Of a stretch of DNA of 64,000 nucleotides, positions 1 through 64,000 are shown piece after piece. Position 1 is the first letter of the stretch. Every line of letters starts with the position of its first letter. The notes beneath the pieces were generated by a model. That model ran no database searches and was not told the DNA's origin. It was given only the letters and a program-made list of their open reading frames with translations. The translations under genes were made by a program, and so were the position numbers. The DNA lies in the NCBI GenBank assembly GCA_007833815.1, contig CP033464.1, positions 1,222,501 to 1,286,500 on the forward strand, read 5' to 3'. Source of the stretch: Brevibacillus laterosporus. Lineage in GTDB: Bacteria > Bacillota > Bacilli > Brevibacillales > Brevibacillaceae.

Positions 1-2673
<2,673 letters not shown>

Positions 2674-2734
2674 CATTGCCTGTATGCTGACTTTCATTAT
2701 CTAGTTTTGAAAGAACAAGTTTCTTTCATACTGT

Positions 2735-2809
2735 TCCTCAGTAGCTCAATGGTGGAGCAACCGGCTGTTAACCGGTAGGCTGGCGGTTCGAGTCCGTCCT
2801 GAGGAGCCA
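2735..2809 (+). tRNA. tRNA-Asn (GTT)
   Basis: Cloverleaf with acceptor TCCTCAG/CTGAGGA, anticodon loop CTGTTAA (anticodon GTT), T-loop GGTTCGAGTCC and encoded CCA. It is the first of a ten-gene tRNA array transcribed from the rRNA operon. Confidence 0.97.
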
Positions 2810-2816
2810 TTATTAT

Positions 2817-2893
2817 GGCCCGTTGGTGAAGCGGTTTAACACAGCAGCCTTTCACGCTGTCATACAGGGGTTCGAATCCCCTACGGGTCACCA
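2817..2893 (+). tRNA. tRNA-Glu (TTC)
   Basis: Acceptor GGCCCGT/ACGGGTC, anticodon TTC in the loop between CAGC and GCTG, T-arm GGGGTTCGAATCCCC, encoded CCA. It lies 7 bases after tRNA-Asn. Confidence 0.97.
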
Positions 2894-2900
2894 TTTATCT

Positions 2901-2976
2901 GGAGGATTAGCTCAGCTGGGAGAGCATCTGCCTTACAAGCAGAGGGTCGGCGGTTCGATCCCGTCATCCTCCACCA
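2901..2976 (+). tRNA. tRNA-Val (TAC)
   Basis: Acceptor GGAGGAT/ATCCTCC, D-arm GCTCAGCTGGGAGAGC, anticodon TAC, encoded CCA. It sits 7 bases after tRNA-Glu. Confidence 0.97.
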
Positions 2977-3010
2977 TTTTTTTAGCTGTAAGTAGCTTTT
3001 TATTATATGT

Positions 3011-3095
3011 GGGGAGATAGTGAAGTGGCTAAACACGGCAGACTGTAAATCTGCTCCCTCCGGGTTCGGCGGTTCGAATCCGTCTCTCCCCACCA
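3011..3095 (+). tRNA. tRNA-Tyr (GTA)
   Basis: Class II tRNA with a long variable arm (CTCCCTCCGGGTTCGG region), acceptor GGGGAGA/TCTCCCC, anticodon GTA, encoded CCA. Confidence 0.97.
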
Positions 3096-3102
3096 TACCT
3101 AT

Positions 3103-3177
3103 TGGGGTATAGCCAAGCGGTAAGGCAACGGACTTTGACTCCGTCACTCCCAGGTTCAAATCCTGGTACCCCAGCCA
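3103..3177 (+). tRNA. tRNA-Gln (TTG)
   Basis: Acceptor TGGGGTA/TACCCCA, anticodon loop CTTTGAC with anticodon TTG, T-arm CAGGTTCAAATCCTG, encoded CCA. Confidence 0.97.
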
Positions 3178-3181
3178 TTGG

Positions 3182-3257
3182 GAGCCATTAGCTCAGTTGG
3201 TAGAGCATCTGACTTTTAATCAGAGGGTCGAAGGTTCGAGTCCTTCATGGCTCACCA
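3182..3257 (+). tRNA. tRNA-Lys (TTT)
   Basis: Acceptor GAGCCAT/ATGGCTC, anticodon loop CTTTTAA with anticodon TTT, T-arm AAGGTTCGAGTCCTT, encoded CCA. Confidence 0.97.
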
Positions 3258-3267
3258 TTTTTATTAT

Positions 3268-3343
3268 GCGGACGTAGCTCAATTGGTAGAGCGTCGCCTT
3301 GCCAAGGCGAAGGTCGCGGGTTCGAGCCCCGTCGTCCGCTCCA
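3268..3343 (+). tRNA. tRNA-Gly (GCC)
   Basis: Acceptor GCGGACG/CGTCCGC, anticodon loop TTGCCAA with anticodon GCC, encoded CCA. A second glycine tRNA with anticodon TCC ends the same array. Confidence 0.97.
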
Positions 3344-3348
3344 TATAT

Positions 3349-3425
3349 GTGCCCTTAGCTCAGCCGGATAGAGCGTTTGACTACGAATCAAAAGGTCGGG
3401 AGTTCGAATCTCTCAGGGCACGCCA
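3349..3425 (+). tRNA. tRNA-Arg (ACG)
   Basis: Acceptor GTGCCCT/AGGGCAC, anticodon loop CTACGAA with anticodon ACG (A34 is normally deaminated to inosine by TadA), encoded CCA. Confidence 0.97.
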
Positions 3426-3431
3426 TAATGT

Positions 3432-3508
3432 CGGGAAGTAGCTCAGCTTGGTAGAGTACTTGGTTTGGGACCAAGGTGTCGCAGGTTCGAATCCTGTCTT
3501 CCCGACCA
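3432..3508 (+). tRNA. tRNA-Pro (TGG)
   Basis: Acceptor CGGGAAG/CTTCCCG, anticodon loop TTTGGGA with anticodon TGG, encoded CCA. Confidence 0.97.
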
Positions 3509-3516
3509 TGCATTTT

Positions 3517-3590
3517 GCGGGTGTAGTTCAATGGTAGAACTCCAGCCTTCCAAGCTGGTCGCGTGGGTTCGATTCCCATCACCCGCTCCA
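3517..3590 (+). tRNA. tRNA-Gly (TCC)
   Basis: Acceptor GCGGGTG/CACCCGC, anticodon loop CTTCCAA with anticodon TCC, encoded CCA. It is the last tRNA of the array and is followed by a terminator. Confidence 0.97.
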
Positions 3591-3602
3591 TAAGATTACA
3601 AG

Positions 3603-3636
3603 AAAAGCAACTCAGATTATCTGGGTTGCTTTTTTG
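3603..3636 (+). terminator. Rho-independent terminator of the rRNA/tRNA operon
   Basis: The stem AGCAACtCAG pairs with CTGgGTTGCT around an ATTAT loop and is followed by six T. It lies 13 bases after the last tRNA. Confidence 0.9.
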
Positions 3637-3689
3637 TGTGTGCTAAATAAATATAAAATAAATTCATAACTATGCAAAAATTTGTCGAG

Positions 3690-3726
3690 TTGAGTCATTA
3701 CCTCATCTGCGTCTACAATAGATGAG
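3690..3726 (+). promoter_or_regulatory. Candidate rocF promoter with overlapping inverted repeat
   Basis: A sigma-A-like promoter is visible: -35 TTGAGT (3690-3695), 18-base spacer, -10 TACAAT (3714-3719). The inverted repeat CTCATCT (3702-3708) / AGATGAG (3720-3726) straddles the -10 element, the geometry of a repressor site or of a small hairpin in the first transcribed bases. The binding protein cannot be named from sequence. Confidence 0.5.
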
Positions 3727-3767
3727 TAAGTAGAAGACTTTGTTACCCCAAGGAAGGAGTCTCACAT

Positions 3768-4664
3768 ATGAATAAAAAGATATCAATGATTGGTGTACCT
3801 CTCGATTTAGGTGCCGATCGACGCGGTGTAGATATGGGACCTAGCGCTATTAGATATGCTGGGGTAGTGAAGCGTTTAGAGGGTTTGGGATATTCAGTTA
3901 AAGATTTAGGAGATATTCCTGTAAAAAGGCCCGAAAATTTCGAAGAGACTGATAACCATAAGTATTTACATCAAGTTTTAGAAGCTAATGAAAGACTTGC
4001 AACACAAGTGGCACTAGAGATAGAAGATGGACGTTTTCCTTTAGTTTTAGGAGGCGACCACAGTATAGCACTAGGAACGATTGCGGGAATTGCTCAGACA
4101 AAAAAGAACCTTGGTGTTATCTGGTTTGATGCACATGGAGATATAAATACAGGTCTGACCTCCCCTACTGGGAATATTCATGGTATGCCACTTGCTGCTT
4201 CTCTGGGTATTGGACATGACGCCTTGGTTAAACTGGGGGGATATGGTCCAAAAATAAAACCAGAACATGTTGTTATTATCGGTGCTAGGGACTTAGATCC
4301 AGGTGAACGTGAATTAATCAAAGAAATTGGTATAAAGGTATATACGATGCATGAAATTGATCGTTTAGGTATGACACGTATTATGGAAGAGACAATAGGA
4401 TATGTTACACAAGGAACGGATGGAGTCCATCTTAGCTTGGATTTAGATGGCCTAGACCCATTATATGCTCCAGGAGTGGGAACACCGGTCATTGGAGGTA
4501 TTTCTTATCGAGAAGGACATTTGGCTATGGAAATTTTGGCTGAGGCAGATATCTTAACATCAGCAGAATTTGTAGAAGTGAATCCGATTCTTGATCAGAA
4601 AAACGCAACAGCGGGTGTAGCTGTTGCCTTAATGAGTTCCTTATTTGGAGATAAACTTTTGTAA
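3768..4664 (+). CDS. rocF: Arginase
   Basis: Cytoplasmic manganese enzyme that hydrolyses L-arginine to ornithine and urea, the first step of the arginase route of arginine use. The 298-residue protein has the usual length of Bacillus RocF and all ureohydrolase signatures: GGDHS (95-99), DAHGD (121-125) and DLDGLDP (225-231), supplying the histidine and aspartates of the binuclear Mn site, plus Glu270 near the active site. The ATG is preceded by AAGGAAGGAG at good spacing. The gene stands alone between two terminators, apart from the usual roc operons, with its own promoter upstream. Identification is firm. Confidence 0.96.
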   Translation: MNKKISMIGVPLDLGADRRGVDMGPSAIRYAGVVKRLEGLGYSVKDLGDIPVKRPENFEETDNHKYLHQVLEANERLATQVALEIEDGRFPLVLGGDHSIALGTIAGIAQTKKNLGVIWFDAHGDINTGLTSPTGNIHGMPLAASLGIGHDALVKLGGYGPKIKPEHVVIIGARDLDPGERELIKEIGIKVYTMHEIDRLGMTRIMEETIGYVTQGTDGVHLSLDLDGLDPLYAPGVGTPVIGGISYREGHLAMEILAEADILTSAEFVEVNPILDQKNATAGVAVALMSSLFGDKLL

Positions 4665-4669
4665 GATCT

Positions 4670-4722
4670 ACAAAAGACAGGATAAATGGAAAAGTATCTT
4701 CCATCCTCCTGTCTTTTGTTTA
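4670..4722 (+). terminator. Terminator after rocF
   Basis: ACAAAAGACAGGA pairs with TCCTGTCTTTTGT over a loop of about 25 bases and is followed by a T-rich run. Because both arms carry A/T tails it may also stop transcription arriving from the convergent Spo0E-like gene. Confidence 0.8.
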
Positions 4723-4757
4723 TTTGATTTATATCTTATATACTTACTATAAGCCTA

Positions 4758-4961
4758 TTAGTTGCCCTTTAATGAAGCTTTACATTTTGAAAAGATGAGG
4801 GTAGAGTCAAAGGATGAGTTTTGCCATTGATTTAATAAATCATCTAATTTTACACTGAGCTCCAAAAGCTCTGGAGTCATGGAGGGGCAGTGCTTGTACT
4901 TCTCATTTAATTTTTTCCGTACTACTTCAATTTGATGATACAGTACATGAGTTGTCATCAC
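4758..4961 (-). CDS. Spo0E-like aspartyl-phosphate phosphatase (sporulation regulator)
   Basis: Small cytoplasmic protein of 67 residues with the Spo0E-like fold: two helices and the signature LSVKLDDLLNQW (around 35-46), where the S-x-x-x-D motif removes phosphate from Spo0A~P in characterised relatives and so delays sporulation. The likely start is GTG at 4961, followed at once by ATG; an AAAAGGAG ribosome site lies 12 bases before the GTG. It is convergent with rocF and divergent from sigW. Family assignment is good; the actual target (Spo0A or another regulator) is inferred. Confidence 0.82.
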   Translation of the reverse strand: MMTTHVLYHQIEVVRKKLNEKYKHCPSMTPELLELSVKLDDLLNQWQNSSFDSTLIFSKCKASLKGN

Positions 4962-5179
4962 AATAAATGCACGCTCCTTTTAGAATATTTGTGTAGCTTC
5001 TTTTTTGTTAACACTATATGTATAGCTAGAAACAGCTTACTTATGCTCTTTTTATACCCTTTTTTATAAAATTCTTTTCTTATAAATCAGGTTTCAAGCA
5101 GTTTTAATCAGGAACAAAAGGAAAACTACCTATATAATTAAGAAGAAAATAAAATTCCGCAGAACTTAACAGGAAAAAA

Positions 5180-5205
5180 TGAAACTAAATCGTCTTTAGT
5201 TCGTA
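5180..5205 (+). promoter_or_regulatory. Sigma-W (ECF) autoregulatory promoter
   Basis: TGAAAC (5180-5185), exactly 16 bases, then CGTA (5202-5205). This is the consensus known for Bacillus sigma-W promoters (TGAAAC-N16-CGTA). It sits 33 bases before the sigW start codon, so sigW-rsiW is very likely autoregulated. Confidence 0.9.
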
Positions 5206-5238
5206 TTAGAAGACGGGTTACATTCTAGGGAGGATGGC

Positions 5239-5802
5239 ATGGAATTTGTAGAGAGACGCTTGGTAGAGCGAGCGAAACGGGATGACCGTGAAGCGTTTGC
5301 GGAACTGGTGGAAATGTACAAAGATAAAATCTTTCAGCTAGCTTTCAGAATGGTTGGCAATCGCCAAGAGGCTGAGGATATTGCACAAGAAACCTTTTTA
5401 CGCGTTTATGCCAATCTGCATTCCTATGATGAAAATTATCGTTTTTCAACGTGGATATACCGTATCGCCACTAATCTGTGTATTGATCGGGGAAGAAAAA
5501 AGAAACCACAATTTTCTCTGGATGAAGAGCAGGGTGGGGATTTAGAAGGGCTTGATTGGTACTCCAGACTAGCTTCCGACGAGAAGACACCTGAGGAAAA
5601 AGTCGTTGTACAAGAATTACAAGAAACGGTTCAAGATGCACTAACCAAGCTAAACCCGAAGTATCGATCTATCATGGTACTTCGTTACATTGAGGATTTA
5701 TCATTGCAAGAAATTAGTGATGCCTTGCAGTTGCCAATTACAACGATTAAAACCAGAATTCATCGTGGGCGAGAAGCACTGCGAAATAAGTTGCGATTTT
5801 AA
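5239..5802 (+). CDS. sigW: ECF RNA polymerase sigma factor SigW
   Basis: Alternative sigma factor of the envelope-stress and antimicrobial-peptide response. The 187-residue protein has sigma region 2 (about 10-80, with the core-binding helix around FQLAFRMVGNRQEAEDIAQE and FSTWIYRIATNLCID) and region 4.2 helix-turn-helix (about 130-185, DLSLQEISDALQLPITTIKTRIHRGR). GGGAGG precedes the ATG. It is followed after 19 bases by its anti-sigma gene and is driven by its own sigma-W promoter. The order rocF-sigW-rsiW-cdaA-cdaR-glmM-glmS matches the sigW region of Bacillus, which supports the name. Confidence 0.95.
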   Translation: MEFVERRLVERAKRDDREAFAELVEMYKDKIFQLAFRMVGNRQEAEDIAQETFLRVYANLHSYDENYRFSTWIYRIATNLCIDRGRKKKPQFSLDEEQGGDLEGLDWYSRLASDEKTPEEKVVVQELQETVQDALTKLNPKYRSIMVLRYIEDLSLQEISDALQLPITTIKTRIHRGREALRNKLRF

Positions 5803-5821
5803 TGAAAGGAGACGTATTCAG

Positions 5822-6445
5822 ATGGATTGCAGAGAAGCGAAGCAACTCAACCATGTTTTATTGGATAAAGATATCGACCAACTATCGAATCAACGTCTTC
5901 AACAGCACCTGCTGAACTGCGAAGAATGCCGTACACACCTACAACAATTGCAAAAAGTGATTGCCTATGTGGAGAGTGCCTCCCATATTCATGCACCAAG
6001 TGATTTTACTGCACGTGTCATGGCTCAGTTGCCTCCAGTAGCGAAGCGTAAGAGTTTTGGTAATTGGATGAGAAGACACCCGTTTGTAACAGCGGCAGCA
6101 GTCTTTTTTGTTCTCATGACGGGAAGTTTGTTTACCAGTTGGTTTGATCGGGATAATACCTTACAAATTACATCAGCCAATATGGATAAGCTAAAGATAG
6201 ATAAAGAGCGTAATGTGGTTGTCGTGCCAGCTGGTACCATCCTAACTGGAGACCTTATTGTACGCAATGGAAGCGTAGAAGTAGAAGGTGAAGTGAAGGG
6301 GAATGTTGTAGCTATTGACGGTAGGGTCTTTTTAGCCTCAACAGCTCAGGTGGCAGGTGATACAGAATCCATTGAAATGATTTTCGATTGGGTATGGTAT
6401 GAGATGAAAAATATCGGAAATGACTTGCTTCCGTTGGCTCATTAG
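5822..6445 (+). CDS. rsiW: Anti-sigma-W factor RsiW
   Basis: Single-pass membrane protein of 207 residues that holds SigW inactive until regulated intramembrane proteolysis. The N-terminal cytosolic domain carries the zinc-containing anti-sigma motif H-x3-C-x2-C (HLLNCEEC). One transmembrane segment (about 86-106, HPFVTAAAVFFVLMTGSLF) follows, then an extracytoplasmic part of about 95 residues with beta-repeat-like stretches (TGDLIVRNGSVEVEGEVKG) resembling a short polymer-forming beta-helix. The ATG at 5822 was chosen because AAAGGAG lies just before it; the frame stays open upstream into sigW but without a site. Confidence 0.93.
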   Translation: MDCREAKQLNHVLLDKDIDQLSNQRLQQHLLNCEECRTHLQQLQKVIAYVESASHIHAPSDFTARVMAQLPPVAKRKSFGNWMRRHPFVTAAAVFFVLMTGSLFTSWFDRDNTLQITSANMDKLKIDKERNVVVVPAGTILTGDLIVRNGSVEVEGEVKGNVVAIDGRVFLASTAQVAGDTESIEMIFDWVWYEMKNIGNDLLPLAH

Positions 6446-6469
6446 GGGAAAATAGAAGGAAGAGAAGTG

Positions 6470-6496
6470 GCACGGCATGAAAAGCCGTGCTTTTTT
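6470..6496 (+). terminator. Terminator after rsiW
   Basis: GCACGGC / GCCGTGC stem with a 7-base loop followed by six T. It separates sigW-rsiW from cdaA and is probably partly leaky or followed by a separate promoter, since cdaA lies 60 bases on. Confidence 0.88.
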
Positions 6497-6556
6497 CCGC
6501 AAACAATCCAATCAAAATTCTTGGATAGTATTGGAGTAGGAATGTGAGGCGGCGGT

Positions 6557-7375
6557 ATGGGGTATTTAAACTACGTGAACATACTGCGTGACGGAATTGA
6601 TATTCTTTTAGTCACGTACTTGATTTATAAACTAATCATGCTGGTCCGCGGAACTCGTGCTGTACAACTATTGCGAGGAATCATGGTGGTTATCGTTACC
6701 TGGTTGCTTAGTAAGTACTTTGATTTCCGTACCCTGCACTGGCTAATGTCTCAAGCGTTTACGTTTGGGGTTTTAGCAATTGTAATTATCTTTCAGCCTG
6801 AGCTTCGTCGTGCATTGGAGCAAATTGGGCGAGGTAAATTATTCTCGCGCTCTTACTCGAATGATGATGAGGAAGGCGTGCAACGAATGGTCCAGGAAGT
6901 GGGTAAGGCTGTCACTTATATGGCGAAGCGTCGCATAGGAGCTTTAATCGTTGTGGAGAGAGATACAGGGCTAAATGATTATGTAGAGACGGGAATCGCC
7001 ATAAATGGACGAGTAACGTCGGAGCTGTTAATCAACATCTTTATCCCGAATACACCTCTGCATGACGGGGCCGTCATTTTGCGTAAGGATACGGTTCTAG
7101 CAGCAGCTTGTTATCTACCGTTATCTGAAAATCCATCCATTTCCAAAGAACTGGGAACACGACATCGAGCTGCTCTTGGAATGAGTGAAGTCTCAGATGG
7201 CGTTACGATTATTGTGTCGGAGGAAACAGGAAACGTTTCGATTACGATCAATGGAGAAATAACGCGTAACTTGACTGAGGAGCTACTAGCGCAAAAAATG
7301 TTAAGCCGACTCTCTCTGCAAGCGAAGAGTAAATCCATGGCAAGTCGTTGGCAATGGGGGCGAAAAAATGGATAG
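6557..7375 (+). CDS. cdaA: Diadenylate cyclase CdaA (c-di-AMP synthase)
   Basis: Membrane enzyme that condenses two ATP into the second messenger c-di-AMP, which controls potassium and osmolyte transport and wall homeostasis. The 272-residue protein has three N-terminal transmembrane segments (about 10-95) and a DisA_N cyclase domain (about 100-245) with both catalytic signatures, DGA (170-172) and RHR (202-204). Its last 8 bases overlap cdaR, and glmM follows: the cdaA-cdaR-glmM set, in which CdaR and GlmM bind and modulate CdaA in other Firmicutes. Start ATG follows GTGAGGCGG. Confidence 0.95.
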   Translation: MGYLNYVNILRDGIDILLVTYLIYKLIMLVRGTRAVQLLRGIMVVIVTWLLSKYFDFRTLHWLMSQAFTFGVLAIVIIFQPELRRALEQIGRGKLFSRSYSNDDEEGVQRMVQEVGKAVTYMAKRRIGALIVVERDTGLNDYVETGIAINGRVTSELLINIFIPNTPLHDGAVILRKDTVLAAACYLPLSENPSISKELGTRHRAALGMSEVSDGVTIIVSEETGNVSITINGEITRNLTEELLAQKMLSRLSLQAKSKSMASRWQWGRKNG

Positions 7376-8600
7376 ATGGTTAAACAGTCATTGGTTTGTC
7401 CGTGGGATTGCCCTACTTTTGGCCATTATGTTGTGGATGATTGTAAACCTAGAGCCAGAACAGGGCAATTCCAGTGAAGCAGTACAGCCTACTCGAATTA
7501 TTGAAAGCGTAAAGGTGAAACCTTATTATGACGCCGATAATTTTGAGATCACCAACAAGCTACAATCTGTCAAAGTAGCAGTGGAGAGTAACAATCCCTT
7601 TCTAAAATATAATATCTTTGATAACTACGAGGTATTTATAGATGCAAGAGGCTTAGCAAGTGGAGCACATCGATTACAGGTGCAATCACGTGGATTCCCT
7701 GAAGGGTCTAAAGTAACCATTACACCGGATTACATTGATGTAACATTAGAAGAAAAACAAACGGTGGAAGTGGACGTCCAAGTCGAGAAAATTGGTAAGG
7801 CAGCGGATGGGTATGAGTTAAAACAACCTATTATTAAGCCATTCCGTGTACTCGTTACTGTTCCGGCAAGCCAGGTTAAGAAGATTGGTGTAGTAAAGGC
7901 TGCCGTCAATGTAGATGGAGCAACAGATACCGTTTCTAGTAATGCGCAATTGAAAGTGTATGACAAGCAAGGAAACCAGATGACGGGAGCAGAAATCTCA
8001 CCGCTTGTGGTAGAAGTAAATATACCGGTGACAAGTCCGTCCAAGGTGGCTCCGCTCAAATTAAACTTGACGAATGAGCTGCCAGATGGATATAGTTTGG
8101 CTAGTATTACCATGAACACACAAGAGGTGACGGTATACGGACCAAATGAAGTGATTAAACCTTTGGATACCTATTCGGGTCCGTCAATTGATCTAAAAAA
8201 TATTACTTCAGATCGGGTACTTCAATTAAAAATGCCGTTGGCGCCAAAAGTGGTGAAGGTGGACCCAGATACGTTAGATGTCACTATAAAGGTAGTGCCA
8301 TCAGAAACCAAAAAATTGGAGAACGTACCATTGAGGGTAACAGGACTCGCTGAAGATTTGGTTGCCAAAGTCTTTACAGCGGATGGACAGGAATTAAACA
8401 CAGTAAGCTTCGATGTGATTGGAGCTTCTAACATCTTAAAAGACCTTACGGCTAATGACATTCAAATTGTAGCAGATGTAAGTTCGCTGCCTGTAGGTGT
8501 GCATGAGATTCCGCTGGTTTACAATAACAATTTGCCAGATTATCTTAAGGTGGCACCAAATGCACTCAATCAGGTCACAGTAGAAATCACAAAAAAATAG
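7368..8600 (+). CDS. cdaR: CdaR/YbbR-domain regulator of CdaA
   Basis: 410-residue protein with an N-terminal membrane anchor (about 8-25, WFVRGIALLLAIMLWMIV) and four YbbR-type beta domains outside the cell, recognisable by repeated patterns such as VEVDVQVEKIGKAADGY and TLDVTIKVVPSETKKLENV. Known homologues interact with CdaA and modulate c-di-AMP output. Translational coupling is indicated by the 8-base overlap with cdaA. Confidence 0.92.
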   Translation: MDRWLNSHWFVRGIALLLAIMLWMIVNLEPEQGNSSEAVQPTRIIESVKVKPYYDADNFEITNKLQSVKVAVESNNPFLKYNIFDNYEVFIDARGLASGAHRLQVQSRGFPEGSKVTITPDYIDVTLEEKQTVEVDVQVEKIGKAADGYELKQPIIKPFRVLVTVPASQVKKIGVVKAAVNVDGATDTVSSNAQLKVYDKQGNQMTGAEISPLVVEVNIPVTSPSKVAPLKLNLTNELPDGYSLASITMNTQEVTVYGPNEVIKPLDTYSGPSIDLKNITSDRVLQLKMPLAPKVVKVDPDTLDVTIKVVPSETKKLENVPLRVTGLAEDLVAKVFTADGQELNTVSFDVIGASNILKDLTANDIQIVADVSSLPVGVHEIPLVYNNNLPDYLKVAPNALNQVTVEITKK

Positions 8601-8648
8601 TAGGAACATAGCCTATTACGTGTACTAGGAAAGAAATGAGGGACAAGG

Positions 8649-9995
8649 ATGGGAAAGTATTTCGGAACAGACGGCGTACGTGGGGTTGCTAATGCGCAAC
8701 TTACACCTGAATTGGCTTTTAAAATTGGTCGAGATGGTGGATACGTACTGACAAGACACAAAGAGGAAGGTAAACCAAAGGTAGTTATTGGTCGCGATAC
8801 GCGTATCTCTGGTCAAATGCTGGAGAGTGCTTTAATCGCAGGTCTTCTCTCTGTAGGTGCAGAAGTAGTTCGTTTGGGAGTAATTTCTACGTCTGGCGTA
8901 GCTTATCTGACCAAAGCTTTAGGGGCAGATGCCGGTGTCATGATTTCTGCTTCACATAATCCATTTGAAGATAACGGAATCAAATTCTTTGGTAACGATG
9001 GTTTTAAACTGTCGGATGAAGACGAGAATGAAATTGAAAGATATTTGGATACACCAGAGGATACATTGCCGCGTCCAACTGGGGACAAAATTGGTACTGT
9101 AATCGATTATCTGGAAGGTAGCCAGAAATACCTTTCTCATCTGAAGAGTTCTGTAAATGAACGCTTTGAAGACATGAAAGTCGTCTTAGATTGCGCAAAT
9201 GGAGCGGTATCTTCTTTAGCTGCGAGACTGTTTGCAGATGTGGAAGCAGATGTGATTACAATTGGCGCGAGTCCGAATGGTATTAACATCAATGATAAAT
9301 GCGGATCGACTCATCCAGAGCGTTTACAGGAAGAGGTTCTGAAGCATAAGGCTGTTATGGGTCTTTCCTTTGATGGAGATGCTGATCGTTGCATAGCTGT
9401 CGATGAGAACGGTGAACTGGTAGATGGCGATTACGTAATGGCTATCTGCGCGCGTGCTCTTAAACATAAGGGCAAACTAAACAACAATACAGTAGTGACG
9501 ACCGTAATGGCTAATCTGGGCTTCTTTAAAGCAATGGAAGAGCAAGGCATCAATAGTACGCGTACAGCGGTTGGTGATCGCTATGTAATGGAAGAAATGG
9601 TACGTGGTGGCTATAACCTGGGTGGAGAGCAATCTGGACATATTATTTTTCTAGATTACAATACAACCGGAGATGGCTTGTTAACAGGTCTGCAGCTACT
9701 TAACATCATCAAAGAAACAGGCAAACCATTGTCTGAGCTAAAACAGATGATGACGAAATTCCCACAGCTATTAGTAAATGTGCGCGTGGAAGATAAGACG
9801 AAGCTAAACGGCAACGTAGCTATTGAACAAGCGATTAAAGAGGTAGAGGAAAGCTTGCATGGCAATGGTCGTGTATTGGTTCGTCCATCTGGTACAGAGC
9901 CAATCGTTCGTGTAATGGCAGAGGGTCCAGATGCTGCTGAGCTTGAGATTATGGTTCAGAAGATCGTAGAGATTGTTAAACAAGAATTAGCGTAA
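8649..9995 (+). CDS. glmM: Phosphoglucosamine mutase
   Basis: Converts glucosamine-6-phosphate to glucosamine-1-phosphate for UDP-GlcNAc and peptidoglycan synthesis. The 448-residue length is standard. Visible signatures: catalytic phosphoserine in SASHNP (Ser102), magnesium site DGDADR (about 241-246), sugar-binding GGEQSGH (about 324-330) and phosphate-binding RPSGTEP near the C-terminus. A GAGGGACAAGG stretch precedes the ATG. A terminator and the glmS ribozyme follow. Confidence 0.97.
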
Positions 9996-10009
9996 AGCTA
10001 GATATAGGT

Positions 10010-10043
10010 AAAAGAGGAGCGGCTTAGGTCTGCTCCTCTTTTT
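10010..10043 (+). terminator. Terminator after glmM
   Basis: AAAAGAGGAGC pairs with GCTCCTCTTTTT across an 11-base loop. It ends the cdaA-cdaR-glmM transcript. Confidence 0.9.
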
Positions 10044-10295
10044 ATGTGCCAGAACCTTGATATAAATAGGTTTTCTAATGTCATTTTTCGTTTGACACAT
10101 TTCTCTCTACTTCTGCATACCATAAAGGGTGGGGAAATCTGAGCAATTTATCATCAATTTATGAGGAAAGTAGCGGAAAAGAGATATTGTCCCCTACACA
10201 AAGCTGTGCTAAAGTAAGAAAGTATTTGATTATCATGAAAAGGAGGGGGAGAGAAGATCCGAATTTTTATTCCCACAAATATCTTCAGCAGAATT

Positions 10296-10452
10296 TTTTA
10301 AAAGCGCCAGCACTGTAGCTGCCCGACATGGAGCACAGTGGACGAGGTGGAGGTTTATCGAAAATTTCGGCGGATGCCTCCCGGTCATATATCAAGACCG
10401 TAAGCCCAGTTACAAAACATAGGGGTAACCCTTTGGACAAAGTCTGGGTATG
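10296..10452 (+). ncRNA. glmS ribozyme (glucosamine-6-phosphate riboswitch)
   Basis: Self-cleaving 5' UTR element that cuts its own mRNA when glucosamine-6-phosphate binds, lowering GlmS output. The conserved parts are present in order: cleavage site A|GCGCC (between 10303 and 10304), GACGAGGTGGAGG, TTTATCGA, TTCGGCGGATGCCTCCCGG, ACCGTAAGC, and the P4-type pairing of CCCAG with CTGGG around the GGGGTAACCCTTTGGACAA segment. It lies about 115 bases before the glmS start, the established arrangement in Firmicutes. Confidence 0.96.
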
Positions 10453-10568
10453 ATACGTTCAGATTTACCTTATAGATAAAAATTTGCAAAGGAATGACGG
10501 GGGTACCACCCCGTTAGCAAATGCAGTTGGGTCGTACCCCTGTCCACTAGAGAGGGGTTTCTATCACT

Positions 10569-12404
10569 ATGTGCGGAATCGTTGGATATATTGGAAGTAA
10601 ACAGGCGCAGGATATCGTTATTGGAGGTCTGCGTAAACTGGAGTATCGTGGGTATGATTCTGCAGGCGTAGCAGTAATGACGGAGCAAGGTTTGGATCAT
10701 GCAAAATCCAAGGGACGGATTGCTACGTTAGAAGAGCGTCTAGCAGACAGACCACTGGCGGGAATGATTGGAATTGGCCATACTCGTTGGGCAACACACG
10801 GAAAACCTTCCGATGAAAATTCTCATCCTCATTTGGACAAAACGCATAAATTCGCGGTTGTGCATAATGGGATTATTGAAAACTACTTGACTATCAAGGA
10901 AGAATTGATAGCTAAAGGATATGAGTTCCTGTCTGAAACAGATACAGAGGTAATCGCTCATCTATTGTCTGACCTGTATGAAGGCGATATCGTAGCTACG
11001 GTTCGCAAGGCGATACAAAAAATGCGCGGTGCTTATGCTCTTGGTATCATGACAGAACACGAACCAGATAAATTGATTGCTGTACGCTTGGCAAGTCCAC
11101 TCATCGTGGGTATTGGTGAAGGGGAAGCGTTTATCGGCTCTGACATTCCAGCCATTTTGGAACATACACGTGACATGTACATTTTAAATGAAGGTGAAAT
11201 GGCAGTTTTGACTCGTGATGGCATCCAACTGTCTGTAGCAGAAACAGGCGAGCCTGTTGAGCGTGACATTTTCCATGTAGATTGGGACTTGGTGCAGGCA
11301 GAGAAGGACGGCTATGACTCTTTTATGTTAAAAGAGATTCATGAGCAGCCTAAAGCGATGCGAGATACAATTGGTTCCCGTATTGATTTGGAAAACAAGC
11401 GTGTACAGCTTCCTGAGATGAAAATGACTCCGGAAGAATTAGCTGCCTTTGACCGAATGTACATTGTAGCATGTGGTACTTCCATGCATGCTGGTTTAAT
11501 TGGAAAAGATGTAATTGAGAAGCTGACACGCATTCCTGTAGAGGTAGCGATCGCTTCTGAATTTAGATATCGTGATCCGATCTTCACAGATAAGACGTTA
11601 GTGGTTGTCATCAGTCAATCAGGGGAAACAGCAGATACGTTGGCAGCTCTACGTGAAGCGAAGAAACATGGCGTCAAAGTAATGGCAGTAAGCAACGTTG
11701 TAGGTAGCTCTGTAGCTCGTGAAGCAGACGAAGTCATTTATACATGGGCAGGACCAGAAGTCGCGGTTGCTTCTACGAAAGCTTATACATGCCAAAGCCT
11801 GGCTCTATATTTGTTTGCCCTCTATCTTGCACAGATAAAAGGAACACAAACAGATGCACAAATCGCTGAGGTTGTCGATCACCTGTTAGAGATTCCAACT
11901 CAAACAGCTAACATTCTAGAAACGGAAGAAAGCCTGCGTAAAGTAGCTATTTCCGTAACGAAGGATGTTCAAAACCTGTTCTTCATTGGACGTGGTTTGG
12001 ACTATGCTGTGACGTTGGAAGGTTCCCTGAAACTAAAAGAGATTTCTTATATTCACTCTGAAGCATACGCAGCGGGTGAATTAAAGCACGGTACCCTAGC
12101 TCTAATTGAAGAGAATGTACCTGTGATTGCACTGGCTACTCAGCCAGACCTATTTGACAAGACGGTATCCAACATCGTTGAAGTCAAAGCTCGCGGCGCC
12201 TACACATTAGGTCTCGCATTTGAAGGAGATACCGAATTGGTGAAAACGGTGGATGAAGTGGTATATGTGCCGCGCACCCTGCCGATTTTGGCACCCGTAT
12301 TAACTGTCATTCCATTGCAATTGCTTGCTTACTTTGCGTCTACAGCTCGTGGCTTGGATGTGGATAAACCACGGAACTTGGCTAAGAGTGTGACGGTGGA
12401 GTAG
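10569..12404 (+). CDS. glmS: Glutamine-fructose-6-phosphate aminotransferase (isomerizing)
   Basis: Makes glucosamine-6-phosphate from fructose-6-phosphate and glutamine, the committed step to UDP-GlcNAc. The 611-residue protein starts MCGIVGYIG, so the catalytic cysteine becomes residue 1 after Met removal. It has the class II glutaminase domain (1-240) and two SIS sugar-isomerase domains with CGTSMHAG and SQSGETADT, and ends in the typical KPRNLAKSVTVE. GAGAGGGG precedes the ATG. Control is by the ribozyme upstream. The 3' end of this gene is the classical attachment site of Tn7-like elements, relevant to the repeats downstream. Confidence 0.98.
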   Translation: MCGIVGYIGSKQAQDIVIGGLRKLEYRGYDSAGVAVMTEQGLDHAKSKGRIATLEERLADRPLAGMIGIGHTRWATHGKPSDENSHPHLDKTHKFAVVHNGIIENYLTIKEELIAKGYEFLSETDTEVIAHLLSDLYEGDIVATVRKAIQKMRGAYALGIMTEHEPDKLIAVRLASPLIVGIGEGEAFIGSDIPAILEHTRDMYILNEGEMAVLTRDGIQLSVAETGEPVERDIFHVDWDLVQAEKDGYDSFMLKEIHEQPKAMRDTIGSRIDLENKRVQLPEMKMTPEELAAFDRMYIVACGTSMHAGLIGKDVIEKLTRIPVEVAIASEFRYRDPIFTDKTLVVVISQSGETADTLAALREAKKHGVKVMAVSNVVGSSVAREADEVIYTWAGPEVAVASTKAYTCQSLALYLFALYLAQIKGTQTDAQIAEVVDHLLEIPTQTANILETEESLRKVAISVTKDVQNLFFIGRGLDYAVTLEGSLKLKEISYIHSEAYAAGELKHGTLALIEENVPVIALATQPDLFDKTVSNIVEVKARGAYTLGLAFEGDTELVKTVDEVVYVPRTLPILAPVLTVIPLQLLAYFASTARGLDVDKPRNLAKSVTVE

Positions 12405-12426
12405 GGATTGGGTTGTTGTTTAATTA

Positions 12427-12565
12427 TGTTGTGGATTTTAATATGATATGTCACAGATTTGAATAACATATGTCATTTAAATTGAATATAAGAATGTCAT
12501 AATCAAAAACCCTGTTGTGGTCAGTATATAGTTTGTCTTCAACTGGAACAAAAAAATGTCACTAA
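12427..12565 (+). repeat. Degenerate TGTCA-core direct repeats just after glmS; candidate end of a Tn7-like element
   Basis: Four copies of a loosely conserved element around ATGTCA occur with cores at 12449, 12471, 12495 and 12557 (steps of 22, 24 and 62). They share the pattern A-A-T-G-T-C-A then an A/T-rich half such as TTTAAATTGAATA. A possible element terminus TGTTGTGG begins at 12427, about 23 bases after the glmS stop. Spaced TnsB-binding repeats of about 22 bp and insertion about 25 bp past glmS are both known features of Tn7-like elements; that this is such an end is inference. Confidence 0.5.
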
Positions 12566-12569
12566 ATTT

Positions 12570-12616
12570 AACACCTTGATACAGTAAACATCTTTCTGTA
12601 TCAAGGTGTTTTTGTT
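12570..12616 (+). terminator. Strong terminator downstream of glmS
   Basis: A perfect 15-bp stem, AACACCTTGATACAG with its complement, encloses an 11-base loop and is followed by TTTTTG. It lies past the TGTCA repeats, so it either ends glmS readthrough or belongs to the inserted segment. Confidence 0.88.
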
Positions 12617-12733
12617 TATAAAACAAAAACATTTTTGGATACTAACCTGTAACTTCTAATTCCTAGGCATCTGATAGAAATCCTTTTTCGAATGTGATAG
12701 TATATCAGATAAAATTGCTCAGGGAGAACATAT

Positions 12734-13411
12734 ATGCAAAAAACCATCTTGATAGTAGAAGATGAACCGATATTGCGGGAGATCATGAAGGATTATTTCA
12801 TAAATGAAGGATATGAAGTGTTAGAAGCGGCAGACGGAAAAGAAGCGCTCATGATTTTTCAGACAAGTGATGTACACTTGATCATTTTGGACATCATGTT
12901 GCCTGAATTGGACGGATGGACTGTTTGCCAACGTATTCGTAAGACATCCAACGTACCTATCATCATGCTGACAGCCCGTGTCGATGAGGATGATACGATC
13001 TTTGGGTTTGAACTGGGGGCAGATGATTACGTGACCAAGCCATACAGTCCTCCCATTTTATTGGCACGAGCTAAACGGCTTCTGGAGAGTCGGGATGTCT
13101 CCGGAATGGCGGGTGAGGGACTGTCAAGTAGCGGAATTATCATTCATTTCCCGTCTCGAACAGTTATAGTAGAAGGTGTTAAGACCGATTTGACGCACAC
13201 CGAATTTGAAATTTTAGCTTATCTAATGAGGAATAAAGAGATGATCATCACGAGGGAACAATTGATCACCAAAATATGGGGGTATGACTTTGCCGGCGAT
13301 GATCGCACCGTGAATAGTCACATTCGTAATCTGCGCTCCAAACTAGGGGAGAAATCAAAATGCATTACCACAGTCGTGCGTTCAGGTTATAAATTTGAGG
13401 AGCAAGTATGA
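12734..13411 (+). CDS. OmpR/PhoB-family response regulator
   Basis: 225-residue DNA-binding regulator. The receiver domain (1-115) keeps the acidic pair E9-D10, phosphoacceptor Asp53 (ILDIMLPELDGW), Thr80 and Lys102 (VTKPYSP). The C-terminal winged helix (about 130-222) contains LTHTEFEILAYLMRNKE and RTVNSHIRNLRSKLG. Preceded by CAGGGAGAAC. Its last 4 bases overlap the kinase start, so the pair is translationally coupled. The nearest well-known relatives by look are VanR-type regulators of wall genes, and the next operon is a wall/envelope operon that it probably controls. Confidence 0.93.
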   Translation: MQKTILIVEDEPILREIMKDYFINEGYEVLEAADGKEALMIFQTSDVHLIILDIMLPELDGWTVCQRIRKTSNVPIIMLTARVDEDDTIFGFELGADDYVTKPYSPPILLARAKRLLESRDVSGMAGEGLSSSGIIIHFPSRTVIVEGVKTDLTHTEFEILAYLMRNKEMIITREQLITKIWGYDFAGDDRTVNSHIRNLRSKLGEKSKCITTVVRSGYKFEEQV

Positions 13412-15204
13412 AGAGTAGCATTGTATTGAAATTGTTTATCTGGACAACCACTTTATGTTTGTTCATTCTTGCTTCCATTTATGTGGGACAGACCGTTTTC
13501 TTCAAACAATTTTACATCAATAAAAAAGTGGCGGATGTCCAAGCGAACCTGGAAACATTCGCACAAGAGTATGGGAAGAACAGCGGAGATGCGCAAGCGA
13601 TCCAGAGGCTGGAGCAAGAATATTATCGCCAGCACAATACATGGATCACCACGGTTGATTATCTGGGGAATATAAATCATGCCGATGATATTTCCATAGA
13701 AGTAAAGCTGTTGCCCGATAAGGACAGCCCCTTTTCCAATCAGACACTTATTATTCCGTTATATGGGTTCCTAAATATTGAGGAAATTCATCAAGGAAAC
13801 AGCTTTCTTCATACAGGAGCGATGGTTACCATTCAAGGAATCAAGAAAGATACGGCGGTTGTTCCTTATCGACTTGGGGTGGAATGGGGGAAGGTATCTT
13901 TTGAAAATAATCAAATCGCTAAAAAAGAGCACGAGATGATTCCAAAATTTCAAGACCAGAAAAAATCGCTGAAAGATTTCCCATCCATCTACCTTTTTGG
14001 AACCATCACCAAGACTCATCTTCCTGTGAAGAACGAAACACCCCGGCTATTATATACAAACCTTGTCTTTATGGACCGGATCAAAGAATTTCAAGCCAAC
14101 CTTTTACTAAGTCCGGAAAAGATGGAGTTGACTATCCCCTGGACGTACCTTGTAGAAGAAAACGATATCAAGTACCAATTGTTTGTCCATCCCATCCAGA
14201 ACAAGGACGGGAAGCCAGCCTATATTTTTGCTATGACATCGCTACAGCCTGTTGATGAAGCAATCAGCATGATTAAAGAATACTATGTGTATCTCATTTT
14301 ATTTGTACTACTCCTCATCTTGTTAAGTTCGTTCTATTATTCGAAGCAGATCGCGAGACCTTTGCTACGGATCAACCATACGACAAAAAAGATTGCAACC
14401 CTAGATTTCTCAGAGAAAATTCACGTTGAGTCCAAAGATGAGATCGGAGACTTATCACACAATATTAATGTGCTCTCTGATCGGCTACATTCCTACATTG
14501 AACAACTGCAGCAAGATATCGAGAAAGAGAAGCAATTGGAAAATACGAGAAAGGAGTTCATCTCAGGAGTATCGCATGAGTTGAAGACTCCACTTAGTGT
14601 GATCCAAAGCTGTCTGTCGATCCTAAAAGATGGAGTGGCGAGCCATAAGAAGGATTATTATTTCGATGCGATGGAAAATGAAGTAAAAAAGATGGACATG
14701 CTCATTGTGGATATGCTGGATCTTGCTAAATACGAGTCCGGAACGTACAAGATGAAGATGGAGTTGTTTCCGTTAGATGTGGTGATTAAGCAGATTTGTG
14801 AGAAAGTACGGCCAGAAATCGAGAGCAAGCAGTTGCATTTGCATACCGAGCTTGTTCCGATCAAGGTAGTGGCCAACCAGTTGCGCATCGAGCAAGTTCT
14901 TGTCAATTTCCTGACCAACGCTATTCGTTACACGCCTGATGGGGAAACCATCATGATTTCGATCAGCGAAGAGCAGGATATGGCAATAGTTTGTATCGAA
15001 AACAAAGGAGTTCATATACAAGAAGAGCACCTCGAGAAAATATGGGATCGATTTTATCGAGGGGAGTCTTCCCGCCATCGCTCCACAGGTGGAACCGGGC
15101 TCGGTCTTGCTATCTCTAAAAAGATTTTGGAGCTTCATGATGTACCTTATGGCGTTTTCAATACGGAAGATGGCGTCATGTTTTACTTCCATCTCCCTAA
15201 GTAA
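13408..15204 (+). CDS. Sensor histidine kinase
   Basis: 598-residue membrane kinase. One transmembrane segment at about 8-28, a large extracytoplasmic sensor of about 255 residues, a second segment at about 290-310 (YYVYLILFVLLLILLSSFYY), a HAMP linker (about 312-365), the dimerisation/phosphoacceptor helix SHELKTPLSVI with His390, and an ATPase domain with NAIRYTP (N box) and GTGLGLAISKKIL (G box). It pairs with the preceding response regulator (ATGA overlap). The ligand of the big external domain is unknown; the adjacent amidase and acyltransferase genes suggest a wall-related signal. Confidence 0.93.
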   Translation: MKSSIVLKLFIWTTTLCLFILASIYVGQTVFFKQFYINKKVADVQANLETFAQEYGKNSGDAQAIQRLEQEYYRQHNTWITTVDYLGNINHADDISIEVKLLPDKDSPFSNQTLIIPLYGFLNIEEIHQGNSFLHTGAMVTIQGIKKDTAVVPYRLGVEWGKVSFENNQIAKKEHEMIPKFQDQKKSLKDFPSIYLFGTITKTHLPVKNETPRLLYTNLVFMDRIKEFQANLLLSPEKMELTIPWTYLVEENDIKYQLFVHPIQNKDGKPAYIFAMTSLQPVDEAISMIKEYYVYLILFVLLLILLSSFYYSKQIARPLLRINHTTKKIATLDFSEKIHVESKDEIGDLSHNINVLSDRLHSYIEQLQQDIEKEKQLENTRKEFISGVSHELKTPLSVIQSCLSILKDGVASHKKDYYFDAMENEVKKMDMLIVDMLDLAKYESGTYKMKMELFPLDVVIKQICEKVRPEIESKQLHLHTELVPIKVVANQLRIEQVLVNFLTNAIRYTPDGETIMISISEEQDMAIVCIENKGVHIQEEHLEKIWDRFYRGESSRHRSTGGTGLGLAISKKILELHDVPYGVFNTEDGVMFYFHLPK

Positions 15205-15220
15205 GTATAAGTCAACACCC

Positions 15221-15251
15221 AAGTGCAGAACTGGCTTCTGCGCTTTTTTTG
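15221..15251 (+). terminator. Terminator after the two-component genes
   Basis: AAGTGCAGAA pairs with TTCTGCGCTT (one G-T pair) around a 5-base loop, followed by a run of T. It separates the regulators from the envelope operon. Confidence 0.82.
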
Positions 15252-15391
15252 TTTTCTTTCCGTTTTGGCATATTCTTTAATCTATTTCGATTTCTTCTGC
15301 ACTTTATCTTTATCTCTTTCTAGTATCATCTCATTGTAAGCAAGAGAACGGAGCCTTGCGGATGTAAGAAAGAGGGGGAAAGGAGCAGGAA

Positions 15392-16081
15392 GTGATCGTC
15401 AAAAAGAAATTTATTTATATGGTATTGCCCGTATTTGTCATCTTTATTGTTGGGTTCTTATACAGCGACCCTAACAACAGCGATGCAAGCGACAGTTATG
15501 TAAACAAGAGCTATGCTAATCCACCAGTCTACAAGATTGTCATTGACCCGGGACACGGTGGAAAAGATCATGGCGCAAAGAGCGTCAGTGGTCAAGCTGA
15601 AAAGGACTTTACTCTGCAACTGGCACGAAAGGTAAAGGAGTTATTGGAGCAAGATTCGCGCATGAAGGTGTACTTGACCAGAAGCGATGACAGCTTTTTA
15701 TCCTCAATTGATCGAAAGAGACCGGAATTTGCCAATCAGATGGGCGCAGATTTGTTTCTTTCCATCCATGGGAATACGTATACAGATTCCACTGTTTCGG
15801 GTACAGAAACATACTATTATCGTCCCGAATCTCTTCCGTTTGCTGAGAGCATACACAAGCACGTGATAGAAGTGACCGGATTTCGGGATAGAGGGGTGAA
15901 AAAGGAGGATTTTTTCGTTGTCAAAGACACAGAAATGCCGGCAGTACTGCTTGAAGTAGGGTATTTAACGAATCCGATGGAGGAGCAAAAACTGTTGAAA
16001 GAAGATTTTCAATATCGCATTGCCACTTCGATTATCGAGGGAATTCAAGATTATCTATCAAACACAAGAGAGGAAGACTGA
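15392..16081 (+). CDS. N-acetylmuramoyl-L-alanine amidase (Amidase_3), membrane-anchored
   Basis: 229-residue zinc amidase predicted to cut the bond between MurNAc and the stem peptide of peptidoglycan. GTG start after AAAGGAGCAGGA. An N-terminal hydrophobic segment (about 5-24) anchors or exports it. The Amidase_3 domain follows with IDPGHGGKDHGA (zinc His), EKDFTLQLAR (zinc Glu), SIHGN (zinc His) and LLEVGYLTN (catalytic Glu). It is the first gene of a five-gene operon with tight spacing; amidase next to MBOAT and SGNH genes suggests acetylation-linked wall remodelling. Confidence 0.9.
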   Translation: MIVKKKFIYMVLPVFVIFIVGFLYSDPNNSDASDSYVNKSYANPPVYKIVIDPGHGGKDHGAKSVSGQAEKDFTLQLARKVKELLEQDSRMKVYLTRSDDSFLSSIDRKRPEFANQMGADLFLSIHGNTYTDSTVSGTETYYYRPESLPFAESIHKHVIEVTGFRDRGVKKEDFFVVKDTEMPAVLLEVGYLTNPMEEQKLLKEDFQYRIATSIIEGIQDYLSNTREED

Positions 16082-16082
16082 C

Positions 16083-16748
16083 ATGAGAAATAAAACTTTT
16101 GCAATTATGCTGACGGGGGTCATCGCATTATCCTTGGCAGCGTGTGGAAATCAGGCAAATGAGCAAGCAATGGGTTCAGTGACTCAAGAAAGCAAATCCG
16201 TTTCCGATGCAAAAGAGCTTTCGTATAAAACCATGTTTCAAACAAGTGTATTTTTAGGGGATTCGATTATGGAAGGGCTATCCTTCCATGATGTTTTGGA
16301 CGAAGCCAATGTGAGTGCAGGTGCAGGGAAAACAGCCGAATTTGCCCTGGAAGATGTCAACGATCTGGCAAAAAGAAATCCGAAGCACGTCTTTATTCAA
16401 TTGGGATCGGATGACATCCTGTGGCCGACAGATGAACCCCTGAAATATTCGTATAAAAATTATGTAAAATTAATCGACAGTATCAAAGAAAGACTTCCTA
16501 AAGCAAAAATAACTATCTTATCGGTGACCCCAGTTACTGCGGAAGCGGAGAAGAAAGAACCCCGTTATCAAAAAATTGCAGAGTACAACAAGGGATTACA
16601 AGAGCTTGCTGCTGAGGAAAAAGTAGCATTCGTCGATTTGTCTCCGATCTTTACCAACAACCTCGATCTTTATGATAAGGACGGCATCCATTTTAACGAG
16701 AAATACTACAAGCTTTTGCTAGATTTATTAAAAGACTACGTGAACTGA
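16083..16748 (+). CDS. SGNH/GDSL-family lipoprotein
   Basis: 221-residue lipoprotein: signal peptide with lipobox LAAC (Cys21). The SGNH fold shows block I FLGDSIMEG (Ser61 nucleophile) and block V DGIH (Asp200, His203). Block III, normally G-x-N-D, reads GSDD (108-111), so the oxyanion-hole Asn is replaced by Asp. It may be an O-acetylesterase or an acetyltransferase partner of the MBOAT protein downstream. The start at 16083 is set by the lipoprotein signal and a GAGGAAG site; it lies 1 base after the amidase stop. Confidence 0.87.
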   Translation: MRNKTFAIMLTGVIALSLAACGNQANEQAMGSVTQESKSVSDAKELSYKTMFQTSVFLGDSIMEGLSFHDVLDEANVSAGAGKTAEFALEDVNDLAKRNPKHVFIQLGSDDILWPTDEPLKYSYKNYVKLIDSIKERLPKAKITILSVTPVTAEAEKKEPRYQKIAEYNKGLQELAAEEKVAFVDLSPIFTNNLDLYDKDGIHFNEKYYKLLLDLLKDYVN

Positions 16749-16793
16749 CATGCTGAAATCTATGATTGACTGCAGGTCAGGAGGTGACGAGCT

Positions 16794-18200
16794 TTGGTAT
16801 TCAGCAGTCTCATCTTTCTTTACTATTTTCTGCCGATAACGATTTTACTCTATTTTTTAGTGCCCACAGCTCTGAAAAATGTGATTCTCTTTGCCGCCAG
16901 TTTGGTGTTTTATGCGTGGGGAGAACCTGTATACGTATTCCTCATGCTCTTTTCAACCGTCTTTGATTATGCAAACGGACTATTGATAGAAAACTTCAGG
17001 CACCGCAAAGGGATTAGCAGAGCTATTTTTATCAGTTCGCTTGCCGGAAGCCTGGGCATTCTCGGGTTCTTCAAATATGGCGGATTTGTCGTGGACAATC
17101 TTAATCACTGGCTTAGCCTGAATTTACAAGCTGCAGACCTTCCACTTCCGGTGGGAATTTCCTTTTATACGTTTCAAACGATGTCTTATATCGTGGATGT
17201 GTACCGTGATCGAGTGCCTGTACAAAAAAATATCCTGTCCTTTGGGCTTTACGTGACGATGTTTCCACAGTTGGTGGCAGGACCGATCGTTACATACAGC
17301 GGTATTGCCAAGCAACTATCCTTTCGAAAAGTGACGTTGGAACGATTCGGCGAAGGAGCGGAATTGTTTATCGGAGGACTTGCCAAGAAAGTGCTGCTTG
17401 CTAATAACATCGGTATTCTGTGGGCGAATGTGAAAGCGATGCCTGCAGAAGAAGTCACAGTTATTTCCGCCTGGCTTGGAATCATTGCCTTTAGTTTTCA
17501 GATTTATTTTGACTTCAGCGGATATTCGGATATGGCGCGCGGTCTAGGAAAAATGTTCGGCTTCGATTTTATGGAAAACTTCAAGTACCCTTACATTTCG
17601 AAAAGCATAACGGAGTTCTGGCGCAGATGGCATATTTCTTTAGGCACCTGGTTTCGGGAATATGTGTATATACCCCTTGGAGGGAACCGGGTAGGCATGC
17701 TGCGGCAGTTCATCAACTTGTTTGTAGTCTGGTTTTTAACCGGTCTATGGCATGGCGCCAGCTGGAATTTTGTGATTTGGGGCTTGTATTTCGGGGTGTT
17801 GATCATGATTGAAAAATGGATTCTTTTAAGCTGGGTGCAAAAGTCGCATGCCTTTGTCGGGCATGTCTACACGCTTATCATCGTGATCGTAGGATGGGTA
17901 TTCTTTGAAATGGAGCATGTTTCTGACGCCTGGACATTCATCCAAACGATGTTCGGCTTCGGTTCGCATGGCGTATCTGATGATCAATCGTTTTACTACC
18001 TGTCCAGCAATTTGATTCTTTTGCTTTTGCTGGCCTTGTGCGCAACACCATTTCCGAGAAAGGCTGTTTTGTACGTGAGAGAAAAATTCCATTGGGCAGG
18101 AGGTATTGCTGTTTTTACTATGCATTTCCTTTTCCTGCTTCTGACCACTGCTTTCTTGGTCAATGATACGTACAATCCTTTCTTATACTTTCGATTTTGA
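16794..18200 (+). CDS. MBOAT-family O-acyltransferase (AlgI/DltB/PatA-like)
   Basis: 468-residue multi-pass membrane protein that in this family passes acyl groups from the cytosol to surface polymers. About ten hydrophobic segments are visible, with the MBOAT signatures RRWHISLGTWFREYVYIPLGG (about 278-298; here cited by its central part) and the active-site histidine in LWHGASWNFV (His320). TTG start at 16794, chosen because AGGAGGTGA lies 7 bases upstream and homologues begin with VFSS-like residues. Its stop overlaps the next gene by 4 bases. Acceptor polymer (peptidoglycan, teichoic acid or other glycan) is not determined. Confidence 0.92.
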   Translation: MVFSSLIFLYYFLPITILLYFLVPTALKNVILFAASLVFYAWGEPVYVFLMLFSTVFDYANGLLIENFRHRKGISRAIFISSLAGSLGILGFFKYGGFVVDNLNHWLSLNLQAADLPLPVGISFYTFQTMSYIVDVYRDRVPVQKNILSFGLYVTMFPQLVAGPIVTYSGIAKQLSFRKVTLERFGEGAELFIGGLAKKVLLANNIGILWANVKAMPAEEVTVISAWLGIIAFSFQIYFDFSGYSDMARGLGKMFGFDFMENFKYPYISKSITEFWRRWHISLGTWFREYVYIPLGGNRVGMLRQFINLFVVWFLTGLWHGASWNFVIWGLYFGVLIMIEKWILLSWVQKSHAFVGHVYTLIIVIVGWVFFEMEHVSDAWTFIQTMFGFGSHGVSDDQSFYYLSSNLILLLLLALCATPFPRKAVLYVREKFHWAGGIAVFTMHFLFLLLTTAFLVNDTYNPFLYFRF

Positions 18201-19375
18201 AGAAGGTGGTTTTTCTGAACAGACCTAATCATTGGTATCCGCACATGCTCGCGATCCTATTGATCATTTTTTTATGTGGCATGTTGGCATGGAACCTTTT
18301 AACTCCAGATAAGCTCTTTTCGGAATCGGAAAACCGGAGCTTGGAGCAGCTAGAGAGCCTTTCCTCACGCAATCTGATGTCGGGCAAGTTTGCTTCCAAT
18401 GTGGAGAAGTACATTGCTGACCAATTTGCGGCAAGGGATTTTTGGATCGGTTTGAAAACGGATGCGGAACGGGTTATCGGGAAAAAGGAGAGCCACGGGG
18501 TTTATTTGGGTAAGGACGGATTTTTACTGCAAAAATTTACGCCGCCAACAGACGAGAATCTGAAGGAAAGGGTAGCAGCAATCCATTCCTTCGATGACGC
18601 CACCCCCGATCTCCGAAAATACGTGATGCTTGTTCCCACGGCTCAGAGTGTGTTGGCCGACAAGCTCCCTTCCAATGTCTCGGATAATGGCGAGCTCGTG
18701 TCCAGAGGCAAGGTCCAACGATCTCTTCGTGAAAATATTCATATTGTTGATGTGTATCCAGCGCTTTTTGCCAATCGTGAGCAATCCATTTTTTATAAAA
18801 CGGATCACCATTGGACTACCAATGGCGCTTACTATGCCTATCAGGCGTTGGGCAAGCAGATGGGGTTTGAGCCGAAAAAAAAAGAAGATTTCCGTATTGA
18901 AACAGTGACGAATGGCTTCTACGGTTCCCTGTATTCCAAGAGCGGTTACAGACACATGAAGCCCGACAGCATTGAGCTATATTTACCAAAGGATAACGAT
19001 AGATACAGCGTAGAATATGTTGACGAACAGCAACGGTCGGACTCCCTGTATGTGATGGATAATCTGAAGAAGAAGGACAAGTACACAGTTTTTCTCAACG
19101 GGAACCACGGCCTGATTAAAATAGCGACGAGCAATCGGGAGGGCAAAAAACTGCTGGTTATCAAAGATTCCTATGCCAACAGCTTTCTTCCCTTTTTAAC
19201 ACAGCATTTTCAAGAAATATATGTCGTCGACCTCAGATATTATGAGGGGAATATCAAGAAGCTCATACAGGAGCAGCAGATTCACGACATGCTGTTGCTA
19301 TACAATGTCCAGACGTTTTTTGAAGATCCGTCTATCCAGGCCTTAACAGAACAGGCGGAGGAGAGAGGGGAGTAG
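18197..19375 (+). CDS. DHHW-family protein (AlgX/AlgJ-like SGNH-type), MBOAT partner
   Basis: 392 residues: one N-terminal transmembrane helix (about 14-34), then an extracytoplasmic domain with the DHHW motif (D203-H204-H205-W206) in TDHHWTTNGAY and a later VIKDSYANSF motif resembling the GDS-like serine block of alginate acetyltransferases. It overlaps the MBOAT stop (TTGA). The start is uncertain: TTG at 18197 lacks a ribosome site, whereas AGAAGGTGG (18201-18209) sits just before an in-frame CTG at 18215. Proteins of this type take the acyl group from the MBOAT channel and put it on an exported polymer. Confidence 0.87.
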   Translation: MKKVVFLNRPNHWYPHMLAILLIIFLCGMLAWNLLTPDKLFSESENRSLEQLESLSSRNLMSGKFASNVEKYIADQFAARDFWIGLKTDAERVIGKKESHGVYLGKDGFLLQKFTPPTDENLKERVAAIHSFDDATPDLRKYVMLVPTAQSVLADKLPSNVSDNGELVSRGKVQRSLRENIHIVDVYPALFANREQSIFYKTDHHWTTNGAYYAYQALGKQMGFEPKKKEDFRIETVTNGFYGSLYSKSGYRHMKPDSIELYLPKDNDRYSVEYVDEQQRSDSLYVMDNLKKKDKYTVFLNGNHGLIKIATSNREGKKLLVIKDSYANSFLPFLTQHFQEIYVVDLRYYEGNIKKLIQEQQIHDMLLLYNVQTFFEDPSIQALTEQAEERGE

Positions 19376-19376
19376 A

Positions 19377-19883
19377 ATGGCAGGAATTTATTCGAGCATA
19401 GGTTGTGGTTGCAGGAAATGGTTGTCTTTATTCCTTGCTTGCACAATTCTGTTTTGTGGGATGTCTGGTTGTTCTAGTGAGGGAGAAGATACCTCCATTC
19501 ATACAGCGATCGAGGTCGGAGAACACATCAAGCAAGCCGTGAATTTGGAAAAAATGAAGCAAGGTGATATGGCCAAGCTACAAAAGCTTTATCACATTGC
19601 TCCTGAGGAGGTCGAGGATTTCATCCTATTTACCGCTTCATCTAATGTGGAGGCAGACGAACTCTTGGTACTGAAAGTGAAAGACCTGAATCAGGTGGAT
19701 GTCGTCAAAGAAAATGTGCAAAAACGAATTGAGGCCCAAACCCTTAAATTCAGAGACTATCGTCCGGAAGAATATCATCTCGTTGAAAAACATGTTTGGA
19801 AGGCGAAGGGCCAATTTGTTCTGTTTGTGGTTTCCAAGGAAGCCGATCAAATTGAACGTGCATTTGAAGAGGCTCTTCAGTAA
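19377..19883 (+). CDS. DUF4358-type lipoprotein
   Basis: 168 residues; signal peptide with a lipobox-like MSGC (Cys32), followed by a small alpha/beta domain that resembles DUF4358, a family often found after MBOAT and DHHW genes in Firmicutes. It starts 1 base after the DHHW stop codon with GAGAGGGGAG before the ATG, so it is the last gene of the operon. Function unknown; co-occurrence implies an accessory role in polymer acylation. Confidence 0.75.
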   Translation: MAGIYSSIGCGCRKWLSLFLACTILFCGMSGCSSEGEDTSIHTAIEVGEHIKQAVNLEKMKQGDMAKLQKLYHIAPEEVEDFILFTASSNVEADELLVLKVKDLNQVDVVKENVQKRIEAQTLKFRDYRPEEYHLVEKHVWKAKGQFVLFVVSKEADQIERAFEEALQ

Positions 19884-19998
19884 CAAATGCTACTCCTTAT
19901 GAAAAAAATACCTCGGCTTAAAGGTCGGGGTAAGATCTAATCTGGTTTTATTTGAAATTCCGTCCGGTTAACGGGTTCGATAGTTCAATAAGAATATA

Positions 19999-20034
19999 CA
20001 AAGGCAGCCGGCATACGTTGATCGGCTGCCTTTT
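19999..20034 (+). terminator. Terminator of the envelope operon
   Basis: AAAGGCAGCCG pairs with CGGCTGCCTTTT over a 12-base loop. A weaker hairpin (TACCTCGG / CGGGGTA) lies at about 19908-19931. Confidence 0.88.
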
Positions 20035-20164
20035 CTCAACTAATAAGCAGGATAACGTCAGGACCATATATTGAGCTGGCATTGAAAGGTGTTATTACAT
20101 GTAAGGGTATATCTTTTTCACAAAAGGAAAATGATGAGAATAAATCCTTTTTGGAGAAGATTCG

Positions 20165-20419
20165 ATGGAAAACAATATTTTTACGGTACGCTTATGTCCA
20201 TTTGAAGGTGAATCCCTTTCGAGTTATTTAAGACGTATCTCGAAAGCAAACGGAATTAACTTCTTATCCTTTTGGAATTTCTTGAAAACTGAACGAAATC
20301 ATTACGCTCAGTATGACGATATCACCTTGTTGGATTTTTGCCCTTTAAACATAATAAACATAGAAAAACTGTCAAATACTATTCGCCGGGGCAGTGGCAG
20401 TCTAAGACATTATTTTTAA
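20165..20419 (+). pseudogene. Truncated TniQ/TnsD-family transposition protein
   Basis: 84 codons whose first ~72 resemble the start of TniQ proteins: the signature P-F-E-G-E-S-L-S-S-Y-L-R-R-I-S-K-A-N-G (residues 13-31 of this frame; TniQ consensus is P-x-x-GESLSSWLxRLAxANG). TniQ/TnsD proteins select the target site of Tn7-like and Tn5053-like elements and are 300-500 residues long, so this is an N-terminal stump; the last dozen residues do not fit the family and mark the break. TTGGAGAAG precedes the ATG. Together with the repeats after glmS it indicates a decayed Tn7-like element. Confidence 0.7.
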
Positions 20420-20912
20420 GTTCGTGGCTGCCGTTGCCTTTTTGTATTTGATCAGTCTAAATCTAATTAATCAAAACTTGATCAGTTGCTCCCTCTGAAA
20501 ATTAGTACTACGTGAGGGTTTCCAGTCTAGTACATTATTTTAATCAAACAGATAGATGCAAAGAAAGTATCAATCCCAATTAAATCATGCGAACCATAGG
20601 AGCAGGGTAGGTCACACTCCGGTCGGAACGATGCGTAAATAAGATTCTGTGAGTTTATTTGTAATACAGAATGTATATAAGGGCAAGGGAAAACAAGTGT
20701 GAATTTCGTGAATAATTAATACATTATACCTATCGAGTCTGGCTCAAGTAGGTTTGCGTACACACCCTAGAATTGATGGGACATAATAATCATTATATGT
20801 AATTCATAAAAAATACATAAAATTATTGATTGAGTATTTCCAGACTGATATGATTTAATTGTAATAGAAAATAAGTAATTTTAAAGAAATACTTTTTTGA
20901 AGAGGGCGGGAT
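20420..20912 (+). other. Non-coding AT-rich junction between TniQ stump and restriction genes
   Basis: No convincing gene. It holds a 9-base direct repeat TTGATCAGT (near 20448 and 20478). AT content rises sharply here compared with the envelope operon, which marks the left border of the restriction-modification block. No TGTCA-type repeats or transposon terminus could be found. Confidence 0.5.
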
Positions 20913-21482
20913 ATGAAGCTTGAAGATATTGTAACAGTTAAGATAGGAAGAAACTTGTCTAGAGGAAGCGAGAAAAATGATCTATCTTTAGTTGCTTATT
21001 CATACGAGGACTTAATAAATGATTTAGATGGCTCATTTTTAGACTCACAAGCTAGCTCTTATACTGGAAATCCAAATCATAAAGAAGGCTATTTAAGCAG
21101 TGCTGGAGACGTTGTTTTCAGCTTTGTTAGTTCCAAAGCCGGAATAGTAAGTGACTCAAACCAAGGAAAGATCATTAGCCAAAACTTTGCTAAACTCATT
21201 ATTGAGCATGATCAATTGGATAGCAGCTATTTATGCTATGCATTGAATGAATCATATTCAATGAAAAAGCAAATGGCAATTTCCATGCAAGGAAGTACTG
21301 TGCCAAAATTAACCCCAGCGATACTAAAAGAGTTGGAAATCAAGTTACCAAGTATTGAGAAACAACGGACGATTGGAAAAGCTTATTTCTTTTTGAGAAA
21401 GCGTCAAGCTTTGGCAAAGAAACAAGCAGAACTTGAAAGGCAACTTTATTTAGAAGTATTGAAGCAATTAGACCAACAATAG
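20913..21482 (+). CDS. Type I restriction specificity subunit, single target-recognition domain (half-size HsdS)
   Basis: 189 residues, under half the usual HsdS length. It contains one target-recognition domain ending in the typical GSTVPKLTPAILKELEIKLP segment (about 132-151), followed by one conserved coiled-coil region (EKQRTIGKAYFFLRKRQALAKKQAELERQ). It lies 19 bases before hsdM with a ribosome site AGAGGGCGG. A half-subunit can work as a homodimer, or may be a silent spare for recombination with the full hsdS downstream. It is unlike either half of that gene. Confidence 0.83.
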   Translation: MKLEDIVTVKIGRNLSRGSEKNDLSLVAYSYEDLINDLDGSFLDSQASSYTGNPNHKEGYLSSAGDVVFSFVSSKAGIVSDSNQGKIISQNFAKLIIEHDQLDSSYLCYALNESYSMKKQMAISMQGSTVPKLTPAILKELEIKLPSIEKQRTIGKAYFFLRKRQALAKKQAELERQLYLEVLKQLDQQ

Positions 21483-21501
21483 AAAAAGTGAGGAACGCAA
21501 C

Positions 21502-23094
21502 ATGGCTGAATTAAACGCAAAATTATTTAGTGCCGCAGACAACTTACGAAGCAAAATGGATGCATCAGAATACAAAAACTACTTATTAGGATTGATCTTT
21601 TACAAGTATTTATCTGATAAGTTATTAGAAAAAGTAGTTGAAATAGCAGATGAATCATTAGAAGAATACAACACACAAGAGAAACAAACTCAATTGTATA
21701 GAAATTTATTAGCAGATAAAGAGATAAAAAATGACTTGATTGAAACTTTAGTGGATACATTAAATTATGATATTGAACCAGAGTATTTATTTAATATATT
21801 AGCCAATCAAGCCAAACAAAACACGTTTCAGTTGAATGACTTAAATAAAGCCTTTATCGATTTGTCTACCAAATATGATCAATTTAACGGATTGTTTGAT
21901 GATGTGGATTTGAAATCAAAAAAATTGGGATCAGATGATCAACAGCGGAATATTACCATTACAGAAGTCCTGAAGAAACTAAATGATATCGATGTAATTG
22001 GACATAACGGCGATGTCATTGGGGATGCCTATGAATTCCTAATTGGTCAATTTGCCTCAGAAGCTGGTAAGAAGGCTGGAGAATTTTATACACCTCATGA
22101 AGTTTCTGACATGATGGCTCGTATTGCTGCAATCGGTCAAGAAGACAAAAAATTGTTTAGCGTATTTGACCCAACGATGGGCTCAGGTTCCTTAATGTTG
22201 AATATCCGAAACTATATTAAGCATCCAGATAGTGTAAAGTATCATGGGCAAGAACTAAATACTACGACCTATAATCTAGCAAAGATGAACTTGATTTTGC
22301 ATGATGTTAATAAAGAAGATATGCGTTTACGCAATGGGGATACATTGAACAAAGATTGGCCGACAGATGAGCCTTATACCTTTGATGCTGTCCTTATGAA
22401 TCCACCCTACTCTGCAAAATGGTCCGCAGATGATACATTCTTAGATGATTCGCGCTTCAATCGTTACGGGAAGTTAGCGCCACAATCAAAAGCAGACTTT
22501 GCTTTTCTTTTACATGGGTTCTATCATTTGAAAGATTTGGGAACAATGGCTATCGTCTTACCGCATGGGGTACTGTTCCGTGGAGCTGCAGAAGGTGTGA
22601 TTCGGAAGAAATTATTAGAAGATGGCAGTATTGACGCCGTCATTGGTATGCCAGCAAACTTATTCTTTGGGACATCGATTCCAACAACAGTCATCATCTT
22701 GAAGAAAAATCGTAGCACTCGTGATGTGTTATTTATTGATGCAAGTAAGGAGTTTATTAAAGAAAAGAACCAAAATAAACTTTCCAAAGATAATATTGAT
22801 AAGATTGTCGAAACATATAAGAAGCGCGAAAATGTGGAGAAATATGCCCATGTAGCTTCCTTTGATGAAATCAAAGAGAATGATTTCAATCTGAACATCC
22901 CTCGATACGTAGATACCTTTGAAGAAGAAGCGCCTGTTGATATGGCATCAGTTGGCTCAACTATTAAAGACATTCGAAAAGAAAAAGCAGAACTAGAATC
23001 TAGTCTATTTGACATGATTTCTTCGCTACACTTTGATGAAGAAAACGCAGAATGGATCAAGGGTGCATTAGAGGTGTTTAATCGTGAAAAATAA
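21502..23094 (+). CDS. hsdM: Type I restriction-modification DNA methyltransferase subunit
   Basis: 530-residue N6-adenine methyltransferase subunit. An N-terminal helical HsdM domain (about 5-130) precedes the methyltransferase domain with the SAM-binding motif FDPTMGSGSLML (motif I) and catalytic NPPY (LMNPPYSAKW, motif IV, about 298-301). With HsdS it methylates the target site, and with HsdR it forms the restriction complex. Its end overlaps hsdS by 11 bases. Confidence 0.95.
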   Translation: MAELNAKLFSAADNLRSKMDASEYKNYLLGLIFYKYLSDKLLEKVVEIADESLEEYNTQEKQTQLYRNLLADKEIKNDLIETLVDTLNYDIEPEYLFNILANQAKQNTFQLNDLNKAFIDLSTKYDQFNGLFDDVDLKSKKLGSDDQQRNITITEVLKKLNDIDVIGHNGDVIGDAYEFLIGQFASEAGKKAGEFYTPHEVSDMMARIAAIGQEDKKLFSVFDPTMGSGSLMLNIRNYIKHPDSVKYHGQELNTTTYNLAKMNLILHDVNKEDMRLRNGDTLNKDWPTDEPYTFDAVLMNPPYSAKWSADDTFLDDSRFNRYGKLAPQSKADFAFLLHGFYHLKDLGTMAIVLPHGVLFRGAAEGVIRKKLLEDGSIDAVIGMPANLFFGTSIPTTVIILKKNRSTRDVLFIDASKEFIKEKNQNKLSKDNIDKIVETYKKRENVEKYAHVASFDEIKENDFNLNIPRYVDTFEEEAPVDMASVGSTIKDIRKEKAELESSLFDMISSLHFDEENAEWIKGALEVFNREK

Positions 23095-24316
23095 CCATAA
23101 ACCAGAAATTCGATTTCCTGGATATACTGGAGATTGGGAACAGCGTAAGTTGGGAGATTTAGCAGATTTCTCTAAAGGTAATGGATATTCAAAAAGTGAT
23201 TTGACTGATGAAGGTAAACCAGTAATTTTGTATGGGCGATTATATACAAAGTATGAAACCGTTATTGAATCTATAGATACATTTACTATAGAAAAAGAAA
23301 AATCTGTAATAAGTAAAGGCAATGAAGTAATCGTTCCAGCTTCAGGAGAAACTTCTGAAGACATTTCAAGAGCATCAGCTGTTAGTAAACCAGGAATAAT
23401 TTTGGGTGGAGATTTAAATATTGTACGACCAAGTAATGAGATTGACCCAGTATTCTTAGCCCTGACTATCTCGAATGGTAAACAGCAAAAAGAATTAAGC
23501 AAGCGAGCTCAAGGGAAATCTGTTGTTCACCTGCATAATTCAGATTTAAAAGAAGTTAATCTGCTTTTTCCGAAAAAAGAAGAACAAACTAAAATCGGTA
23601 ATTTCTTTAAGAAGCTCGATGAGACTATCGCTCTTCATCAGCAAGAACTAACCACCTTCAAACAAACAAAACAGGGATTCTTGCAAAAAATGTTTCCAAA
23701 AGAAGGGGAGTCCGTGCCGGAGGTTCGATTCCTAGGATTTACCGGAGATTGGGAACAGCGTAAGTTGGGGGAGTTAGCAGATTTCTCAAAAGGTAATGGA
23801 TACTCAAAAAGTGATTTGACTGATAAAGGTAAACCAATAATTTTGTATGGGCGATTATATACAAAATATGAAACCGTTATAGATTCTGTTGATACATTTA
23901 CTATAGAGAAAGAGAAATCCGTATTAAGCAAGGGCAATGAAGTGATCATTCCATCTTCTGGAGAGACTTCTGAAGATATTTCAAGAGCATCAGTTGTTAG
24001 TAGACCTGGAATTATTTTAGGTGGTGATTTAAATATCGTACATCCAATTATTGATATTGACCCGGTGTTCCTAGCGGTTACCATCTCAAATGGTAAACAG
24101 CAGAAAGAATTAAGTAGACGAGCACAAGGTAAATCTGTTGTTCACCTGTATAATTCAGATTTAAAAGAAGTGAATTTATTTTTTCCAAAAAAAGATGAGC
24201 AAGTCAAAATCGGCAGTTTTTTTAAACAACTAGACGGCATTATCGCTCTCCATCAACGTGAATTAGATGCCTTAAAAGAAACGAAAAAAGCATTCCTACA
24301 AAAGATGTTTGTCTAA
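23084..24316 (+). CDS. hsdS: Type I restriction specificity subunit with two near-identical recognition halves
   Basis: 410 residues. Normally HsdS has two different target-recognition domains joined by conserved helices; here residues about 10-214 and 215-410 are near copies, each starting RF-x-G-x-TGDWEQRKLG and ending in a helix with FLQKMF. The second half is displaced by exactly 615 bases (205 codons). Such a protein should recognise two equal half-sites in inverted orientation, a hyphenated palindrome. GTG start at 23084 with GAGGTG upstream, overlapping hsdM, which couples translation. Confidence 0.93.
   Translation: MKNNHKPEIRFPGYTGDWEQRKLGDLADFSKGNGYSKSDLTDEGKPVILYGRLYTKYETVIESIDTFTIEKEKSVISKGNEVIVPASGETSEDISRASAVSKPGIILGGDLNIVRPSNEIDPVFLALTISNGKQQKELSKRAQGKSVVHLHNSDLKEVNLLFPKKEEQTKIGNFFKKLDETIALHQQELTTFKQTKQGFLQKMFPKEGESVPEVRFLGFTGDWEQRKLGELADFSKGNGYSKSDLTDKGKPIILYGRLYTKYETVIDSVDTFTIEKEKSVLSKGNEVIIPSSGETSEDISRASVVSRPGIILGGDLNIVHPIIDIDPVFLAVTISNGKQQKELSRRAQGKSVVHLYNSDLKEVNLFFPKKDEQVKIGSFFKQLDGIIALHQRELDALKETKKAFLQKMFV
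23111..24316 (+). repeat. 615-bp tandem direct duplication inside hsdS
   Basis: Copy A 23111-23725 and copy B 23726-24316 align end to end in frame. Long runs are identical in DNA, for example around 23129 and 23744 (GGAGATTGGGAACAGCGTAA), while scattered silent and conservative changes show the duplication is not brand new. Confidence 0.9.
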
Positions 24317-24338
24317 GCAATAGAAGTGAGGGAGAAAC

Positions 24339-27300
24339 ATGACAAAAATACCGCATAATGATGAAGCTGAAGTAGAACGTCGACTGATTGAAGTGCTAGG
24401 AGAAGGACATAATCAATGGAATTATCGTCCAGATTTAAAATCAGAAGAAGACCTATGGAAGAATTTGCGTCAAAAAATTACACAAAATAACTTATCAGAA
24501 ATTGGAGATCATCCAATTTCTGATAAAGAATTTGACACCATTAAAACAGAATTACTATCAAAAACAAAGACACCCTTTGATGCGGCTAGATGGCTCAAAG
24601 GGGAGAATGGAATTGCTCGTATTACGATTGAACGTGAAGATGTATCTTTAGGTTCGATGTCTTTAGTGTTGTATTCCAATCAAGACATTGGTGGCGGAAT
24701 CTCTACATATGAAGTCGTTCATCAGATTGCGAAACAAAAGGCAAAAGTTGATGATCGTGATCGCCGATTTGACGTGACACTCTTAATCAATGGGTTGCCA
24801 ATTGTTCAAATTGAATTGAAGCAAGTCAGTGCCAAAGATGGCGTATTCCAAGCCTATAATCAAATTAAGAAATACGCAGAAGAAGGGTTGTTTAGAAATA
24901 ATATCTTTTCTACTCTTCAAATATTTGTCATTTCCAACGAACAAACGACTCGCTATTTTGCCAATGCGTTGCCAAAAGACATACATAAGAAATTTGTCTT
25001 TAGTTGGCGGACAACGGACAATCGAAAAGTAGAAAATCTCTATGAATTTGTGAAACAGGTCTTAAATATTCCAGATGCACATCGCTTGATTGCCAATTAT
25101 ACGATCGTTAGCGAGGATCAAGACAACAAAACCTTAATGGTATTGCACCCTTATCAAATTCATGCGATTGAAGCCTTGTTTACATCTGCCATGAAACATG
25201 AATCTGGACATGTGTGGCATGCGACCGGTTCAGGAAAAACGTTGACAAGTTTTGTCTCTACGAAATTATTAGCTCGCAAACCAGGTGTAGATCGTACCAT
25301 TATGCTTATTGACCGAAAAGACTTGGATAATCAAACGACGAAAGAATTCACCAAATTTGCTTCCGAGTTTAATACCGGTATTTCTTCTGATAATGCCAAG
25401 TCTAATAGCTTGATTGTCGGAACCGAAAGTGCGAAAGAGCTGAGTAATACTCTACTATCTGATACCAATTCCAATACAGTGATTATTACCACTCGCCAAA
25501 AATTAGAAGCTGCCTTGCGTTATGCTCAAAGACAAGAAGAACAAAAAGGCACCCAACGTTTTAAGAAACTACTAGGGCAACATATTGTCTTTGTCGTAGA
25601 TGAATGCCATCGTGCGTTAAGTGCAGAAGGAATGAAAGAGATTAAGGGTTTTTTTCAAAATTCTACATGGTTTGGTTTTACAGGTACGCCGATATTTAAT
25701 GAAAATAAAAAACAAGCTAAAGGCCAATTAGCTCGCACCACTCGTGATCAATATGGAGAAGTTTTGCACACTTATACTATTAAAAATGCATTGGATGATG
25801 GGGCTGTTTTAGGGTTCCAAGTAGAGCATGAAGATACGATTGAACCCACATCATTAAATAATTATATTTTTAATCAACTTCGTCTAAATGAAAAATACGC
25901 CAATTTTAGTAATGATGAAATTAACGATATGATCGATCAAATGGATGGAATAGAGAAGGAAGCATATCTTGAACCATCTACTTTCGAAAGTGATGATCAT
26001 ATTCAAAAAGTCATTCATAAGATTTTTCGACCAGATAATGCCTATATCAAATTTGACTTCCAAAACGGTCGCCCGCAAAAGTCTGCCATCTTAACAACAA
26101 GTTCCATTGATATGGCGAAACGCTACTATCAGGCAATCAAGGAAATGACCAAAGATCCAGAATGGTTGACGAAAGAATTTGCTGGACATCCAATCCGAAC
26201 AGGGCGTACGATTGAAGATCCGGACTTCCCTCGGATTGCCGTCACCTATTCGATACAAGAAAACGAAGATAATTCCAAAAAAATTCAAGATGAAATGAAA
26301 GAAATTATTAAGGACTATAACGATTATTATAATACAGCTTGGTCGATAGAAGATATTGAACGATATAATGGTGATATTAACAATCGTTTAGCTCGTAAGA
26401 AAGCAGAATTCAAAGAATTTGGGAAACAAATTGACCTTGTTATTGTTGTGGATCGCTTATTAACTGGATTCGATGCACCCACGATTCAAACGTTATTTGT
26501 GGATCGAAATTTAACTTATGCCAATTTGATCCAAGCTTTTTCTCGGACCAATCGTACCTATCCTGGAAAGACAAAAGGATTAATTGTAACATTCCGAAAA
26601 CCTTCGACAATGGAACAGAATGTAGAAGATGCGACGAAGTTATATTCTCAAGCACAAGAGGAATCTAATCTTGTTTATCCAACTTATGATGAATCGAGGA
26701 AACGCTTCCAAAAGGCTCACAAAACATTGAAAAAACTGGTACCAAATTCAACCGACATTGACGAGCACTCTCCACTTGAAACTCGGATTGAATTTGTGAA
26801 AGCTTTTCAGGAGTTAAATAATGCCTACGAAGCTTTAGTTACGTATGATGATTATAACGATGAAATGGATAAATCAAAAGCACTCCAAGAACAGGTAAAG
26901 ACCTTAGAAGAATATATTGGCGTGTACAACACGGTTAAGGGATCGCTAGTCGATGAAAGGGACGGTGATAGACCAGGAGGACCAGATTTCTCAGACATTG
27001 AATTCTATGGAGAAAATGCGATTAAGATCTATGATATTGACTCAACCTATATTGACCGATTATTAGAAACGTACTCAGCAAATAATCAGAATATCCGTGA
27101 CGAGATCGAAAAAGTACTTCAAAAACTGAAAAAATCAGAAATTGTTAAAGAGGTATACCGTGCGATTTTAAACGCCATTGATGCCAAAGAAATAAATTCA
27201 GAGGAAGATACTTTTGTAGTGAAACGACGTTTCTTCACCGAGTCCTATAATAAAGCGATTGGAGAATTTGCGAAAGCTTGGTTTGTGGATGAAGGAGAGC

Positions 27301-27500
27301 TGCATTCATCTGCTGTTCAATATGTAATAGGATCAGAGCCTATTCCAAATATCGGGGGAATTATTGACAGTAAGCAATTTGATAAGTTTAAAGCCGTACA
27401 TCCAGATGCAAAACCGTTAAAATATGGACCAGAAATGAAGCGTCAGTGGAGAAAGACGTTAGATGAAGTCATTGTACCTTTGAAGGATGAGTTGAGATAA
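24339..27500 (+). CDS. hsdR: Type I restriction endonuclease/translocase subunit
   Basis: 1053 residues, the usual size. The N-terminal PD-(D/E)xK nuclease domain shows D-x-T-L-L-I-N-G-L-P-I-V-Q-I-E-L-K (about 146-162). The SF2 helicase motor follows with Walker A ATGSGKT (about 293-299), Walker B DECHRA (about 420-425), motif III FTGTP and motif VI AFSRTNR, then the C-terminal helical domain that docks on HsdM. Cuts DNA lacking the HsdM mark after translocation. Start ATG follows GTGAGGGAG, 22 bases after hsdS, so hsdS'-hsdM-hsdS-hsdR are one operon. Confidence 0.95.
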   Translation: MTKIPHNDEAEVERRLIEVLGEGHNQWNYRPDLKSEEDLWKNLRQKITQNNLSEIGDHPISDKEFDTIKTELLSKTKTPFDAARWLKGENGIARITIEREDVSLGSMSLVLYSNQDIGGGISTYEVVHQIAKQKAKVDDRDRRFDVTLLINGLPIVQIELKQVSAKDGVFQAYNQIKKYAEEGLFRNNIFSTLQIFVISNEQTTRYFANALPKDIHKKFVFSWRTTDNRKVENLYEFVKQVLNIPDAHRLIANYTIVSEDQDNKTLMVLHPYQIHAIEALFTSAMKHESGHVWHATGSGKTLTSFVSTKLLARKPGVDRTIMLIDRKDLDNQTTKEFTKFASEFNTGISSDNAKSNSLIVGTESAKELSNTLLSDTNSNTVIITTRQKLEAALRYAQRQEEQKGTQRFKKLLGQHIVFVVDECHRALSAEGMKEIKGFFQNSTWFGFTGTPIFNENKKQAKGQLARTTRDQYGEVLHTYTIKNALDDGAVLGFQVEHEDTIEPTSLNNYIFNQLRLNEKYANFSNDEINDMIDQMDGIEKEAYLEPSTFESDDHIQKVIHKIFRPDNAYIKFDFQNGRPQKSAILTTSSIDMAKRYYQAIKEMTKDPEWLTKEFAGHPIRTGRTIEDPDFPRIAVTYSIQENEDNSKKIQDEMKEIIKDYNDYYNTAWSIEDIERYNGDINNRLARKKAEFKEFGKQIDLVIVVDRLLTGFDAPTIQTLFVDRNLTYANLIQAFSRTNRTYPGKTKGLIVTFRKPSTMEQNVEDATKLYSQAQEESNLVYPTYDESRKRFQKAHKTLKKLVPNSTDIDEHSPLETRIEFVKAFQELNNAYEALVTYDDYNDEMDKSKALQEQVKTLEEYIGVYNTVKGSLVDERDGDRPGGPDFSDIEFYGENAIKIYDIDSTYIDRLLETYSANNQNIRDEIEKVLQKLKKSEIVKEVYRAILNAIDAKEINSEEDTFVVKRRFFTESYNKAIGEFAKAWFVDEGELHSSAVQYVIGSEPIPNIGGIIDSKQFDKFKAVHPDAKPLKYGPEMKRQWRKTLDEVIVPLKDELR

Positions 27501-27511
27501 AATCGTCTTGC

Positions 27512-27737
27512 AATTAATGTTTTTCTTTAAAAGGGGTCATACTCGCAGGAATGCTTGACTTGGCCGCCAACGATCTGAACTACACTTACAAGGGAACAAC
27601 GAAAGCGATTACTGCATTTGCTAATACACCAAATTACAATTGATGAAGATCGTAAAATAGAAAGCATTCAACTAAAGCTAAATAATGAAATACTTGAAGA
27701 ATTACAATTAGGAACAGGAGACTTGTCTACGGACTAA
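27512..27737 (+). pseudogene. Short coding remnants between hsdR and mrr
   Basis: Two short open stretches in different frames overlap here: one reads through LAGMLDLAANDLNYTYKG and stops at 27643; another (27630-27737) reads ITIDEDRKIESIQLKLNNE and stops just before ACTAATCTTC. Both look like protein sequence and are too short to be whole genes. I do not recognise the parent; the second could be the tail of a recombinase. No terminator for hsdR is evident. Confidence 0.3.
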
Positions 27738-27824
27738 TCTTCTGTTCCCTTTTCTGTTTTGGTGGCAATATAATTACTAATTTTTTGTTATATTGATTAT
27801 AGAAAATAGAATGGGGGAAACAGT

Positions 27825-28736
27825 ATGGCTGTTCCGGGTTATCAAGATTTTATGTATCCATTTCTTAAGCAGTTAGAAGATGGTAAAGAGTATAGATTAC
27901 AGGATTTATATGTGTTGCTAGCAAATCATTTTAATTTAACAGACGAAGATATTGCAGAGAAACTCCCAAGTGGTAAGCAAACTCTATTAGTTAATCGAAT
28001 TGGATGGGCTAGAACTTATTTAAATAAAGCAGGGTTAATTAAGATAGTGAGAAGAGCAGTATTTAAAATTACTGAAGAAGGGTTAAAAATAATTAAAGAT
28101 CCAGCTTTGACACGAATTGATAGAAAGTTTTTGACTAAGTATGAGAGCTTCAATGAGTTTATTAAAAATACATCATCTGATAAGAAAACACCTGAAGTAT
28201 CAATCGATGGGGAACAAACTCCGCTCGAATTAATTGATTACAACTATAATGTATTGAAAAATGAGCTTCAAGAATTGATATTAGAAAAAATTCTAGAATG
28301 TTCTCCAGCCTTTTTTGAACGTTTGATTGTCGATTTGATTGTAGCTATGGGCTATGGTGGGTCAGTAAATGATGCTGGAAGAGCAATTGGTAAAACAGGC
28401 GATGAAGGAATAGATGGAATCATTAAAGAGGATGTATTAGGTTTAGATATGATCTATTTACAAGCGAAACGCTGGAAAGTTGATTCAACTGTATCAAGAC
28501 CTGCTATTCAAGGATTTGTAGGTAGTTTAGTTGGAAAGAAAGCTTCGAAAGGAATCTTCATTACGACAGCTAAATTTTCTAAAGAAGCTAGGATCTATGC
28601 TGAGTCAATTGATAAAAGAGTAATTCTAATTGATGGACAAGAACTAACTAATTTGATGTTTAAGTATAATGTAGGGGTATCTGATGAAGAAGTTTATACT
28701 ACTAAGAAGATTGATTTGGACTTCTTTGAAGAGTAA
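27825..28736 (+). CDS. mrr: Mrr-type restriction endonuclease (type IV-like)
   Basis: 303 residues. N-terminal Mrr winged-helix domain (about 3-95, MYPFLKQLEDGKEYRLQD) and C-terminal Mrr_cat nuclease domain (about 160-285) with the PD-(D/E)xK pattern: Glu in FERLIVDLI, Asp in GDEGIDGII (D193 and D197 region) and QAK (213-215). Homologues cut modified DNA. ATG follows GGGGGAAAC. Next to the type I system it forms a small DNA-defence block, AT-rich compared with the flanking core genes. Confidence 0.9.
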   Translation: MAVPGYQDFMYPFLKQLEDGKEYRLQDLYVLLANHFNLTDEDIAEKLPSGKQTLLVNRIGWARTYLNKAGLIKIVRRAVFKITEEGLKIIKDPALTRIDRKFLTKYESFNEFIKNTSSDKKTPEVSIDGEQTPLELIDYNYNVLKNELQELILEKILECSPAFFERLIVDLIVAMGYGGSVNDAGRAIGKTGDEGIDGIIKEDVLGLDMIYLQAKRWKVDSTVSRPAIQGFVGSLVGKKASKGIFITTAKFSKEARIYAESIDKRVILIDGQELTNLMFKYNVGVSDEEVYTTKKIDLDFFEE

Positions 28737-28873
28737 AAACCTTATTTGGATATATTACGGAGAACCGTATCATAAGTAACGGTATGTGCTGTAATACAAG
28801 GCAACTGTTCTAAAAAGTTAGTTGTATAAAAGGAGTGTGGAATAATTCATTTAATAAAGCCCGCAATATATCA

Positions 28874-28940
28874 TGATAAGCTCCCCTTAAAGTAGACAGG
28901 TGAAATAATAAAAACCTGTTGCTCTAAGGGGAGCTTATCA
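28874..28940. repeat. 67-bp near-perfect palindrome
   Basis: TGATAAGCTCCCCTTA (28874-28889) is repeated in perfect inversion at 28925-28940, and an inner pair ACAGG / CCTGT extends the stem with few mismatches around an A/T-rich loop. It could be a solo miniature transposable element or an ends-only insertion-sequence relic; it lies in a 335-base stretch that otherwise shows no gene between mrr and the convergent MFS gene, so it may also act as a two-way terminator. Confidence 0.7.
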
Positions 28941-29071
28941 ATAGTTCATGTGGTCTTAATTTTAGTTTTACAAAAAGTGAACTCCTTATTGAGAATTTTT
29001 TTGTAATAAAATACCCATTCATTTTGGATACCATCCATTATTTAAGGTGATACCCCCAGGTATAAGTATAT

Positions 29072-30370
29072 TTAAGTGGTTATGGATTTATCTTCCTTAG
29101 ACTCTTTTAATACTTCTGTTTTACTAAACGTATTACGGTTAAAAAGACCAACAATAACAGCTACTGTCGTCAAAAGCGCAGCCAAAAGGTATAAATTGGC
29201 CATACCGAATCGATCGGCGAACCATCCCAGCATTAGTAAAGAAACACTAAATGTAAGATTGACCATAACATCCAACGCAGCCAATACTTTAGGCAACTGG
29301 ATAGCATTTATGCTCTGCTGAAAAAGAGTTCTTCTTATAACAGCAGCTATTTCTATAGGCGGTCCAGTTAACGTCATGAGAACGAGGGCAAGTAAAGGGT
29401 GTGTATTAAATGCAAAAAACACAGCTAGTAGGATATATACGGTAAATCCAAGTAACATGAAGATAAAACTGCGCTTTTGTAGCCGTTTTACCAAGGCCAC
29501 TACAAGAAGACCCCCTACAATTGACCCGGTAAAAAAGGAGCCATTCATGAGGCCTAGCCAGCTTTCATCACGATTCAGGACCTGCTTGACGAAAGCCAAT
29601 ACAAACACGCCAATCCAGGCTGTTCCCCCAATGGTGTCCAATGTATCAATGATGGTTAGTGTCCGAATACGTCGGTTATGACCAATGATTTTCCAACCTT
29701 CTGAAAAATCACTCCAAAATGACTCCTTTCCCTCAGTAGTCTTGTCCGTTCCTTTTAAATTCTCCTCTTTATCAAGCTGTTTTTTCTTCTCTATACTCAT
29801 GTCCAGAGGATCTTTAATAAAAGCTGTAAACACCATCGCTATAAAGTAACAGACCAACGCCAACGTGAGCGTAGATTGGGAACCAATCAAAACAACAATT
29901 ACCCCACTTAGAGCCCATCCAGCGCATTTTACAATATGATCACTTACGGAAATTAAACCATTTGCTTTCATCAATCCTTCACCCAATGCTAAGCGGGGCA
30001 CAAGGGCATTACGAACTGGATTGGTCCACCCATCCAGAAAGGACATTCCAAATACAATAAGGAAAACAATGGGATATGATCGCTCTTCTGGAACCATCCA
30101 AAGATAAAATAACAGCATCGCAAACAGAACGAACTGTCCGAATTGCGAAACAAGTAGTATCGTAGGAAGTCTGTACCGTGAAAGTACCAGTGGTGCCAAT
30201 AAACCACTCAACGTTTTAGAGAAAAAACGGAATAAAGGAACAAAAATGGTTATCATTAGCGAATCAGTGCTATTTAATACCAAGGATATCAGGCCCATCA
30301 AATAAATAATGTCAGCCATGTTTGAAAGAGTCTGAGTCCCCCATAAGTAATAAAAAGATCGTGTAATCAT
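29072..30370 (-). CDS. MFS efflux transporter (macrolide-efflux/MefA-like, DHA3 type)
   Basis: 432-residue inner-membrane protein with about 12 hydrophobic segments and an acidic/lysine-rich central loop (about 185-215). The N-terminus SFYYLWGTQTLSNMADIIYL fits DHA3-type exporters such as MefA. The start ATG at 30370 was preferred over one 15 bases upstream because AAAGGA precedes it and overlaps the upstream ATG. It is divergent from the HTH-TPR regulator at 30521 with about 150 bases between, so that regulator may control it. Substrate unknown. Confidence 0.85.
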   Translation of the reverse strand: MITRSFYYLWGTQTLSNMADIIYLMGLISLVLNSTDSLMITIFVPLFRFFSKTLSGLLAPLVLSRYRLPTILLVSQFGQFVLFAMLLFYLWMVPEERSYPIVFLIVFGMSFLDGWTNPVRNALVPRLALGEGLMKANGLISVSDHIVKCAGWALSGVIVVLIGSQSTLTLALVCYFIAMVFTAFIKDPLDMSIEKKKQLDKEENLKGTDKTTEGKESFWSDFSEGWKIIGHNRRIRTLTIIDTLDTIGGTAWIGVFVLAFVKQVLNRDESWLGLMNGSFFTGSIVGGLLVVALVKRLQKRSFIFMLLGFTVYILLAVFFAFNTHPLLALVLMTLTGPPIEIAAVIRRTLFQQSINAIQLPKVLAALDVMVNLTFSVSLLMLGWFADRFGMANLYLLAALLTTVAVIVGLFNRNTFSKTEVLKESKEDKSITT

Positions 30371-30520
30371 ATTTTTTCCTTTCATACATAATATTTAATC
30401 ATTTTAATATTTATTCTTTATAATCTTTCCACCTTTTTTATAACATATATTACTAATAAATGGTATTATAAGTTAAAATAAAAAATCTTACAGTTTTGAA
30501 AATAGGTGGGGATTTTTAAA

Positions 30521-31915
30521 ATGGGTTCAATAAAAACGTTACGCTCTGAAATTGAAAGGAGCATGATGTTATTCGGTTTTAGGCTTACACAATTTAGTAA
30601 GTTAACAGAAATCCAATCAGGAAATCTTAGTTACATACTAAAAAAAGATCGACCTATAACCTTACCGCAACTTGATCGAATTACTAAAGCGTTTGGGTAT
30701 GCTGAAGGATGGTTTTATCCATTATATGTGGATGACTGTTTTTCAAATGGAAAAGTGGTACGTCATAAAATGATTTCGTTCTTAATAAGATGTTCAGAAA
30801 TCAATAAATTTGATTGCATTGATTTGGTCTTACAAAAGCTACTTGAAGATCAGAAAAATATTGGTATTATTTTCTCTGTTGCAGAAGCATTATTTGAGAA
30901 TGGCAATGGAGAAAAGGCAGGATATTTTTATCAGCTCGTAATTGAAAATGAAAAAGAAAGCCATTCTGAGCGATTAGCTATTATCCAGTACAAATTATTT
31001 CGGATACTACAGGGGGAAGATGCAGAGGAAAATTGGAAGGCTGTAATACGATTTGAATCTTATCGAAATCGAGTACCAGAAAATTTTCAGTTAGACGCTT
31101 TGCTTCAATTAACCACGGTTTGTTTTACGTTGCATAGATGGAAAGAAGTAGAAAGATATGCTGATGAATTAATAAGACTGACAAAGATTGTTTACCATGA
31201 TGAGCTGAGAAAGAGTAAAAGTAATATCGTTGATCCCCTTAAAACAGAACGACACCTTGTTGTTTATTACGGACAGGGTTACTTATTAAAAGGTGTATCT
31301 TTAGAAATGCAAGGGTTATATGAAGAAGCAAAAAAATATGTGCATATTTATGCTGATTTAGGATGGTTTGAATTTTCAGACGATCTTGGACAAGAAGAGA
31401 TAGAAAAATTTCGCATTTGGGGTAAAGCAAATATGTATACCCTAGATTTGTTACTTGGAAATATAGGAGTACTATCTGAGTACATAGATTTCTTAATCCA
31501 ATACCCAAATGAACAAACAGCAGGATTTTTGACGATTATGAAGTCAGCTAATATACATAATTTTTCGGTGGATGATATCTTAGAACGTTTTTCAATCGAA
31601 ATTAGAGGTTTCGATGCCTTTAGAGACCCCATAAATATAAGTAGGCATTTACACTTTCGGTATCAAAAAGCTTTGTATGAATATCGAAATGAGCGGATTT
31701 CAAGAGGGATAGATGATACTTTACGATGTCTTAGTTTATCTGATATAGTAAATCACCACCAAGAATATAAACGATGCGTAGAGTTGCTTTGGAAATATCG
31801 AAAATACGCATCTAAACAGCAAAAAGAATACTTTGAAACCATTATTATGAAGGGAGGTCATAAAGATGATAAGATTCCTACTTTCTTTAGTTATGGTAAT
31901 TGGATTAACTTATAG
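30521..31915 (+). CDS. HTH-TPR regulator of RNPP type (putative peptide-pheromone receptor)
   Basis: 464 residues. An N-terminal helix-turn-helix of XRE type (about 10-65, FSKLTEIQSGNLSYILKK) is followed by about 380 residues of helical TPR-like repeats. This is the layout of NprR, PlcR and AimR (RNPP family), whose TPR groove binds a secreted and re-imported peptide. A 44-codon secreted-peptide gene overlaps its last 50 bases in the +1 frame, as in rap-phr pairs. ATG at 30521 follows AGGTGGGG; an in-frame GTG at 30506 lies inside that site. A paralogue sharing the string PLKTERHLVVYYGQGYLLK lies at 35246. Confidence 0.8.
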   Translation: MGSIKTLRSEIERSMMLFGFRLTQFSKLTEIQSGNLSYILKKDRPITLPQLDRITKAFGYAEGWFYPLYVDDCFSNGKVVRHKMISFLIRCSEINKFDCIDLVLQKLLEDQKNIGIIFSVAEALFENGNGEKAGYFYQLVIENEKESHSERLAIIQYKLFRILQGEDAEENWKAVIRFESYRNRVPENFQLDALLQLTTVCFTLHRWKEVERYADELIRLTKIVYHDELRKSKSNIVDPLKTERHLVVYYGQGYLLKGVSLEMQGLYEEAKKYVHIYADLGWFEFSDDLGQEEIEKFRIWGKANMYTLDLLLGNIGVLSEYIDFLIQYPNEQTAGFLTIMKSANIHNFSVDDILERFSIEIRGFDAFRDPINISRHLHFRYQKALYEYRNERISRGIDDTLRCLSLSDIVNHHQEYKRCVELLWKYRKYASKQQKEYFETIIMKGGHKDDKIPTFFSYGNWINL

Positions 31916-32000
31916 TCTTGCTCAAGATGAAAGCTCAATTACAGTATTGGCAAAATCTAATCATAGTGTAGGAGCATATACTCATGGTGTAGGCGGGTAA
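31866..32000 (+). CDS. Small secreted peptide precursor (putative signalling pro-peptide)
   Basis: 44 codons, ATG at 31866, preceded by GGGAGG 8 bases upstream. The product has Met-Ile-Arg, a hydrophobic core (FLLSLVMVIGLTYSLA, residues 4-19) that ends in a signal-peptidase-like SLA site, then a polar 25-residue tail ending SVGAYTHGVGG. This is the shape of Phr, PapR, NprX and AimP precursors, in which a C-terminal fragment is the signal. It overlaps the receptor gene by 50 bases, and a transposon relic begins 25 bases after its stop. Role is inferred from architecture only. Confidence 0.72.
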   Translation: MIRFLLSLVMVIGLTYSLAQDESSITVLAKSNHSVGAYTHGVGG

Positions 32001-32024
32001 ATGATTAAAGAAACAATATAAAAA

Positions 32025-32774
32025 GAGGCTGTCCCAAAAGTAAGTTCTAGCTCACTTTGAGAACAGCTCTCTTGAGAAAAAAATGAAAAATGGCGGTGTT
32101 AGGGGTGCTATCCCTGCGCCGTCATTGCTTGTTTTTGATCTACTGCCGCCTTTTTGAGCAAATTATGGGCAAGCGAAAGCCATCCGACCTCAAGGCTTAC
32201 CTTCGGCAAGCCGCGAAGCAGAAAACGCCGGAATCCCCGGTTATTCTTCATTTGCCCAAACACGCTCTCCGGCTCAATCATCCGCCGAACGGACAGGGCA
32301 TAACCTTCCTCGCTGCGGAGTCTTTCTCGTGCATGCTGCTTGTAACGCAAGTACCTCAAACTGACGCTGATTTCCCGATTTCCTTTCGCTTTCGTGCAAG
32401 ATGCCTTGAGTGGGCATCCTTCACAGCTCTCATTTCTATGAATAGATCCGCTGTGTGTAGGCGTAGATATGACCTTGGCGAGCATCTTGGGGTGATAGCT
32501 GTCTCGCCCACCACGGGGATATGCTGACTCAAAAATAGCGTCGTCTAGCCGGTTAATGGCTTCGTTGACGACGCGAACCAAATGATGAGGAGGAATGTCT
32601 TCTTCCAAGTCCATTGGCAGGCAAAGTTGGTCCATTGTATATTGAATGTACAAAGAAACCGTTCCTTTCGTATATGGTGGGGTGGTACCTCCATTTTACC
32701 AAAGGACGGTTTCTTTTTGATCTTCACAAGACAAAAAGCTGTCCCTTAGGTCTATAACCTTTTGGGACAGCCCC
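32025..32774. mobile_element. Internally deleted IS1182-type element
   Basis: Terminal inverted repeats GGCTGTCCCAAAAG (from 32027) and CTTTTGGGACAGCC (to 32772) enclose about 750 bp. The element keeps both ends and both ends of its transposase gene but has lost the middle, so it could only move with help from a full copy. Inserted directly after the signal-peptide gene and before the Spo0E-like gene. Confidence 0.85.
32108..32653 (-). pseudogene. IS1182-family transposase with internal deletion
   Basis: 181 codons: residues 1-62 match the N-terminus (DQLCLPMDLEEDIPPHHLVR, HPKMLAKVI) and the rest the C-terminus (CEGCPLKASC zinc-like cluster, EPESVFGQMKNNRGFRRFLL). A full transposase has about 450-500 residues; the central catalytic part is missing, with an in-frame join near residue 62. 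TTG start with a GGAGGT-like site upstream. Confidence 0.85.
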
Positions 32775-32805
32775 TTTTTAACATTTTATATGTTTTTCTC
32801 AGTCG

Positions 32806-33168
32806 GTGGTTTGCTGTAGGTTAGTATATAGTTTAATTAGTAAATTTTGGTTCAAAGAGGAGGAGGTTGATATCAAAAATGATAATCACGAAATAGAAAA
32901 GGACATTCCTCAACCCCATAGTAAAGGAACGCCCTCTTCCAAATCATTACATTATGCTACCACCACTTTATCACAGAATGATTGCGATTTACAGCAAGCT
33001 ACAGAAACTTTAGAAGCTTTACGCCATAAGTTAGTGAAATTATTTTGCCGAGAAGGTTCATTCTCAAGTCCAGAAGTCTTACAAATGAGCCGGCAACTAG
33101 ATGAGTACATTGTAGCCATTCAAAAAAGATCAAAGCTTACGGAAAACTACACTGGTTGTCGGTTATAG
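32806..33168 (+). CDS. Spo0E-like phosphatase with N-terminal extension, start uncertain
   Basis: The C-terminal half (about 60-112) reads LEALRHKLVKLFCREG and LQMSRQLDEYIVAIQK, the two-helix Spo0E-like motif with S-x-x-L-D. The 120-codon frame opens at GTG 32806 without a ribosome site, only 30 bases after the transposon end. A strong AGAGGAGGAGG lies at about 32857, but the codon behind it in this frame is not a start, so the original 5' end may have been altered by the insertion or a small frameshift. Together with the copy at 4758 it is the second Spo0E-type gene in the window. Confidence 0.6.
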   Translation: MVCCRLVYSLISKFWFKEEEVDIKNDNHEIEKDIPQPHSKGTPSSKSLHYATTTLSQNDCDLQQATETLEALRHKLVKLFCREGSFSSPEVLQMSRQLDEYIVAIQKRSKLTENYTGCRL

Positions 33169-33280
33169 AAGTTACAAGCGCTGTACACCGGAATACCTTT
33201 GGATAACAGCAGCCGTTTCTCATCCTTACTTATATAGGTCTCTGATTAACATTGTGTATGTATGGAGGAGGTACAACGTT

Positions 33281-33475
33281 ATGGCTCTAATTTGGGGCGA
33301 TTCAAATCCCTTGATTGATTGTACAAGTTATCAAACAGCCCAGCCAAAAGAGAATAAAACAGAAATTGCATACAACCAAAAATTAACTCACAAGGTTGTT
33401 TACCAGTCATTGAAAGACAGTACTGGTTTGAAAAAAAGAGATGTGCAATTGGCAAGTAAAACGTTGATGATCTAA
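33281..33475 (+). CDS. Small hypothetical protein (64 aa)
   Basis: 64 codons from ATG 33281, with TGGAGGAGGT 8 bases upstream, a very good ribosome site. The product is hydrophilic, begins MALIWGDSNPLIDC, has no membrane segment and has a basic C-terminal half (LKKRDVQLASK). I do not recognise it. A perfect palindrome that can act as terminator follows 58 bases after its stop, supporting a real short transcript. Confidence 0.5.
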   Translation: MALIWGDSNPLIDCTSYQTAQPKENKTEIAYNQKLTHKVVYQSLKDSTGLKKRDVQLASKTLMI

Positions 33476-33532
33476 ACAGGTTCCAAGGTATCATTAGAGG
33501 CTTAGGTTATGGATCTAGTGGGTAAAGGAAAA

Positions 33533-33562
33533 AGGGTATTTCTTATATATAAGAAATACCCT
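33533..33562. terminator. Bidirectional terminator (30-bp perfect palindrome)
   Basis: AGGGTATTTCTTATA is followed at once by its exact complement. It lies between the small gene ending at 33475 and the convergent lipoprotein gene ending at 33572, so it can serve both. Confidence 0.75.
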
Positions 33563-33571
33563 AGCTGACTA

Positions 33572-34234
33572 TCAGTTTAAAATCTCAATGAATTCCTCAT
33601 GAGTCATCTTCTTGGAAACGTTGTAATCGAGTAATTTCAACAGGAACCTACGGTATAATTCTTCCTGCTCATTTTTTGGCTCAGGGATTACATTATCTGC
33701 TCCAGCCACCATTGGCACGAAACGATCATTAAAAGTTTCCATATTGTCATCAGCATTCAATGTCACTTGTAATTCTTTTGTCGTTCCATCTTTCAGTAAT
33801 AGATCATAAGTAACTTTCACCAAATGCCCAAGGTTTTCTGTATTACGTTGTGTATTTACTTCTTTCACAGTGACCGATTTTGCCGGTAGTATCCCTTTCT
33901 TTAGGAGATCAACATAGCTTAGATATTCAGGATGATGGGTTAAATTCTTTTTGAGTTGTTCTTGTTCATCTTTCTCAACATGCCAGGTCAACCGACAATA
34001 GGATTTCCACAACTCTGCTTCGCTGGACTGTTTGAAAAGAACAGGCCATTCGTTAATAAGTAAATTGGTCATTCTGCTCAATGTACTGTCTGTATTCTCG
34101 ACTCTTTCTAAAATTTCAATTTTCTTTTGATAATTCTTCCTTTCTTTTTGAGAAGAGACTTCATTTGAATTACCACAAGCTGAGATTGCAAGAAGGGTCA
34201 CAAATACAAAAGAAAAGAATATTATTTTTTTCAT
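33572..34234 (-). CDS. Hypothetical lipoprotein
   Basis: 220 residues with a lipoprotein signal peptide: Lys-rich start, hydrophobic core and lipobox ISAC (Cys20). The mature part is charged and helical, with no recognised domain. An AGGGTGG-like site precedes the ATG. Divergent from the M23 peptidase gene, with only about 70 bases between, so the two may share control. Confidence 0.75.
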   Translation of the reverse strand: MKKIIFFSFVFVTLLAISACGNSNEVSSQKERKNYQKKIEILERVENTDSTLSRMTNLLINEWPVLFKQSSEAELWKSYCRLTWHVEKDEQEQLKKNLTHHPEYLSYVDLLKKGILPAKSVTVKEVNTQRNTENLGHLVKVTYDLLLKDGTTKELQVTLNADDNMETFNDRFVPMVAGADNVIPEPKNEQEELYRRFLLKLLDYNVSKKMTHEEFIEILN

Positions 34235-34303
34235 TGTCTAACCACCCTTATAGTCGTTTTAACTTCGTGGTAAATTATATAATTTTAGGAGGTAAATGGA
34301 AAG

Positions 34304-35068
34304 ATGAGGAAAAAAATATTAGCAAGCGTTTTGGGATTATCCTTACTAGCTTCTCCATTTATGAATAGCAATCAACAAGTATACGCTAAAGGTGAAAACC
34401 CATATGGCGACTTTAACTGGTATTACGTCACCGACGTAACTGATTATAGTAGAGGATACTCTTCAAATCATAGAGGTCTGGATATTTTAGCGTATAAGGA
34501 CCCTGTATACAGTCCACAAGATGGTAAGGTGCTCAGTGCTGGATTTTTTAAGGATGGCGGAAACTACATAGCCATCACGACTACTGACCGATCGCCTGAT
34601 AACGATAAGAAACTGGTGATTAGAAATTTGCATCTGGAATCCAAAAAAGTAAAAACGGGCGAAAAGGTAAACAGAGGACAAAAAATTGCTGTTTCAGGAA
34701 ATTCAGGAGAAGATACGGATGGCTATCACCTTCACATCGATGTAAATGATGCTGAAACATTTGATGGAAAGAAATTTACCAGATCAAACACTATTGATCC
34801 TAGATTCTTTTGGCCACGCATTTTTGACGGACCAACCTTGTTATCAAAGGATCATGCTGACGATTCTAGTCATCTAAATGAACCTGACTATGACAATCCC
34901 GAATTGTATTTTGAAGATACCCTTGTTGAATATGTAGGGGAAGAATCGTTCTTAAAGTGGCTTTCACATCAGCCAGAAGATGAAAAAACACTTAATAACT
35001 TCAAGCAGGCTTTCAACATTTCAGATGATTTAGAGAAGTCGTTGAAAGACAAGGCTATAGAGGACTAA
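34304..35068 (+). CDS. Secreted M23 (LytM-like) metallopeptidase
   Basis: 254 residues. Signal peptide (about 1-29, cleavage near VYA-KG). M23 zinc-peptidase motifs are H-x3-D (His56, Asp60 in HRGLD), His110 in RNLHLE and H-x-H (His142-Leu-His144), so the catalytic set is complete. Such enzymes cut peptide cross-bridges of peptidoglycan, or in degenerate forms activate amidases. The C-terminal ~90 residues are acidic and not recognised. AGGAGGT precedes the ATG. Confidence 0.88.
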   Translation: MRKKILASVLGLSLLASPFMNSNQQVYAKGENPYGDFNWYYVTDVTDYSRGYSSNHRGLDILAYKDPVYSPQDGKVLSAGFFKDGGNYIAITTTDRSPDNDKKLVIRNLHLESKKVKTGEKVNRGQKIAVSGNSGEDTDGYHLHIDVNDAETFDGKKFTRSNTIDPRFFWPRIFDGPTLLSKDHADDSSHLNEPDYDNPELYFEDTLVEYVGEESFLKWLSHQPEDEKTLNNFKQAFNISDDLEKSLKDKAIED

Positions 35069-35147
35069 TAGTCACAATAATTGGAATCGATAAACAAGCA
35101 GACTGTCAGTATAGTCAACACGTCACAAATAAATCATCCAAATAGAG

Positions 35148-35190
35148 AACTCGATTTCTTGAAATTACAACGAAATCGAGTTTTTTATTT
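35148..35190 (+). terminator. Terminator after the M23 peptidase
   Basis: AACTCGATTTC pairs with GAAATCGAGTT around a 13-base loop, followed by TTTTATTT. Confidence 0.9.
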
Positions 35191-35245
35191 AATGAAAAAA
35201 AGGACAATGGCAGCCATTTATTCATAAGAAGGAGTGTACGTTCAC

Positions 35246-36667
35246 ATGATTATTACAAATCATGCTCTAAGACGATCACTGAGGTATGAAATCACAGCGC
35301 GTTTGAAAGCACATGAATACACGATCAGTAAGCTGAGTGAATTAGCTAACATCAATAATCCTACTTTGAGCATTTTTTTAAAAGGAGTTAATGCACGAAC
35401 AATAAGGATAGAGCAATTAGATGCTATTGCAATTGCTTTTAATGAGTCGCCCGGATGGTTATATGAAACCTATCTAGAAGAATGTTTTTCACGTGGAAGA
35501 GTATACAAAAGAAGAGTGTGTCCTTTTTTGATAAGATGTGTTGAGATAGGCAGATATGATTGTATTTACGAGGTAGTCTCTAGGTTGTTAGATATGCGTA
35601 ATAATATAGATGTTCTTTTTGATGTCGCAGAACAGTTATTTCAGAAAAGCAAGCAGAAAGAATCCATCTACTTTTATAAGTTAGTCATTGAAACGGAGAA
35701 AAATCAATGGTCAGAGAGTTTTATTATGAGTCAATATCGTTTGTTTAGAGCATCACTGGGTACAAATGTGGAGGAAAATTGGAACGCTATAATAAGATTC
35801 GAAGCTTACCAAAAAAGACTCCCTGAGAATCATCAATTGGATGCCTTATTACACCTAGCTCATGAATGTTTTAAATTACGGAAATGGAAAGAAGTAGAGG
35901 ATTTTGCAGACGAGTTAAGAAAAATGGCTACCTTGATCCATCAAGATGAACTAGGTAAACGGAAAAGGGCACGGAATGATGAGCCTCTTAAAACAGAGCG
36001 TCATCTGGTTGTTTATTATGGACAAGGCTATCTGTTAAAAGCAGCATCATTAGAGAAACAAAAATTATATGGAGAAGCAAGAAAATTTGTTTCTGACTAT
36101 TTAAATCTAAGCTGGATCGATCCATTAAACAAATCAGTACAAGCAGAAGTCCATAAATACAAGATTTCGGCTACAGCAAACTTGTATAGGCTAAATCTCC
36201 TCATTGGGGACATTTGTGTTCTTGATGACTACATCACGTTTCTTAAACTTCACCCTTCAGAATTAGTACCTGGCTTAGTCACCATCATGAAAGCAGCCAA
36301 TAAGCATGATTTTCTAATAGATGACCTATTGAAGAGATTTTCAGAAGAAATTCGTTCTTTTGATGACTCTCATGATCCAATTAACGTAAATCAGCATCTA
36401 CGTTTTCGCTATTATTTAGCTACCTATCATTTTCAAAATGAACGTTTTGAAAGTGGAATAAAAGATACTCTCCGATGTCTAGATTTGTCCATAGTTATGA
36501 ATAACCAAAAGAAGTTTATCCAATGTGTAATACTTTTTGAAGCACATAGATATCACGCCAAAGATCAACAAATTAAATGGTTTAAAAAAATAATGGAGGA
36601 GGTAAAGAATGACAAAAGTTTGTTTGCCTTCGAGGGGCATTGTTTGGGTTTGATAACGTTGGACTAA
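35246..36667 (+). CDS. Paralogous HTH-TPR regulator of RNPP type
   Basis: 473 residues, clearly paralogous to the regulator at 30521: same length, HTH (about 15-65, LSELANINNPTLSIFLKG), same pattern WKEVE-x2-ADEL and PLKTERHLVVYYGQGYLLK (about 247-265). ATG 35246 was chosen because AAGAAGGAG lies 11 bases upstream; a GTG at 35234 abuts that site. Its 3' end is overlapped by a very short frame at the place where the first regulator carries its peptide gene. It may be an orphan receptor that listens to the peptide of its paralogue, or to none. Confidence 0.8.
   Translation: MIITNHALRRSLRYEITARLKAHEYTISKLSELANINNPTLSIFLKGVNARTIRIEQLDAIAIAFNESPGWLYETYLEECFSRGRVYKRRVCPFLIRCVEIGRYDCIYEVVSRLLDMRNNIDVLFDVAEQLFQKSKQKESIYFYKLVIETEKNQWSESFIMSQYRLFRASLGTNVEENWNAIIRFEAYQKRLPENHQLDALLHLAHECFKLRKWKEVEDFADELRKMATLIHQDELGKRKRARNDEPLKTERHLVVYYGQGYLLKAASLEKQKLYGEARKFVSDYLNLSWIDPLNKSVQAEVHKYKISATANLYRLNLLIGDICVLDDYITFLKLHPSELVPGLVTIMKAANKHDFLIDDLLKRFSEEIRSFDDSHDPINVNQHLRFRYYLATYHFQNERFESGIKDTLRCLDLSIVMNNQKKFIQCVILFEAHRYHAKDQQIKWFKKIMEEVKNDKSLFAFEGHCLGLITLD
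36609..36653 (+). pseudogene. Decayed counterpart of the signalling-peptide gene
   Basis: A 14-codon frame (MTKVCLPSRGIVWV) starts at ATG 36609, 6 bases after the strong site GGAGGAGG, overlapping the regulator's end in the +1 frame exactly as the 44-codon peptide gene does at 31866. The stop TGA-TAA ends it before a signal peptide can form. Most likely a broken pro-peptide gene; a functional 14-residue peptide cannot be excluded. Confidence 0.5.
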
Positions 36668-36720
36668 GCCCCTAATAAATAGGCTATGTTAATGAATATT
36701 TTTGATATGTTTAACGAAAT

Positions 36721-36749
36721 GAGTAACTTCTAATTCAAAGAAGTTACTC
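36721..36749. repeat. 10-bp perfect inverted repeat
   Basis: GAGTAACTTC and GAAGTTACTC are separated by 9 bases. It lies 54 bases after the regulator stop and has no T run, so it is a hairpin or operator rather than a classical terminator. Confidence 0.6.
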
Positions 36750-36869
36750 TCCTCAATTAAATTAATTTTTATCTTTATCCTTATTTTTATATCTACTTGC
36801 TAACTTCATAGCGAGGAACTGAAAGAATCAAATTCAAAAAACTAACCAACATTAATATTTGATATCGAG

Positions 36870-37112
36870 TTAGTGGCTTAAAATATCCACCCATTGTTCG
36901 TTTCCCATCATCTTGCTAATGAAATAGTATGAAATTATTCCAGATACTATATTGCCAATAATTAGAGGAATTGAGTTACTAAAGAATTTGCCGAAGAAAG
37001 CAAGAAGCGAAGTCGCTACAATCATTATTAAATAGTCAAGCATTAAACGATCAGCAAAGTCTTGGTGCATTGAAAAATAGACAAATGGAAAACAGTATAA
37101 ACAGACTAGCAA
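36870..37112 (-). CDS. Small hypothetical membrane protein (80 aa)
   Basis: 80 codons from TTG 37112 with AGGAA about 11 bases upstream. Two to three hydrophobic segments are visible (about 2-16, 27-42 and 48-66, for example SIPLIIGNIVSGIISYYFI). No recognised family. It sits between the second regulator and an insertion sequence whose end lies 67 bases upstream, so its original promoter may have been displaced. Confidence 0.5.
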   Translation of the reverse strand: MLVCLYCFPFVYFSMHQDFADRLMLDYLIMIVATSLLAFFGKFFSNSIPLIIGNIVSGIISYYFISKMMGNEQWVDILSH

Positions 37113-37178
37113 GGTGCTAATTCCTATTTTTTATATTTTCACCTTTTTTGTAATTTTAAATAGAACAAATATATAACC

Positions 37179-38736
37179 GAATCAATTTCATAAATCAGAG
37201 CCCTACGGGCCCAAGAGTTTTTGAGCATAGAAAAAGGAGTACCTCCCCAAATCTCTAATAAGTTAAGTGCGACCCAAACTTAAGAGGTGGTGGTGACTCC
37301 CAATGTCTATTATAAAACAAGGAAGCCTATTTGATATACAGGAATTATTCGACTTAGAACCTCCCAAACGTTTTGAGGCTATTTTCTCCACTCTTGACAT
37401 TGAACCGCTTCTTTTCTCTATTTCCAAAAAGTCGATCTATGGTGCTCCTACCGAGTTGAATTATGCTGCCATGCTATATTCTCTGGTCGCTCGAATCGTA
37501 GAACGAATTCCCACTGTGAAAGATTTACGAAAACGACTAAAACATGACTTTATCTTTCGAATGGAATGCGGTTTTCTGTTTTCTGACAATCTTCCTTCCG
37601 AGGCATCGTACTCTCGTCTCGTTCAGAAGCTTTCTGAAACAGCACACCTCAATAAAGTCCAAGACAAGTTACTGTTGCAAGCGATACAGGAAGGGTTCAT
37701 AGGCGATGAAGCAATTGCCATCGATGCAACCCATTTTGAATCCCGTGATCGAGGTGTGGCAAAAGAAAAAAAGACGAAACCAGAATTGAAAAAACGTGGA
37801 CGTAAATCAAAAGCAGAAAAAGATATCTACGACAAGCAAAAGCAAGAAAAGGAAGCCCAGAAGTCCTTATATGAAAAAACCATTGCAGCTCAACTGGATG
37901 TGACGTTGGAGGACCTACGGTACCAAGTTCCTATCAAACCTGCTTGGGGAATAAAGAAAAATAGTGATGGAAAGAACATGTTTTGGTTTGGATACAAAGC
38001 TCATCTTGCAGTCAGTACGAAAAGTCAATATATTCTTTGCTCCCTCATGTCCTCTGGAAGTATGAACGATGGGAAAGCAGCGATTCCTTTGTTGAAAGGA
38101 ATTCAAACTGTCCTGCCCAATCACATGCGATATGCAATCATGGATGCGGGATATGACTATGTCCCGATCTATCAACAAATCGGACGAATGAACGCACAAG
38201 CGATTATTGCTTACAACAAGCGGAATGAAGGAGAAATGGTTGGATTCGATTCACATTTTGCGCCAACTTGTGTCCGAGAATGCTCTTATCGTTACGACAG
38301 TTATGATAAGAAGTACAAAACGTTGAAATTTGTACGGCCAAAAGAATGTAAAGACTGTCCATTGAATCAGGATTCTCTCTGTCAAAAAGTCTATAAAATT
38401 AAGGCTGAAACCGATCTTCGAAAGTACACCGCGCCAGCCAGAGGAACAAAAACGTGGGAAGAACTATATGACCAGAGAACAGCCGTAGAGCGAGTACATG
38501 CTTATTTGAAGGAGTTCTTTCAGCTAAACAATGTCCGATATCGCACAGGAAAGAGGGCAAAAGTCCATTTTGACTTGGTTACTCTTGTTTATAATGCATC
38601 CAAGTTAGCAGTGGATCGAATTCGTAGGAACTGGCAAGTAGGATGAAAGTAGCAGCTTAATTTTTTCAAAAAAACAGCATTAATCCCGTAGGGATAGTCT
38701 AATTATTTTTGGAAAAAGCCTTTATGAAATTGATTC
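37179..38736. mobile_element. Complete insertion sequence with 4-bp target duplication
   Basis: Terminal inverted repeats GAATCAATTTCATAAA (37179-37194) and TTTATGAAATTGATTC (38721-38736) are perfect over 16 bp. AACC flanks both ends as a direct repeat (37175-37178 and 38737-38740), the mark of a target-site duplication. The element is 1558 bp with one intact transposase gene. Confidence 0.9.
37303..38646 (+). CDS. Transposase of IS1182/IS4-like type (DUF772 + DDE)
   Basis: 447 residues. N-terminal DUF772-like domain (about 20-115), catalytic RNase-H-like core with Asp in AIDATHFES and in YAIMDAGYDYV, and a cysteine cluster CKDCPLNQDSLC (about 362-373) before the Glu of RTAVERVHAYLK. A lysine-rich insert (about 145-190) lies between the first catalytic Asp and the core. 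ATG follows AAGAGGTGGTGG. Intact, so the element may be active. Confidence 0.9.
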   Translation: MSIIKQGSLFDIQELFDLEPPKRFEAIFSTLDIEPLLFSISKKSIYGAPTELNYAAMLYSLVARIVERIPTVKDLRKRLKHDFIFRMECGFLFSDNLPSEASYSRLVQKLSETAHLNKVQDKLLLQAIQEGFIGDEAIAIDATHFESRDRGVAKEKKTKPELKKRGRKSKAEKDIYDKQKQEKEAQKSLYEKTIAAQLDVTLEDLRYQVPIKPAWGIKKNSDGKNMFWFGYKAHLAVSTKSQYILCSLMSSGSMNDGKAAIPLLKGIQTVLPNHMRYAIMDAGYDYVPIYQQIGRMNAQAIIAYNKRNEGEMVGFDSHFAPTCVRECSYRYDSYDKKYKTLKFVRPKECKDCPLNQDSLCQKVYKIKAETDLRKYTAPARGTKTWEELYDQRTAVERVHAYLKEFFQLNNVRYRTGKRAKVHFDLVTLVYNASKLAVDRIRRNWQVG

Positions 38737-39096
38737 AACCTATAAAGAAAACTCGGAAAATCGAATACTATTATAATTTGAGTTTATTGGAAACAGGTAC
38801 GGTACTATTCGCTTTATAAATAGTGGGGTAAGTAAGCAAGTTAATAAAGCCTGGACACTTTTATAGAAATAAGAGTTACTTTTTTTACTCATTTTTTCAA
38901 AATGAGATTATTGTAAGAATCGTATATAGTAATAATTAGTAATATAATACATAAAAAGGAATGTGCTGGATTTATTCCGAAAGATAAAAACAAACTAGGA
39001 AAAATTTCGAAAGGAGGAAATTATTTTTCTCGATTTTGGTACAAGCCCTACAGTAGTGTAACAATTTATCAAAATTCATTTAGGGAGTTGTTTGTA
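38737..39096. other. Non-coding gap after the insertion sequence
   Basis: No gene seen. An 8-bp hairpin CTCATTTT / AAAATGAG with a 3-base loop lies at 38888-38906. The rest is AT-rich and probably includes the promoter of the amidase gene. Confidence 0.5.
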
Positions 39097-40188
39097 TTGC
39101 GTAAAATTCTTGCCTCCACTCTTACATGCTTATTACTTCTTGGAGTTGTAGGTCAAAGTGCATTTGCTCTAAAACAAGAACAAAAAGGTACAATCGTATT
39201 AAAAAATTTGAACGGTTTAGATCGGACTATAAAAATTGATATTCCTAATGACGCAAACAGTACTAAAGAAAAGGTTTCATTTGCTTTGCATGAATTATTA
39301 TCAAGCAATTATGAAAACGATGAGGTATTTAGCGAGATTCCAAAGGGAACCGATATAAATAACCTAGACTTTGATGGAGAAAAGCTTACGATTGATCTGA
39401 ATCAAGAGTTTCAGGATAATTTGACAAACAACCACAATGTAGGGTTTATTCTGGACTCATTATTGGGAACTGCTTATCAGTTTGACGATATCAAAGAAGT
39501 AGAATTTTTAATTGATGGTGCACCAATAGGATATCTTGATATGTACGATTTCTCAGTTCCTTTTGAGCGTCCAAATCCTGAGGCTAAAGAAAAAAGTAAG
39601 AAACAAAAAGTGTCTCCTATGAAAAATGAGCCAGATGCAGATCCAGTCATAGTTATTGATCCCGGTCATGGTGGAAAAGACCCAGGATCAATAGGAAGCG
39701 ACGGAACGGAAGAGGCTGATTTGAATCTTGAGATTGCAAAAAAACTCAGGGATTATCTTGAAGATAAATTAGATGCCACCGTGTATATGACTCGCACAAC
39801 AGATAAGTTTGTTGATCTTGATAAAAGGTATGCACTAGCTAATGAAAAAAAGGCAGATATTTTCATTAGTGTACATATCAATTCAAGCTCAACTTCCAGT
39901 GTTAAAGGAGCCACTGTACTATATCCTAACAATCACCATATTAATTTAAGTAGAGAGGCTGCGGACTTTGTCCACAATAGAGTTATAGATGTCCTACGTG
40001 ATTATAAATCTCCATACGAAGATAACCGTAATCTGGCAGTTCTACGTGGAACTAAAATGCCCGCGATTTTGACTGAAACTGGTTTTATATCCAATAGTTC
40101 TGATTTGAAGTATTTGAAGTCAAGTTCAGGACAGGATGAGATTGCTAATAAGATTTACAGAGGAGTAAAAGACTGGTGGTTTGATTAA
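39097..40188 (+). CDS. Secreted N-acetylmuramoyl-L-alanine amidase with N-terminal GerMN-like domain
   Basis: 363 residues from TTG 39097 (AGGGAG 9 bases upstream; another TTG at 39088 abuts it). Signal peptide about 1-24, ending SAFA. A GerMN-like domain (about 30-150; LTIDLNQEF, IKEVEFLIDGAPIG) is followed by Amidase_3 (about 180-360) with IDPGHGGKDPGS, EEADLNLEIA, ISVHINS and ILTETGFI, i.e. all zinc ligands and the catalytic Glu. Such a fusion fits a sporulation or germination wall hydrolase. A lipoprotein follows 14 bases later. Confidence 0.88.
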   Translation: MRKILASTLTCLLLLGVVGQSAFALKQEQKGTIVLKNLNGLDRTIKIDIPNDANSTKEKVSFALHELLSSNYENDEVFSEIPKGTDINNLDFDGEKLTIDLNQEFQDNLTNNHNVGFILDSLLGTAYQFDDIKEVEFLIDGAPIGYLDMYDFSVPFERPNPEAKEKSKKQKVSPMKNEPDADPVIVIDPGHGGKDPGSIGSDGTEEADLNLEIAKKLRDYLEDKLDATVYMTRTTDKFVDLDKRYALANEKKADIFISVHINSSSTSSVKGATVLYPNNHHINLSREAADFVHNRVIDVLRDYKSPYEDNRNLAVLRGTKMPAILTETGFISNSSDLKYLKSSSGQDEIANKIYRGVKDWWFD

Positions 40189-40202
40189 GGGAGGAATTTG
40201 AA

Positions 40203-40610
40203 ATGAAGCTAATTCCATTTATTACCCAAGTATTACTTTCTTTTTTGTTGCTTACAGCATGTGGAAATCAATCTACTATGAGCCAAAATGTTGAATCGAA
40301 TCTGAAGAATTTAGCTGTTCAATACATTGAAGCAGAGTATAAAGGTGATAAAGAGTTACTCATGAAAGTAACCGGGGAAGAAGCAAAAAAAGCTGTTGAA
40401 GAAGATCAACTCTCTATTTTTAAAGATCAACATCTAGATCATATCGTAGATACAAAAATAGAAAAAGTTTCCGATACTGAATACAATTTGGTTGTAACCG
40501 TTAGCTCATCTCCAAAAGAAAATGAGCAGCCAACAAATTACACCGAAAACTTAACTATTACAAAACAAAACGAAGAATGGTTAATTACAAAGGTAACTAG
40601 AGATCAATAG
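40203..40610 (+). CDS. Hypothetical lipoprotein (DUF4878-like shape)
   Basis: 135 residues with lipobox LTAC (Cys20). The mature part (LKNLAVQYIEAEYKGDKELLMKVT and later NLVVTVSSS, EEWLITKVTRD) has the alternating helix-sheet look of small NTF2-like lipoproteins. GGGAGG precedes the ATG. Probably co-transcribed with the amidase; function unknown. Confidence 0.7.
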   Translation: MKLIPFITQVLLSFLLLTACGNQSTMSQNVESNLKNLAVQYIEAEYKGDKELLMKVTGEEAKKAVEEDQLSIFKDQHLDHIVDTKIEKVSDTEYNLVVTVSSSPKENEQPTNYTENLTITKQNEEWLITKVTRDQ

Positions 40611-40757
40611 AAAAAATAGAGAGACTCCCTTATCTATTCTGATCTAGCCCACATTTTGTAGACATCCTAAGTCCCTTCTATTGGCTACATTCGTTCAGAT
40701 AGGACTTAGCATACAAAATACACCAATTTACAATGTTAATGGGAGATATGGGCACAA

Positions 40758-40800
40758 AAAAAGCCGGTTTTCACCATGCTAATGGTACTTCCGGCTTTTA
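40758..40800 (+). terminator. Terminator after the amidase-lipoprotein pair
   Basis: AAAAGCCGG / CCGGCTTTT, with an inner pair ACCAT / ATGGT. Flanking A and T runs make it usable in both directions. Confidence 0.88.
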
Positions 40801-41007
40801 CGCTTTTTGGCAAGTTGGCCAAAAGCTTGGTTCCAAAGTCGTTCGTCTTTTTCAGCTATTGATTTGAAATAAAGTTTGATAATTTATAACAGAGTCTGAT
40901 CATTTATAAAAAAGATGGATGTTTTCCAAAAATAGGGCGCGATTGTACAGTAGCACAGATAGAAAATAATCAAACTTTTTTATAAAACCGAAACTTAAAT
41001 CTGCTGG

Positions 41008-41054
41008 AAAAGAATCCATTTTAATCAATCTTTTTTTCAAAATGGATTCTTTTT
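41008..41054. terminator. Orphan terminator hairpin
   Basis: AAAAGAATCCATTTT and its exact complement (15 bp) enclose a 16-base loop, and TTTATTT follows. No gene lies between it and the previous terminator, so it probably served a gene now lost. Confidence 0.75.
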
Positions 41055-41132
41055 ATTTATCGTAAAATGCTAACTTGTAGGGTATTTTTGATCAAACTTT
41101 ATTTTAAAGCTACAGGATTGTCTGGTGATAAT

Positions 41133-41185
41133 AAAGTCATGAACCATTAAAGAAAGTCATGAACCAGAAGAAAAAGTTATGAACC
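41133..41185 (+). repeat. Three 20-bp-spaced direct repeats AAAGTCATGAACC
   Basis: Copies at 41133-41145, 41153-41165 and 41173-41185 (the last with one change, GTTATG). The 13-base cores repeat with an exact 20-bp step, i.e. on one face of the helix every two turns. Sets like this bind replication initiators (iterons) or transposases of the Mu/Tn7/IS21 kind at element ends; which applies here is unknown. Confidence 0.75.
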
Positions 41186-41239
41186 GCTTGTTCAGTCCCG
41201 GTGATTTATTAAGTCATCGGGACTTTACTATACATAAGG

Positions 41240-41552
41240 GTGATTAATATTCAAACAATTGGAAAGCGAATCCGAACAATTAGAAAGCTAAATAAAATCA
41301 ATCAAGTTAATTTTTCTAAATCGAATTGAGATATCTCAAGCTACGTTAAGCGAGCTGGAACAGGATAAGTATAAACCTTCGGTTGAAACTATACTTTCGA
41401 TTGTTTCAGAGTTCGTCGTTGATCTTGAATGGTTTCTTGTTGGTGAAAAAGGATCTGAGGATAAAGCGTTCGGATTAAATATTTTATCTAGAGTACAGTA
41501 TTTTATTTCTGTGCTTTACTGCTCAATATTCATATTAGGAGTACTACTTTGA
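41240..41552 (+). pseudogene. XRE-family HTH regulator gene broken by a frameshift
   Basis: From GTG 41240 the first frame reads IQTIGKRIRTIRKLNKINQ and stops near 41325. After one extra base the reading continues ISQATLSELEQDKYKPSVE and LEWFLVGEK, the second half of a Cro/C1-type HTH, with a hydrophobic tail to the stop at 41552. A classical terminator follows 3 bases later. So this is a once-complete gene of about 100 codons with a single-base insertion. Confidence 0.75.
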
Positions 41553-41555
41553 AGG

Positions 41556-41580
41556 CCCTCTCCAATTGAGAGGGTTTTTA
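41556..41580 (+). terminator. Terminator after the XRE pseudogene
   Basis: CCCTCTC / GAGAGGG stem, 5-base loop, then TTTTT. Confidence 0.88.
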
Positions 41581-41628
41581 TTTTGGCATACAGCGGAGTT
41601 GTTTTAGTTAATTTTTAAAATTTGGTTA

Positions 41629-41838
41629 ATGGTTTTTTGTTCAACATTTGTTGCCATCGACAATGAGTTCGATCGGAAGATACAAACGATCTTGAACAGG
41701 TATTTGCAGTATAGCATCCAAAATTCATCTTCAAACCCTTCTTTTCACGATAAAATGTATGCTGCCCTTGTGCTGGAGTTCATTCATGAATTTAAACATA
41801 CGGACAACAAGTCATGTATATATATAGGCTATGAATAA
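41629..41838 (+). CDS. Possible small protein of unknown function
   Basis: 69 codons, ATG 41629 without a clear ribosome site. The sequence looks protein-like (FDRKIQTILNRYLQYSIQ, MYAALVLEFIHEFKH) and helical, but no family is recognised. It could be a fragment of a larger lost gene from the same accessory block as the XRE pseudogene. Confidence 0.3.
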   Translation: MVFCSTFVAIDNEFDRKIQTILNRYLQYSIQNSSSNPSFHDKMYAALVLEFIHEFKHTDNKSCIYIGYE

Positions 41839-41881
41839 CTTGAGCGTTACAAACTGAATTCGATTAAAGGAGGGGGTCTAC

Positions 41882-44206
41882 ATCCGACGATCGGTTGGGA
41901 AAAGTATTCCTAGAAAGGAGACATGGGAAAAGGTTACAGGGACAGCCAAATATATTAATGATCATTCGACACCAGGGCTACTACATGCCAAAATTGCTAT
42001 CAGTCCGCATGCTCACGCTATCATAAAATCGATCGATTTGACAGAAGCCATGAAAATATCAGGTGTAGAAACGATCATAACAGGACAATATTATCCGATA
42101 CTGACTGGATCGCCACTGGCAGACCGTCCGCCAATCGCAATAGACAAAGTAAGATATTTTGGCGAGCCCGTAGCCCTTGTTGTCGCGGATCAAGAATATA
42201 TTGCAGAGATGGCGGCTCTCCGAATCAAAGTGGATTATGAACTTTTACCGGCCGTCCTTTCTCCAAGGGAAGCTTTTCAGAAAAATGCTCCGCTTGTACA
42301 TGAGCGTCTCGCCGAGTACAAGCGCCACGAAGGGGTTTACCCTGAGCCTGGAACCAACATCGCGAACCGAACAAAAATCCGCAAGGGAAATATGGCGGAA
42401 GGTTGGAGAAAATGCCACCATACCGTAGAAGTCGAGGTCACTTTACCACAGTCGGATCACGCTGCAATGGAAATGAGATGCAGTATGGCACGGATTATGC
42501 CCGACGGCAAAGTGATCATCCATTCCGCTTCACAATCGCCTTATGTCATCCGAAGAGCAATCAGCCAATCGTTTCATATTCCGCTTCATAAAGTGATCGT
42601 TCATACGCCCCTGGTCGGAGGCAGTTTTGGCGGAAAAGCCGCAATTCAGACGGAATTTCTTGCTTATTTGGCTTCCCGTGCGGTTGGCGGAAGAGCTGTA
42701 AAATTGGTAAACTCCCGGGAGGTGGACATGATCTCTTCTCCAGTCCATATCGGATTGGATGCTAAAATCAAGCTAGGCTGTACCCGTGATGGAAAACTGA
42801 TGGCCGCCAAAATTTTGCATTTGTATGATGGCGGAGCGTATTCGGATCGGGGTGCGGTCATGAGCCGGGCGGGAGCCGTCGATTGTACGGGGCCTTATCG
42901 CATCGACAACGTTCATTGCGACTCTTTATGTATGTATACGAACCATCCTTACTCCACTTCATTTCGCGGCTTCGGCCATCCAGAACTAACATTCGCCATA
43001 GAAAGGGCGATGGATTTATTGGCGAATCGGGTGAGTATGGATCCTTTGGAATTTCGATTTTATAATGCGATAGGACCCGGAGATACATCTCCAACGCAAA
43101 CCTTGCTGGATAGAAGTAATTTGGGCGATTTGTCCATGTGCATTGCAAAATTAAAAACATTGATCGATTGGGACGACCAACCGCTGTGGGCATCCAACGG
43201 CCACCTCATCAAGGCAAAAGGGGTGTGTTGCTTCTGGAAAAATTCAAATACGCCGACCGATGCTGGTGCGGGAGCTGTTATTGTGTTTAATGAGGATGGA
43301 AGCATTAATCTGCTTTGCGGTGCAGTAGAAATCGGCCAAGGAACGAGGACGGCACTGACTCAGCTGTTGGCAGAGCGTTTGCGGATGAATGAGCGGATGA
43401 TACATATCTCTGCAGAAGTTAACACCGAGGTCGATCCCCATCATTGGAAAACAGTGGCGAGCCGTAGCACCTTTTTAGTTGGCAATGCGATTCTACATGC
43501 AGCCAACGATGCCATCGTCCAGTTAAAAAACATAGCTGCAATCGTATTGCAATGCTTGCCGAAAGACTTGGATGTAGGAGAGGGTAGGGTTTTCTTTAAG
43601 GATCATCCCGATATAGGGATATCAATTGAGAAAATCGCTAACGGCTATAAATTCCCAAATGGGAATACAATCGGCGGTCAAATCATCGGTCGTGGAAGCT
43701 ATGCAATGCGGAATTTAACTTTATTGGACCCGGAAACAGGAAAGGGAAATCCTGGCCCGGAATGGACGGTCGGCGCTCAGGCGGTAGAAGTAGAATTGAA
43801 TACGAAAGAATACACGTACAGAATTGTTAAAGCAGCAACGGTTATCGATGCCGGCAAGGTGATCAATCCAGAATTAGCACGCAGTCAAATCACAGGCGCT
43901 ATGAGCATGGGTATAAGTCTTGCTAGCCGCGAAGCTTTTTTTTTCAATGTGAAAGGCGCCATATTAAATCCGCAATTTCGAACCTACAAATTGATTCGTT
44001 TTGGAGAGCAGCCACAGTACTTCGTTGATTTCGTAGAGACGCCTCATTTGGAAGCGCCTTACGGTTTGCGCGGCATCGGGGAACATGGCTTGATTGGCAT
44101 GCCCGCAGCATTGGCGAATAGTCTGACTATCGCCGCTGGAGTAGAGTTTAATCATTTGCCTCTCACACCCGAGATGATTTGGAGGACGATCCATGATTCC
44201 GTTTGA
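41882..44206 (+). CDS. Molybdenum hydroxylase large subunit (xanthine dehydrogenase, molybdopterin-binding)
   Basis: 774 residues if started at ATC 41882. It carries the Mo-cofactor subunit of xanthine-dehydrogenase-type enzymes: GTAKYINDHSTPGLLHAK at the N-terminus, VGGSFGGKAAIQTEFLA, SFRGFGHPE, EIGQGTRTALTQ, and near the end YGLRGIGEHGLIGMPAALANS with the catalytic Glu. An AAAGGAGGGGG site lies 8 bases before the ATC, yet no ATG, GTG or TTG occurs in frame between the upstream stop (41855) and TTG 42038, which would cut off conserved residues. Head of a five-gene operon; overlaps the next gene by 14 bases. Confidence 0.88.
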   Translation: MRRSVGKSIPRKETWEKVTGTAKYINDHSTPGLLHAKIAISPHAHAIIKSIDLTEAMKISGVETIITGQYYPILTGSPLADRPPIAIDKVRYFGEPVALVVADQEYIAEMAALRIKVDYELLPAVLSPREAFQKNAPLVHERLAEYKRHEGVYPEPGTNIANRTKIRKGNMAEGWRKCHHTVEVEVTLPQSDHAAMEMRCSMARIMPDGKVIIHSASQSPYVIRRAISQSFHIPLHKVIVHTPLVGGSFGGKAAIQTEFLAYLASRAVGGRAVKLVNSREVDMISSPVHIGLDAKIKLGCTRDGKLMAAKILHLYDGGAYSDRGAVMSRAGAVDCTGPYRIDNVHCDSLCMYTNHPYSTSFRGFGHPELTFAIERAMDLLANRVSMDPLEFRFYNAIGPGDTSPTQTLLDRSNLGDLSMCIAKLKTLIDWDDQPLWASNGHLIKAKGVCCFWKNSNTPTDAGAGAVIVFNEDGSINLLCGAVEIGQGTRTALTQLLAERLRMNERMIHISAEVNTEVDPHHWKTVASRSTFLVGNAILHAANDAIVQLKNIAAIVLQCLPKDLDVGEGRVFFKDHPDIGISIEKIANGYKFPNGNTIGGQIIGRGSYAMRNLTLLDPETGKGNPGPEWTVGAQAVEVELNTKEYTYRIVKAATVIDAGKVINPELARSQITGAMSMGISLASREAFFFNVKGAILNPQFRTYKLIRFGEQPQYFVDFVETPHLEAPYGLRGIGEHGLIGMPAALANSLTIAAGVEFNHLPLTPEMIWRTIHDSV

Positions 44207-45026
44207 CTTTGACTACTACCAACCATCTTCCATTCAGATAGCTGTGGAATGGTTTCGGTTCCTGCAAAAACTGGGGAAGAATCCGATGTATTACGCCGGA
44301 GGTACGGAAATCATCACATGGGCTCGAACAAATTCTATTCATCCGGGTGCTGTAATTGATTTGAAATCCATTCCGGAGTGCAATGTAATGGAAATGCAGA
44401 ACGATAAGCTGATTATCGGAGCTTGCGTCACGTTATCGGCATTATCCGCAGCGAACCTGTTTCCACTGCTTAGTGAAACGGCACAGAAAGTTGCCGATCA
44501 AACAGCCCGGAATAAAATCACGCTTGGAGGAAACATTTGCGGCAAAATTTATTATCGGGAGGCCGTACTGCCGCTTTTATTGGCAAACAGCAAAGTGATT
44601 ATAGCAGGAATTCGAGGGCTAAAAGAGACTTCCATTCACCAGGTTTTCACCCAACAATTGAGTTTAGGGCATGGTGATTTTCTTGTACAGACCTTAACAG
44701 ATCGACGCTATTTATCATTGCCTTTCGTTCATTACAAAAAAAGGCAGATTGGCAACGTCGGCTACCCTCTCGTAACGCTAGCTGCTCTCAAGGTAAATAA
44801 TCGGATTCATACTGCGTACAGCGGCGTTTGTCCTTTCCCGTTTCGATCCGTTGAAATCGATCAGGCGTTGAACGAATCCTCGATCCCATTGGCAGCAAGA
44901 ATTGAGCAGGCGATCGGTAAATTACCCGCTCCATTGCTAAATAATGTGGAAGGCTCCGCACCTTATCGGAAATTTGTGCTTAAACAAACGATGGCTGACG
45001 CAGTACATACATTAGAAAGAGGGTGA
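44193..45026 (+). CDS. Molybdenum hydroxylase FAD-binding subunit
   Basis: 277 residues, CoxM/XdhB-type. FAD-binding signatures YYAGGTEIITWAR (about 30-42) and NKITLGGNICGK (about 109-120) are present, followed by the CO-dehydrogenase flavoprotein C-terminal domain. It passes electrons from the 2Fe-2S subunit to NAD or another acceptor. It starts inside the large-subunit gene and ends 3 bases before the iron-sulfur gene. Confidence 0.92.
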   Translation: MIPFDFDYYQPSSIQIAVEWFRFLQKLGKNPMYYAGGTEIITWARTNSIHPGAVIDLKSIPECNVMEMQNDKLIIGACVTLSALSAANLFPLLSETAQKVADQTARNKITLGGNICGKIYYREAVLPLLLANSKVIIAGIRGLKETSIHQVFTQQLSLGHGDFLVQTLTDRRYLSLPFVHYKKRQIGNVGYPLVTLAALKVNNRIHTAYSGVCPFPFRSVEIDQALNESSIPLAARIEQAIGKLPAPLLNNVEGSAPYRKFVLKQTMADAVHTLERG

Positions 45027-45029
45027 AGC

Positions 45030-45503
45030 ATGTCATCGCACGATACTGCTATATATCCAATTGAATTCGAAGTGAACGGTGAGAAACGAACCATTCGTGT
45101 AAGAGCTGCAGATATACTCTTATATACACTTCGAGACAACCTTGGACTCACGGGAAGTAAATCCGGTTGCGATAACGGCGACTGCGGCACGTGTACGATA
45201 TTGGTAGAGGGCCTATCCATGAAATCGTGCCTTATGCTCACCGTGGAAGCTAATGGGAAGCAAATTACTACGATCGAGGGTTTGACGAACTCACCGGTAC
45301 AAAATGCTTTTGTTCAAAATCAGGCATTCCAATGCGGTTACTGTACTCCCGGTTTTATTGTGAACTGTGAAGGGTTACGGAATGCTCACCCGCATGCAGA
45401 TGAAGAAACCATCAGAGTTTGGCTAGAATCCAACATTTGCAGATGTATGTCCTATGAAAAAATTCACAATGCAGTGAAGAACGTTTTTACGCCGAAAAAA
45501 TAA
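45030..45503 (+). CDS. Molybdenum hydroxylase 2Fe-2S subunit
   Basis: 157 residues. The plant-ferredoxin-like cluster uses Cys47, Cys52, Cys55 and Cys67 (CDNGDCGTC), and the second, helical cluster uses Cys102, Cys105, Cys137 and Cys139 (CGYCTPGF, NICRC). Together with the two upstream genes it makes a three-subunit hydroxylase similar to the Bacillus Puc xanthine dehydrogenase; the substrate (purine or other N-heterocycle) is inferred. Confidence 0.95.
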   Translation: MSSHDTAIYPIEFEVNGEKRTIRVRAADILLYTLRDNLGLTGSKSGCDNGDCGTCTILVEGLSMKSCLMLTVEANGKQITTIEGLTNSPVQNAFVQNQAFQCGYCTPGFIVNCEGLRNAHPHADEETIRVWLESNICRCMSYEKIHNAVKNVFTPKK

Positions 45504-45547
45504 TGATAGGGCCCGCTGCCTTTCTGAAAGCCTAAGGAGGGGAGAGG

Positions 45548-46603
45548 TTGGAAGAAATACATCGTATTTTAGAAACCGTTCAACGTACCGACCTAAGAAG
45601 CGTGCTTGCGACGATTACCCAAGTGGAAGGGAGCGCATATCGTAAAGAAGGAGTCTCCATGCTGTTTCTGGAAGGTGGTTCACAAATTGGGGTATTAAGC
45701 GCGGGCTGTTTGGAGGCTCATCTTGCGTCCTGCGTACCGAATATTTTGGAAACAGGCGTTTCTCGCAGCTTCTTGTTCGATATGCAATCATCGGAAATTT
45801 TGTCCTGGGGGGAAGAACAAGGGTGCGGAGGTGTAGTTCATGTAACGATGGAGCCGGTACATGATACTTTTGTGGATCATTTATGTACATTGAAGCATTA
45901 TTTGGATCAGCAAATCGAGGTCATGCTCGTTAAAAGATTTGATTCGGATGGCTCTGTTACCGATTATGGTTTCTTAACCAAAGATCTTCACCTGTTCGGG
46001 GAATGGAGAGGAGACTTTCCGCAGTCACTCGTAGATTTGATGTCGTCCAAGTCAGAGCCTTACTGTAAGAGTGGAATGAGATTTGTCTCATCCATTCAAT
46101 CTGGTGTTTTCGTTCATATGTATTATCCACAACCGCGCCTGATCATATTTGGTGCGGGACCTGACGCGAGACCGCTTGCCGCATTGGCGGCAGCCACCGG
46201 CTTTTCCGTGATCGTCTCCGATTGGAGACCTGCTTTATGCGACCAACGTTATTTTCCGGATGCTAAATCACTTATTTTGGGATTTCCAGAGGAAACGATA
46301 CGTGTGATTCATTTTACACCCTACGATTATGCAGTTGTAATGACTCATAATTTTAAGAGGGATCAGCAGTTGGTTCGCCTTCTTTCTGCGCGGAAGCTTC
46401 GTTATCTGGGAATTTTGGGATCGAAAAGCAGAACGGAACGTTTGCTATCAGGCTTGCCGATTCCGATGAAAGTTCACTTTCCTGTTGGACTCGCCATAGG
46501 AGCAGAGGGGCCGGAGGAAATTGCTGTGAGCATTCTAGCAGAACTAATAACTGTACGTAGAAAAAACAGAGGGCAGGGAATTATTCTCCATGAAGCGGAA
46601 TAA
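45548..46603 (+). CDS. XdhC/CoxI-family maturation factor
   Basis: 351 residues, TTG start after AAGGAGGGGAGAGG. N-terminal XdhC_CoxI domain with SAGCLEAHL and C-terminal Rossmann domain with FGAGPDARPLAALAA. Relatives bind the molybdenum cofactor, help sulfurate it and insert it into the hydroxylase. Its last 14 bases overlap the nucleotidyltransferase gene. Confidence 0.92.
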   Translation: MEEIHRILETVQRTDLRSVLATITQVEGSAYRKEGVSMLFLEGGSQIGVLSAGCLEAHLASCVPNILETGVSRSFLFDMQSSEILSWGEEQGCGGVVHVTMEPVHDTFVDHLCTLKHYLDQQIEVMLVKRFDSDGSVTDYGFLTKDLHLFGEWRGDFPQSLVDLMSSKSEPYCKSGMRFVSSIQSGVFVHMYYPQPRLIIFGAGPDARPLAALAAATGFSVIVSDWRPALCDQRYFPDAKSLILGFPEETIRVIHFTPYDYAVVMTHNFKRDQQLVRLLSARKLRYLGILGSKSRTERLLSGLPIPMKVHFPVGLAIGAEGPEEIAVSILAELITVRRKNRGQGIILHEAE

Positions 46604-47210
46604 TATCGTTGGCATTTATTTGGCGGCAGGACAAAGTACCCGAATGGGTTCGGATAAACTTCGACTTCCATTGGGGCCTATGAATTTGGGAAATTATGCG
46701 TTGGCAGCGGCCCTAAGCTCCGAGTTGGATTATGTTGCGATAGTATCGAATGACGCTACGGTAGATTGGATAGACAGCACATTTTACCAGGAGCCGATTC
46801 ATCGGAAATGGTCCGTATATCACTGCTCTGAAGCATACTTGGGGCAAGCGCATTCCCTACGGTACGGTGTACGGGCTGCACAAGCTATGGACGCGGCAGC
46901 CGTAATGATTTTACTGGCGGATCAACCTTTTATTACAAAAGTGATGATCAATGAGCTACTATTTCATTATCAAGCTATCACCAACATTGGTTTCGTGGCC
47001 TCGAGGTATGTCGGTTTGGCAAGACCGCCGGTTATTTTTGCTCAGCGAATGTTTCCCGACCTCCTGCGATTGCAGAACGACCAAGGTGCGAGGCAGCTTA
47101 TTCGCAAAGAAACATCGGGATTTTACATCGATTTCACAATGCCGGACCTATTCATGGATGTGGATACTGCTGAAGATTACAGGGGTTTATTGGAACTTTG
47201 GAAATCTTGA
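46590..47210 (+). CDS. Molybdenum cofactor nucleotidyltransferase (MocA/PucB-like)
   Basis: 206 residues. The GT-A fold signature LAAGQSTRMGSDKLRLPLG (about 12-30) and ADQPF match MobA/MocA enzymes, which attach CMP or GMP to molybdopterin. In this operon it most likely makes the cytosine dinucleotide form used by xanthine-dehydrogenase-type enzymes. Its 3' end overlaps the convergent FUSC gene by 34 bases. Confidence 0.9.
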   Translation: MKRNNIVGIYLAAGQSTRMGSDKLRLPLGPMNLGNYALAAALSSELDYVAIVSNDATVDWIDSTFYQEPIHRKWSVYHCSEAYLGQAHSLRYGVRAAQAMDAAAVMILLADQPFITKVMINELLFHYQAITNIGFVASRYVGLARPPVIFAQRMFPDLLRLQNDQGARQLIRKETSGFYIDFTMPDLFMDVDTAEDYRGLLELWKS

Positions 47211-48199
47211 ATCACTTGTTCAGCATTCATATATAACGCAAGCGGGTATAGATCGTTTCTCATATGGACGGGGACTTTTATTTGCAGAACGGATTCCGTG
47301 GAAATGGAGCTAAAAGTTCCGGGTTCATCCAACCCTTTTTTCCATTGCTTAACAAGCTTCGCTAACTCGTTTAAATGATCGGTCCATATTCGTTGATTCT
47401 CTTTTGCTAAATTGCCGCTTTCGGACCATTTGACAAAAACTCGTATCATGTCGGCAAGATTGGCATATCCAGACCGAAGCGGATGCATTTGCCGAGTCAG
47501 TTGTTTCAAGGCAGTGCGTTTTTTTGTGCCTAATGGATTGTAACGCAAGCCTTGCTCCGCTTTATCCAGCTCGGTTGTCGCCTGATGAAGCTCCTGAAAT
47601 AACGATTGCAATTTTGTTTGCAAAGCATGAGCTTGATTGGAGGGACAGCCTTCTTTAATCCAAAGCGCAGTATTTGTAAAATGATTGGATAGATGATCAG
47701 AGAAAAGGACCATCTTTTTTCGGGCTTTGTTAACGGAGTCGGGAGGGAATAACATAATATGGATCACTATGGCGACGACTGCTCCAATAATCGTATCGCG
47801 TATCCGATCCAGGGGATAGCTCGGCATTTTGCTTTGAAAGTACATGACCAATAAAATGCTGAGAGCAACTTGCACCAAGATGGCATGATCCAATTTCAAC
47901 CACGTTACGAAGAGAGCCCCAACAAACAGGAGGAGGCCTATACTCCAACCATTTATGCCGATAATAGGCGCTATCAACGCAGTAAAAAGGACACCGGCAA
48001 TGGTTCCCAAAACACGCTGCCATGCAAATTGTATGGATTTTTCGACAGATAATTGAATTGATAAAATGACCGTTAGAGGAGCAAGATACGGGTGCTTGGA
48101 CCCAGCCCATTCCGCAAGTTCCCATGACAGAGCTGAAGCTAGCGGGATTTTCCATACAACCCCTTTGTATTTGATAAAATCCATCATTTTATTCTTCAT
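47177..48199 (-). CDS. FUSC/aromatic-acid-exporter-like membrane protein
   Basis: 340 residues with six hydrophobic segments in the first ~150 residues (SWELAEWAGSKHPYLAPLTV, GVLFTALIAPIIG, ILLVMYF) and a C-terminal helical cytosolic domain (EKSIQ... and later the Arg/Lys-rich HQATTELDKAEQGLRYN). This is the FUSC/ArAE family, linked to export of aromatic acids. ATG follows AAGGAGCG. Convergent with and overlapping the molybdenum hydroxylase operon; a functional link is only suggestive. Confidence 0.82.
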   Translation of the reverse strand: MKNKMMDFIKYKGVVWKIPLASALSWELAEWAGSKHPYLAPLTVILSIQLSVEKSIQFAWQRVLGTIAGVLFTALIAPIIGINGWSIGLLLFVGALFVTWLKLDHAILVQVALSILLVMYFQSKMPSYPLDRIRDTIIGAVVAIVIHIMLFPPDSVNKARKKMVLFSDHLSNHFTNTALWIKEGCPSNQAHALQTKLQSLFQELHQATTELDKAEQGLRYNPLGTKKRTALKQLTRQMHPLRSGYANLADMIRVFVKWSESGNLAKENQRIWTDHLNELAKLVKQWKKGLDEPGTFSSISTESVLQIKVPVHMRNDLYPLALYMNAEQVIQDFQSSNKPL

Positions 48200-48778
48200 T
48201 TTGTTCGCTCCTTCTTATATATCCATTCATAATGACACTGCCGGAGAAATGAATGAATTGCCAGGAATCGTTGAAGCCAAATACACATAAGTGAGTGCGG
48301 TTTCATAAGTCAGTCCTACCCACTTCATGGGAGCCTTACTCCCCAATTGGCCACTTGTTCCGTAGGGAAAGAAGTGGGGATGAGCGGAGTCCAGATGGTT
48401 TTCGGGAATACGCGACAGCAATAGCAAGCAAACACTTGCCTACTGTCTCTGCTGGTAATGATCGATACTCTATCCTTTAGTTTTCCATTGCCCTTATAGT
48501 TAGGATTATCAAATACGGGTCTCGTATTCATGAGAGATTCAATTTCTCGTTGTCGATTTTGGTGTTAGAACGTGTAGGGGAGAGCAGGCTGCATTTGAGG
48601 CACTTGTACTGTATGCTAACTGCAAAGTTTGAAAGGAAAAAAGTGTTATTGTATCCAATGCTTATTTTTATTGCGGGAAATATCGCAATCGCATCGCGCC
48701 ATTTAATGGAATAACGAAAATAAGTCCTAAAATCGCTCATAGCTTGTTGAACTAATGCACCCGTTCAAGGAGAATCTA
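48200..48778. other. Gene-poor stretch of about 580 bases
   Basis: Several short open frames exist on both strands, none with a good start, ribosome site or recognised similarity. Part of it (48230-48430, minus strand) reads TYVYLASTIPGNSFISP-like protein sequence and may be a remnant, but this is weak. It contains the promoter of the FUSC gene. Confidence 0.4.
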
Positions 48779-49372
48779 CTAATCATTTAATCCCTTTCCA
48801 TTGAGAATTTGCTGCATACATTTTTCAACCCTTGACTCTCGAGTTTTGGATTGTTTGGGTTGAGAAAAATAAAGAATGTATGCTCTTTGCCGTCCCGGCG
48901 TCAATGCGTCAAAAGCAGTTTTCAAGGCAGGAATTTCATCGAATTTATTTTGAAGTTCTTCAGGAATTATGAATTCTGTATTCTTTTTAAAATTCACTTC
49001 CAAACCGGCTTTTTCAACTTCAGTGGCTTCATAAATATAGGCTTTCAAGATGGGTTCCATCTCGACTATTTCTTGAACATTGGTGAACCGAATCTGGCGC
49101 GCCGCCTGTACATTCTCCGTTTGTTGGATTAGAATCCCATGGGCATCCTTTAACAAGGCACCTTTGTGAAACAGAAGCGCACAATATTCTTTAAAACCAT
49201 GTATTAAAACTATGTTTTTTTTCTCAAACGTGTAACAAGGATGCATCCACTTAAATTCTTCGGTCAGCTCACAGTCAAGAACGATATTTCTCAATTTCTC
49301 ATACTCTTCCTTCCACTTTTTAGCTTTACTTAAAAATTCATCAACCTTAGGATTCATTTTACTATTTGTCAT
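48779..49372 (-). CDS. YdeI/OmdA-family protein (DUF1801-like)
   Basis: 197 residues. The N-terminal part (VDEFLSKAKKWKEEYEKLR, LTEEFKWMHPCYTFEKKN, FKEYCALLFHKGALLKD) is the DUF1801/YdhG fold, and the C-terminal part (IPEELQNKFDEIPALKTAFDALTPGRQRAYILYFSQPKQSKTR, here shown in pieces) matches the OmdA/YdeI tail. ATG 49372 is taken because GAGGAG lies 11 bases upstream. The biochemical role is not established for the family. Confidence 0.85.
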   Translation of the reverse strand: MTNSKMNPKVDEFLSKAKKWKEEYEKLRNIVLDCELTEEFKWMHPCYTFEKKNIVLIHGFKEYCALLFHKGALLKDAHGILIQQTENVQAARQIRFTNVQEIVEMEPILKAYIYEATEVEKAGLEVNFKKNTEFIIPEELQNKFDEIPALKTAFDALTPGRQRAYILYFSQPKQSKTRESRVEKCMQQILNGKGLND

Positions 49373-49544
49373 CAAGGAACACTCCTCTTCAATTTTTCGA
49401 ACAGCTGACTGTCAAGCAGACCTGGCTTGGAAAGGTACAGGGAGCTTATGTCGCTATTCTGCCACGTTACTTTAAGTATATTTTTTCACAATCTCTTCTA
49501 AAATGTAACATAGATATCCAATTTTCTTGATGAAAGTAAAAAAT

Positions 49545-49597
49545 CTCCACACATAATTGGTACGTTTTTCAGTACCAAGATGAATCGAAGTGTGGAG
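49545..49597. terminator. Hairpin between two minus-strand genes
   Basis: CTCCACAC (49545-49552) pairs with GTGTGGAG (49590-49597), and an inner stem TTGGTAC / GTACCAA closes an 8-base loop. It lies just past the end of the deacetylase gene and is its probable terminator. Confidence 0.6.
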
Positions 49598-49622
49598 TAT
49601 CACTCGGGTCAAGAATTGTTAT

Positions 49623-50453
49623 TTACCCAGCCGGGAGATCCAATAACTCGGGGATCGTGACTAGCTTAACGCCGTCATTTCTAAGTTTCTTGATTATTTC
49701 GGGTAGTGCATGGACCGTGCCGGATAAATCTTCTCCGATCCCTCCACCCGAGTGTTGCAGGACAATAGACCCCGGTTGTACCTGTGCTAGAATATTGGTT
49801 TTGACCTGCTCAGCACTTAATCCCTTCCAATCCAACGAATCGACATCCCAGTTTATTATTTTTTTGTGCTCGCTTGCCAACCATAGAATTTGGTCTTCGC
49901 TTATACTTCCATACGGAGGTCTGATGAACGTTGGCTTATATCCTGTAAAGGAACGAATCAATTCATCCGTTTTGATGACTTGATCCCGGAAATCTGCATC
50001 GCTTAATGTGGGGAAATTCGGATGGTTGTATGAATGGTTCCCCAGGACATGGCCTTCCTTGACCATTCTTTGCATGATTTCGGGGTGGGCTTCGACCCGA
50101 TTTCCCACCACGAAAAACGTCGCTCTTACGCCCTCTTGTTTCAAAATATCGAGAATCTGAGGGGTAAAACAGTCATCTGGTGCGTCGTCGAAGGTTAAGG
50201 CGACTTCGCGTTTCGACGCTGATCCCCTAAGCAAAAAGGTGCTTTTGTATTTTTCACGTAAATCCGCTAGCGTTAATGGATGGGGATTACGTATGATCCC
50301 TTCTCCACCGTCCATTAAATTTGGCGTACGGGAGGATTGTATAGTGCTGTTTTTTATTCCTTCCGACTTAGGCGGTAGTGAGTTGTTTTTATATTGAGTA
50401 CAGCTGGAGCATATTATCAATACGAATAAAGGGATTATCCAATTTGCTTTCAT
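49623..50453 (-). CDS. Polysaccharide deacetylase lipoprotein (CE4)
   Basis: 276 residues. Signal peptide with lipobox-like CSSC (Cys about 17). The NodB/CE4 domain (about 75-270) has motif 1 TFDDAPD, motif 2 HSYNHPN (metal His pair), motif 3 RPPYGS, motif 4 DVDSLDW and motif 5 IVLQHSGG. These enzymes remove N-acetyl groups from peptidoglycan or other glycans using a divalent metal. ATG 50453 follows AAGGAG; the frame is open upstream without a site. Confidence 0.92.
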   Translation of the reverse strand: MKANWIIPLFVLIICSSCTQYKNNSLPPKSEGIKNSTIQSSRTPNLMDGGEGIIRNPHPLTLADLREKYKSTFLLRGSASKREVALTFDDAPDDCFTPQILDILKQEGVRATFFVVGNRVEAHPEIMQRMVKEGHVLGNHSYNHPNFPTLSDADFRDQVIKTDELIRSFTGYKPTFIRPPYGSISEDQILWLASEHKKIINWDVDSLDWKGLSAEQVKTNILAQVQPGSIVLQHSGGGIGEDLSGTVHALPEIIKKLRNDGVKLVTIPELLDLPAG

Positions 50454-50494
50454 CACGTAAAGACTCCTTGTTGGTTTTATTTGAAATCCAACAT

Positions 50495-50722
50495 TTAGAC
50501 TCCCCGTCTTTTTGAGGGATATACGTAGGCTTGGAACCATTTTTGAATTGGTTCATAAAAATGAAGGATATGGGCGCAGGAAGGCGGCCCTTTAATGCGA
50601 GGCCATTGTCCGTCTTTGGAAGTGTGAACCATAATGCTTATCACGTAATTTGGTTCCACTACTACACAGATCCCTTCTATGTTTCTAGTGAATGTTTTTG
50701 CACCAGATCCAAAGGGAGGACC
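50495..50722 (-). pseudogene. Partial gene, N-terminus missing
   Basis: On the minus strand a 75-codon open stretch reads GPPFGSGAKTFTRNIEGICV and ends LHFYEPIQKWFQAYVYPSKR before the stop. It is protein-like but no good start or ribosome site is seen; a stop codon lies just upstream. Likely the tail of a degraded gene, perhaps co-oriented with the deacetylase. Family not recognised. Confidence 0.45.
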
Positions 50723-50852
50723 TTAATTTGATATAGCGTAAACTTGCAATAACGAATATAATTTGTTCTAGGTAAACTTTTTTTCCTGATTTCAAAAAAC
50801 GACATAAAGTAAATATTTACATAAGGAAAAACTTCATATGGTATTGGAATGG

Positions 50853-51021
50853 GTGTATTTGTTTTAATAACGAATACGTAAAAAGGGAAGCCGGTGCAAA
50901 TCCGGCATGGTCCCGCCGCTGTAAGGGTGAGTCCTATGCAAAAAAGTCACTGGATAGTATCTGGGAAGACGCATGGAGACGATGAACCTAAGTCAGAAGA
51001 CCTGCCCGTTCTAAAAATGCT
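50853..51021 (+). ncRNA. Cobalamin (B12) riboswitch
   Basis: Conserved core in order: AAAAGGGAAGCCGGTG, AAATCCGGC, GGTCCCGCCGCTGTAAGGG (L5 region), GTCACTGG, GGGAAGACG, GATGAACCTAAGTCAGAAGACC (B12 box, ending CTGCC). It lies 160 bases before the ABC transporter operon. Adenosylcobalamin binding normally shuts off expression, so the operon should be on when B12 is scarce. The spacer with GGTTGGAAATCC followed by eight T near 51108-51128 is a possible terminator of the expression platform. Confidence 0.93.
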
Positions 51022-51180
51022 GTTAGACCTACGGGAGATAGGGAGGTGTTAGATTGCTATAAGACCAATTTGTTCTTAGACTATAGGCATTTCTGACCTT
51101 TTTAATCTGGTTGGAAATCCTTTTTTTTGTATTTCAACATTTTTCGAATGGTTAAAATTATATAGGAAAGGTGAGAAAAT

Positions 51181-52809
51181 ATGTTTATAAAACGGTCTAA
51201 ATTAGTCCCTTTTTTTGTTGGACTGCTAGTGATTCTAACATTCGTTATCACTGGTTGTAGCACCACAGCAAAAGATCAAGAAAATATATCAAATAAAGAT
51301 AAATCAAAAGTTCTTACGTTTTCCTGGTCCGGAGATATTGGCGACTTAAATCCTCATACATATTTTCCGAATCAATGGTTTTCGCAGGCTATGGTATATG
51401 AATCTCTTGTTTACTACGGTGAAGGCGGAGAACTTAAACCCTGGTTGGCCAAAAGTTGGGATGTATCGAAAGATGGAAAAGAATATGTGTTCCATCTGAG
51501 GGAAGATGTTACATTTTCAGATGGTTCACCATTTAATGCTTCAATCGTCAAGAAAAACTTTGATACCGTTTTAGCTAATGCCCCACAACATGAATGGATG
51601 GCATTAATAAACCAAATTAAAAACACAGAGGCAGTGGATGAATTTACATTTAAACTGACTTTGCACAAGCCATATTACCCAACTCTTCAAGAACTCACTT
51701 ACATCAGACCTTTAAGATTCGTAGGGGAAGCTGCTTTTCCTGACAGTCAAAACACATTTGGTGACGGACTCAAGTCTCCGATTGGCACAGGTCCGTGGGT
51801 ACTAAGCAAATATAAGAAAAATGAAGAGGCTGTATTTACAAGAAACGAAAAGTATTGGGGAACGAAACCGAAAGTAGACAAGGTGGTTGTTAAAGTCATT
51901 CCTGACGGTGAGTCTAGAGTCTTAGCTTTTGAGAAAAAGGAAATCGATCTTATTTTTGGTAACGGGGTCATTAGCCAAGATTCATTCCAGTTTCTAAAGG
52001 AATCAGGAAAATATGAAACCAAATTATCAGAACCTACTGCTACAAGGGCGCTGCTTTTTAATACGAACAAAGCGCTCAAAGACCTCAAATTACGGTTAGC
52101 TATCCAACATGCTTTTAATAAACAGGCTGTAATCGATCATATCTTTTACGGGACGGAAAAAAAGGCTGACACTTTGTTTGCACCTACTCTTCCTTACACA
52201 AAGATTAATGTAAAGCCGTATGAATACAATGCAGAAGAAGCGAAACAGTTATTGGATGAAGCAGGTTGGAAACAAGTAAACGGAAAACCATTCCGAGAGA
52301 AGGATGGAAAAACATTACAACTAGAATTGATGTTTATTAGTTCAGACAACATCCAAAAGGCGATCGCGGAATATGCTCAAGGTGATTTTAGAAAACTGGG
52401 GATAGATATTAAGTTGACTAGTAAGGAAGAAGAGAATTTTTGGGCAACGGCGAATCAAGGAAGTTTTGATTTATTATTTACGGCAAGCTGGGGTGTCCCG
52501 TTTGATCCACATTCCTATTTATCTGCAATAACGACAACTTCGGAAGGTGGAAGTCCGGATTACAAAGCTCTATTAGGGCTACCAGTAAAGAAAGAATTAG
52601 ATGGAAAAATCAAGGAAGTATTAGTAAGTACAGACGAAGCAAATAGAAAAATGTTATATAAAGATATTTTAACTACATTGCACGAACAAGCTGCTTACTT
52701 ACCAATATCTTATCAGTCTAATGTAGCGGTTTATCATAAAAATATTAGCGGAGTTAATTTCTTGCCTCAAGATTACGAGGTACCTTTCACTTCCATTGAT
52801 GTTAAGTGA
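51181..52809 (+). CDS. Family 5 extracellular solute-binding lipoprotein (NikA/OppA-like)
   Basis: 542 residues with a lipoprotein signal (TFVITGC, Cys26). The SBP_bac_5 domain shows DGKEYVFHLREDVTFSDGSPF and later GTGPWVLSKYKKNEEAVFTRNEKYW. The family brings nickel, peptides or other ligands to the membrane. Because a cobalamin riboswitch controls the operon, the likely cargo is cobalt or a corrinoid precursor rather than peptide (inference). AAAGGTGAG precedes the ATG. Confidence 0.92.
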   Translation: MFIKRSKLVPFFVGLLVILTFVITGCSTTAKDQENISNKDKSKVLTFSWSGDIGDLNPHTYFPNQWFSQAMVYESLVYYGEGGELKPWLAKSWDVSKDGKEYVFHLREDVTFSDGSPFNASIVKKNFDTVLANAPQHEWMALINQIKNTEAVDEFTFKLTLHKPYYPTLQELTYIRPLRFVGEAAFPDSQNTFGDGLKSPIGTGPWVLSKYKKNEEAVFTRNEKYWGTKPKVDKVVVKVIPDGESRVLAFEKKEIDLIFGNGVISQDSFQFLKESGKYETKLSEPTATRALLFNTNKALKDLKLRLAIQHAFNKQAVIDHIFYGTEKKADTLFAPTLPYTKINVKPYEYNAEEAKQLLDEAGWKQVNGKPFREKDGKTLQLELMFISSDNIQKAIAEYAQGDFRKLGIDIKLTSKEEENFWATANQGSFDLLFTASWGVPFDPHSYLSAITTTSEGGSPDYKALLGLPVKKELDGKIKEVLVSTDEANRKMLYKDILTTLHEQAAYLPISYQSNVAVYHKNISGVNFLPQDYEVPFTSIDVK

Positions 52810-52845
52810 AGTGGGGATATGTAAAAATGACTGAAGGAGTACTAA

Positions 52846-53784
52846 ATGGGTTGGTTTATTGTTAAACGTCTCACAAGTTTACTGCCAATATTATTTGGAA
52901 TTTCTCTTATCACTTTTATTCTGCTCCACCTAACTCCTGGGGATCCGGCCGTAGCTTACTTAAGGGCGTCACATATTCCTCCAACAGATGAGGCAGTGGC
53001 TTTTCTTCGCGCAGAGCTGGGACTGGACAAACCCCTTTATATCCAGTATGTAAATTGGTTGGGAAAAGTGGTGCAATTGGATTTAGGGATATCTTATGTG
53101 TCGAAGAAATCTATATGGGACGAAATCATGCTACATTTCTTCCCAACAGTTCAACTAGCATTTGCTTCATGCATCCTTATTATTGTTAGTAGTTTACCTA
53201 TAGGAATGATTTCTGCTTTTTACAAGGGAAAATTGGTTGATCAGTTTAGCAGAATAATTGCCTTTGTTAGTGTTTCGATGCCTGCTTTTTGGTTCGGATT
53301 TCTATTAATTTATTTTTTATCGGTAAAGTTAGATTTATTTCCCGTATTGGGAAGAGGAACTTTTGTCCATCTAGTGCTTCCCTCCTTGACATTGGCTTTT
53401 CCTTATATAGGTACATATATGCGATTGCTTCGCACTAGTACGCTAGAAAATTTGAATGAACCATTTGTAGTGTATGCTAGAGCGAGAGGGCTGCGCGAAA
53501 GACTAATCGTTAGTAGGCATGTCTTAAAAAAGTCCTTATTACCCGTGTTAACTGGACTTGGTATGAGTCTTGGAAACATGTTAAGCGGAGCCGTGATTGT
53601 TGAAACCGTCTTTGCTTGGCCGGGTATGGGATCCTTATTTGTTACTTCTATTTTACATCGAGATTATCCGATGATTCAGGGTTGTTTATTGTTTATGGGT
53701 GTGATCTTTGTAGTATGCAATCTCCTCGTGGATATTGCATATGCTTTCCTCGACCCCCGTATACAATGGGAAGGAGGGCAATAA
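52846..53784 (+). CDS. ABC transporter permease (NikB/DppB-like)
   Basis: 312 residues with six membrane segments; the N-terminal signature SLITFILLHLTPGDPAVAYL and the EAA-type loop VVYARARGLRERLIVSRHVLKKSLLPVL are typical of DppB/NikB permeases. ATG 52846 follows CTGAAGGAG. Ends 2 bases before the partner permease. Confidence 0.92.
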   Translation: MGWFIVKRLTSLLPILFGISLITFILLHLTPGDPAVAYLRASHIPPTDEAVAFLRAELGLDKPLYIQYVNWLGKVVQLDLGISYVSKKSIWDEIMLHFFPTVQLAFASCILIIVSSLPIGMISAFYKGKLVDQFSRIIAFVSVSMPAFWFGFLLIYFLSVKLDLFPVLGRGTFVHLVLPSLTLAFPYIGTYMRLLRTSTLENLNEPFVVYARARGLRERLIVSRHVLKKSLLPVLTGLGMSLGNMLSGAVIVETVFAWPGMGSLFVTSILHRDYPMIQGCLLFMGVIFVVCNLLVDIAYAFLDPRIQWEGGQ

Positions 53785-53786
53785 GA

Positions 53787-54617
53787 GTGTTGAAAAATGT
53801 GAAGCGAAGGCTGTTGTCACATAAGCTTATGATCATTAGCAGCATAATTATTTTCTTCCTGATAATATTAGCTCTTTTTGCCCCCTTTTGGTCTCCTAAT
53901 GATCCGTATCTGGTTGATATCACTCATAAACTGCTAGGTCCTTCCTTCGAGTTTCCGTTGGGGACTGATCATTTAGGGAGATGTATATGGTCTCGATTAA
54001 TCTATGGGACACGGACCTCGTTGGGAACAGCTTTCCTTGTCATGGGATTGACCATGATTATTAGTATCCCGATCGGTATTTATGCAGGCTTTAGAGGTGG
54101 TTGGGTTGACTATCTCTTCATGCGAATTTGTGATATTCTCATGGCATTTCCAAGCTTGCTTTTGTCCTTAGCTTTGATCGGAATCTTGGGGCCTGGTCTT
54201 GGAAATCTGATTTTGGCGATGGTACTAGTCCAATGGGTTTTTTATGCTCGCGTCATACGAGGAATGGTTCTTAGTGTAAAGGGGCAACACTTTGTCTTAG
54301 CAGCCAAAGTATGCGGGACACCAAAGCTAGTCATTGTCATAAAACATATTTTACCTACCATTATATCTCAGGTTGTCGTATTAGCCTTTATGGACATCGG
54401 AGGAATTGTTTTAGCCATTTCTGGTCTCTCATTTCTAGGTCTTGGCATACAGCCGCCAGGGGCAGAGTGGGGAATGATGATCAATGACAGTAAACCGTTT
54501 TTTAGAAATAACCCTTCATTGATGCTGTACCCAGGTATGATGATCTTAATCTTCGTGATCTCTTTCAACTTGTTCGGAGAAGCCTTGAGGGATGCTTTAG
54601 ACCTAAGAAGAGAGTAG
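53787..54617 (+). CDS. ABC transporter permease (NikC/DppC-like)
   Basis: 276 residues with six membrane segments. DppC-type features: N-terminal LALFAPFWSPNDPY, GTDHLGRCIWSRLIYGTRTSL and the EAA loop AAKVCGTPKLVIVIKHILPTI. GTG start at 53787 chosen because AAGGAGG lies 9 bases upstream; the frame is open further up inside the previous gene but without a site. Confidence 0.92.
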   Translation: MLKNVKRRLLSHKLMIISSIIIFFLIILALFAPFWSPNDPYLVDITHKLLGPSFEFPLGTDHLGRCIWSRLIYGTRTSLGTAFLVMGLTMIISIPIGIYAGFRGGWVDYLFMRICDILMAFPSLLLSLALIGILGPGLGNLILAMVLVQWVFYARVIRGMVLSVKGQHFVLAAKVCGTPKLVIVIKHILPTIISQVVVLAFMDIGGIVLAISGLSFLGLGIQPPGAEWGMMINDSKPFFRNNPSLMLYPGMMILIFVISFNLFGEALRDALDLRRE

Positions 54618-54639
54618 AAGGGAGGATGGAAGATGGAAG

Positions 54640-55605
54640 ATGGGACAACGCCCCATTTTAGCTGTAAACAATTTGAATATAGTTGTAGCAACACCGCATG
54701 GGGTGACTCAGACTGTCAATGATGTAAGCTTTGAAATAGAGGCTGGGAAAGTGTTAGGTCTCGTCGGAGAGAGCGGATCAGGGAAAACGATGACGTGTAT
54801 GTCTTTGTTAAATCTTTTCCCCGATAAGGCAAAGGTGGTAGAAGGGAGCATCAAGTTTAGAAATACAAACATTTTAACTTGTTCAGTAGAAGACATGAGA
54901 AAAGTGAGAGGTAGCGAAATCGCTTTCATAATGCAAAACCCTATGACCGCCTTTAATCCTGTAAGGACAATTGGGCGGCATTTTATTGAAACGATTAGAA
55001 CTCATCTGCCTATCACGAAGCAACAAGCGCGGAAAATGGCTGTGGCGTATTTGGAAAAAATGGATTTGCCTAATCCAGAGAATCTATTGAAACAATATCC
55101 ATTTCAGCTAAGCGGCGGGATGCTGCAGCGAGTAATGATTGCGATCACGATGTCTTTACATCCATCTATCCTTATTGCCGATGAGCCCACGACTGCACTC
55201 GATGCGACAAATCAACTCCAGATTTTGAAACAGTTGGATAGGGTAAGAAAAGAATACGATACAGGTATTTTATTAGTTTCACACGATCTAGGGGTAATTG
55301 CTCAGTTGGCTGACGAAGTGGCTGTAATGTATGGCGGGTATATCGTTGAGAAGGCACCAGTGTTGAAGTTATTCAATCGCCCGATGCATCCGTATACCCG
55401 AGCCTTGTTACAATCCAGACTTGGATTAACGAGAAGAAAGATAAAGAGTGTAAAACGTGTCAGCTTTTCCCCTCCCAATCTACTAAATAGAGAAAATACT
55501 TGTCCATTTTTAGAACGATGCGAGGATGCAGATCACACTTGTGCAAATAACAAACCTGAATTGAAGGAGTATGAAAAAGATCATCTAGTACGATGTGTAA
55601 AATGA
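54640..55605 (+). CDS. ABC transporter ATP-binding protein (NikD/DppD-like)
   Basis: 321 residues. Walker A GESGSGKT (about 48-55), Q-loop MQNPMTAFNP, signature LSGGMLQR, Walker B ILIADEPTTALD, and the C-terminal oligopeptide-type extension with four Cys (CPFLERCEDADHTC and a later C). The extension may hold an iron-sulfur cluster, as proposed for some Dpp/Nik ATPases. Confidence 0.93.
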   Translation: MGQRPILAVNNLNIVVATPHGVTQTVNDVSFEIEAGKVLGLVGESGSGKTMTCMSLLNLFPDKAKVVEGSIKFRNTNILTCSVEDMRKVRGSEIAFIMQNPMTAFNPVRTIGRHFIETIRTHLPITKQQARKMAVAYLEKMDLPNPENLLKQYPFQLSGGMLQRVMIAITMSLHPSILIADEPTTALDATNQLQILKQLDRVRKEYDTGILLVSHDLGVIAQLADEVAVMYGGYIVEKAPVLKLFNRPMHPYTRALLQSRLGLTRRKIKSVKRVSFSPPNLLNRENTCPFLERCEDADHTCANNKPELKEYEKDHLVRCVK

Positions 55606-55630
55606 CGATAAAGAGTTGGGTGAATGAAGA

Positions 55631-56431
55631 GTGAGTCTGCTTGAGTTGAAAGATATAAAGAAAACATACTTGCTTGGAAACTCTGTTTGGAGGAAGCGTA
55701 AAACGGTTGAGGCTGTTAAAAGTGTCTCTCTAACTCTGGAAGAAGGGGTATGTTTAGGACTTGTTGGAGAAAGCGGGTCAGGCAAGAGTACTCTTGGTAA
55801 AATTATTCTGGGACTTGAAAAACCCGATCAGGGAGAAGTATGGTTTCAGGGGAAGAATCTGTATCGTTTAAAAGCAAAAGAATTAAAGGAGTTACGGCGA
55901 GATTTGCAAGTTGTCTTTCAGGATTGTTATAGCGCTGTAAACCCAAGACTAACGATAGGAGAGATTATCGCTGAGCCGTTAAGAAATTTCGAAAGGCTCA
56001 CGGCGACCCAAGAGATAAAGAAAGTACAGGGTCTTTTGGAGACCGTTGGGTTATATTCGGAAGATATGTATAAATACCCTCACCAGTTCAGTGGAGGGCA
56101 ATTACAGAGAATAAATATCGCTAGAGCTATTGCATTAAGACCAAAGTTAATCATACTTGATGAGGCTGTAAGTGCTTTAGACGCTCTTGTACAAGTACAA
56201 ATATTACATCTTTTGGCAGAATTAAAAGAGGAGTTTCAGCTTTCGTATCTCTTTATTTCCCATGATTTACAGGCGATAAATTACATCGCAGACCGTATAG
56301 GGGTAATGTATAAGGGTGAGATTGTTGAATGGTTAGATGATATGGAACAGCTTGAACGATTAGAACATCCTGTTTCTAAAAAATTAGTATCTTCCGTGTT
56401 ACATCCATATCCGGGATTTTGTGACGCGTAA
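55631..56431 (+). CDS. ABC transporter ATP-binding protein (NikE/DppF-like)
   Basis: 266 residues from GTG 55631. Walker A GESGSGKST, Q-loop FQDCYSAVNPRLT, signature FSGGQLQR, Walker B LIILDEAVSALD, H-loop ISHDLQA. It pairs with the preceding ATPase; the last gene of the riboswitch-controlled operon. Ribosome site weak. Confidence 0.92.
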   Translation: MSLLELKDIKKTYLLGNSVWRKRKTVEAVKSVSLTLEEGVCLGLVGESGSGKSTLGKIILGLEKPDQGEVWFQGKNLYRLKAKELKELRRDLQVVFQDCYSAVNPRLTIGEIIAEPLRNFERLTATQEIKKVQGLLETVGLYSEDMYKYPHQFSGGQLQRINIARAIALRPKLIILDEAVSALDALVQVQILHLLAELKEEFQLSYLFISHDLQAINYIADRIGVMYKGEIVEWLDDMEQLERLEHPVSKKLVSSVLHPYPGFCDA

Positions 56432-56554
56432 AGCATAGATGTGTGGTGCCCAAGGTCTTGGAACTGGAATTGCTATATAGAATAAAGAATCTTAGTTACA
56501 AACTACATGTAGTCCTTTCAATTTGTTCTCTGATAAAAAAGTCTGGAACCGATT

Positions 56555-56593
56555 GCCCCGATGGTTGATATTATCATCGGGGCTCTTTTTTTC
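56555..56593 (+). terminator. Terminator of the ABC transporter operon
   Basis: GCCCCGATG pairs with CATCGGGGC around an 11-base loop, followed by nine T with one interruption. Confidence 0.92.
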
Positions 56594-56922
56594 CGAAATT
56601 ACGCCTCAACAACTACGACAGGATGAGGTTCTTTTCTCAGTGAGTTTTATTGAATTGAGAATGTGATGTTTCGATGAATCGAATGAAATCGTATATAAAT
56701 TCAGAAATATGATTGAATATTGAATATTCCCAAATAAAGACGTTGCTAGATTTTATATGGAAACTGCACAAATAAGCTGTTTTAGATAAGTACAAAAAAT
56801 ATGTTCAATACCAAATCCGAATCAAACTTGTCCTCGTATTATTGGGCAACATGATTCCGGTTTTTTTGTTTTAAAGCCTAATAAATTTCGATGAGAAGCT
56901 CATTTGGTAAAGAAAAGAGAGC
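56594..56922. other. Non-coding gap before the metal-regulated genes
   Basis: No gene or clear element seen. The sequence is AT-rich; a short direct repeat GAATATTGAATATTC occurs near 56714. Confidence 0.5.
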
Positions 56923-56964
56923 TTGACAACAATCCTTACATTATTGATAATAATAATCGTTTTC
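56923..56964 (+). promoter_or_regulatory. Sigma-A promoter with overlapping Fur/Zur-like box
   Basis: -35 TTGACA (56923-56928), 17-base spacer, -10 GATAAT (56946-56951). A Fur-like box GATAATAATAATCGTTTTC (56946-56964) begins at the -10, matching about 16 of 19 positions of the Fur consensus GATAATGATAATCATTATC. A metal-bound repressor here would block initiation. Confidence 0.75.
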
Positions 56965-56991
56965 AATTATAAAAGCGAGGAGTCTTACCGA

Positions 56992-57525
56992 ATGAATTTT
57001 TTCCATTCTTCCAAGCATCACATTTTTCCTTTTCTTGTTGTACTTATGCGAATTTCCTTCGGTGGAGGGTGGCTGTTGGCCGGGATTACCAAAATTACTG
57101 ACAAAGGATGGTTTCGGCAACCTAGTGTTTTTCTACAAGATTACTTAGAAACGGCCGTAACGAAGCCGAATGTACCGGAGTTCTACAAGGACTTTATTAA
57201 GCACTTATGTCTTCCTTATGTTGATTTGTATAATTATGTCATTCCTTGCGTCCAGATTGTGATTGGGATTCTGTTGATCGTAGGTTTGTTTACGTTGCCG
57301 AGCATTTTCATTTGTTTATTTATGCATATCAACTTCATTCTGTCAGGCAATATGAATCTACTCAGTCTCGTTCTTTATACAAGCGCCTTTGGATTATTGC
57401 TCTGCGGATCGCATACATATTCGCTTAGTCTAGACGGATTGTTTAAACGAGTGCCTTCATTTGCACAGAAGCCGAAATCTCCTTCTGATAATCTTACTCT
57501 GAATAACAGATCCTTCGTGAACTGA
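56992..57525 (+). CDS. DoxX-like membrane protein
   Basis: 177 residues with four hydrophobic segments; the N-terminal part LMRISFGGGWLLAGITKI and the later VQIVIGILLIVGLFTLP fit the DoxX/DoxD family, whose members are small quinone-linked or unknown-function membrane proteins. ATG 56992 is used because GCGAGGAG lies upstream; the frame is open further up but runs through the promoter. Predicted to be repressed when iron or zinc is sufficient. Confidence 0.72.
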   Translation: MNFFHSSKHHIFPFLVVLMRISFGGGWLLAGITKITDKGWFRQPSVFLQDYLETAVTKPNVPEFYKDFIKHLCLPYVDLYNYVIPCVQIVIGILLIVGLFTLPSIFICLFMHINFILSGNMNLLSLVLYTSAFGLLLCGSHTYSLSLDGLFKRVPSFAQKPKSPSDNLTLNNRSFVN

Positions 57526-57577
57526 CATGTATCGATGAGTTCTTTTTAAGTGTAGGTTTCGTTTTTTAAAAATAGAT

Positions 57578-57641
57578 TGACAGATAATAAAATTTATTCA
57601 ATAATTTGTTCTGAAATATATTGATAATAATAATCATTATC
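57578..57641 (+). promoter_or_regulatory. Promoter and near-consensus Fur box of the surface-protein gene
   Basis: -35 TTGACA (57578-57583), 16-base spacer, -10-like CATAAT (57600-57605). Downstream lies GATAATAATAATCATTATC (57623-57641), differing from the Fur consensus at one position only. The two boxes at 56946 and here suggest co-regulation of two adjacent genes. Confidence 0.75.
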
Positions 57642-57682
57642 ATAATTATACTCTATTTATATTAAGCAGGGGGGCAAACAAA

Positions 57683-60600
57683 ATGATACAGAAAAAGGCA
57701 ATCTTTCATGTTCTGGTTTCTACGAGTCTTTTGACATCGTTGGGATTACCGTCTTATGTGTCTGCGGCAGTAGAAAACCAACCGGTACAAAGCGAACAAG
57801 TAGACGGAAATCCGATCGCAGAGGCTGAAAAGGATAGATCTAATCCAGATGCAGAAAATGCAGGCACAGTGGGCGACTCAGGATCTCAGAGTGGAGAAGG
57901 CGCAAGTACGGTCGACGGTTCGGAACCTAAGACTGAAGAAGGAACAGACAAGGTCGACACCCCCGAATCTAAAACGGAAGAAGGCACAAGCCAGGTGGGC
58001 AACCCGACACCTCAGCCAAATCCAGAAAGTGTAGATCAGACGCAAAAAGCTACCACGATTGACATTGAATCGGTGCAAGCAATTCTGGATTCAACATATC
58101 CACATCGTACGTTTGCATCGAATTTTAATCTGCCAAGTCGTGTTACGGTCCGATTAAGCAACGGCAGTGAAACAGAGCTAAACGTACGCTGGAATTTTGA
58201 CCAGTACAATCCCGATGATGTTAAGGGACAAACATTTACAGCTGAGGGGACGTTACAAGAAAATTCATGGGGCTCAGGACTTCCAGAAGGTATAAGTAAT
58301 AGTAAAAATGTAAAGGCGACAGCTAAAATTACAATTTTGCCAGCGAAGCAGGTTACGAGTGTGAGTCCGCTGGTTGATATCCTCGATAAAGAGAATGGTA
58401 CAAGCTTTTATAGCTTGGGTCTGCCAAATAATGTAGATGTGGCCTTAGATGATGGTACGACGGAATCGGTTGGGGTTACATGGAGCCAGGATAATTATGA
58501 CGTAAACAACCCAAGTGCTCATATAGTCGAATTCACGGGAAGATTAGGAGATCGTTATGGTTTGCCTATTGGAATTGCTAATAGCAATGGTGTAGAGGCA
58601 AAGGTAAAGGTTTCCTTTAAAGATGCACGTACAATTATCAATCTTAAATCTGTGGAAATCAACAATGTGTTGAGTGGAACAAAAAAAACAAAAACAGCTT
58701 TGGGTTTGCCTGAACAGGTAGAGGCAGAATTGAATGACAGTCAGAAGGTTCAGGTGCCAGTTGAATGGGATGTAGACAGCAGTACCTATGATCCTAGTAA
58801 TCGTGGAGAACAAATTTTCGAAATTATTGGTACATTGCAAGACATTCCAGCCGGATTACAGAATTCTAAGGGAGTAACAACGAAAGCGACAGTTAAAGTC
58901 GTTGCTGCACTTCAGGTTGCAAGTATTGAACCTATACAGGTAGGGAAAGTACCGAACGGCATTAGTAAAACAGCACTTGCCTTTTATCTGCCGAAGCAAG
59001 CAAATGTAAGGCTAAGTGATGGTCGCATGGAAAAAGTGGATGTGACATGGGAGCTGGCAGATTCGATTTACGACCCAGCCAATGAACAACAACAAGCAGT
59101 GGAAGTAAGAGGAACGCTAGTTCACTTGCCTGCCGGTGTGGCTGCACCAAGTCAAAAGGTAACAGCCAAAATCTCGGTAAACGCAATGCGTAGTGTGGAG
59201 TCGCTGAATCCTGTAGCGGACATTACCGGAATTGTTAACGGCACGAATGCTTCACCAGAAGCGCTACACCTGCCAAGGAAAGTAACCGTGGCATTATCTG
59301 ATGGAAGTAGCATCAGCTCAGATGTGCAATGGAATCTCCATAACATTAGCTATGAGAAAGGCAATGCAAAGGCACAGGCTTTTACGGTAACGGGAACGTT
59401 GATTAATCTTCCTGTTGGAGTAAAAGGCAACAATGTCGAGGCAAAAGTTAACGTCAAGGTTGATGCGAAGATTGAACCGACGGTAAATGTGGGAGTTACC
59501 ATGAGTGATGTATCCGTTGAGAAGCAAGGACGGAATACGACCGAAGTACTAGGGGAATATTTCTTGCCCTTATCTGGGGATGTTACAGGCTCGAATGGAC
59601 AACCAATCAATGGACCTGGAACGGCTCTCTTGGTGCTACAAATGTATATCAACAACGAGGAAGTAAAAACAGTTGATTATTTGGGGCGCCATTTATCATT
59701 GAACAACAAGCTATATGTGGGCTGGAAAAATGAAGATGTTTTAGCTGAAGTAGAAAATGTGTTGAAAGCTGCCTTATTGCATCATCCCGAGGGTAGAAAT
59801 TATGAAGTTATCACCTCTTCTTCACCAGAGGGAATTATCATTAAGCAGAAGTTAGGAACAGGCAACAGTGCATCTATCATTTTCAATGTGATAGAGAATG
59901 GGAACGGTTCGGCGGTCGAAGGTCTGACATGGGGCGATTTGGAGACGAGAACGGAAGGAAGCTTTGGCTTTGTTGGGGAAAACAGTAAGTTCAGCATCCA
60001 AGTACAGAATGGCGCAAACACAACAGGCAATCTTGTCGTCCATATTGCTGATGGCATAATCGATAAGCAAATCGCCGTGCCAGTAGAGGTGAATGACGAT
60101 ACCGCTGCTGTTGCTCAGAAGGTAACGAATCGTCTAGCACAAGACTACGGAATAGCTCATGCATATACTTTGAAAGCGGATGGAAGCACGATTACATTCG
60201 AGTCACTTCAAGAAGGCCCAAAAGATTTGAAGGTTTCAGTGAAAACAGCTACCGACAAAGGAAGCAAGCCTGATGTGGGCACAGGTGGCGATGACAAAGA
60301 CAAAGAAACAGATAAGGATAAAGACAAGGACAAAGAAACAGATAAGGATAAAGACAAAGATAAAGAAACAGATAGGGATAAAGATAAAGACAAAGATAAG
60401 GATAAAGACAAAGACAAAGACAAGGATAAAGACAAAGACAAGGATAAAGGCAAGGATAAAGACAGAGACAGAGACAGAGACAGAGATAAAGGCAAAGATA
60501 AAGACACCACCACAAAAAATGAAGGAACTCAAAACCTTAATAAAGGTCAAAACGAAGGAAGTCAGACAACAAAAACGTTTGCTGACCTGCAAAACCATAA

Positions 60601-60976
60601 GTGGGCCCAAAACTCGATTGAGTTTTTGAACTCCAAGGGAATTATTTTAGGAACCTCGGATCACACATTTACTCCAAGAGCGGCAATGAAGGGTGGAGAT
60701 TTTGCACTCATCTTGATGAGAATGTTTGATTTGAAGTCAGATGTGGCAGGTAATGCTTCTGATGTTCCGCAAACCAGCTATTATTCTGAGGCGGTAACAA
60801 TCCTGAATGCCCAAGGGATCATTCAAAGCTTCGAGGGCGAAACTTTCAATCCAGAAGTGCCAATTACAAGACAAGATTTGATGGTTATCTTGTACAATGC
60901 ATTGATCAAGTCTGGTATTGAGTTGAAAAAAGGTGAACCTGTTGAGTTGAATCGTTTTAGGATTCCAATAAGGTGA
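57683..60976 (+). CDS. SLH-anchored surface protein with five Ig-like repeats and Asp/Lys tract (frameshifted end)
   Basis: 1097 residues as read. Signal peptide (about 1-28, SAA); acidic Glu/Gly/Ser linker with repeated TEEG units; five Ig-like (Big_4-type) repeats of about 90 residues at roughly 130-610, each with an L-x-LP-x-x-V-x-V-x-L-DG pattern and a VxW core; a further beta-rich region; an Asp/Lys tract (about 870-945); then two SLH domains (TFADLQNHKWAQNSIEFL; SYYSEAVTILNAQGI) for binding to pyruvylated wall glycan. The stop at 60976 results from a one-base loss; a third SLH domain continues in another frame. GGGGGG-type ribosome site. Likely made under metal limitation. Confidence 0.85.
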   Translation: MIQKKAIFHVLVSTSLLTSLGLPSYVSAAVENQPVQSEQVDGNPIAEAEKDRSNPDAENAGTVGDSGSQSGEGASTVDGSEPKTEEGTDKVDTPESKTEEGTSQVGNPTPQPNPESVDQTQKATTIDIESVQAILDSTYPHRTFASNFNLPSRVTVRLSNGSETELNVRWNFDQYNPDDVKGQTFTAEGTLQENSWGSGLPEGISNSKNVKATAKITILPAKQVTSVSPLVDILDKENGTSFYSLGLPNNVDVALDDGTTESVGVTWSQDNYDVNNPSAHIVEFTGRLGDRYGLPIGIANSNGVEAKVKVSFKDARTIINLKSVEINNVLSGTKKTKTALGLPEQVEAELNDSQKVQVPVEWDVDSSTYDPSNRGEQIFEIIGTLQDIPAGLQNSKGVTTKATVKVVAALQVASIEPIQVGKVPNGISKTALAFYLPKQANVRLSDGRMEKVDVTWELADSIYDPANEQQQAVEVRGTLVHLPAGVAAPSQKVTAKISVNAMRSVESLNPVADITGIVNGTNASPEALHLPRKVTVALSDGSSISSDVQWNLHNISYEKGNAKAQAFTVTGTLINLPVGVKGNNVEAKVNVKVDAKIEPTVNVGVTMSDVSVEKQGRNTTEVLGEYFLPLSGDVTGSNGQPINGPGTALLVLQMYINNEEVKTVDYLGRHLSLNNKLYVGWKNEDVLAEVENVLKAALLHHPEGRNYEVITSSSPEGIIIKQKLGTGNSASIIFNVIENGNGSAVEGLTWGDLETRTEGSFGFVGENSKFSIQVQNGANTTGNLVVHIADGIIDKQIAVPVEVNDDTAAVAQKVTNRLAQDYGIAHAYTLKADGSTITFESLQEGPKDLKVSVKTATDKGSKPDVGTGGDDKDKETDKDKDKDKETDKDKDKDKETDRDKDKDKDKDKDKDKDKDKDKDKDKGKDKDRDRDRDRDKGKDKDTTTKNEGTQNLNKGQNEGSQTTKTFADLQNHKWAQNSIEFLNSKGIILGTSDHTFTPRAAMKGGDFALILMRMFDLKSDVAGNASDVPQTSYYSEAVTILNAQGIIQSFEGETFNPEVPITRQDLMVILYNALIKSGIELKKGEPVELNRFRIPIR
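60294..60510 (+). repeat. Low-complexity GATAAAGACAAA tandem tract encoding Asp-Lys repeats
   Basis: Repeats of GAYAAR hexamers, in longer units of 24-36 bases that begin with GAAACA (three copies, about 60306-60372) and later with GACAGA (Asp-Arg). Such tracts gain and lose units by slippage. The mirrored Ser-Leu and similar frames on the other strand are artefacts. Confidence 0.9.
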
Positions 60977-61128
60977 AGAGTAATGCGAAGGATGCAATAA
61001 GCGCACTAATTGCAGAAGGAATTGTAAAAGGAGACGGTAGAAAGCTAAATCCAACTGCTCATGCTTCAAGAGCGGAAATTGCAGTGCTACTTGAACAAGT
61101 ATTTCATAAAATTCCTTTGAATAAATAA
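60959..61128 (+). pseudogene. Detached third SLH domain of the surface protein
   Basis: In the frame shifted by one base, codons read DSNKVKSNAKDAISALIAEG and then TAHASRAEIAVLLEQVF to TAA 61126-61128: the last SLH repeat. Restoring one A in TTTTAGGATT (near 60955-60964) would join it to the main frame (Phe-Lys-Asp). Either a recent mutation or a sequencing error in an A run. Confidence 0.8.
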
Positions 61129-61152
61129 GCAAATGGTGAAGCGATGAAATTG

Positions 61153-61200
61153 TGCCACTCTCTAAGGCCATCTTGCGGATGCCCACAGAGTGGCATTTCC
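61153..61200 (+). terminator. Terminator after the surface-protein gene
   Basis: TGCCACTCT pairs with AGAGTGGCA, a perfect 9-bp stem with a 25-base loop; the T run after it is short. Confidence 0.7.
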
Positions 61201-61239
61201 ACCTTAATGAAGTAAGGTTGATAGATTGTTATAATAAAG

Positions 61240-62120
61240 AAAAAACCATCTTCGTAATGTTAAATGGACATGCACCTTAACGTTTGCAGGTATAGGTGCG
61301 GGTCTATACTCGCCATTAGCGTCATCAGCGGCTGTTACATTAGTTGATGCAAACCAAAGAGGCAGGGCTTTAAGTACAATCTTGCTGGGAATGAGTGCAG
61401 GAACCGTAATAGGTGTTCCTTTAGGTATATATATTTCCTCCATTTATGACTGGCGAATGACGATGTGGTTTATTGTAGTGATCGGTGCATTAGGAATAGT
61501 GGCTCTATTTTCAAAATTCCCAGTGATAAAATCGAATAGTTTACCGACACTCAAAGAAAGATTGGTTATGTTCAAAAATAAAGACATTTCACTTGTCATG
61601 ATCATAACGATGATATTGAGCTTTTGTAGTTTAGGCTTATACACTTATGTAGATATCATTATCGTTGCCTATGGATTTGAGAAATCTATCATTTTTATTT
61701 GGATGTGGGGAATAGGTGGTATTGCGGGAAGCTTTGCCATTGGTTATATGATGGATTTCTATAAGAGACCTAAAGTTATATTAATGTACTTATTAATTAT
61801 CATGGCTTTTATCTTTCGTACTCATGGGGATCGTTCATTTCATGGCAATTCTATTAGCTATAGTCTTGATGCTTTGGGGCGCTAGTGGCTGGGCACCATT
61901 AGCAACACAACAAAAAACACTAGTCGAAATCAGCCCGGAGCATGCTACTATTTCAATTGCCTTGCTTAGCTCTATCAATTATCTTGCTGGTTCAATTGGG
62001 ACGATGACAAATGGGATATTGTTAGAACAAGGAATGAATTCTTTGACTTTGCCATACCTTACAGGTGGTATATTGGTGATTGCGATGGGCTTACAGTTTA
62101 TTTTGATAGCAAGAAAGTGA
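61240..62120 (+). pseudogene. MFS transporter (AraJ-like) remnant
   Basis: Lacks the first ~100 residues of a normal ~400-residue transporter. From about 61280 the frame reads GAGLYSPLASSAAVTLVDA, GMSAGTVIGVPLGIYISS, and stops at 61885 after a frame change near 61815. The rest (GIVHFMAILLAIVLMLWG to FILIARK) lies in another frame to 62120. So it is 5'-truncated and frameshifted. Six to seven membrane segments are still seen in pieces. Confidence 0.85.
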
Positions 62121-62244
62121 TGAATTGACATGATTCGATTTTAAAAAAAGCAAAAATAATATTTCATTTATAAAACATAATAGGGGCTGAAGTATTGCTG
62201 ATCTGAGTTATAATAAGCTTAACCTTTATAAGGAAGTGTCATGT

Positions 62245-62718
62245 ATGAGCAGTAAAACAAATGCTTGTCGTTTGCTTGATAAACATAAAGTTCCCTATAC
62301 TGTGCATGAGTATGAGTGGGATGAGGAGAACTTAAACGCTAAACATGTTGCTGAGCAGATTGATCTACAAATAGAACAGGTGTTTAAAACGCTGGTTCTC
62401 CGTGGTGATAAGACGGGAGTTATTATGGCTTGTATCCCTGCCCATAAGGAGCTTCATTTGAAACTATTGGCAGCTGCTAGCAAGAATAAAAAGGTAGAAA
62501 TGGTTCCAATGAAAGAGATACTAGAATTAACCGGATATATAAGAGGCGGTTGCTCACCTCTAGGTACGAAAAAAAATTACCCACTCTATATCGATGAATC
62601 AGCACTTACATTTAGTCTCATTAGTATTAGTGCGGGTAAAAGAGGATTACAAATTTTTATGAATGGCGCTGAATTAATTAATGTAAGTAATGCTATTCCT
62701 GTGTGCTTAACTATGTAG
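62245..62718 (+). CDS. YbaK/EbsC-family aminoacyl-tRNA deacylase
   Basis: 157 residues. The YbaK fold: TNACRLLDKHKVPYTVHEYEW at the start, VFKTLVLRGDK with the conserved Lys, and GYIRGGCSPLGTKKNYPLYID. Family members hydrolyse mischarged Cys-tRNA(Pro) or similar. ATG 62245 follows AAGGAAG; a GTG 9 bases upstream overlaps that site. Not linked by operon to its neighbours. Confidence 0.9.
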   Translation: MSSKTNACRLLDKHKVPYTVHEYEWDEENLNAKHVAEQIDLQIEQVFKTLVLRGDKTGVIMACIPAHKELHLKLLAAASKNKKVEMVPMKEILELTGYIRGGCSPLGTKKNYPLYIDESALTFSLISISAGKRGLQIFMNGAELINVSNAIPVCLTM

Positions 62719-62818
62719 AACAGCCTCTCTCACTTGTTGAGTACACCTCCATAATGTCTGATTGTAAGGAAGTCTAGGTTCGTCTGCTAGTTCAAAATCA
62801 ATAGTTGCCCTTCCTGTG

Positions 62819-62858
62819 TGCCTGTAACAGCAAAGTCTTGTTGTTACAGGTTTTTTTA
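62819..62858 (+). terminator. Terminator downstream of the YbaK gene
   Basis: CCTGTAACA pairs with TGTTACAGG around a 12-base loop and is followed by seven T. Confidence 0.92.
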
Positions 62859-62987
62859 TTTGAGGACCAAGATAGATTAAGACACAAGACCGCTTAGGGA
62901 TATACGCCTAGCATTAATAATCTGAGAGACTCCGATCAAGTAACCAACCAGATCAGCAGGCAATATAGAGAAATAAAGATTTTGTAT

Positions 62988-63008
62988 AAATCGTAATGAT
63001 TATTATTT
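62988..63008 (+). promoter_or_regulatory. Zur box A (imperfect)
   Basis: Left half AAATCGTAAT matches the Zur consensus (AAATCGTAAT-N-ATTACGATTT); the right half ATTATTATTT deviates at two or three positions. It lies just upstream of a TTGACT -35-like element. Confidence 0.75.
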
Positions 63009-63049
63009 GTGTTGACTCGTCCGTATAAGTACAGTAATATATACATATT

Positions 63050-63070
63050 AAATCGTAATGATTACGATTT
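63050..63070 (+). promoter_or_regulatory. Zur box B (perfect palindrome)
   Basis: AAATCGTAAT-G-ATTACGATTT, a perfect 10+1+10 palindrome identical to the Firmicute Zur consensus. It lies 58 bases before the CobW-family gene and downstream of its likely -35/-10, so zinc-bound Zur should block the promoter. Confidence 0.92.
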
Positions 63071-63128
63071 GTGTTAAGTATGATATCTATCTTTATATAG
63101 ACTTGTTAGGAAGGGAGGATAATTACAT

Positions 63129-64000
63129 ATGAGTGAAAAACGAGTTCCTGTGACTGTTTTAAGTGGTTATCTTGGAGCTGGAAAGACTTCCATCTTGAAT
63201 CACGTCTTAAACAATAGAGATGGTCTTCGAGTAGCAGTCATTGTAAATGATCTGAGCGAGGTTAATATCGATGCAGATCTAATCAAGAATGGGGGAGGTA
63301 TTTCTAGAACTGATGAGAAGGTTGTTGAGATGTCTAATGGCTGTATTTGCTGTACCTTGCGTGAAGATCTGTTAGTAGAAGTAGAGCGGTTAGTGAACGA
63401 AGAGCGTTATGATTATATCCTGATTGAGTCAACCGGAATAGGTGAGCCGCTACCAGTAGCGCAAACCTTTACTTATGTAGACGAAGAGAATGACATAGAT
63501 CTTTCTGCTATTTGTCGGTTAGATACAATGGTTACGGTAGTAGATGCTAACCGTTTTTGGCATGACTTTTCTTCAGGAGAAAGTCTTTTGGAGCGTGGTC
63601 ATGCAGTGGATGGAGAAGACACGCGTGAGATCGTTGATTTGTTGATTGACCAAATTGAGTTTTGTGATGTTTTAATTCTAAATAAATATGACATGGTCAA
63701 TGAAGAAGATTTACTGCAATTGGAGCAGGTTCTTCGTAAGCTTCAGCCAACGGCAAAATTCATTCGTAGTTCTTACGGGAGGATTGATCCGAAAGAGATT
63801 CTTCATACAGGGCTCTTTGATTTTGAAAAAGCTAGTCAGTCTGCTGGTTGGTTACAAGAATTGCAAAAGCCAAGTCATACTCCAGAGACAGAAGAATACG
63901 GGATATCCTCTTTTGTGTATCGCCGAAGAATTCCGTTTCATCCTGAGAGATTATATAAATGGCTAGAAAATTGGCCTGAGGATGTGGTGAGAGCAAAAGG
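63129..64000 (+). CDS. CobW/COG0523-family GTPase (zinc chaperone, ZagA/YciC-like), cut by window end
   Basis: 290 codons visible, no stop before the edge. N-terminal G domain with Walker A GYLGAGKT (about 11-18), metal site CICC (in [11 protein letters not shown], about 72-75), ESTGIGEP switch and NKYD base-specificity motif; the C-terminal domain begins near [20 protein letters not shown]. Zur control and family place it with proteins that deliver zinc during zinc starvation, for example to the folate enzyme FolE. GGGAGG precedes the ATG at 63129. Confidence 0.93.

Follow-up and report, generated by a model that had tools for sequence, protein, structure and literature searches.

Alo systems and the receptor-propeptide pair of the window

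The Alo (AloR-AloP) family was published in 2020 (Voichek et al., PMC7425212), with propeptides of 32-50 amino acids, and secretion of Alo peptide was shown in Paenibacillus polymyxa, in which AloR13 activates the promoter of an adjacent spo0E-like gene and the peptide, in its mature form SHGRGG, shuts this activation off (PMC7425212). Published Alo systems include aloP genes that overlap aloR as well as representatives from Brevibacillus (PMC7425212, PMC10075063), and plasmids of Brevibacillus laterosporus LMG 15441 carry AloR-AloP (PMC10075063). Here we analysed a stretch of 64,000 nucleotides of the B. laterosporus contig CP033464.1 (in the following, the window), in which an initial annotation had noticed an HTH-TPR receptor gene overlapped by a 44-codon gene for a secreted peptide, an arrangement borne out by the open reading frames, their relative frame and the ribosome site of the smaller gene.

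Peptides ending in SHGRGG are encoded in Paenibacillus sp. BJ-4 and P. brasilensis (loci L114 and L115), and the four published Alo13 primers fit at the expected places, with 1, 1, 2 and 2 mismatches in the former and 2, 0, 2 and 2 in the latter (one mismatch of the third primer is its own designed change). By this fit the P. brasilensis receptor is an Alo13 orthologue; AloR of the window is 42% identical to it over 459 aligned positions, and a Spo0E-like ORF follows the P. brasilensis gene. Our AloR profile matched the P. terrae NRRL B-30644 genome 44 times, several of the matches being fragmentary, as against 40 AloR reported (PMC7425212). The identity of the Alo13 orthologue through the primers, the SHGRGG tails and the receptor counts (44 versus 40) together settle the Alo membership of the receptor, and judged by sequence the pair in the window is an AloR-AloP pair of the Alo13 type, a kind already described. 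Homology to AloR-AloP thus supports the peptide-signalling (RRNPP-type) pair postulated initially. The same annotation had rightly listed the AimR-like receptors of Paenibacillus, in effect the Alo family, as known, and nonetheless called the pair undescribed, which does not hold for a kind in print since 2020 (PMC7425212, PMC10075063); in the available text of these two papers we found no mention of the window's own aloR-aloP pair.

With Alo13 of P. polymyxa the locus shares the HTH-TPR receptor, a small secreted propeptide gene overlapping the receptor end, a peptide tail of the form xHGxGG and the downstream spo0E-like gene. It differs in the tail itself (THGVGG instead of SHGRGG), in the receptor (the 42% identity was measured on the P. 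brasilensis orthologue), in an insertion element in front of spo0E, in the sequence of the spo0E promoter and in the putative non-NTG start of spo0E. The receptors of the LMG 15441 plasmids are 53% (pBRLA33) and 45% (pBRLA07) identical to AloR of the window, and pBRLA07 has, as the window does, a spo0E-like gene annotated downstream; unlike the pair in the window these pairs are plasmid-borne, and the peptide of locus L190, which we take as pBRLA07 because the coordinates match, ends in GHGMGG. Rap-Phr, NprR-NprX, PlcR-PapR and AimR-AimP have in common with the pair a TPR receptor and an adjacent exported propeptide, whereas a phmmer search of AloR against PDB sequences gave just two matches (E 0.25 and 0.45), neither of them an RRNPP receptor.

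The receptor

The gene aloR (30521-31915, forward strand) comprises 464 codons from ATG at 30521 to TAG at 31913-31915. Pfam assigned no HTH to its product, the sole signal being a weak TPR match under the cut-off, and no match was found in NCBIfam or PHROGs. The AlphaFold2 model (mean pLDDT 90.8) consists of short helices at residues 7-58 followed by a TPR superhelix, and a paralogue in the window (ORF 35252-36664) that can be aligned with the N-terminal part of AloR matches HTH_26 (1.6e-06); on the basis of this alignment and the modelled helices the N-terminus of AloR is an HTH-type domain. Top matches of the model in Foldseek were eukaryotic TPR proteins, and a fold search with VIA-align placed RapI and NprR among the best 50 matches listed, with eukaryotic TPR proteins scoring equally high; PlcR, PrgX, Rgg and AimR were absent among these 50, a listing too short to speak against kinship with any of them, phage AimR included. 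The TPR fold that the initial annotation proposed to look for is therefore present in the model and in its matches. Rap proteins are not known to have a DNA-binding HTH, and the HTH-type N-terminus sets AloR apart from Rap-Phr.

The overlapping propeptide gene

The 44 codons of aloP (31866-32000, forward strand) begin in the +1 frame, 50 bases before the end of the aloR stop codon (offset -49), and are preceded at a distance of 7 bases by the ribosome site AAGGGAGGT (31850-31858, forward strand). The product, MIRFLLSLVMVIGLTYSLAQDESSITVLAKSNHSVGAYTHGVGG, has a hydrophobic N-terminus, assigned as a signal peptide from hydropathy only, and ends in THGVGG. From its position and its likeness to AloP13 SHGRGG (PMC7425212), this hexapeptide (codons at 31980-31997, forward strand) is probably the mature signal, and the earlier expectation that the signal lies in the C-terminal residues appears likely to be right.

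An ORF of 44 codons is short, and AloP is known here from sequence alone, so that the frame might overlap aloR by chance or encode some small secreted protein unrelated to signalling. We consider this highly improbable in view of the conservation of such ORFs beside receptor homologues, a check that had been suggested at the outset. A profile of eight sequences, scanned against genome contigs, detected 113 relatives, and the best 80 yielded 74 distinct named loci, to which, as the nearest AloR relatives, all counts out of 74 refer. A hydrophobic small ORF (25-75 codons, starting between -100 and +150 from the receptor stop) is found at 58 of the 74 loci; it has a ribosome site at 53, and at 53 also an HG within the last eight residues. 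Among other ORFs of at least 250 codons at the same loci the corresponding numbers are 58/258, 14/258 and 1/258, and the sole small ORF with all these features follows a control ORF that is itself an AloR homologue. The 53/74 and 1/258 events are not independent, since the loci are related; the difference nevertheless indicates that both the placement and the HG-type tails are kept and that aloP is more than a product of chance. Start offsets of the small ORFs peak at -46 (n = 16), -3 (n = 15) and -49 (n = 6).

The spo0E-like gene and the insertion element

Downstream of aloP lies a spo0E-like gene (32872-33168 from its putative ATC start, forward strand), recognised by a PF09388 match (1e-09) in the ORF 32806-33165. 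At no fewer than 34 of the 74 loci the kilobase after the receptor gene contains the start of a Spo0E-like ORF, a count made with a home-made profile that missed divergent members. Such a gene is the published target of Alo13 (PMC7425212), and by this precedent and the conserved gene order it is the likely target of the Alo pair in the window; it had been left out of the targets named initially. The genome contains 24 Spo0E-like matches (PF09388), all above the cut-off; only a few such genes are known in B. subtilis.

Between aloP and spo0E an insertion element of 762 bp (32019-32780, no strand assigned) with 22-nt terminal inverted repeats contains a transposase remnant (32108-32653, reverse strand; DDE_Tnp_1_6, 1.4e-26). 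At the syntenic locus of the B. laterosporus plasmid pAZOBL1 about 320 bases separate aloR from spo0E, and no transposase is annotated between them. The insertion, in a genome that holds several decayed Alo copies, raises the question of whether the locus is itself half-decayed, with spo0E uncoupled and the pair no longer in control. This seems unlikely to us, as both the promoter element of spo0E and its -10 box persist beyond the insertion, like those of pAZOBL1, and the frames of aloR, aloP and the Spo0E domain are all open; the insertion would leave the control of spo0E intact.

A candidate operator of AloR

Upstream of spo0E the window and pAZOBL1 have TTTTTCTCAGTCGG in common, located exactly 34 bases before TATAGT. 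We propose this conserved element, whose distance to the spo0E -10 box does not vary, as a candidate AloR operator; together with the -10 box it occupies 32793-32832 (TTTTTCTCAGTCGGTGGTTT-N14-TATAGT, forward strand), and TTTTTCTCA are the bases expected to matter for binding. In a leave-one-out test with a matrix the position of the element ranked first in 10 of 12 non-redundant Brevibacillus-type loci with an exact TATAGT, the failures being L058 and L063; the sample was drawn from 24 hand-picked sequences out of 37 upstream regions (the 13 omitted are from Paenibacillus), of which 18 have the exact TATAGT. Because the promoter sequence of the Paenibacillus relatives differs, the element is proposed for the Brevibacillus clade only.

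A strict pattern (up to 3 mismatches) gave six matches in the window's own genome versus none for the reversed pattern, and 11 versus 1 in six genomes of the genus, while a looser pattern was noisy in 40 genomes of the family (39 versus 14). Among 35 of these 39 looser matches, an AloR gene ends within 1.3 kb upstream in 24 and a Spo0E-like frame lies within 500 bases downstream in 27; if no more than 2 mismatches are allowed, 24 matches are left, 20 of them with the AloR gene and 22 with the Spo0E-like frame, and seven of the 35 have neither gene alongside. These counts overstate independence, since some of these loci had served to derive the pattern and the species are related. The overlap of the element with the -35 region fits an activator, as AloR13 is one (PMC7425212). 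Another regulator could also use it, since a few spo0E genes carry the element without a nearby AloR. None of the words "motif," "binding site" and "palindrom" occurs in the available text of PMC7425212, and neither an AloR operator nor a non-NTG spo0E start was found in the Alo literature examined (the available parts of PMC7425212 and PMC10075063).

Two matches in the own genome precede genes for secreted proteins. At L184 the element (3 mismatches) stands before a secreted Amidase_6 gene and after an aloP-like tail ending in HGAGS, and at L182 (2 mismatches) before a gene whose secreted product has no Pfam match; both are perhaps promoters left by decayed Alo loci.

The start codon of spo0E

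Ahead of the Spo0E domain the spo0E frame contains a single ATG, GTG or TTG codon, namely GTG at 32806, which lies inside the promoter element and upstream of the -10 box; similarly, the annotated start of spo0E in pAZOBL1 falls inside the element, just before the -10 box. A strong ribosome site, GAGGAGGAGG (32857-32866), is found 5 bases before ATC at 32872, from which we infer that spo0E of the window starts at this ATC. Non-NTG starts, of which infC and pcnB provide known cases, are the rarest kind in bacteria. A set of 45 non-redundant Spo0E-like ORFs divides into 27 in which an NTG start is served by a good ribosome site, 7 that pass a strict test for a non-NTG start and 11 that pass neither test. 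In the seven ORFs of the strict test, the window included, the ribosome site stands solely before ATT, ATC or ATA, 41-53 codons before the Spo0E domain, as compared to 43-54 codons for the ATG, TTG or GTG of relatives with NTG starts. Among long control ORFs a like test identified 1 of 329, applied to the first 100 codons with a cut-off of -10 instead of -7 kcal/mol; all seven ORFs pass -10 as well. Two further Alo-linked spo0E genes of the own genome (L003/L185 and the C3 copy L225) have ATT. An out-of-frame TTG by the ribosome site of the window's spo0E was set aside, L051 being without the TTG and yet keeping ATT. Our search for literature joining Spo0E, AUU and start codon found none.

It is conceivable, at somewhat less than even odds, that in the Brevibacillus Alo circuit the site TTTTTCTCAnTnGGnGnTTT, lying 34 bases ahead of the spo0E -10 box, is recognised by this AloR clade and that starts at AUU, AUC or AUA add a second level at which the controlled spo0E genes are kept low.

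Another Spo0E-like family, present in multiple copies in the own genome (L215-L220, L222, L224, L227) and at L235-L251 (three genomes of the genus), has an in-frame stop between the Spo0E part and a leader whose last residues are GTPPP or close to it. The stop is TGA in 16 of 17 copies and TAA in one, a count biased by the search pattern, which contained TGA (3 mismatches allowed). The stops lie beside inverted repeats (GGGCGTTCC...GGAACGCCC, CTTGAG...CTCAAG), and the Spo0E motif is kept after the stop in 11 of the 17 copies. Eleven pairs differ by 94 synonymous and 112 non-synonymous codon changes, and for six of these loci Rfam returned two matches, neither of which reached the cut-off of its family. 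The in-frame stops could reflect readthrough, a stalling leader or shared decay.

Alo copies elsewhere in the genome, on plasmids and in phages

The own genome contains 17 AloR-profile matches. Its close clade includes three intact pairs with the tails THGVGG, EHGVGG and DHGIGG, and no aloP was found for the receptor at C4:280297; remnants occur on C1, C3 and C4. Five more distant receptors are accompanied by the peptide tails SVGEGW, DNGARPTKK, KIVGGGW and, twice, DAGERP. The second aloR homologue of the window (35246-36667, forward strand) is 46-48% identical to AloR and appears as an orphan receptor with a degenerate aloP. Between it and an amidase gene lies an open DDE transposase gene (37303-38646; DDE_Tnp_1 with DUF772), and left of the Alo cassette and the MFS gene the window encodes, at 23084-28736, type I restriction genes (specificity and R subunit) and an Mrr-type endonuclease.

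In pAZOBL1, whose record matches AloR of the window in two places, the order is MFS, aloR, spo0E, two hypothetical genes, a second DNA-binding protein, M23 peptidase, DUF5050 and amidase, whereas the M23 gene of the window is found on the opposite side of the second aloR. An unannotated aloP of the plasmid encodes the tail YQHGVGG, and further to the left, beyond the MFS gene, the plasmid has a gene of the SIR2 family. In Brevibacillus phages, an AloR homologue stands beside a Spo0E-like gene in SecTim467 (2670-4493; L043), and another is found in Emery (2932-4415; L045) with a GTG-started, 43-codon gene for a secreted peptide ending in HGGIGW.

A proposed Alo circuit and its implications

We consider the locus, at a probability of about 0.9, to be an Alo13-type quorum-sensing cassette, in which exported and processed AloP would re-enter the cell, bind AloR and end the activation of spo0E. 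The signal peptide would direct the export of AloP, and cleavage would leave a C-terminal fragment, probably THGVGG, which an oligopeptide permease would re-import and which would then bind in the TPR groove of AloR. Free AloR would activate the spo0E-like promoter, probably at 32793-32812 overlapping the -35 region, and peptide-bound AloR would cease to do so, with the result that Spo0E would drop at high density; Spo0A phosphate, and hence sporulation and stationary-phase genes, would therefore be released.

The peptide might instead activate AloR, as PapR does PlcR, or the main targets might lie elsewhere, such as the divergent MFS gene or the secreted enzymes to which the initial annotation had pointed. 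Peptide-activated and peptide-repressed RRNPP receptors both exist, but in the published Alo13 the peptide shuts activation off (PMC7425212). The MFS gene is divergent from aloR in pAZOBL1 too, and no Spo0E-like gene was found near the secreted-protein gene preceded by the element at L182. However, the single match to the element in the window stands before spo0E, and none is near the MFS, M23 or amidase genes, where sites of other kinds are possible; the targets proposed initially thus gained no support, and we regard both variants as improbable.

With its assignment to the Alo family this locus of Brevibacillus joins a signalling system already known, and its peptide, target and DNA site become open to test. 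Given an AloR operator, Alo regulons could be recognised in genome sequences. Should the non-NTG starts prove genuine, the rarest class of bacterial start codon would serve a group of genes for sporulation phosphatases, and annotation would be missing such starts; if, in addition, the operator is what we propose, the dose of Spo0E would be set by peptide-controlled transcription together with a deliberately weak start codon. Most likely, the Alo pair of the window signals when to lift a brake on sporulation in this spore-former.
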